Assembly (NCBI GenBank): GCA_010029175.1
Contig: RGNC01000003.1
Coordinates: 1-32,875, forward strand
From: Synechococcaceae bacterium WB8_1B_136
Lineage (GTDB): Bacteria; Cyanobacteriota; Cyanobacteriia; PCC-6307; Cyanobiaceae
Length of the DNA: 32,875 nucleotides
Reading direction: 5' to 3'
Positions within the stretch are counted from its first letter, which is position 1. The number at the start of each line of letters is the position of its first letter. Both the position numbers and the translations under genes were made by a program. Shown piece by piece: positions 1-32,875 of this stretch. The notes under the pieces are model-generated. The model saw only the letters and a list, made by a program, of their open reading frames with translations. It did no database searches and was not told the DNA's origin.

Positions 1-2
1 TC

Positions 3-605
3 GACGACTGGAAGGTGGATCTGGCCTACAGCTGCAGCCAGAAGGGCCTCAGCTGCCCGCCGGGCCTCGGCCCCTTCTCGATGGGTCCGCGGGCGGAGCA
101 GAAACTGGCCAACCGCCAGGGCAAGGTGCCCAACTGGTATCTCGATGTGAGCCTGCTCAACCAGTACTGGGGCAGCGACCGCGTGTACCACCACACGGCT
201 CCGGTGAACATGAACTTCGGCATGCGCGAGGCCCTGCGCCTGATCGCCGAAGAGGGCCTGGAAACCGTGTGGACCCGCCACCGCGCCAATGCCGAGCGTC
301 TCTGGGCCGGCCTGGAGCGGCTCGGCCTCGAGCTGCATGTGCCCGATGCCCTGCGCTTGCCCACCCTCACCACCGTGCGCATCCCCGAGGGGGTGGATGG
401 CAAGGCCTTCAGCCTGCACCTGCTGAACAAGCACGGCATCGAAGTGGGCGGCGGCCTCGGCGCCCTCGCCGGCAAGGTGTGGCGCATCGGCCTGATGGGC
501 TACAACAGCCGCGCCGAGAACGTGGATCTGCTGCTCAACCTGCTGGAGCAGGAGCTGCCGGCGTTCCGCACCGCCGCTCCCGTTGCTGCCTGCGCCGCCG
601 CCTGA
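3..605 (+). CDS. Alanine--glyoxylate aminotransferase family protein (class V aminotransferase), C-terminal part, truncated by window edge
   Basis: Open from the window edge; SQKGLSCPPGLGPFS (PLP-lysine region) and NWYLDVSLLNQYWG...YHHTAPVNMNFGMREAL typical of AGT-family aminotransferases. Confidence 0.85.
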   Translation, partial: DDWKVDLAYSCSQKGLSCPPGLGPFSMGPRAEQKLANRQGKVPNWYLDVSLLNQYWGSDRVYHHTAPVNMNFGMREALRLIAEEGLETVWTRHRANAERLWAGLERLGLELHVPDALRLPTLTTVRIPEGVDGKAFSLHLLNKHGIEVGGGLGALAGKVWRIGLMGYNSRAENVDLLLNLLEQELPAFRTAAPVAACAAA

Positions 606-1074
606 ACCAGGCCTCCAGCAGTTCAGCGCACGCCTCAGCCTGGATGCCCGCCACCACCTCCATGCGGTGGTGGGCGCTGGGGCTGGTGCTGAGATCCAGC
701 ACCCCCCCCAGGCCACCGCGCTTGGGATCTGCCGCCCCGAACACCACCCGGCCCATCCGTGCCTGCACCAGGGATCCGGCGCACATCGGGCAGGGTTCGA
801 GCGTCACCAGCAGGGTGCAGTCGTTGAAGCGCCAGTCGCCCCGCAGCCGCGCCGCCTGTTGCAGCGCCGCCAGTTCGGCATGGCCAAGGGGGTTCTGATC
901 CAGTTCCCGCCGGTTGCTGCCCCAGCCGATGGCGCGCCCTGCCCCATCCAGCACCACCGCCGCCACCGGGATCTCGCCGCTCTCCCCCACCGCCGCTGCG
1001 TGCCGCCGCAGCCGCGCCATCCAGGCCTCGAACAGCCCGGCTGAGGATGGGAGCTGGGGCAGTGGTGGGTCCAT
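535..1074 (-). CDS. tadA: tRNA-specific adenosine deaminase (TadA-like)
   Basis: HAELAALQQAARL and TLEPCPMCAGSLVQARMGRVVFGAADPKRGGLGG deaminase zinc motifs; start chosen at MDPPLPQ (cat 1072-1074) inside the longer ORF. Confidence 0.88.
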   Translation of the reverse strand: MDPPLPQLPSSAGLFEAWMARLRRHAAAVGESGEIPVAAVVLDGAGRAIGWGSNRRELDQNPLGHAELAALQQAARLRGDWRFNDCTLLVTLEPCPMCAGSLVQARMGRVVFGAADPKRGGLGGVLDLSTSPSAHHRMEVVAGIQAEACAELLEAWFRRRRRQQRERRCGTPAAPAPAG

Positions 1075-1124
1075 CTCTGCATGCAGATTCCCACGCCAGG
1101 CCCCTCGCCCCATGGCGCGGGAGA

Positions 1125-2492
1125 ATGGAAGGCCTCGTAGCCCTGCCGTTGGCTCCAGCCCCCCAGCCCGAGCCCCTGGCTGCCCTGGCGGCATTCCCCG
1201 ATCCAGCCAGCGTGGATCCGGCCCTGGCGCTGTTTCTGCGGCGAGCCAGCGAGCAGCTCTGCCACTGGTGGGCCACGGCGGCCGATCGCTCGCCCCTGCC
1301 ATCCCTCAGCGTGCTGCCGGAGGTGGCACCCCAGGCCGGGGGGCTGGCCCTCGATGCCCTGCTGGCGGATCTGCAGCTGGTGATGGAAGGGGCCTACAAC
1401 CCCTGCCATCCCGGTGCCCTGGCCCATCTCGATCCGCCACCGCTCACCGCCTCCGTGGCGGCGGATTTGATCTGCGCCGGCCTCAACAACAACTTGTTGG
1501 CCGAGGAGCTCTCCCCCAGCCTCTCGCGGCTGGAGCGCAGCCTGTGCGGCTGGATGGCCCGGGCCCTGGGGCTGGGGGCGCAGGCCGGTGGCGTGGCCGC
1601 CAGCGGCGGCAGCCTCAGCAACCTGATGGCCCTGGTGGTGGCCCGCCAGCAGGCCGGCCTGCAGGGCCGCACGGATGCGGTGGTGTTCTGCAGTGCCGAT
1701 GCCCATGTGTCGATCGGCAAGGCCCTGGCGGTGATGGGGCTGCCGCCCCAGGCCCTGCAGCCCCTGCCCGTGGATGGCGCCGGCCGGCTGCAGCCGCAGG
1801 CACTGGCCGACGGCCTTGCCCGCTGCGAGCGCTCCGGGGTGCCGGTGATCGCCGTGGTGGCCACCGCCGGCACCACCGTTCGCGGCGCCGTGGATCCGAT
1901 CGCCGCCATCGCCCCCCTCTGCAGCCGCCACGGGGTGTGGCTGCATGTGGACGGGGCCATTGGCGCGGTGTTCGCCCTCAGCCCGGCTCATGCCGCCCGG
2001 GTGCCGGATCTGGGCCTGGCCGATTCCCTCACGGTGAATCCCCAGAAGCTGCTGGGCATCACCAAGACCTCCTCGCTGCTGCTGCTGCGCCAGCCCCAGC
2101 ACCTGGCCAGCAGCTTTGCCACAGGGCTGCCCTACATGGAGCCCAGCTGGGCCGAGGCCCATGGCGGTGAATGCGGCCTGCAGGGCACTCGCCCTGCCGA
2201 GGTGCTCAAGCTCTGGCTGGGGTTGCGACAGCTGGGCCTGGAGGGCATCGCTGCCGTGGTGGAGGGCGCCGTGGCCCGTCGCCGCCAGCTGCAGGCGCTG
2301 CTGGAGCCCTGCGATCTTGCGCTCCGCGGTGGATCGCTGCACCTGCTGGCCTTCACCCCGGCCACGGCCACACCGCTGCAGGCCGAGCTCTGGTCGAGCC
2401 TGGCGCGACAGCGGTTGTTGGAGCGGCAGCTGAATCTCCACACCCTGGCCGCCGTGGTGGCCGATTCCCTCAACGAGCTCCCCCATGCCTGA
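1125..2492 (+). CDS. Pyridoxal-dependent group II decarboxylase (aromatic-L-amino-acid / diaminobutyrate decarboxylase-like)
   Basis: GGSLSNLMALVVARQ, STDAHVSIGKA-like region, WLHVDGAIGA, NPQKLLGITKTSSLLLLR (PLP lysine); start chosen at MEGLVAL. Confidence 0.82.
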   Translation: MEGLVALPLAPAPQPEPLAALAAFPDPASVDPALALFLRRASEQLCHWWATAADRSPLPSLSVLPEVAPQAGGLALDALLADLQLVMEGAYNPCHPGALAHLDPPPLTASVAADLICAGLNNNLLAEELSPSLSRLERSLCGWMARALGLGAQAGGVAASGGSLSNLMALVVARQQAGLQGRTDAVVFCSADAHVSIGKALAVMGLPPQALQPLPVDGAGRLQPQALADGLARCERSGVPVIAVVATAGTTVRGAVDPIAAIAPLCSRHGVWLHVDGAIGAVFALSPAHAARVPDLGLADSLTVNPQKLLGITKTSSLLLLRQPQHLASSFATGLPYMEPSWAEAHGGECGLQGTRPAEVLKLWLGLRQLGLEGIAAVVEGAVARRRQLQALLEPCDLALRGGSLHLLAFTPATATPLQAELWSSLARQRLLERQLNLHTLAAVVADSLNELPHA

Positions 2493-2712
2493 CCCCCAGC
2501 CCCAGAGCCGCGGTCGCTGGGTGGCGATCATCACCGGTGCCATCTCGATCCTGATCGCCGTGGCCTACCTGGCCCTGATCACCGTGCTCGATGCCCGCGG
2601 GCCCCTGCTGCCGCCACCACCGGAGGCCCTGGGGCTCACGGCTCCTGCGGCCGGGGCGGCAGTTGGCGCTCCTTCGGCTGCTGGCGCTGCAGCGGTTCCA
2701 CCACCCGCCTGA
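2485..2712 (+). CDS. Small hypothetical protein with one N-terminal hydrophobic segment
   Basis: 75-aa ORF MPDPQPQSRGRWVAIITGAISILIAVAYLALITVLDARGPLLPPPPEALG; overlaps the decarboxylase stop, same strand. Confidence 0.6.
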   Translation: MPDPQPQSRGRWVAIITGAISILIAVAYLALITVLDARGPLLPPPPEALGLTAPAAGAAVGAPSAAGAAAVPPPA

Positions 2713-4201
2713 CGGCGGCATCGAGGAACTGGCGCAGGGCCGAATCGCGGCGGTTGAGGTCGTACTGGCGCTGCACCACCTCCTGCACGCCGCCATCACC
2801 CCAATCCTGATCCTGCTGGAAGTAGGTGATGAAGCTGCGGCCCGCCACCCGGGTGAGCCAGGCGGCGCCCACCGCCTGCACCGCCTTGCTCAGCAGCAGG
2901 GCCGGCAGGTTGAGGCTGAGGGCCGCGCCGATCACGCTCAATCCCCCCTTGATCACCCCCAGGCTGGCCAGGGTGCGTCCCACCGACACCGCCAGCTCCT
3001 GGGCGCTGGCCTTGCTCAGCGCCACGCCGTACACCCGGCCGATCTCCACCACCATCTGGGCGTTCACCGCCGCGGTGCCGAGCAGATCCACCACCGGCAG
3101 CGGTGTGGCGGCCAGAACGCCGGCGCTGATCCAGGCATAGCGATCCACGATCGCCTCGGCATCGCTCTGGCGCTGGTTGCTCAGCAGCTGGCGGCCTGCG
3201 TCGCTGAGCCGGCGGCTCTGCAGCAGGATGTTGTCGGCGATCAGCTCCTCGCCATCGCGGTGCAGCACCTGGGCGATGCGGCGCAGCAGGGCCTCGATCT
3301 CCGCCGGGGGCTGCACGGGCCTGCCCCCCGGCATCGGCACGCTCTGGGGCGCAGCGCTGGTGGCCACCACATCCTCGGCACTGATGCGTCCGGCGGTGCG
3401 GCGCCGCAGCAGCCCCAGCAGCCGGCGCTCCTCCGCCTCGCCGCGCAGGTCGGTCTTGTTCAGCACCAGGATCAACCGCTTGCCCAGTTGGGCCAGGGCC
3501 TCGAACACCTCCTGTTCCGCGGCCCGGAGGTCGCCATCCACCACCAGCAGAAGCAGGTCGGCGTTGGCGGCCTGCTGGCGGGCCACCTGTTCCCGGGCCC
3601 GGCCATCGCTGCCGGCCTCGAGGATGCCCGGGGTGTCCACCAGCCGCAGGCCCCGCTGCAGATCCTTGAGCCGCAACCGGTAGCTCACGCACTCGGCCGT
3701 GGAGCCCATGGCCGCCCCCACCTGGCCCACCACCTCCCGCAGCAGGGCGCGGATCAGGGAGGTCTTGCCGGCGGAGCCGGTGCCGAACACCACCACCACC
3801 AGGTCGCCGCGCTGCAGCTCGGCCGCCACCCGCTCCCGCTCCTGCTGCAGGGCCTGGCGCTGCACGTCGTCGCGGATGCGGCTGAGCAGTTTGTCGATGG
3901 AATCGAGGTTGCGCTGGGCCGCCTCCTGGCGGTTTCCCGGCGGTGGCGGCAGGGCTGGGGCCGTGCCCTCGCCGGATCGCTCTCCCTTGCGCCAGGCCAC
4001 GAACCAGGGCCAGGCCAACCGGGCCAGCAGCAGGGTGCCGCCGCCGAACAGCAGCAGGGCGGCTGGTCCCACCAACCAGCTCGGCAGCAGGTAGCTCATC
4101 TGCCAGAGCAGGTTGTTCACCGCCTGCAGCACCGCCGTGAGCGCCACCAGACCCACCAGGGCCACCCCCAGCCAGATCCAGAGCCGCGGCGGCGTTTTCA
4201 T
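2636..4201 (-). CDS. Membrane-associated GTPase, DUF697-type (Era-like G domain)
   Basis: G1 FGTGSAGKTSL, G3 DTPGI, G4 NKTD, C-terminal DUF697-like hydrophobic region, N-terminal TM segments; start at MKTPPRLW overlaps the upstream PBP stop. Confidence 0.8.
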   Translation of the reverse strand: MKTPPRLWIWLGVALVGLVALTAVLQAVNNLLWQMSYLLPSWLVGPAALLLFGGGTLLLARLAWPWFVAWRKGERSGEGTAPALPPPPGNRQEAAQRNLDSIDKLLSRIRDDVQRQALQQERERVAAELQRGDLVVVVFGTGSAGKTSLIRALLREVVGQVGAAMGSTAECVSYRLRLKDLQRGLRLVDTPGILEAGSDGRAREQVARQQAANADLLLLVVDGDLRAAEQEVFEALAQLGKRLILVLNKTDLRGEAEERRLLGLLRRRTAGRISAEDVVATSAAPQSVPMPGGRPVQPPAEIEALLRRIAQVLHRDGEELIADNILLQSRRLSDAGRQLLSNQRQSDAEAIVDRYAWISAGVLAATPLPVVDLLGTAAVNAQMVVEIGRVYGVALSKASAQELAVSVGRTLASLGVIKGGLSVIGAALSLNLPALLLSKAVQAVGAAWLTRVAGRSFITYFQQDQDWGDGGVQEVVQRQYDLNRRDSALRQFLDAAVRRVVEPLQRQQPKERQLPPRPQEP

Positions 4202-6390
4202 AGCTTGGCGCTGGCCTGCAGGCTGCCGGTGCCGGCTGAGCGCACGATGTCGGCCCAGAGGCCGGCGGCCAGGGCGCTGCTGCTGCCGGTGGGGCGGTTG
4301 TCGTCGTTCCCCAGCCAGATGCCGATCACCCAGTGGCGCCTGGGTTCGTAGCCCACGAACAGCAGATCGCGGCCCTCGTTGGTGGTGCCGGTCTTGCCAC
4401 CCTCCTGGCCCCCTAGGGAGGCGGCGCTGCCGGTACCCCCCTGCACCACCGCCCGCAGCAGGCCCTGCATCTGCCGGGCGGTGGCCACGCTCATCACCCT
4501 GCGGCCAGGGTTGATCGGTCGCTGCCCGGCCCCCTGGCGGCTGCGGCAGCGGCCGCTGTCGAGTCCGCCGCAGTTCTCCGCATCGGTGAGCTTGCGCACG
4601 GTGCTGGGGGCGTGCCACTCGCCATCGTTGGCCACGGCGGCGTAGGCGGCGGTGAGTTCGATCAGCCGCACCTCGCTCTGGCCCAGGGCCAGGCCCGGCA
4701 CCGGTTCCAGCGGTGTGGTGATGCCCAGCTCCCGCGCCTGTTGCACCACCTGCTCCAGCCCCACCCGGCGGGCAATGCGCAGGGCTGCGGTGTTGCTGCT
4801 GATGGCGAAGGCCGAGCTGAGGCTGAGGCTGCCGCCACAGCCGCTGCTGAAGGCCTGGCCGCCCCAGTCGAGGGGGGCGCAGCTCACGGCATCACTCGGT
4901 TTGATCCCCTTCTTCAGCGCCGCCAGATAGGTGAACAGCTTGAAAGTGCTGCCGGGCTGGCGCAGGGCCAGGCTGGCCCGGTTGAACTGGCTGCGGTTGT
5001 AATCGCGGCCGCCGGCGATCGCCAGCACCCCGCCATTGCGGGAATCCATCACCACCACAGCGCCTTCGCTCACCGCCGGCGCGCTGCTGGCCAGCAGCTG
5101 CCGCAGCCGCCGCTCCACCACCTCCTGCACCAGCGGATCGAGGTGGGTTTCCACCAGGAAGTTGCCCTCGCTGGCCACATCGGGCCCCAGCAGGGCATCG
5201 AGATCGCGGCGCACCTGGTCGGTGTAGAAGGGCGCTGCACGCCTGCCACCCGTGCCACCGCTGCAGGCCGTGGCCGCAAGGGCAATGGGCTGGCGCCGGG
5301 CCCGCCGAGCCCGTTCCGCGCTGATGCTGCCCGTGTCGGCCATCTTCAGCAGCACGGTGTTGCGGGCCTCCAGGGCCGCCTGGGGGTTGAGGCAGGGGTC
5401 GTAGCCGTTGGGGGAGGGCAGCAGCCCCACCAGCAGGGCCGCTTCCTCCAGGTTCAGCTGGGCGGCGGGTTTGGCGAAAAAGCTGCGGGAGGCGTCTTCA
5501 AAGCCCCATCCCACACCGAGATAAACCCGGTTGAGGTAGTTGAGCAGCAGATCGTGCTTGCTGAACCGGGCCTCCAGCTGCAGCGCCACCAGCAACTCGC
5601 GCCACTTGCGCCCCAGGGTTTCTCCCTGGCCCACCTGCTCAGGGTAGAGGCTGCGGGCCAGCTGCTGGGTGAGGGTGCTGCCCCCCTCCAGCACGCGTCC
5701 GCCGAGGAGATTGGCCGCCAGGGCGCGGCCGGTGCCGATCGGATCCACGCCGGGATGCCACCAGAAGCGGCTGTCCTCGCTGGCCAGCAGCGCGTCCACC
5801 AGCACCGCCGGGTATCGCGACAGGTCTCGGTTCTCGTGGTGCTGGCTGGATTCAGCGGCGCTCAGGGGCCTGTTGTTGCCGTCGTAGAGGGCCAGGGGGC
5901 CTCGCACACTGGCCAGGTTGCCCCGCACCGGCACCTGCAGCAGCGAGAGGCCCAGCAGCAGCACGCCGCCGCCGGCCAGGCCGGCCAGGCCGAGGGCGCC
6001 GAGGCGGGCGCTGCGCTGCAGGGCGTTGCGACCGGGGCGGTGGAACACCAGCTCCGGCAGGTCCGTGGCCGGTCCGGGCCCTAAGCGCACCTTATCGCCA
6101 TCCCGCAGCAGCAGCTCCCGCACCCGATGGCCGCGCCACCACAGGCCGTTGGTGGAGCCCGTATCGCGCAGGAGCCAGTGCTGTCCCCGCCGCTCCAGCA
6201 GGGCGTGCTGCTTGCTCACGGCCCCATGGCCGATGCAGATCTCGCTGGCGGGATCGCGGCCAATCCGATAGGTGCCATCCACCAGGGCCCGGTGTTCCGG
6301 CTCGGCACCCGGCACCAGCAGATCCAGCTCGACCGCCTGCACCGCCGTGATGCGCTCCAGCCCCGAGCGGATGGCGTCAGCGATCGCCAT
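4198..6390 (-). CDS. Class A penicillin-binding protein (PBP1 family) with N-terminal FHA domain
   Basis: FHA-like YRIGRDPASEICIGHGAVSKQHALLE...DTGSTNGL; transglycosylase LLASEDSRFWWHPGVDPIGTGRALAANLLGGRVLEGGSTLTQQLARSLY; transpeptidase RQPGSTFKLFTYLAAL and GGKTGTTNEGRD; start chosen at MAIADAIRSG. Confidence 0.9.
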   Translation of the reverse strand: MAIADAIRSGLERITAVQAVELDLLVPGAEPEHRALVDGTYRIGRDPASEICIGHGAVSKQHALLERRGQHWLLRDTGSTNGLWWRGHRVRELLLRDGDKVRLGPGPATDLPELVFHRPGRNALQRSARLGALGLAGLAGGGVLLLGLSLLQVPVRGNLASVRGPLALYDGNNRPLSAAESSQHHENRDLSRYPAVLVDALLASEDSRFWWHPGVDPIGTGRALAANLLGGRVLEGGSTLTQQLARSLYPEQVGQGETLGRKWRELLVALQLEARFSKHDLLLNYLNRVYLGVGWGFEDASRSFFAKPAAQLNLEEAALLVGLLPSPNGYDPCLNPQAALEARNTVLLKMADTGSISAERARRARRQPIALAATACSGGTGGRRAAPFYTDQVRRDLDALLGPDVASEGNFLVETHLDPLVQEVVERRLRQLLASSAPAVSEGAVVVMDSRNGGVLAIAGGRDYNRSQFNRASLALRQPGSTFKLFTYLAALKKGIKPSDAVSCAPLDWGGQAFSSGCGGSLSLSSAFAISSNTAALRIARRVGLEQVVQQARELGITTPLEPVPGLALGQSEVRLIELTAAYAAVANDGEWHAPSTVRKLTDAENCGGLDSGRCRSRQGAGQRPINPGRRVMSVATARQMQGLLRAVVQGGTGSAASLGGQEGGKTGTTNEGRDLLFVGYEPRRHWVIGIWLGNDDNRPTGSSSALAAGLWADIVRSAGTGSLQASAKL

Positions 6391-6853
6391 GGCCCGCCCG
6401 CGCGAGAACATCGATGGCCAGGGCCGCCACCGCCAGATTGATGGCCGCATCGGCCAGGTTGAAGATCGGGAACTGGAACGGCACGAATTCCAGGAAATCC
6501 ACCACCGTGCCCAGCCGCCAGCGATCGAGCCCGTTGCCGATCGCTCCCCCCAGCAACAGGCCAACGCCCAGGGCCTGCCAGCGGCGCAGGGGCGAGCCGG
6601 ATTGAATCCAGATCACCAGGGCCACAGCCACCAGCAGACTCACCGCCCCCAGCAGCCGGCTGTTGCCGCTCAGCAGGCTGAAGGCGGCACCGGTGTTGAA
6701 GGTGAGCTGCAGCCGCAGCAGCCCGGGCACAAACGGCATGGGGCCATGGCCGCTGAGCTGTTGCACGGCCCAGGCCTTGCTGAGCTGATCCAGCAGCAGC
6801 ACCAGGGCTGCGGTGAGATAGGCCGCGGTGCGGCCGGCGCGGGTGCCTGCCAT
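6377..6853 (-). CDS. lspA: Lipoprotein signal peptidase (signal peptidase II)
   Basis: LLLDQLSKAW, FNTGAAFSLLSG, GGAIGNGLDRWRLGTVVDFLEF, FPIFNLADAAI motifs. Confidence 0.92.
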   Translation of the reverse strand: MAGTRAGRTAAYLTAALVLLLDQLSKAWAVQQLSGHGPMPFVPGLLRLQLTFNTGAAFSLLSGNSRLLGAVSLLVAVALVIWIQSGSPLRRWQALGVGLLLGGAIGNGLDRWRLGTVVDFLEFVPFQFPIFNLADAAINLAVAALAIDVLARAGHGDR

Positions 6854-7425
6854 CACGACTCCACCAGCAGCAGGCGCCGCAGCGGCAGGGCCAGCACCGC
6901 CACGGCGCAGCAGAGCAGCAGCTGGGGCAGGATCGGCCCGAGGCTGTAGCTCACCAGGAGCTGGGGTAGGCCGCCACCCCAGCGGCCCGCGATGGCCCCC
7001 AGCAGCAGATTGGCGATGCCGCAGCCCTGCAGGATCGCCAGGCCGATCACGGCCGCGCCCGCCAGGCTCAGCAGGTTGTCCATCCCCGGCTGCTTGGCCA
7101 GCCGACCCGTGACCCAGGCGGCCGGCAGGAAGCCAGCTAGATAGCCGAAGCCCGGATCGAGCAGATACACCAGGCCCCCGCCGGCATGGAACACCGGCAG
7201 CTGAAACAGCCCCAGGCTGATGTAGGCCACCCCCGCCAGCATCGCCGGCCGCGGACCACACACCAGGGCGGTGAGCAGCAGGGCGGGCACCTGCAGGCTG
7301 ATCGGCAGGCTGATCAGTTCAAACCCGCGCGGTCCAACACCAGGCAGGGCGGCCTGGATCAAACCGCCGATCACGATCAGCAGCAGTCCGGCGATGGCAC
7401 CGCTCCAGTTGGCAAGGGCGCGCAC
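6853..7425 (-). CDS. bioY: Biotin transporter BioY family protein
   Basis: ISLPISLQVPALLLTALVCGPRPAMLAGVAYISLGLFQLPVFHAGGGLVYLLDPGFGYLAGF characteristic of BioY. Confidence 0.9.
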   Translation of the reverse strand: MRALANWSGAIAGLLLIVIGGLIQAALPGVGPRGFELISLPISLQVPALLLTALVCGPRPAMLAGVAYISLGLFQLPVFHAGGGLVYLLDPGFGYLAGFLPAAWVTGRLAKQPGMDNLLSLAGAAVIGLAILQGCGIANLLLGAIAGRWGGGLPQLLVSYSLGPILPQLLLCCAVAVLALPLRRLLLVES

Positions 7426-7493
7426 GGCAGGCCAGTGAATGGGCCCATCCTGCAGGAGAGTGGGGCAACTGCAAACCGCCTGGGTGCAACGCC

Positions 7494-7778
7494 GTGATGG
7501 AGAGTTCGCCAGCCAGGGCCGCCGCTGCCGATCCTGCTGCTCCCCAGCAGGAGGCTCCGGAGCTGGGCAGCCTGGTGCAGCTGCGGGAGCTGCCTCCCTA
7601 CCTCAAGACGGCCGATGCGATGCCGATGCTGCGGCCATCGGATCTGGTGGATGCCGGGGAACAGGGCGAGGTGGTGGCCATCAAGGCCCTTGGCCAGGTG
7701 GCGGTGCGCTTCCGCCGCGGCACCTTCCTGCTGGAGAGCCGGCAACTGGAGCGCGCCGCCGCTGCCGATCCCGGCTGA
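7494..7778 (+). CDS. sipA: SipA-like / NAD(P)H dehydrogenase assembly family small protein (DUF3148)
   Basis: LVQLRELPPYLKTADAMPMLRPSDLVDAGEQGEVVAIKALGQVAVRFRRGTFLLESRQLE matches the remembered cyanobacterial SipA/DUF3148 pattern. Confidence 0.7.
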   Translation: MMESSPARAAAADPAAPQQEAPELGSLVQLRELPPYLKTADAMPMLRPSDLVDAGEQGEVVAIKALGQVAVRFRRGTFLLESRQLERAAAADPG

Positions 7779-7784
7779 GGGGGG

Positions 7785-9053
7785 TCAACGGAGCTGCCGC
7801 CGCTGCCACACCCGCTCCGCGCTGGCGATGGCGGCTGCGGGGCCACAGAGGCTGAGGCAGGGGGCGCCAAGCAACTCCTGCGCCACCGCCTGCAGTTGGC
7901 CCGGCGTGAGTTCGGCGGCCTGCTCCAGGCAGCGATCGGCGAAGTCGAAGGGGAGGCCGTGGCCCAGCACCAGGGCATGGCGATCCGCCAGCTGGCTGCA
8001 GGTCTGGCGCCCCAGGGCCTCCTGGCCGCGGAATTTGGCCAGGGCGAGCTCCAGTTCCTCAGGGCTGAGGGGTTGCTCCAGCAGCCGCTGCCACTCCTGC
8101 AACAGTTCTGACGTGGCCTCCTCAGCCCGCTCGCTGGAACTCGAGAGGTGAAACACGAAGGGGGCGGCCCCCAGCCGAGCGGGGTAGTGCACCCCCACGT
8201 CGTAGGCGAGGCCATGCTCCTCCCGCAGGGCCACGAACAGCCGGCTCGACATGCCGATGCCCAGGTGGCAGTGCAGCAGCCGCAGGGCCAGAGCCTGCGC
8301 GGAGCCCATCGGCACGGTGCTGGTGCCCAGCATCAACACCAGCTGTTCGGTTTCGTCCTGGCTGGCGGCGAAGTGGTCGCCGCTGCTGCCGCCCGGCCCC
8401 GCCTGGCGCTGGGGCGGAACCGTGGCCCAGGCACCACCCTCCTGGCCGCCCAGCAGCAGCTCCTCCACGGCTTCGGGAATCTCCCCCGCCAGCACCAGCA
8501 CGGCACCGGCCTGGCCCAGGGCCGCGGCCTGGCGCTCCAGCGCCTCCCGCCCCAGCTGTTGCAGCTCGGGCTCCACCCCCAGCGGATCGTGGCCGTAGGG
8601 GCCTTGGCCATAGAGCTGCTGCCGCAGCTGGTCGTGGGCCAGTTGGAAGGGATCCTCCTTCTGGCGCTGCAGGGTCTGCAGGTTGAGCTGGCGTTCCAGA
8701 TCGATCTGGTCGTCCACCAGCCAGGGGCGCCGCACCAGCTGCAGCAGCAGCGGCAGCAGCTGCGGTGCATCGTCGCTGGCGCACTTGAGGCTGATCAAGG
8801 TGCCGTCCTCGCTGGCGTCGCAGCGCAGACCCGCCCCCAGCCCCTCCACCAGGTCGGCCAGGGCATCGCCACTGAAGGGGCCGCAGCCGCGGCTCAGCAC
8901 GCCCGCCAGCAGCTGCGCCGCCCCCCGCTCACCGGGCCGATCGCCGCTGCTGCCGCCCCGAAGCCACAACTTGGCCGAGAGGATCGCCGGGCCGGGGCGG
9001 TGAATCAGCCACAGGGGGCAACCGCCAGCCAGGGTGCGCGCTTCCACCGTCAT
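7785..9053 (-). CDS. M16 family peptidase-like protein lacking HXXEH (probable non-catalytic partner)
   Basis: M16 architecture (LVLMLGTSTVPMGSAQALALRLLHCHLGIGMSSRLFVALREEHGLAYDVG) but AAQLLAGVLSRG where the HXXEH motif is expected. Confidence 0.85.
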   Translation of the reverse strand: MTVEARTLAGGCPLWLIHRPGPAILSAKLWLRGGSSGDRPGERGAAQLLAGVLSRGCGPFSGDALADLVEGLGAGLRCDASEDGTLISLKCASDDAPQLLPLLLQLVRRPWLVDDQIDLERQLNLQTLQRQKEDPFQLAHDQLRQQLYGQGPYGHDPLGVEPELQQLGREALERQAAALGQAGAVLVLAGEIPEAVEELLLGGQEGGAWATVPPQRQAGPGGSSGDHFAASQDETEQLVLMLGTSTVPMGSAQALALRLLHCHLGIGMSSRLFVALREEHGLAYDVGVHYPARLGAAPFVFHLSSSSERAEEATSELLQEWQRLLEQPLSPEELELALAKFRGQEALGRQTCSQLADRHALVLGHGLPFDFADRCLEQAAELTPGQLQAVAQELLGAPCLSLCGPAAAIASAERVWQRRQLR

Positions 9054-10339
9054 GCCGGCACCGCCCGCAGGCTGAAGCCCAGCTGGGGATCCAGCAGCGG
9101 GATCAACTCACGGCTGAGGCGGGCGCAGTCCCAGCGGTCCATCCAGTCGAGCGGGGCCTGGAGGTTGTGGCGGCGGCCCCAGAGGCTGCTGTTGCCCACC
9201 AGGCCCGCCACCGAGCCGGCCGCCTCCAGGCCGAAGCGGTAGCCGTTGCCCACCAGCCGTTTGGCGCGCTCCAGCTCCGCCTCCGCTGGGGGGGTATCCA
9301 TCAGCTCGTTCCAAACCCGCTGCACCTCGCTCTGCACCCGATCGAGGTGAGCGGGATCGCACACCGCCTCCAGCAGCACCAGGCTGCCGGCCTCCAGCAC
9401 GTTCAGATCCAGATCGATGCTCTCCACCAGGCGCAGCTCTTCCCGCAGGCGCTGCACCAGTCGGCTGCGCCGTCCCTCTGCCAGCAGGGTGGTGAGCAGA
9501 TCAACCCCCACCACCGCATCCTGGTGGGCGGCGGCGGGCAGCTGCCAGGCCATCAGCAGCCGGGCCGCCTCCAGCCGCGGCAGTTCCAGGGTGCAGGCTC
9601 CCGCCTGCAAGGCCAGGGGCCTGGGGGTCCAGGGGCTGCCGCCGGCGGGCAGTCGCGCCAGGGCGGAGTCCTCCAGGCGCTGCAGCAGGTCGAGCTCATG
9701 CAGCGGCCCCGCGATGGCCAGGCAGCAGCTGTCGGCGCGGTAGTGGGAGGCGTGGAAGGCGGCCATCAGCTCGGGCCGGTGGGCCTCCAGGGCCTCCCGG
9801 CGCCCCAGGATCGGCAGTCCGTAGGGGTGGTCCGGGCAGGCCTGCCGCAGCAGTTCCTGGAAGGCCACCTCCTCCGGTTGATCCTCGCTCTGGGCCAGCT
9901 CCTCCAGCACCACCTGGCGTTCCATGGCGAAGTCGTCGCCATCGAGCCGTGGCTGCAGCACCAGATCCAGCAGCAGCTCCAGGGCTTCAGCGGCCGCCGG
10001 GGGTGGAATCAGCACGTGGTAGTGCACATCGTCGAAGCCGGTGGCGGCATTGCTGTTGCCCCCCAGGGCCTCCACCCGCCGATCGAACTCTCCGGCCGCC
10101 AGGGTTGTGCTGCCCTTGAACACCATGTGTTCCAGGAAGTGGGCCAGTCCCGATTCCTCCTGCCGCTCCAGGGCACTGCCGGCCCGGCACCAGAAATCCA
10201 GGCACAGCACCGGGGCCTGCGGCAGGTGCAGTTGCACCAGCTCCACGCCATTGCTCAACGACTGCCGCTGCGGATCGGGCAAGGGCGGCGGCAGGGGCTG
10301 GATGGGCAATGCCGGCTCGGGCTGTGACGAGAGCTTCAT
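9050..10339 (-). CDS. M16 family zinc peptidase (catalytic)
   Basis: [49 protein letters not shown] with HXXEH zinc motif; start chosen at MKLSSQPEP. Confidence 0.9.
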
Positions 10340-10381
10340 TCTGCTGGCAGGATCAGCGCGCTGTCGCCAGGGAGAACGCCG

Positions 10382-11113
10382 GTGTCCTCGTCCGCCTTGG
10401 GGGTGCATCCTCTGGTTGATGCCCTGGCCGAGCGCATCCGCGCCTGCTGGTCCAGCCTGCCGGAGCTGGAACCCCTGGCGGTGGATCCGGAGCTGGAGGC
10501 CATCAGCGGCAGCCTCGATGGCGAGGACCTCTACATCCGCAATGAGCTGCGCCGCAGCCGGGGGCTGCGCAAGCTGCACCTGGAAACGGCCCGTCTCGGC
10601 GCCGGTCTGCAGATCCTGCACTGCGTGTTCTTCCCCGATCCCCGCTACGACCTGCCGGTGTTCGGGGCCGACATCGTGGCCGGACGGGGCGTGGTGTCGG
10701 CGGCGATTGTGGATCTCTCCCCGGTGGGCGGCGCCCTGCCGGAACAGGTGAGCGGCGCGCTGGCGGCCCTGCCGCCCCGGACCTTCAGCCAGGAGCGGGA
10801 GCTGCCCGAGTGGGGCACGATCTTCTCGCCCCACGTGCGTTTCGTGCGGCCGGCCGACGCCGGCGAGGAGCAACAGTTCATCGAACTGGTGGCCGACTAT
10901 CTGCAGGTGCTGGCCGCTGCCAGCCGCCAGGTGGAGCCGCAGGCCATCGATCACCCCGATACGGTGGGCCGATATCACGGGCAGCTCTCGTATTGCCAGC
11001 AGCAGAAACGCAACGACAAGACCCGTCGGGTGCTGGAGAAGGCGTTCAATCCTCAGTGGGCGGAGCGCTACATCGAAGAGTTGCTCTTCGACGACCCCCG
11101 TCCCCTGGCCTGA
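10382..11113 (+). CDS. pcyA: Phycocyanobilin:ferredoxin oxidoreductase
   Basis: [36 protein letters not shown] typical of PcyA; GTG start. Confidence 0.92.
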
Positions 11114-12021
11114 TGTCCACCCCGTTCTGGCGTCGTCCCTGGCTGCTGGGAGCCGCCGCCCTGGCGGTGCTGGTGGGTGCTGGGGTGCTGCTGCGCGGCA
11201 AACCGGCCGCCAGACCGCGACCCACCACCCCCGCGGTGCAGCTGCAGCCGGAGGCTGTGTCCGCCCTGGGACGGCTGGAGCCGGCCGGGGATGTGCGCCG
11301 GCTGGCGGCGCCGATCACCGGCATGGCGGGCAGTCCACGCATCACCGCCCTGCTGGTGCAGGAGGGGCAGCGGGTGAGTGCGGGCCAGCTGTTGGCCAGC
11401 TTCGACAACCGCCCGGGCCTGTTGGCCGATCAGCGGGTGTTGCAGACGCGCATCGCAAACCTCAGCCAGCAGCTCAACCTGCTGGAGCGGGACACCCGCC
11501 GCTACCGCAGCCTGGCCCAGGGGGGAGTCACCCCCCGCGGTGATCTCGACAACCGCGAGATCAAGCTGATCGAGTTGCGCGGCCAGCTCAGCCAGGCCCG
11601 GGCCCAGTTGGCCAAGGTGGAAACCGATCTGGTGCTCAGTGAGCTGCGGGCGCCCATCTCTGGCTCCGTGCTGCGCATCATCGCGCGCCCCGGCGAGCGC
11701 CCCGGCGATGCCGGCATCCTGGAGATCGGCGCCACCGATCGGATGGAGGCGGTGGCCGAGGTCTACGAGAGCGACATCGCCCGCGTGCGCCCGGGTCAGC
11801 GGGTGCGGCTGATCAGTGAGAACGGCGGCTTCCAGGGAAGCCTCAATGCCCGGGTGCTGCGCATCACCCCCCAGGTGCGCCAGCGCCAGCTGCTCTCCAC
11901 CGATCCCACCGGCGATGCCGATGCCCGCATCGTGGAGGTGCGCCTGGCCCTCGATCCCGCCGATGCCGCCAAGGTGAACAACCTGGCCGGCATGAAGATC
12001 ATCGCCCGCTTCAACCCGTGA
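11113..12021 (+). CDS. devB: HlyD-family periplasmic adaptor, DevB-like
   Basis: N-terminal TM, barrel-sandwich/coiled-coil pattern (LVQEGQRVSAGQLLASFDNR...ELRAPISGSVLRIIARPGE); followed directly by DevC- and DevA-like genes. Confidence 0.85.
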   Translation: MSTPFWRRPWLLGAAALAVLVGAGVLLRGKPAARPRPTTPAVQLQPEAVSALGRLEPAGDVRRLAAPITGMAGSPRITALLVQEGQRVSAGQLLASFDNRPGLLADQRVLQTRIANLSQQLNLLERDTRRYRSLAQGGVTPRGDLDNREIKLIELRGQLSQARAQLAKVETDLVLSELRAPISGSVLRIIARPGERPGDAGILEIGATDRMEAVAEVYESDIARVRPGQRVRLISENGGFQGSLNARVLRITPQVRQRQLLSTDPTGDADARIVEVRLALDPADAAKVNNLAGMKIIARFNP

Positions 12022-13205
12022 ATCCCCTGGCCGCTGCCGCGGCCCTCTGGCGGGCCCGGCGCATTCCCCTCTCCTGGCTGCTGCTCACCCGCCAGCCCGT
12101 GCGGTTGCTGGTGGCCCTGGCGGGCATCAGCTTCGCCGGGATCCTGATGTTCATGCAGCTGGGCTTCCGCGATGGCCTCTTCGACGCCAGCGTGACCATC
12201 CACCGGCTGTTCGACGCCGATCTGGTGTTGATCAGCCCGCGCTCCAGCAGCTCCGTGAGCATGGCCGGCTTTCCCCGCCGGCGGCTGGTGCAGGCCATGG
12301 CTGATCCCGCCGTGGAGGGGATCACGCCGGTGCACTGGAATCTGCTGCTGTGGCGCAATCCCCAGACCCGCGCCACCCGCTCGATCCTTGCCCTGGGCTT
12401 TGAGCCCACCGACCCCCTGTTCACCGATCCGGCCCTGGCGCCCAAGGCGCGGCTGCTGCAACAGCGCGGCCGCGTGCTGTTCGATGAGCGCTCCAGGCCC
12501 GAATTCGGGCCTGTGGCCGAGTGGTTCAAGGCCGGCCGCACCGTGGAGAGCGAGATCGCCGGCAAGCGGGTGCGCGTGGCGGGCCTGGTGGGCATCGGCA
12601 CCTCCTTCGGCGCCGACGGCAACCTGCTGGCCAGCAGTGAGACCTACTTGGAGCTGCTGCCCAACACCCCACCCGGCAGCATCGAGGTGGGATTGATCCG
12701 CCTGAAGCCGGGTGCCGATGCCGCCGCCGTGGTGGCCCGCCTGCGCCAGACCCTGCCCAGTGATGTCACCGTGCTCACCAAGCAGGGCTTCATTGAATTC
12801 GAGCAGAACTACTGGCGCACCAGCACCTCGATCGGGTTCATCTTCACCCTGGGTGCCGCCATGGGCTTCGTGGTGGGGTGCGTGATCGTGTATCAGATTC
12901 TCTATTCGGATGTGAGTGATCACCTGCCCGAATACGCCACCTTGATGGCCATGGGCTACCGCCTCACGGCCCTGCTGGGGGTGGTGGCGCGGGAGGGCCT
13001 GCTGCTGGCGGTGTTCGGCTACCTGCCCGCCTATGCCGCTGGTCAGGGCCTCTACCTGTTGGTGCGCAATGCCACCCAGCTGCCGGTGGCCATGGACACC
13101 GGCCGGGCCCTCACGGTGTTCACCATGATCCTGGTGATGTGCATGGGATCCGCGGCCCTGGCCATGCGTCGCCTGGCGGATGCCGATCCGGCCGAAATCT
13201 TCTGA
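12018..13205 (+). CDS. devC: ABC exporter permease, DevC-like
   Basis: PLSWLLLTRQPVRLLVALAGISFAGILMFMQLGFRDGLFDASVTIHRLFDADLVLISPRS matches DevC N-terminus; FtsX-like TM region at the C-terminus. Confidence 0.9.
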   Translation: MNPLAAAAALWRARRIPLSWLLLTRQPVRLLVALAGISFAGILMFMQLGFRDGLFDASVTIHRLFDADLVLISPRSSSSVSMAGFPRRRLVQAMADPAVEGITPVHWNLLLWRNPQTRATRSILALGFEPTDPLFTDPALAPKARLLQQRGRVLFDERSRPEFGPVAEWFKAGRTVESEIAGKRVRVAGLVGIGTSFGADGNLLASSETYLELLPNTPPGSIEVGLIRLKPGADAAAVVARLRQTLPSDVTVLTKQGFIEFEQNYWRTSTSIGFIFTLGAAMGFVVGCVIVYQILYSDVSDHLPEYATLMAMGYRLTALLGVVAREGLLLAVFGYLPAYAAGQGLYLLVRNATQLPVAMDTGRALTVFTMILVMCMGSAALAMRRLADADPAEIF

Positions 13206-13215
13206 GGAGCAGGCC

Positions 13216-13911
13216 GTGGAACAGCAGCAAACCGCCAAAGCCATCGCCATCGCCGGCCTCAACCACTGGTATGGCAGCGGTGCCACCCGCCGCCAGGTGC
13301 TCCAGGGGGTGGATCTGGAGGTGGCTCCGGGGGAGGTGGTGCTGCTCACCGGCCCCTCTGGTTGCGGCAAAACCACCCTGCTCACCCTTGTGGGCGCCCT
13401 GCGCATGGTGCAGGAGGGCCAGGTGCGGGTGTTGGGGGAGGAGCTGGCCCAATCCAGCCGCGGCCTGCGCCAGCAGCTGCGCCGCTCGATCGGGATGATC
13501 TTCCAGGGCCACAACCTGCTGCGTTGCCTCACGGCGGAGCAGAACGTGCAGATGGGCGCTGATCTGTTGCCGGGCCTGGGCTATCGCGCCCGCCGTGACC
13601 AGGCGCGGGAATGGTTGCGAGCGGTGGGCCTCGGCGACGAACTGCACAAGCTGCCCCACGATCTCTCCGGCGGCCAGAAGCAGCGGGTGGCCATCGCCCG
13701 TGCCCTGGCGGCCCAGCCGCGGTTGTTGCTGGCCGATGAACCCACCGCAGCCCTGGATTCCCGCACCGGCCGCGAGGTGGTGGAGCTGCTGCAACGCCTG
13801 GCCAGCGACCAGGGCTGCGCGGTGCTGATGGTGACCCACGACCCCCGCATTCTCGACATCGCCGATCGGTTGTTGCGCATGGAGGATGGCCGCATCGTGG
13901 CGATGGAGTGA
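13216..13911 (+). CDS. devA: ABC exporter ATP-binding protein, DevA-like
   Basis: Walker A GPSGCGKTTLL, signature LSGGQKQRVAIARAL, Walker B LLLADEPTAALD; start chosen at GTG (VEQQQTAK). Confidence 0.9.
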   Translation: MEQQQTAKAIAIAGLNHWYGSGATRRQVLQGVDLEVAPGEVVLLTGPSGCGKTTLLTLVGALRMVQEGQVRVLGEELAQSSRGLRQQLRRSIGMIFQGHNLLRCLTAEQNVQMGADLLPGLGYRARRDQAREWLRAVGLGDELHKLPHDLSGGQKQRVAIARALAAQPRLLLADEPTAALDSRTGREVVELLQRLASDQGCAVLMVTHDPRILDIADRLLRMEDGRIVAME

Positions 13912-13978
13912 GCGGTCCTGACCCCGCCGGCCCACCGTTCAGTAGGGTGGAGATTCTCAACAGGAATCCGCCGCCGTT

Positions 13979-14134
13979 ATGGCCAAGCGCCGCAACCTCA
14001 AGAAGGAAAAGCAGGAGCGCAATCGCGCCTACGCCCGCAAGTTCAAGAAGCGCAAGCTCCGCAACGATGGTCGGGGTGAGGGCGCTGGCAACGGCGTGAC
14101 CGGTACCGCCAACAACGGTGGCGCTGCCGACTGA
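13979..14134 (+). CDS. Small very basic hypothetical protein (51 aa)
   Basis: Read directly: MAKRRNLKKEKQERNRAYARKFKKRKLRNDGRGEGAGNGVTGTANNGGAAD; ATG 13979, TGA 14132-14134; promoter-like element upstream and terminator-like hairpin downstream; not in the supplied ORF track. Confidence 0.75.
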   Translation: MAKRRNLKKEKQERNRAYARKFKKRKLRNDGRGEGAGNGVTGTANNGGAAD

Positions 14135-14158
14135 TCGGCACCCCCGCCCGTTGGTCTT

Positions 14159-14188
14159 GAGGGGGATCCTGCGGGGTCCTCTTTTTTT
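14159..14188 (+). terminator. Probable intrinsic terminator
   Basis: GAGGGGGATCC-TGCG-GGGTCCTCTTTTTTT: stem with G-T pairs followed by a run of seven T. Confidence 0.7.
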
Positions 14189-14211
14189 GCCCGCTTGCCG
14201 TCGACCTGGCC

Positions 14212-15144
14212 ATGTTTCTCAGCGTCGTCATCCCCACCTACAACCGCAGGCCGATCCTCGAGAAGTGCCTCACGGCCCTCGAGCGGCAGCAGCTGCAGGC
14301 CCCGATCGAGGGCTATGAGGTGGTGCTGGTGGACGACGGCTCCACCGATGAGACCGTGGCCTGGATCCAGGCCGAGTCGGCCCGCTACCCCCACGTGCGT
14401 CTGATTCAGCAGGACCATGGCGGTCCGGCGGAGGGGCGCAACCGTGGCGTGGAGCAGGCCCGTGGCGATGTGATCGTGTTCATCGACAGCGACCTGGTGG
14501 TGACGGAGACCTTCCTGCTCTGCCACGCCCGGGCCCTGGCGCGGCACTGGCAGAGCTCGGGCAACCGGCTGTGCTTCACCTATGGCGCCGTGATCAACAC
14601 CGCCAACTTCGAGCATCCCACCAGCGAGCCCCACAAGCTGCAGGATCTTTCCTGGGCCTATTTCGCCACCGGCAACGTGGCGATCGATCGCCAGGTGCTG
14701 GACAGCAGCGGCCTGTTCGACACCCGTTTCCGCCTCTACGGATGGGAAGACCTGGAACTGGGGGAGCGGTTGCGGCGCATGGGGGTGGTGCTGATCCGCT
14801 GCCCGGAGGCGGTGGGCTACCACTGGCATCCGCCCCTCAGCCTGGAGCAGATCCCCCGCCTAATCGAGGTGGAACGGGAGCGGGCCAAGATGGGACTGGT
14901 GTTCTACCGGAAACACCCCACCCGCCGGGTGCGTTTCATCATCCAGTTCACCCTGTTGCATCGCCTGCTCTGGGAGCTGCTCACCCTCGGCGGTCTGTTG
15001 AATGTGCGCAGCCTGCGGCCGCTGTTGGCCTGGCTGATCCGCCAGGGCAAGCCCGGCCTGGCCATGGAGCTGCTGCGGCTGCCGCTGAACCGCCTCGGCG
15101 TGCGGGCGCTCTACGCCGAGGCCCGGGCGGAAGGCTTGCGCTGA
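14212..15144 (+). CDS. Glycosyltransferase family 2
   Basis: MFLSVVIPTYNRRPILEKCLTALERQ...VVLVDDGSTDETV, IVFIDSDLVV, GWEDLELGERLRRMG. Confidence 0.9.
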   Translation: MFLSVVIPTYNRRPILEKCLTALERQQLQAPIEGYEVVLVDDGSTDETVAWIQAESARYPHVRLIQQDHGGPAEGRNRGVEQARGDVIVFIDSDLVVTETFLLCHARALARHWQSSGNRLCFTYGAVINTANFEHPTSEPHKLQDLSWAYFATGNVAIDRQVLDSSGLFDTRFRLYGWEDLELGERLRRMGVVLIRCPEAVGYHWHPPLSLEQIPRLIEVERERAKMGLVFYRKHPTRRVRFIIQFTLLHRLLWELLTLGGLLNVRSLRPLLAWLIRQGKPGLAMELLRLPLNRLGVRALYAEARAEGLR

Positions 15145-15166
15145 AGGCCATTTGATAGGGTGCCGG

Positions 15167-15263
15167 GGTCAACTTCACTCCGCACACCTGCGTGTTTCGG
15201 GTGACCGTCAGCCCGGCAACTGCCGAGCTCGGGGTCCCTGGCAGGTGGAGGCGAACCCGAAAC
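15167..15263 (+). promoter_or_regulatory. Candidate structured rpsB 5' leader (pseudoknot-capable)
   Basis: GGTCA 15167-15171 / TGACC 15202-15206; CGCA-CACC-TGCG hairpin; GTTTCGGG 15194-15201 pairs with CCCGAAAC 15256-15263; ends 10 nt before rpsB ATG. Confidence 0.45.
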
Positions 15264-15273
15264 CCCAACAACA

Positions 15274-15996
15274 ATGGCTGTCGTCACGCTCGCCGAAATG
15301 ATGGAGGCGGGTGCCCACTTCGGGCACCAAACACGCCGCTGGAACCCCAAGATGTCGCGCTACATCTACTGCGCGCGCAACGGTGTTCACATCATCGATC
15401 TGGTGCAGACCGCCGTCTGCATGAACAACGCCTACAAGTGGACCCGCAGTGCCGCCCGCAGCGGCAAGCGTTTCCTGTTCGTGGGCACCAAGAAGCAGGC
15501 CTCCGAGGTGATCGCCCAGGAGGCCACCCGCTGCGGCGCCGCCTACGTGAACCAGCGCTGGCTGGGCGGCATGCTCACCAACTGGACCACGATGCGCGCC
15601 CGCATCGACCGCCTCAAGGACCTGGAGCGCATGGAATCCTCGGGCGCCATTGCCATGCGTCCCAAGAAGGAGGCCGCGGTGCTGCGCCGTGAGCTGGAGC
15701 GTCTGCAGAAGTATCTCGGCGGTCTGAAGAACATGCGCCGGCTGCCCGATGTGGTGGTGCTGGTGGATCAGCGCCGTGAAACCAACGCCGTGCTCGAGGC
15801 CCGCAAGCTGGACATCCCCCTGGTGTCGATGCTCGACACCAACTGCGACCCCGACCTCTGCGACGTGCCCATCCCCTGCAACGACGACGCGGTGCGCTCC
15901 GTGCAGCTGGTGCTGGGTCGTCTGGCGGATGCCATCAACGAGGGTCGCCATGGCGCCAGCGATCAGCGCGGCGGCTATGAGGACGAGGAGGCCTGA
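15274..15996 (+). CDS. rpsB: 30S ribosomal protein S2
   Basis: [43 protein letters not shown]. Confidence 0.98.
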
Positions 15997-16091
15997 GGCC
16001 TCCCGACCGCAGCCCATCAGCCGAGGCGTCCCACGGGGCACCCGGCTGATCGATCTCCTTCTTCCCCTGTTTCCACGAACCTCCCAGACCC

Positions 16092-16748
16092 ATGGCTGAG
16101 ATCTCCGCCAAGCTCGTCAAGGACCTGCGCGACAAGACCGGCGCCGGCATGATGGACTGCAAGAAGGCGCTGTCCGAAACAAACGGCGACGCCGAGAAGG
16201 CCATTGAGTGGCTGCGGCAGAAGGGCATCGCCTCCGCCGAGAAGAAGTCGGGCCGCACGGCCGCTGAAGGGGCCATCGGCAGCTACATCCACACCGGTGC
16301 CCGCGTGGGCGTGCTGGTGGAAGTGAACTGCGAAACCGATTTCGTCGCCCGCGGCGAGGTGTTCCAGGAACTGCTGCGCAACGTGGCGATGCAGATCGCG
16401 GCCTGCCCCAGCGTGGAGTACGTCACCACCGATGAGATTCCCGCACCGGTGGCCGAGCGGGAGAAGTCGATCGAAATGGGTCGTGACGACCTGGCCGGTA
16501 AGCCCGAGCAGATGAAGGAGAAGATCGTGGAGGGGCGGATCGCCAAGCGCCTCAAGGAGTTGGCCCTGATGGATCAGCCCTACATCAAGGACAGCAGCAT
16601 CAACGTGGGCGAGCTGGTGAAGCAGGTGGCCGGCAAGGTGGGCGAGAACATCCAGGTGCGTCGTTTCGTGCGCTTCAACCTCGGCGAGGGCATCGAGGTG
16701 GAGAAGCTCGACTTCGCCGCGGAAGTGGCTGCCATGCAGGCCGCCTGA
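16092..16748 (+). CDS. tsf: Elongation factor Ts
   Basis: [40 protein letters not shown]...[14 protein letters not shown]. Confidence 0.98.
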
Positions 16749-16756
16749 GCCTCCCC

Positions 16757-17290
16757 TTGCATCCCAACGCCCAGCCCCTGGAGGAGGCCCGGCATCAGCT
16801 CGCGCAGCTGCAGCAGCAGCAGGAGCAGCTGGCCCCGGGCCTCTACCGCGAGCTTGCGCTCTATCTCCAGGTGCTGCGCGAGGGCCTGCTGCACGCGGTG
16901 CAGCAGGCCTGTTTTCATCTCGCCACCCAGGTGGTGCCCGAGCGCTACGGGCAGCTCAGCCCGGAAAGCCGCCAGACCTTTCAGCATCGGCTCGGCGTGC
17001 TCGTGCGGCGATGCAGCTCGCTGCTCACGGTGGAGCAGGTGATCGGGCTGGCCGTTCAACAGCAGCGCCGGCAGCGCCGCCAGGGAGCCCAGAGCCGTCG
17101 TGAGGCCCTGGAGGGGCTGCTCACTGAAGCTGGCCCCACCGGCGGCGAGGCCGAACCCGCTGCGTCGCCCTCCCTGCCAGAGGGCTCCATCAGCCTCGGC
17201 CTCGATCTGCCCGTGTCTGCGGACCTGTTCGAGGCAGGGGTTCCCGGCCTCGCCGAGCTACAGCCCAATCAGCCACAGCCCAATCCTCGC
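16757..17290 (+). pseudogene. Conserved-type hypothetical protein, N-terminal part of an apparently frameshifted gene
   Basis: Frame-2 ORF MHPNAQPLEEARHQLAQLQQQQEQL... (TTG start) loses protein-like composition after about 17290; the coding-like sequence continues in frame 1 as the next ORF. Confidence 0.5.
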
Positions 17291-17298
17291 TGTTTGCC

Positions 17299-17832
17299 AT
17301 GGCCGCCGAGGGCCTGGGCCAGGACCATTCGCCCCTTCCTCCGGATCAGACCCCGGCTGAGCCAGACGCCCTCGGGCTGCAGATTCCCCGAGATCCCTTG
17401 CAGCAACAGCGCTGGTGGAGCCATTTTGACCGGGCCCTCAGCGAGCGGCTGCGCACCCTCTCCCACGCGGTGAACGTGGAGCTGTTGCGGCTGGGGCTCG
17501 CCCAGGCCCTGTTGCCGGTGAACCTGCTCGATGCGGTGCTGCAGGGCCAGGTGGAGGCCTTGCCTGCACCCGCCAATCTGCTCAGGCTGCCGTTGCCGCT
17601 GCCTGGCGGCGCGCCTCCTGAGGTGATGGCGCTGTTGCTGCGCTGCGGCGATCTCGAGTTCGAACAGCCGAAGCTGCGCCAGTGTCGCAAGCAGCTGGAG
17701 CAACGCCGCCGAGAATTGCGCACAATGGCCCAGCGGTACCGCTACTGGCAGCGGCGGATGGCAGCCCTGGAGGCGGAGCAGCAGTGGCTACAGGACAGTG
17801 CCCAGCACCGGAACCCGCCGACCCGTCCGTAG
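17299..17832 (+). pseudogene. Hypothetical protein, C-terminal part of the apparently frameshifted gene (or a separate gene starting at ATG 17299)
   Basis: ORF MAAEGLGQDHSPLPPDQTPAEP...RWWSHFDRALSERLRTLSHAVNVELLRLGLAQALLPVNLLDAVLQGQVEALPAPANLLRLPLPL; frame 1 is open upstream of the ATG. Confidence 0.55.
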
Positions 17833-20237
17833 GGCCGCAGCCCCTTGGCCAGGCCGGCGCCGTTGAAGCCTGGCTGCGTCCGCTGCAACAGGGTCTGCAG
17901 CTGGAGGCCGATCGGGGCTTCGGCAACCTGGAGGGCCGGCGTGAGCGCTTCGGCGACTTTCTGCTCCGCCAGTTGCGGCACCCCCCGGCCGGCCTGTCGC
18001 CCCACCAGCGTGAGGCCCTCGAACAGCTCGCCTCGGGCTATGAGCAATACGCCCAACACAGCCTTGCCTGTCGCCAGAGCCTGGTGCGGCGCACCCGGCA
18101 GACCCTCCATGACCTGCAGCGGGCCCTGCATCCCCCCACGCCCACTGCGGCGCCGCGGTTGCGGTTGCTGAACACCCCGCCAGCTGCGGCTGGGGTGCCG
18201 GTGCCCCTCAGTCCGGACACCCCCCTGGGCCAGATCCGCGGCATTGGCGCGAAAACAGCGGAGAAGTTGGCCGCCCTGGGCCTGTTTGTGGCCCGCGACC
18301 TGCTGCTCCACTACCCGCGCGACTATCTCGACTACGCCAACCTGGTGCGCATCGCCGCCCTGGTGCCCGGCACCACCGCCACCATCGTGGCCACGGTGCG
18401 CCGCACCCACAGCTTCACCAGCCCCCGCAACCCCAACCTCTCGATCCTCGAACTGCAGCTGGCCGACATCACCGGCAAGCTCAAGGTGGCCAAGTTCTTC
18501 GCCGGCAAGCGGTTTTCCTCACCCGCCTGGCTCAAGGCCCAGCAGCGTCAATTTCCCCTGGGCGCCACCGTGGCTGTGAGTGGCCTGGTGAAGGAGACCC
18601 CCTACGGGCCCGCGTTTCAGGATCCGTTGATGGAAGTTCTCGCCAGCCCCCAGGCCCCGGTGCAGAGCGAGCAGATCGGCCGGCTGCTGCCGGTGTACGG
18701 GCTCACCGAGGGCCTTACGGCCGATCGGTTGCGGGCCGCCATCAAACCGGTGCTGGCGGCCGCCGCTGGCTGGGGCGACCATCTGCCGGCAGGGCTGCTG
18801 GAGCAGGAGCGCTTGCTGGATCTGCCCACGGCCCTGGCGCAGCGTTTTGCCCCCATTTATGACCGACTCCCACCCCCTGTCCCGCCCCTGGCCCCGCCGG
18901 TGGCCGGCCACCGCAGCAGCTTGCTGGCCGCCTTCCTGGAGCTGCTGCCCTTTCCCCTCACCGGTGCCCAGCAGCGGGTGCTGGCGGAGATCCGCGCCGA
19001 TCTGGCCCGGGAGCAGCCCATGGCCCGCCTGGTGCAGGGGGATGTGGGCAGCGGCAAGACCGTGGTGGCCATCGCCGCCCTGCTCACCGCCATCGATGCC
19101 GGCTGCCAGGGGGCGCTGATGGCCCCCACGGAGGTGTTGGCGGAGCAGCACTACAACAAGCTCTGCGAGTGGCTGCCGCAGCTGCATGTGAGCTGCGCCC
19201 TGCTCACCGGCTCCACGCCCGTCCGGCGGCGGCGTGAGCTGCTCACGGATCTGGTGAACGGCAACCTGCAGCTGCTGGTGGGCACCCATGCCCTGCTGGA
19301 GGATCCCGTGCAGTTCGCTCGTCTGGGTCTGGTGGTGGTGGATGAGCAGCACCGCTTCGGTGTGGCCCAGCGCAACCGCCTGCTGGACAAGGGTCTGCAG
19401 CCGCATCTGCTCACGATGACGGCCACGCCGATTCCCCGCACCCTGGCCCTCTCGCTCCATGGCGATCTGGAGGTGAGCCAGATCGATGAGCTGCCCCCGG
19501 GGCGGACGCCGATCCGCACTCTGATGCTGGCTGCCGGTGAGCGCGATCAGGCCTATGGCCTGATCCGCCAAGAGGTGGCCAAGGGCCAACGGGCCTATGT
19601 GGTGCTGCCCCTGGTGGAGGAATCGGAAAAGATGGATCTGCGCTCGGCGGTGGAGGTGCACCGCCAGCTGCGGGAGGAGGTGTTCCCCGATCTCAGCGTG
19701 GGCCTGCTGCACGGCCGCATGGCCAGCGCCGAGAAACAGGCCGCCATCGGCGCCTTTGCCCGGGGTGAGAGCCAGGTGTTGGTGAGCACCACGGTGGTGG
19801 AGGTGGGGGTGGATGTGCCCCAGGCGAGCGTGATGGTGATCGAGCACGCCGAGCGCTTCGGCCTGGCCCAGCTGCACCAGCTGCGGGGCCGGGTGGGCCG
19901 GGGGGCGGCCGCCAGCCACTGCCTGCTGATCAACGACAGCCGCAACGCCCTGGCCCGCCAGCGGCTGGAGGTGCTGGTGCACTCCACCGACGGCTTCGAG
20001 ATCGCCGAGATGGACCTGCGGCTGCGGGGGCCGGGGGCGGTGCTGGGCACCCGCCAGAGCGGCCTGCCGGACCTGGCCCTGGCCAGCCTCACCGACGACG
20101 GCGATGTGCTGGAGCAGGCCCGCACGGTGGCCCAGCGGCTGATGGCCAGCGATCCGGATCTGCAACGCCACGAGGCCCTGGCCCGGGTGCTGGCGGAGCA
20201 ACGCCACCGGCTCAGCCAGGGCGCCCGGCTGAACTGA
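17784..20237 (+). CDS. recG: ATP-dependent DNA helicase RecG
   Basis: LVQGDVGSGKTVVAIAAL, MAPTEVLAEQHYNKL, VVVDEQHRFGVAQRNRL, MTATPIPRTLALSLHGDLEVSQIDELPPGRTPI; start uncertain (GTG 17784 or 17682). Confidence 0.95.
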   Translation: MATGQCPAPEPADPSVGPQPLGQAGAVEAWLRPLQQGLQLEADRGFGNLEGRRERFGDFLLRQLRHPPAGLSPHQREALEQLASGYEQYAQHSLACRQSLVRRTRQTLHDLQRALHPPTPTAAPRLRLLNTPPAAAGVPVPLSPDTPLGQIRGIGAKTAEKLAALGLFVARDLLLHYPRDYLDYANLVRIAALVPGTTATIVATVRRTHSFTSPRNPNLSILELQLADITGKLKVAKFFAGKRFSSPAWLKAQQRQFPLGATVAVSGLVKETPYGPAFQDPLMEVLASPQAPVQSEQIGRLLPVYGLTEGLTADRLRAAIKPVLAAAAGWGDHLPAGLLEQERLLDLPTALAQRFAPIYDRLPPPVPPLAPPVAGHRSSLLAAFLELLPFPLTGAQQRVLAEIRADLAREQPMARLVQGDVGSGKTVVAIAALLTAIDAGCQGALMAPTEVLAEQHYNKLCEWLPQLHVSCALLTGSTPVRRRRELLTDLVNGNLQLLVGTHALLEDPVQFARLGLVVVDEQHRFGVAQRNRLLDKGLQPHLLTMTATPIPRTLALSLHGDLEVSQIDELPPGRTPIRTLMLAAGERDQAYGLIRQEVAKGQRAYVVLPLVEESEKMDLRSAVEVHRQLREEVFPDLSVGLLHGRMASAEKQAAIGAFARGESQVLVSTTVVEVGVDVPQASVMVIEHAERFGLAQLHQLRGRVGRGAAASHCLLINDSRNALARQRLEVLVHSTDGFEIAEMDLRLRGPGAVLGTRQSGLPDLALASLTDDGDVLEQARTVAQRLMASDPDLQRHEALARVLAEQRHRLSQGARLN

Positions 20238-20281
20238 CTTGCCTTGCTCTCCAGCGCGCCCCACTCAAGTGCACAGGGTCA

Positions 20282-21121
20282 TCAACTGGCGTCATCGTCA
20301 TGGGCGAAACGGTTGTAGAGGAAGTCGAGGGCGTTGTTTCGCAGTTCGTAGTACTTGGGATCTTCCATGATGTCCTCGCGACTGCGTGGACGCGGGAAAT
20401 CAATCGTGAGCACTTCGCCGATACCGGCGGCGGGTCCGTTGGTCATCATCACCAGCCGATCCGCAAGAAACAGCGCTTCGTCGATGTCGTGGGTGATCAT
20501 CAACACAGTGCATTTCTGGGTGTTCCAGATCTGCAGCAGTTCCTCCTGCAATTCCTCCTTCGTGATCGCATCCAGGGCGCCGAAGGGTTCATCGAGGATC
20601 AGCACCTCCGGCCGGATCGCCAGGGCACGGGCGATGGCCACCCGCTGTTTCATGCCGCCGGAGAGTTGGCTGATGGTCTTCTCGGCCGCTGCCGTGAGTC
20701 CCACCATGGCCAGGTGTTCCATCACGATGTCGCGTTTCTCGCGTTCGCTCAGCTCGGGCTTCACGGATTCGATGGCGAGAGCCACGTTGTCGTAGGCGCT
20801 GAGCCAGGGCAGCAGCGCATAGCCCTGGAACACCACCATGCGATCGGGGCCGGGCCGCTGGATCGGTGCCCCCTTGAGCAGCACCTGGCCACTGGTGGGC
20901 TTGGCAAAGCCGGACACGGTGTTGAGCAGGGTGCTCTTGCCGCAGCCGGAATGGCCGATCACACAGATGAATTCCCCGGCTTCCACGTTGAAGTTGATGT
21001 TCTCCAGCACGGGATAGGGACCCTTGGGCGTGGGGTAGGCCAACCCCATCCCCTCGAAGCGAAGCAGAGGTTCGGCCTGGGAGGCGTTCGGGCGGTCGTG
21101 GATCGAGAGCGTGGCGGTCAT
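20282..21121 (-). CDS. nrtD: Nitrate ABC transporter ATP-binding protein NrtD
   Basis: GHSGCGKSTLLNTVSGFAKPTSGQVLLKG, LSGGMKQRVAIARALAIRPEVLILDEPFGALDAITKEELQEELL; last gene of nrtABCD. Confidence 0.9.
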   Translation of the reverse strand: MTATLSIHDRPNASQAEPLLRFEGMGLAYPTPKGPYPVLENINFNVEAGEFICVIGHSGCGKSTLLNTVSGFAKPTSGQVLLKGAPIQRPGPDRMVVFQGYALLPWLSAYDNVALAIESVKPELSEREKRDIVMEHLAMVGLTAAAEKTISQLSGGMKQRVAIARALAIRPEVLILDEPFGALDAITKEELQEELLQIWNTQKCTVLMITHDIDEALFLADRLVMMTNGPAAGIGEVLTIDFPRPRSREDIMEDPKYYELRNNALDFLYNRFAHDDDAS

Positions 21122-23118
21122 GATGCGGCGTTGGTGATGGGGGCAGGCACGCCGATCGGGATCTCGGCGATGCTGAAGTCCTTGTGGATCGAGAGCTGGT
21201 TGAGGTAGCCGATCGGGTCGTCGGCGTTGAAGGGAACCCCGTCGAACAGGGCGATGCCGCCCCGCTGGTACGACACGTCGTCGAAGCCCAGTTCGCGGGC
21301 CGCGGTGCTGTAGACACCCACCGAACACACCCGCTCGAGAATTTCCACGTAGTTGCGGGGAAAGGGAATCTCGCTCCAGCGGGCCAGCTGGGTGAGGATC
21401 CAGAGGTGCTCACTGCGGCTGGGGCGATTCACCCCGGGGCCGAAGAACAGGGTGTGGGGTGCCGCCTCTGTGTCGTCGCAGCAGCCGGCAGCCACCCCGA
21501 AGCGGATCAATTCCGGCTTCATGCCCAGGTAGCGGCGGTCGCTGAGCAGAAGGCTGAGCTCGTTCCAATGGGCCGGATCGGCGCAGTAGCGGCAGGCCTC
21601 CAGCAGTGCCTTGGTGAGGGCGATGTGGGTGTTGGGATAGGCCAGGGCCCAGTCCTCCCGGGCGCCGAGCACCTTGCCTGGATGGCCCGACCAGATCTCC
21701 AGGTCGCCCACGATCGGGAAGCCATGCCGTTCCCGCTCGGCGCGCACGTTCCACGGTTCACCCACGCAGTAGCCATCGATGGAGCCGTCCTTGAGGTCGG
21801 CCAGCATCTGGGCCGGTGGCAGGGTCTGCAGGTGCACGTCGCGGTCGGGGTCGATCGCGTTCGACGCCAGCCAGTAGCGCAGCAGGACGTTGTGCATCGA
21901 GGCCGGATGCACGATGCCCAGGGTGTGGGGTTCGCGGTTGGTGCGCAGCAGGTAGTCGCGATAGTCGGCCACGCTGCGCACCCCCTGTTCCGCCAGGCGG
22001 CTGGCCAGGGTGATGCCGTTGCCGTTGCGGCTGAGGGTGAGGGCTGTCACCACCGGAGTGGGTTCGCCGCCGTGGCCGCCCGCCGTCATCCAGGTGGGCA
22101 TGCCGGAGGGCATCAACGCCGCATCCAGGGTGCCGTCCAGGAGTCCGTCGGTGATGCCGCGCCAGCTGGTTTCGCGCACCAGCTGCACCCCATCGAGGCC
22201 ATGCTTGGCGAAGAGACCCTTGGCCTCGGCCACCGCCATCGGCGCGCAGGCGGCGAGGGGGATGAAGCCCAGATCCAGGTTCACTTTCTCCAGGCCATGG
22301 CGGGCCAGCACCTTGTGGGGCTTGGCCTGCCACTGCTTCACCCGCTTCTGGCGGTTGAGGAAGTAGATGATTTCGGAGCGCAGGCTGTAGTAGCTCGGGT
22401 GGTGCACCACCGTGAGCCGCTGCCGTGGCCGTGGGATGTCCACCTCGAGGATGCCGCCGATCTTCGAGCCCGGCCCGTTGGTGAGCATCACGATCCGATC
22501 GGAGAGCAGCACGGCCTCATCCACGTCGTGGGTCACCATCACCGCGGTGAGCTCATGCTCATTGCAGATCTGCATCAGCTTCTCCTGCAGATTGCCGCGG
22601 GTGAGTGCATCGAGGGCGCCGAATGGTTCATCCAGCAGCAGCAACTTGGGCTTGATCGCCAGGGCACGGGCGATGGCCACCCGCTGGCGCATGCCGCCCG
22701 AAAGCTGCAGCGGCGGTTTTTCGGCGGCATGGGCCAGGCCCACCATGGCAATGTGCTCCTCCACCACGGCATCGCGCTCGCTGCGGGCGAGGTCGGGCAT
22801 CACCTCATCCACTGCCAGGGCAATGTTCTCGCGCACCGTGAGCCACGGCAGCAGCGAGTAGTTCTGAAACACCACCATCTTGTCGGGGCCTGGGCGCTTC
22901 ACGCTTTCGCCCTCCAGCAGAACCGTGCCGCCGGTGGGTCGATCCAGACCGGCGATCATGTTGAGCAGGGTGCTCTTGCCGCAGCCGGAATGGCCGATCA
23001 GCGATACGAATTCACCCTTGCGGATCTCAAGGTCGATGCCCTTGAGGGCCAGATAGTTGCCGCCTCCCTTCAGCGGGAAGTCCTTGGCGACGTCCTGAAC
23101 AGCGACCAGTGTTGTCAT
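21118..23118 (-). CDS. nrtC: Nitrate ABC transporter NrtC (ATPase fused to NrtA-like substrate-binding domain)
   Basis: N-terminal ABC ATPase (GHSGCGKSTLLNMIAGLDRPTGGTVLLEG) plus C-terminal NrtA-like domain (LDLGFIPLAACAPMAVAEAKGLFAKHGLDGVQLVRETSW). Confidence 0.93.
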   Translation of the reverse strand: MTTLVAVQDVAKDFPLKGGGNYLALKGIDLEIRKGEFVSLIGHSGCGKSTLLNMIAGLDRPTGGTVLLEGESVKRPGPDKMVVFQNYSLLPWLTVRENIALAVDEVMPDLARSERDAVVEEHIAMVGLAHAAEKPPLQLSGGMRQRVAIARALAIKPKLLLLDEPFGALDALTRGNLQEKLMQICNEHELTAVMVTHDVDEAVLLSDRIVMLTNGPGSKIGGILEVDIPRPRQRLTVVHHPSYYSLRSEIIYFLNRQKRVKQWQAKPHKVLARHGLEKVNLDLGFIPLAACAPMAVAEAKGLFAKHGLDGVQLVRETSWRGITDGLLDGTLDAALMPSGMPTWMTAGGHGGEPTPVVTALTLSRNGNGITLASRLAEQGVRSVADYRDYLLRTNREPHTLGIVHPASMHNVLLRYWLASNAIDPDRDVHLQTLPPAQMLADLKDGSIDGYCVGEPWNVRAERERHGFPIVGDLEIWSGHPGKVLGAREDWALAYPNTHIALTKALLEACRYCADPAHWNELSLLLSDRRYLGMKPELIRFGVAAGCCDDTEAAPHTLFFGPGVNRPSRSEHLWILTQLARWSEIPFPRNYVEILERVCSVGVYSTAARELGFDDVSYQRGGIALFDGVPFNADDPIGYLNQLSIHKDFSIAEIPIGVPAPITNAAS

Positions 23119-23162
23119 GTCGTGATTGGAGTGTGGAGTGCAGATGGGCCAGGTGGATCCAC

Positions 23163-23984
23163 TCAGCGGCCAGTGGCGATACGCGTCTGCAGCCAGGCCA
23201 TCAGGCGATCCAGAATCAGGCCAATGGCGCCGATCCAGATCACTCCCAGCACGATGTCGGACACATATCCGTTCTGATTGGCGTCCCAGATGAAGAAGCC
23301 GATGCCGGGCGTGCCGGGCATCACGATCTCAGCGGCGATGATCGCCAACCAGGCCAGGCCGATCGAGATGCGCAGGCCGGTGAAGATGTAGGGGAGGGCG
23401 GAAGGAATCAGGATCTTGGTGAAGAATCTCTTGCGCGACATCTGCAGCACCAGGGCCACGTTGCGGTAATCCTGCGGGATCTGTCGCACGCCCTCAGCTG
23501 TGTTGATCAGAATCGGCCAGATTGAGGTGATGAAGATCACGAAGATGGCCGCTGGCTGGTTCTGTTGAAACATCACCAGAGCGATCGGCACCCAAGCCAG
23601 CGGTGCCACCATCCGCAGGAACTGAAACAGCGGATCGAAGGCACGGTTGAGGGCCTGGTTTAGGCCCACTGCGATGCCAACTCCAATGCCCACCACAGCC
23701 GCCAGTGTGTAGCCCATGGCCACACGGCTCAGGCTGCTCATCGTGTGCAGGAACAGGCCTTTGTCGAGTCCTCCGCGATCGAAGAAGGGGTAGAGCAGCA
23801 GTTCACGGGTGCGCTCTTCTGTCCAGAGGCTAAGGGGACCGGAGAGTTTGGTGAAGCCGAGGCTGGCGCTGAGCTGCCAGAACAGCAAGAAGCCACCGAT
23901 TCCCAATAAGGGTGGCAGGATGGTTTTGCGGCTGCGCTTCCACCACTGGGCAACGTTGAAACCTGAGCTGGTAACTGTTGACAT
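23163..23984 (-). CDS. nrtB: Nitrate ABC transporter permease NrtB
   Basis: Binding-protein-dependent permease; MVAPLAWVPIALVMFQQNQPAAIFVIFITSIWPILINTAEGVRQIPQDY; between nrtA and nrtC. Confidence 0.92.
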   Translation of the reverse strand: MSTVTSSGFNVAQWWKRSRKTILPPLLGIGGFLLFWQLSASLGFTKLSGPLSLWTEERTRELLLYPFFDRGGLDKGLFLHTMSSLSRVAMGYTLAAVVGIGVGIAVGLNQALNRAFDPLFQFLRMVAPLAWVPIALVMFQQNQPAAIFVIFITSIWPILINTAEGVRQIPQDYRNVALVLQMSRKRFFTKILIPSALPYIFTGLRISIGLAWLAIIAAEIVMPGTPGIGFFIWDANQNGYVSDIVLGVIWIGAIGLILDRLMAWLQTRIATGR

Positions 23985-24049
23985 GGAAGTGTTCTCGAGA
24001 GGGGAGAAATGGAGATCGGTTGGGGGCGCAACTTCCCTGGTTTTCTTGG

Positions 24050-24073
24050 AAGGGGGCCCGCTCGGGCTCCCTT
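24050..24073 (-). promoter_or_regulatory. nrtA-nrtB intercistronic stem-loop
   Basis: Inverted repeat AAGGGAGCCC-GAGC-GGGCCCCCTT (minus strand), nine pairs and one mismatch, just 3' of the nrtA stop. Confidence 0.6.
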
Positions 24074-24078
24074 TTGCG

Positions 24079-25431
24079 TCAGCTCTTGATCTTGAGGCTG
24101 CTCAGATAGGCCTGGGGATTGCTGGGGTCGTAGATCGTTCCGTCGAAAAACACCTCCTTGCCACGGCTGGGCGACGTTGGAATGTCCTTGGCCGGAAGCC
24201 CCAACTCCTTGGCGGCCTTCAACCAGAGGTCGTCACGGACAACACGGTTGTTGATGGCTTCGGCCTGCTGGATGCTGTCTACGGTGCCGGGGTAGAACTT
24301 CCAGCGGAGAGATTCAATCAGGAACCACAGGGTGAGGCTCTTGTAGGGGTAGGAGATCACCCCTCGGTCGCTGTTCCAGTAGAGCGGCCCCAGCTTCGGG
24401 TTCGTTTCGCGTGTGCCATTGGCACCGATCCTGTACTGACCCTTGAGGGATTCTTGCAGCACTGAAACGGGTACGTTGTACCACTTTCTGGAACTAAGAA
24501 TCTTTGCTGCCTCATCTTTGTTTTCCGCTTTGTCGAGCCACATCTGCGCTTCGATCAAGCCCTTGAGCAGTGCAACGGCAGCCTTGGGATGCTTGTTCAC
24601 CCAGTCTGAACGAACAGCCAGGTATTCCTCAGGGTGTACCTTCCAGATCTGTGCGGTGGTGGCTGCGAGGTAGCCCACGTTGTCCTTGGCGATGCGGGAA
24701 GGCCAGGGATCTCCTGTCGAAAAGGCCTCCATCGTGCCGTTTTTCATGCCTTGCAGTGTTTCTGGAGCCGGCACAGTGAGGAGTTCCACGTCCTTGTTGG
24801 GATTCACGCCGCCAGCGGCCAGCCAGTAACGGATCCAGATGTCCTGGTTGGCCTTCGGGAAGGTGTAGGCGGCCCGGAACTTACGGCCTTCCTTCTGGCT
24901 AAACGTCTTGAAGAAGCCATTTGAAGTCTTCTTCAGGTCGTAGCTGAGATTGCCATCCTTCACCGAATTTGCCGCAGCGATGCCATTGCCCTGGCTCATC
25001 AGCATCGCGAGCACAACCATCGGTACTTTTTTGCCATTGGTGATGGCGCCTTCACTGATCATCTGGGGCATGGGCAGCTGCCACTGACCGCCGTCGATTC
25101 CACCCCCGGCTGACCCCAACACCACGTTGTCGCGTGCTGCGGCCCAGCTCGCCTGCTTGCTTAACTTCACATCCAACCCATGCTTTGAAAAGAAGCCTTT
25201 CTCCACACCCACCACAAGGGGTGCAGCTTCAAGAATCGGCACAAAACCGAGATTGACTGTCCCGGTTTCCAGCTGGCTGGCAGCTTGGCTGTTGACAGCT
25301 GTTTGTGGCGAAGATCCTGAAGCGCCCCCAGTGCCGGTCTTGCTGGGGGGGTTACCCATGCAGCTTGTCAGCAGAATCGAGCTGGAGAGTGTCCCGGCGA
25401 TTAGAGCCAGACAGGTGTGACGCTTTGTCAT
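24079..25431 (-). CDS. nrtA: Nitrate ABC transporter substrate-binding lipoprotein NrtA
   Basis: Lipobox LLTSC in MTKRHTCLALIAGTLSSSILLTSCMG; LGFVPILEAAPLVVGVEKGFFSKHGLDVKLSKQASWAAARDNVVLGSAGGGIDGGQWQLPMPQMI. Confidence 0.92.
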   Translation of the reverse strand: MTKRHTCLALIAGTLSSSILLTSCMGNPPSKTGTGGASGSSPQTAVNSQAASQLETGTVNLGFVPILEAAPLVVGVEKGFFSKHGLDVKLSKQASWAAARDNVVLGSAGGGIDGGQWQLPMPQMISEGAITNGKKVPMVVLAMLMSQGNGIAAANSVKDGNLSYDLKKTSNGFFKTFSQKEGRKFRAAYTFPKANQDIWIRYWLAAGGVNPNKDVELLTVPAPETLQGMKNGTMEAFSTGDPWPSRIAKDNVGYLAATTAQIWKVHPEEYLAVRSDWVNKHPKAAVALLKGLIEAQMWLDKAENKDEAAKILSSRKWYNVPVSVLQESLKGQYRIGANGTRETNPKLGPLYWNSDRGVISYPYKSLTLWFLIESLRWKFYPGTVDSIQQAEAINNRVVRDDLWLKAAKELGLPAKDIPTSPSRGKEVFFDGTIYDPSNPQAYLSSLKIKS

Positions 25432-25626
25432 GGTGAAATGGATCGGTGTGGGAGGTGTTGGCGCTGAAAGTTGAGGGTCAGCCAATATGACTAACCCTTG
25501 GTCTCTAGGCTGCTAACTATCCTTAGTGGCATAAGAAATGCCGGGAAGGGAAGGTTGAGACCCCAGGAATCGGATCCGCCGGAACGTTAGGAAGTGCGTC
25601 TGTTCCCTTGGGGCGGCTTGGCCTGC

Positions 25627-25660
25627 AGTGGTTCTGACTGTGGTGATAAGTTGCGATTAT
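25627..25660. repeat. Degenerate direct repeat, copy 1
   Basis: AGTGGTTCTGACTGTGGTGATAAGTTGCGATTAT, similar to 25811-25844. Confidence 0.5.
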
Positions 25661-25810
25661 GGTTGGCCGTGACTGGTTGTCGGTTGCCAACTTCTGGCAG
25701 TCTCCAGCTGTGATGGGCTTCCCTCTAGTCTCAAACGATCGTCATCTCCGTGATCAAGCGGTCGCGGAAGATTAGAAGCTGTCTGAGAGGTGCTGGGTCG
25801 GTTGGTTCTC

Positions 25811-25844
25811 AGTGTTCCTGACTGTGTTGATCAGTCTTGGTTAT
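25811..25844. repeat. Degenerate direct repeat, copy 2
   Basis: AGTGTTCCTGACTGTGTTGATCAGTCTTGGTTAT, similar to 25627-25660, offset 184 bp. Confidence 0.5.
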
Positions 25845-25854
25845 CTGGGCTGAA

Positions 25855-26034
25855 TCATCTGCCGGGCTGCCACAGGCGTCCTGGCAGCACCAGCCAGAAG
25901 CCGAGCACCATCGCCAGCATCAGCAGAAAGCGGGCACTTAGGAAGCGAATCACGTTTTCACGCGTCAGCAGTGTGGCCTCGAAGGCCTGCAGGTGCTGCT
26001 GCAGCGTTCTCCACCATTGCAGGGGCATAGCCAT
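25855..26034 (-). CDS. Small putative membrane protein
   Basis: MAMPLQWWRTLQQHLQAFEATLLTRENVIRFLSARFLLMLAMVLGFWLVLPGRLWQPGR; one clear hydrophobic segment; fills the sigma factor-nrtA gap on the same strand. Confidence 0.45.
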   Translation of the reverse strand: MAMPLQWWRTLQQHLQAFEATLLTRENVIRFLSARFLLMLAMVLGFWLVLPGRLWQPGR

Positions 26035-26123
26035 TTTCCTGGGGCCACCGATGTGTGGTGTGGCTACCCAAGTCAGCGGCAAATTAGGCAGCCCGGGTTG
26101 GCTGTTGGGGCGGTTCGCTCCAG

Positions 26124-27116
<993 letters not shown>

Positions 27117-27237
27117 GGGCTGGAGCCTTGGGCAAGATCAGAGTTGCGAAACCATAGAGGGCGCCGGCGGTTAACTGACGATCTCCCCCAGAACTGGTTT
27201 CGGCTATCTACGCTGCCCGCTAATTCATCTGCTCCCG

Positions 27238-28107
27238 GTGGCCGCGCTTCGGCTTCGCGATCACCCCAGCTACTGCGGCCAACGGGTTGTTCTGGCCACC
27301 ATGCACGGCAAGGAGCGAGCCATGGGCCGGCCCTTCCGCCATGCTCTGGGGGTGGAGCTGGTGCTGCCCTCCAACCTCAATACGGACAGCCTGGGCACCT
27401 TCTCCGGGGAGACAGCCCGCCCGGCCGATGCCGCCAGCACCTGCCGGAACAAGGCTGAGGCTGGCATGGCCATCACCGGTTTGCCGTTGGGCCTGGCCAG
27501 CGAGGGCAGTTTCGGCCCGCATCCGGCCGTTCCGCTGGTGGCGGTGGGCCACGAATGGATGACCTTCGTGGATGGCGCTCAGGGGTTGGCGATCACGGAG
27601 CAGCTTCTCTGCTGGCGCACCAATTTCAGCCACTGCCTTCTGGCTCCAGGGGAGGATCCAGCGGCCTGGCTCCAGCGGGTGGGCTTCCCGACCCATGCCG
27701 TGATCGTGCGTCCCAACGGCCTTGGTGCCGCGGTGGCCAAGGGGCTTCAATTCCTCGACCAGCTCACGGCGGCAGTGCAATGGGCCGCCGCCCACTCCAA
27801 CGACGGCAGCGTTCTGCTGGAGACGGACATGCGCGCCCACCTGAATCCCACCCGGATGGCGAGCCTCCGCCGCCTGGCCTTCCGCCTGGCACGCCGGATT
27901 CGCAGCCGCTGTCCAGCCTGTTCAGCCCCGGGCTGGGGGTGGATGGATCGCATCAGCGGCTTGCCCTGCCGCTGGTGCGGTGCACCCACTCCGCTGACCC
28001 AGTTTGAGCTGCACGGTTGTGCTGCCTGTGGTCACCGCCAGCATCACCCGCGCCGGGACGGCATGGTGACCGCCGATCCTGGCCAGTGCCCTGACTGCAA
28101 CCCTTAG
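27238..28107 (+). CDS. DUF6671 family protein with C-terminal Zn-ribbon-like cysteines
   Basis: VLATMHGKERAMGRPFRHALGVELVLPSNLNTDSLGTFSGE...KAEAGMAITGLPLGLASEGSFGPHP; CPAC...CRWC...CAAC...CPDC. Confidence 0.75.
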   Translation: MAALRLRDHPSYCGQRVVLATMHGKERAMGRPFRHALGVELVLPSNLNTDSLGTFSGETARPADAASTCRNKAEAGMAITGLPLGLASEGSFGPHPAVPLVAVGHEWMTFVDGAQGLAITEQLLCWRTNFSHCLLAPGEDPAAWLQRVGFPTHAVIVRPNGLGAAVAKGLQFLDQLTAAVQWAAAHSNDGSVLLETDMRAHLNPTRMASLRRLAFRLARRIRSRCPACSAPGWGWMDRISGLPCRWCGAPTPLTQFELHGCAACGHRQHHPRRDGMVTADPGQCPDCNP

Positions 28108-28132
28108 GACGCCGCTGGTCGGTCCGCCTGGT

Positions 28133-28459
28133 TCAGAACCGGGCCATGGCAGTGATCTTGCCCAGCTTCTCGGCGTCGAGGCCCTGGAGCTCCTCAGGCT
28201 GCAACAGTCCTTCCTTGATCAAACTGGCGAAGGTGAACAGCAGGCCCTCAAAGCGGAAATCGAAGCGTCCTTCGATCACGTGGCGTTGAATGCTGATGAA
28301 GTCGTGGAGTTGCCACACCGCTTCCGCGCCCGCGAGCTCGACGGCCTGCAGTTTGATGGCGGCGATCAAGCCCGCCACAGCGCGGGTGTAGGCCTGCTCA
28401 AAAGCAACCCGCGCCACGGTTTGCTCCTCTTCTGTCCAGCCGACAAGGGTGATGTCCAT
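28133..28459 (-). CDS. frp: Fluorescence recovery protein (FRP)
   Basis: 108 aa; VWQLHDFISIQRHVIEGRFDFRFEGLLFTFASLIKEGLLQPEELQGLDAEKLGKI aligns with remembered Synechocystis Slr1964 (LWKLHDFLSAKRHEIDGKYDDR...); downstream of ocp-crtW. Confidence 0.88.
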   Translation of the reverse strand: MDITLVGWTEEEQTVARVAFEQAYTRAVAGLIAAIKLQAVELAGAEAVWQLHDFISIQRHVIEGRFDFRFEGLLFTFASLIKEGLLQPEELQGLDAEKLGKITAMARF

Positions 28460-28481
28460 GTTGGGACGCTACTGCGCCGCA

Positions 28482-29174
28482 TCAGGCGCCGCGAGCCTGA
28501 GGCAACTGGTGCCAGGCCAGTTCTGGCGCCTGATGGTGCTCGAGGTGGTACCCGAAGTGATAGCAGGCCAGCAGCGAAAGCCAGGTCGGCAGCTCCAGGC
28601 TGGCCGCCCGGTGCGGATTGCTATTGGAGGCGGGGTTGCGATGGGGGAGGTAGGTGCCCACCACAAACAGCTGCAGGGAACTCAGCAGCAGCGGCACGGT
28701 GCACAGCAGCAACACCGCCCCCGCTGAACTCAGCAGGGCCAGCAGGCCCCAACCAGCCAGCAGCCCAGCCATCTGCAGCGGGCGCAGGTAGCCCGCCATG
28801 AACCTGGCGTACCAGGCCAGAGGGTTGGGCTGCCCCGGGCCATGAAAGTCAGGGTCGAGCCGGGAACCGGAATGGCGATGGTGCTGCTGATGCTTGCGCC
28901 GCAGAGGCGCGAAGCCCAGGCAGCCATAGAGCCCCAGGGCCAGCTGCCCCATGCCGTCATTGAGTGCAGGCCGCTCAGGCAGCAACACCCCATGCATGGC
29001 GTCGTGGCCAACGATGAACAGCCCCGTCTGCAGGAGTGTGCGCCCCAGCACCAGCCCCAGCAGTGCCAGCGGGGCAAGTTGGCTGAGGTCTGCCCAGAGC
29101 AGGCCAAGGCTGGCGAGCCAACCCAGAAGGATCAGCCCTGCCAGCACGAGCCCCCGACGGGTGGGGCTGCTCAA
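28482..29174 (-). CDS. crtW: Beta-carotene ketolase, CrtW type
   Basis: Histidine motifs VGHDAMHG, RKHQQHHRHSG, FGYHLEHHQAPELAWHQLP of the desaturase-fold ketolases; between ocp and frp. Confidence 0.87.
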   Translation of the reverse strand: MSSPTRRGLVLAGLILLGWLASLGLLWADLSQLAPLALLGLVLGRTLLQTGLFIVGHDAMHGVLLPERPALNDGMGQLALGLYGCLGFAPLRRKHQQHHRHSGSRLDPDFHGPGQPNPLAWYARFMAGYLRPLQMAGLLAGWGLLALLSSAGAVLLLCTVPLLLSSLQLFVVGTYLPHRNPASNSNPHRAASLELPTWLSLLACYHFGYHLEHHQAPELAWHQLPQARGA

Positions 29175-30124
29175 CGGGCGAACTTGAGCAGTTCCGCAGG
29201 CGAAGCCAGCAGATCGATGGCCACGAAGTAGATCTTGCCCTCTGGATTCAGCAGGAAGCGCCAGGCCACGTTCATGCCGATGCCGGCACCGAACCAGGGG
29301 GTCTGCACCTTGCCGGTCACCTTGATCTGGGTGTAGCCATCCTCACTGGGCTCGGCGTAGCCCCGTTCCGGCAGCAGGCGCAGGTTCTGGCAATCCTCGC
29401 GGAAGAAGCGCAGGATCGCCTCGGTGCCCACGATCGGTTTCTGGAAAGGAGGCTGCAGGGCGCCATCCGCCAGGAACAGCTGGATCAGGTTGTCGAAATC
29501 GTTGGCGTTCAGCAGATCCATGTAGCTGTTCACCGTGGGGTTGATCACCCCCTCGATGAACACCTTCTTGCGACTGGCCTCCGGGGTCGGCGCCACCACC
29601 GGCTCCGCTACCCGCTGGCCCTCACCCTTGGCGGGGTCGTATCCCATGTCCACCACGAAGTTGCGCAGCAGGGTGATCTGCTGGCCCTGTTCCACGCCCT
29701 TCACGGAACTGAGCACCGAGGCCGCGTTGGCCGACAGCTGATAGCCCTCGGGGATGGGGGCCACGATGCCTGCCGCCATCCACTGGCCCAGCTGATACCA
29801 GAAACCCAGCTTGATGTTCACCGACCAGTTGGCGTAGGTGCGCCCGATCGGGGTGTCGCTTCGGTTGGCCAGATCGCACATCACCTGGCTCTGCTCGCTG
29901 AAGCCCATGGCCTTGATCTGGTTGAGCACCGGCTCGGCGAACTGCATCCGCGCCGCACCGGGTGCCGCCACGGTGATGGTGGTGCCCATCTCCAGGTAGG
30001 CGTACCAGATCAGAGCCAGCTGATCTTCAGCGCTGAGCAGACGGAAGCGCGCGGTGATGGCGGGCACCACGTCCGCTGCGAGGGTGTCCGGAAAGATCCG
30101 GGTGGCCTTCTCAAGCGTGAACAT
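29171..30124 (-). CDS. ocp: Orange carotenoid protein (OCP)
   Basis: Full-length N-terminal carotenoid domain (ARFRLLSAEDQLALIWYAYLEMG) and C-terminal NTF2-like domain (MDLLNANDFDNLIQLFLADGALQPPFQKPIVG...VKVQ-type TGKVQTPWFG...FVAIDLLASPAELLKFAR). Confidence 0.97.
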   Translation of the reverse strand: MFTLEKATRIFPDTLAADVVPAITARFRLLSAEDQLALIWYAYLEMGTTITVAAPGAARMQFAEPVLNQIKAMGFSEQSQVMCDLANRSDTPIGRTYANWSVNIKLGFWYQLGQWMAAGIVAPIPEGYQLSANAASVLSSVKGVEQGQQITLLRNFVVDMGYDPAKGEGQRVAEPVVAPTPEASRKKVFIEGVINPTVNSYMDLLNANDFDNLIQLFLADGALQPPFQKPIVGTEAILRFFREDCQNLRLLPERGYAEPSEDGYTQIKVTGKVQTPWFGAGIGMNVAWRFLLNPEGKIYFVAIDLLASPAELLKFAR

Positions 30125-30265
30125 CGGCAGGGCTCATCTGTTAAAGAGTCTTACAGATCCTAGGTGACTGCCGGGCGGTCTGGCTCGCTGGGTGCTAATC
30201 AGGCGCGCTTTTGCCTGCTCGCCGCTGCCGTTGAGTTCGGCGCGGTGATGCCTGGGTGGCCTTGA

Positions 30266-31006
30266 ATGGGGGCCCTGGTGCTGGTTCCGGTGCGTCCCTG
30301 GAGCTCCATCCCCATCGCTCCGGTTGATGAGCCGCTGGAGATGCTGCCCTCCGAGTTGCTGCGGATCGAGCCCCATCCCTATGCCGCCGTGGGCGCTCCG
30401 TATGGCGATGGGGCCTCGCCATTCCGGCTGCGGCAGCAGGTGGTGGCACGTCTGCTCCAGGCCCAGACCTGCCTGCAGCAGCAGCAGCCCCAGTGGCGTC
30501 TGGCGATTTTCGATGCCTGGCGCCCTCTGGCGGTTCAGCGGTTCATGGTGGAGCACGCCATCCAGCAGGAGTGCGACGCAAGGGGCATCCACCACCAGCT
30601 GCCCTCCCCTGAGCGGGATGCGGTGGTGGCCGAAGTAGGGCGCTTCTGGGCTCCGCCCTGTGAGGATCCGGCAATGCCACCGCCCCACAGCACCGGTGCG
30701 GCGGTGGATCTCACCCTGGCCTGCCTCGACGGCCAGTTGCTCGATCTGGGTTCCCCGATTGATGCCATCGGTGCTGTCTCGGAACCCGACCACTACCGCC
30801 GCGTTGCCGAGCGCAGCGCTGCCGGCGATGGGCGCACCCGGGCGCTGCTGTTTGATCAGCGCCGCGATCTGCTGCGGCAGGTGATGGAGGATGCCGGCTT
30901 CGCCCGGCATCCCAATGAGTGGTGGCACTTCAGCTGGGGGGATCAGCTATGGGCCTGGCGCACGGGCAGCCCGCAGGCGCGCTATGGCCGGTGGCAGGGG
31001 GGCTGA
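30266..31006 (+). CDS. D-alanyl-D-alanine dipeptidase family protein (peptidase M15D, VanX-like)
   Basis: IFDAWRPLAVQ, PPHSTGAAVDLTL (SxHxxGxAxD-like), NEWWHFSWGDQLWAW motifs. Confidence 0.85.
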   Translation: MGALVLVPVRPWSSIPIAPVDEPLEMLPSELLRIEPHPYAAVGAPYGDGASPFRLRQQVVARLLQAQTCLQQQQPQWRLAIFDAWRPLAVQRFMVEHAIQQECDARGIHHQLPSPERDAVVAEVGRFWAPPCEDPAMPPPHSTGAAVDLTLACLDGQLLDLGSPIDAIGAVSEPDHYRRVAERSAAGDGRTRALLFDQRRDLLRQVMEDAGFARHPNEWWHFSWGDQLWAWRTGSPQARYGRWQGG

Positions 31007-31015
31007 GGAGGTGCT

Positions 31016-31369
31016 TCAGCGATCCAGGCCGAGACTTTCGGCCAGGGCCTGCGCCTGCTCCTTGCTCATCAACCCCGAAGTGATGCAGCGGTTGATGCTG
31101 CTCACCGTCAGGTCGCGCTGCAGCCGTTGCAACTGGGCTACCACCGCCGGAGATTCCTCCTGGTAGGCCCCCAGTTGCTGGCGGTAGGCGGCCTGCATCA
31201 GCTCCGGCCTGCAGGTGGTGGGGTCGGGGTTGTACTCCCTGGGGGTGGAGGCTGGTGGCGCCGGCACCCCCTGGCGCGACTGGGCCCTGCTGCCCGTCGG
31301 CCACAGCAGTCCAACCGCCACCAGCACCGCCAGCCAGCCGGCCTGGCCCGCCATGGGGCCCACGCTCAT
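31016..31369 (-). CDS. Small secreted hypothetical protein
   Basis: 117 aa; signal-peptide-like MSVGPMAGQAGWLAVLVAVGLLWPTGSRAQ; ATG overlaps the sir stop. Confidence 0.6.
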   Translation of the reverse strand: MSVGPMAGQAGWLAVLVAVGLLWPTGSRAQSRQGVPAPPASTPREYNPDPTTCRPELMQAAYRQQLGAYQEESPAVVAQLQRLQRDLTVSSINRCITSGLMSKEQAQALAESLGLDR

Positions 31370-32875
31370 GGCTGTGCCAGCAACGCCTGCACGCCGCTGC
31401 GCCCCAGCTTGACCACATGGTCGCCAAAGCTGCGGCGACCGCCGGCCTGCTTCCAGCCCAGCAGCAGCGGCTCGATGGTGGCCTCCAGCGCGTCGAGGGG
31501 CATCCGTTCCAGGTAGGGCTCCGCCAGCCGGCTGAGGTTGGGAGTGCCACCCAGCCAGAGCTGGTATTGGTTGACCCCATCCCCCACCAGTCCCAGCTCC
31601 GCCATGTAGGGGCGGGCGCAGCCGTTGGGGCATCCGGTGATGCGCACCAGGATCGACTTCTCGATCTCCAGGCGTCGCAACTGGCTGTCGAGGCGTTCCA
31701 GCACCGCGGGCAGAATGCGCTCCGCTTCAGTCACCGCCAGCCCACAGAGGGGCAGGGCCGGGCAGGCGATGGCATGGCGTGCCAGGAGGGGCGGTGCCTC
31801 CGGGGTGTCCAGGCCCAGGGCCGTCAGGGCATCACGCACGCTGCCCCGCTGGGCGGTGCCGATGTTGCAGAGCAGCAGGTCCTGGTTGGGAGTGATGCGG
31901 ATCTCCAGTTGGTAGGTCTCCACCAGCTGGCGCAGGCCCCGCTTCAGCTCACCCTGCAGCCGGCCGCAGAGCACCGGGATGCCCACGAACCACTTGCCGG
32001 CGCTCTGGCGGTGCCAGCCGAGGTAGTCCTCCAGCTTGGTTTTCGGCTCCAACCGCAACCCCTTGATCGGGTGGGCGAAGTAGGCCTTCAGCTCCTGTTT
32101 GAACCAGGCGATGCCCCGATCGTGGATCAGGTACTTCATCCGGGCATGGCGCCGGTTGTGGCGGTCGCCGTAGTCGCGCTGCAGGGCCACGATGGCCTGC
32201 ACCAGATCCAGAACATGCTCCGCCGCCACATAACCCAGGGGGTCAGCGGTGCGGGCGAAGGTTTCCTCCTTGTTGTGGGTGCGGCCCATGCCGCCCCCCA
32301 CGTAGACGTTACAACCCTTGAGGGCTCCCGCTGCGTCGGCGAAGGCCACCAGGCCGATGTCCTGGGTGAGCAGATCCACCGAGTTGTCGCCCGGCACCGT
32401 GACCGCCACCTTGAACTTGCGCGGCATGTAGGTGCTGCCGTAGAGGGGTTCCTGGGCATCGCCGCTGAACACGGCACCGTCTCCCTGGCGCAGCCGCACC
32501 TTCTTCACCGGGGTGGTGGGCTTGATGCGATAGCTCAGTTCGCCATCCACCCAGAGATCCAGATAACTGCCCTCAGCGGCGCTCGGGGTGAGCAGGTCGG
32601 CGATGTCGGCGGCCAGCTGCCGCGCCGCCGGATAGGCGCCCTTCTCATAGGGAGCAGCCGGTGCCATCACGTTGCGGTTGATGTCGCCGCAGGCCGCCAG
32701 GGTGGAGCCGAGGGAGCGCACGATCGTGCCGATCACCTGCTTGAGGTGTTCCTTGCGCACGCCGTGCATCTGGAAGGCCTGACGCGTGGTGGCCCGCAGG
32801 GTGCCGTTGCCCAGGCGATCCGCCAGGTCGTCGATGGCGAGATACAGCTGGGCCGGGATGCGACCCCCAGGGCTG
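31366..32875 (-). CDS. sir: Ferredoxin-type sulfite reductase, N-terminus beyond window edge
   Basis: Siroheme/4Fe-4S cysteines CPALPLC and TGCPNGCARPYMAELGLVG; GDINRNVMAPAAPYE, GGGMGRTHNKEETFARTADPLGYV. Confidence 0.92.
   Translation of the reverse strand, partial: SPGGRIPAQLYLAIDDLADRLGNGTLRATTRQAFQMHGVRKEHLKQVIGTIVRSLGSTLAACGDINRNVMAPAAPYEKGAYPAARQLAADIADLLTPSAAEGSYLDLWVDGELSYRIKPTTPVKKVRLRQGDGAVFSGDAQEPLYGSTYMPRKFKVAVTVPGDNSVDLLTQDIGLVAFADAAGALKGCNVYVGGGMGRTHNKEETFARTADPLGYVAAEHVLDLVQAIVALQRDYGDRHNRRHARMKYLIHDRGIAWFKQELKAYFAHPIKGLRLEPKTKLEDYLGWHRQSAGKWFVGIPVLCGRLQGELKRGLRQLVETYQLEIRITPNQDLLLCNIGTAQRGSVRDALTALGLDTPEAPPLLARHAIACPALPLCGLAVTEAERILPAVLERLDSQLRRLEIEKSILVRITGCPNGCARPYMAELGLVGDGVNQYQLWLGGTPNLSRLAEPYLERMPLDALEATIEPLLLGWKQAGGRRSFGDHVVKLGRSGVQALLAQP

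Follow-up and report, generated by a model that had tools for sequence, protein, structure and literature searches.

Described leaders of bacterial rpsB genes

The closest described relative of the element discussed here is the rpsB motif, a structured leader of the ribosomal protein S2 gene. In the available text of the paper that introduced it, the motif consists of a helix P1, variable hairpins P2 and P3, and a pseudoknot, and is reported in Cyanobacteria, where P2 is short or missing (Meyer et al., 2009, PMC2704228). The same text cites in vivo S2-dependent control of Escherichia coli rpsB. S2 is viewed as a translational repressor of rpsB-tsf that is aided by bS1, with details that are still unclear, and the ribosome binding site of the E. 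coli message reportedly lies outside the operator (2024 review, PMC10931766).

Here, we discuss the rpsB leader in a stretch of 32,875 nucleotides from Synechococcaceae bacterium WB8_1B_136, referred to below as the window. The pseudoknot of this leader RNA is real and strongly conserved. The leader is a member of the rpsB motif, a kind that was described in 2009 with Cyanobacteria included. By analogy with E. coli, it is very probably the cyanobacterial form of that motif, serving as the autoregulatory mRNA leader of S2. To the published description we add a corrected structure, the position of the promoter, the class-wide distribution and the features that set the picocyanobacterial form apart.

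Gene context and promoter

The rpsB gene is encoded on the forward strand at 15274-15996, with an ATG at 15274 and a product of 240 amino acids. The next gene, also on the forward strand at 16092-16748, is tsf, the translation of which was recognised as elongation factor Ts, and the two genes appear to be organised as an operon. Upstream, a glycosyltransferase-like open reading frame ends at 15144, and the leader occupies the gap between this frame and rpsB. The closest relatives of the rpsB gene are found in Vulcanococcus, Synechococcus and Cyanobium, which identifies the window as a contig of a picocyanobacterial genome.

The gap between rpsB and tsf (15997-16091) has features of its own. 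It holds a strong hairpin at about 16016-16050 (ATCAGCCG...CGGCTGAT) and, 3′ of this, a stretch rich in pyrimidines. A hairpin that differs in sequence occupies the same gap in many relatives, for instance GGAGCTTCCC..GGGGGAGCTCC, or, among marine forms, CGCCGCC..GGCGGC. The hairpin may function in attenuation or processing of the message.

An extended -10 element, TGATAGGGT, is present on the forward strand at 15153-15161, with the hexamer TAGGGT at 15156-15161. Its pattern TGnTAnnnT is conserved in all 85 picocyanobacterial leaders and in 42 of 44 leaders from other cyanobacteria, mostly 18-19 nt 5′ of the conserved CGCA with which the structured core begins. Judged from this sequence element, transcription would start near 15168, about 7 nt 3′ of the hexamer, so that the core is transcribed and the predicted leader is about 106 nt long. 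Leaders in Synechococcus and Prochlorococcus are usually short. The initial annotation had pointed out that a start downstream of about 15200 would remove the 5′ arms of its proposed fold; the position of the conserved promoter instead indicates a start around 15168, 5′ of the core.

Structure of the leader

The core was compared over 80 rpsB loci from other genomes and the leaders of further cyanobacteria. It can form an H-type pseudoknot directly upstream of rpsB, composed of P1 and a pseudoknot helix with the variable hairpin P3 between them. The order of elements is common to the relatives: CGCA, the 5′ strand of P1, the 5′ pseudoknot strand ending in GGGT, variable P3, the 3′ strand of P1, a GAGG loop, and the 3′ pseudoknot strand beginning with ACCC.

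In the window, where all parts lie on the forward strand, the conserved CGCA (CACA in E. coli) is located at 15181-15184, just 5′ of P1. The P1 strands CACCTGC (15185-15191) and GCAGGTG (15241-15247) pair with each other. The 5′ strand of the pseudoknot helix, GTTTCGGGT (15194-15202), pairs with the 3′ strand ACCCGAAAC (15255-15263), which lies between 19 and 11 nt upstream of the start codon. P3 (15203-15236) varies in length and sequence among the leaders, and its base, GACC (15203-15206) with GGTC (15233-15236), shows compensatory pairs. The loop GAGGCGA (15248-15254) crosses P1, and its GAGG is nearly invariant and common to E. coli. Only a few nucleotides separate P1 from the pseudoknot strand, leaving no room for P2.

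The pseudoknot was recognised in the initial annotation as GTTTCGGG (15194-15201) with CCCGAAAC (15256-15263), its 3′ end 10 nt before the ATG. This pairing is above chance, all cyanobacteria examined retain its core, several of the few variants are compensatory, and it extends by one further pair, T15202-A15255. A different fold had been proposed around it, in which an outer helix GGTCA (15167-15171)/TGACC (15202-15206) encloses a hairpin CGCA-CACC-TGCG (15181-15192), and a switch operates between CGGC-AACT-GCCG (15214-15225) and CTGCC (15220-15224)/GGCAG (15240-15244). All of these complementary strings are indeed present at those positions, and for a transcript that begins at 15156, CGCA/TGCG reaches a pairing probability of about 0.5. 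The fold as a whole is nevertheless most improbable, as it is not conserved and its hairpin is incompatible with the covarying P1. All five pairs of the outer arm are found at the same offset in only three of 85 picocyanobacterial leaders, its probability in the window ensemble is 0, and with a start near 15168 its GGTCA strand would come to lie at the extreme end of the RNA. The four pairs of CGCA/TGCG are complete in 31 of 85 of these leaders, compete with P1, and have a probability of 0.02 in a transcript from 15168. As for the switch, CTGCC/GGCAG has a probability of 0 and most of its GGCAG belongs to the 3′ strand of P1, while CGGC/GCCG is merely the tip of the length-variable P3. P1 itself (15185-15191/15241-15247), the best-supported helix of all, was absent from that fold.

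In the ensemble computed for a transcript from 15168, P1 has a pairing probability of about 0.9 and the base of P3 one of 0.997. With a start at 15156 instead, P1 drops to 0.1; the computed local fold thus varies with the assumed start of the transcript, and it is conservation that decides for P1. The folding energy of the leader (z-score -0.9) is by itself no evidence for structure.

Conservation and covariation

The core is conserved in all 85 measurable picocyanobacterial leaders and in 44 leaders from other cyanobacteria. Across 92 distinct cyanobacterial cores, the seven pairs of P1 are paired in 643 of 644 cells, and each pair has at least one compensatory variant. In a 49-sequence alignment (A2), 94.2% of the 979 cells of the proposed pairs are paired, compared with 26-56% when the partners are slid by one to three columns; 12 pairs are changed on both sides, and the observed covariation score is reached by none of 500 shuffles. 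Homologous leaders do therefore covary, contrary to the outcome that would have spoken against the initial annotation. Within this alignment, the individual elements contribute as follows: P1 is paired in 99.7% of cells with five of seven pairs changed on both sides, P3 in 86% with four of five changed on both sides, and the pseudoknot helix in 94.4%, with three pairs showing compensatory changes and three invariant.

A tree-aware covariation test was also applied, a home-made, R-scape-like procedure in which substitutions are reshuffled along a FastTree tree. Among 1653 column pairs, each of the five that rank highest is a proposed pair. After full correction P1 pair 7 alone is significant (E = 0.017), and much change on deep branches is a likely reason why so few pairs pass. 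The four core pairs of the pseudoknot, GGGT/ACCC, are invariant within Cyanobacteria, and covariation support for them is thin because of this invariance. Among the pairs that flank them, compensatory changes occur in a few cases, such as TACGGGT/ACCCGTA in locus L126 and TGGGT/ACCCA in L127.

Distribution among Cyanobacteria

A covariance model (R1) was built from cyanobacterial sequences only. In the genome to which the window belongs it finds a single strong site, 15181-15263 (E = 1.7e-16); the next best match has E = 1.6, and the best unrelated matches in this genome reach 14 bits. Across the phylum, R1 matches 176 of 386 genomes, nearly all with one site each, and all of these are in the photosynthetic class, where they make up 176 of 189 sampled genomes. 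Strict filters left 13 genomes without a match; eight of these were scored in full, and four of the eight have clear sites (G132, G167, G182 and G277). Another genome, G086, gives a weak R1 score, yet a divergent core is visible by eye (L127). Two genomes, G036 and G379, have a second, weak site with E about 0.005; such scores are far lower than those of real members, and both sites probably arose by chance.

About 25 R1 sites were checked against rpsB coordinates, and all are directly upstream of rpsB; in the window the core ends at 15263 and rpsB starts at 15274. In classes of the phylum that are sisters to the photosynthetic one, the regions before rpsB (L133, L145, L147, L140 and L142) contain cores that resemble this one but have diverged, such as CACACGCC...GGCGGAGG...AACC and ACACCGGCTC...GAGCCGTTTAGCCC, which suggests that the leader extends beyond the photosynthetic class.

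Relationship to known RNA families

The leader in the window shows each testable structural feature of the rpsB motif, namely a position before rpsB, a covarying P1, a pseudoknot, a variable P3 and the absence of P2. The likeness to the motif as laid out in the available text of Meyer et al. (2009, PMC2704228) extends to the long P1, to the junction with variable P3 that caps it, and to the segment before P3 pairing with a 3′ extension after P1. The two differ in the pseudoknot, which is given there as five pairs in most groups, whereas the picocyanobacterial one has nine. That text makes no mention of a missing picocyanobacterial Shine-Dalgarno sequence.

The cyanobacterial model also has a match in E. 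coli, at the rpsB leader (L082:404-480, 22.4 bits, E = 3.3e-5). On the same stretch the Rfam model t44 (RF00127) scores 83.5 (L082:387-473). Rfam classes t44 as an sRNA gene although its match is the rpsB 5′ leader, and this label hides its cis-regulatory nature. The E. coli leader reads CACA-CACGTATC / GATACGTG-GAGG-CATA-ACCCC with GGGGT, and thus has P1, the pseudoknot, the conserved GAGG and AACCC in like order. It differs in that P1 and the pseudoknot strand are set further apart, the pseudoknot is shorter, and a separate GAGG follows downstream. In the window and its own genome, t44, the cut-off of which is 44 bits, gives no match at the leader; a t44 match at 12845 in that genome is noise.

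Could the leader respond to something other than S2? A small-molecule riboswitch, or a response to another protein such as S1 or EF-Ts, has some points of contact with the data. Riboswitches of the SAM-II and SAM-V type are H-type pseudoknots near start codons, and the leader resembles small riboswitches of this kind in shape. Its pseudoknot close to the start codon is a likeness that the available text of Meyer et al. (2009, PMC2704228) also bears on, and bS1 assists repression by S2 in E. coli (PMC10931766). Either option is nevertheless very unlikely, given one strong site per genome, placed before rpsB in the genomes checked, and no match to an Rfam riboswitch. When Rfam was searched with gathering scores for the whole window, and with E <= 10 for 14900-15400, all matches were to unrelated RNA families and attributable to chance, with no riboswitch among them. 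Unlike the H-type riboswitches, the leader in the window also lacks a metabolic gene context and carries an inserted variable hairpin. The class-wide core and the detection of the E. coli leader by a cyanobacterial model uphold the original proposal of a cyanobacterial S2 leader: an rpsB leader of the autoregulatory type known for S2, containing a genuine pseudoknot. The outer helix, 5′ hairpin and switch of that proposal do not survive.

Translation initiation and the mode of action

The picocyanobacterial form differs from that of other cyanobacteria in its longer pseudoknot helix and in the lack of a Shine-Dalgarno sequence. A Shine-Dalgarno-like sequence 3′ of the pseudoknot core is present in 44/44 non-picocyanobacterial leaders versus 0/85 picocyanobacterial ones. 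Picocyanobacterial tsf genes are likewise devoid of such a sequence (0/75; loci L002-L081), and its absence therefore reflects the lineage, not the rpsB leader. The tsf start in these genomes is preceded by a C/T-rich stretch.

These differences could be taken to mean that the picocyanobacterial operator has changed its mode, with a pseudoknot helix extended to nine pairs that hardly vary and with loss of the adjacent Shine-Dalgarno sequence, such that S2 would control Shine-Dalgarno-independent initiation, possibly with the GGAGG of the pseudoknot loop assisting in positioning the ribosome. We consider such a change of mode doubtful. It is similarly unlikely that the pseudoknot is constitutive and stabilises the mRNA or fixes its translation rate, with S2 not being the ligand. 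Such a role would fit with the need for another means of ribosome loading where Shine-Dalgarno sequences are missing (0/85), and our literature search found no cyanobacterial experiment on S2 binding or S2-dependent regulation. Against it, the unpaired CGCA and GAGG are nearly invariant from E. coli to cyanobacteria, pointing to a common binding partner, and the homologous E. coli leader responds to S2 (PMC10931766, and the available text of PMC2704228).

For an autoregulatory S2 leader, a plausible course of events can be modelled on E. coli. S2 in excess of free 16S rRNA would bind the core once folded and stabilise it. At 11-19 nt upstream of the AUG, the 3′ pseudoknot strand would lie inside the footprint of the initiating 30S subunit, so that 30S binding would be blocked and translation of S2 repressed, and expression of the downstream tsf would be expected to fall along with it. 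When S2 is not in excess, the knot would open and translation proceed. The blocking mechanism may differ from that of E. coli, where the ribosome binding site lies outside the operator (PMC10931766).

Implications

Rfam release 15 misses a leader that is found across photosynthetic Cyanobacteria. With its core and promoter placed, S2 autoregulation becomes directly testable in Synechococcus and Prochlorococcus. If S2 does act on the leader in picocyanobacteria, the same operator would have been retained from Proteobacteria to Cyanobacteria while the mode of translation start changed.
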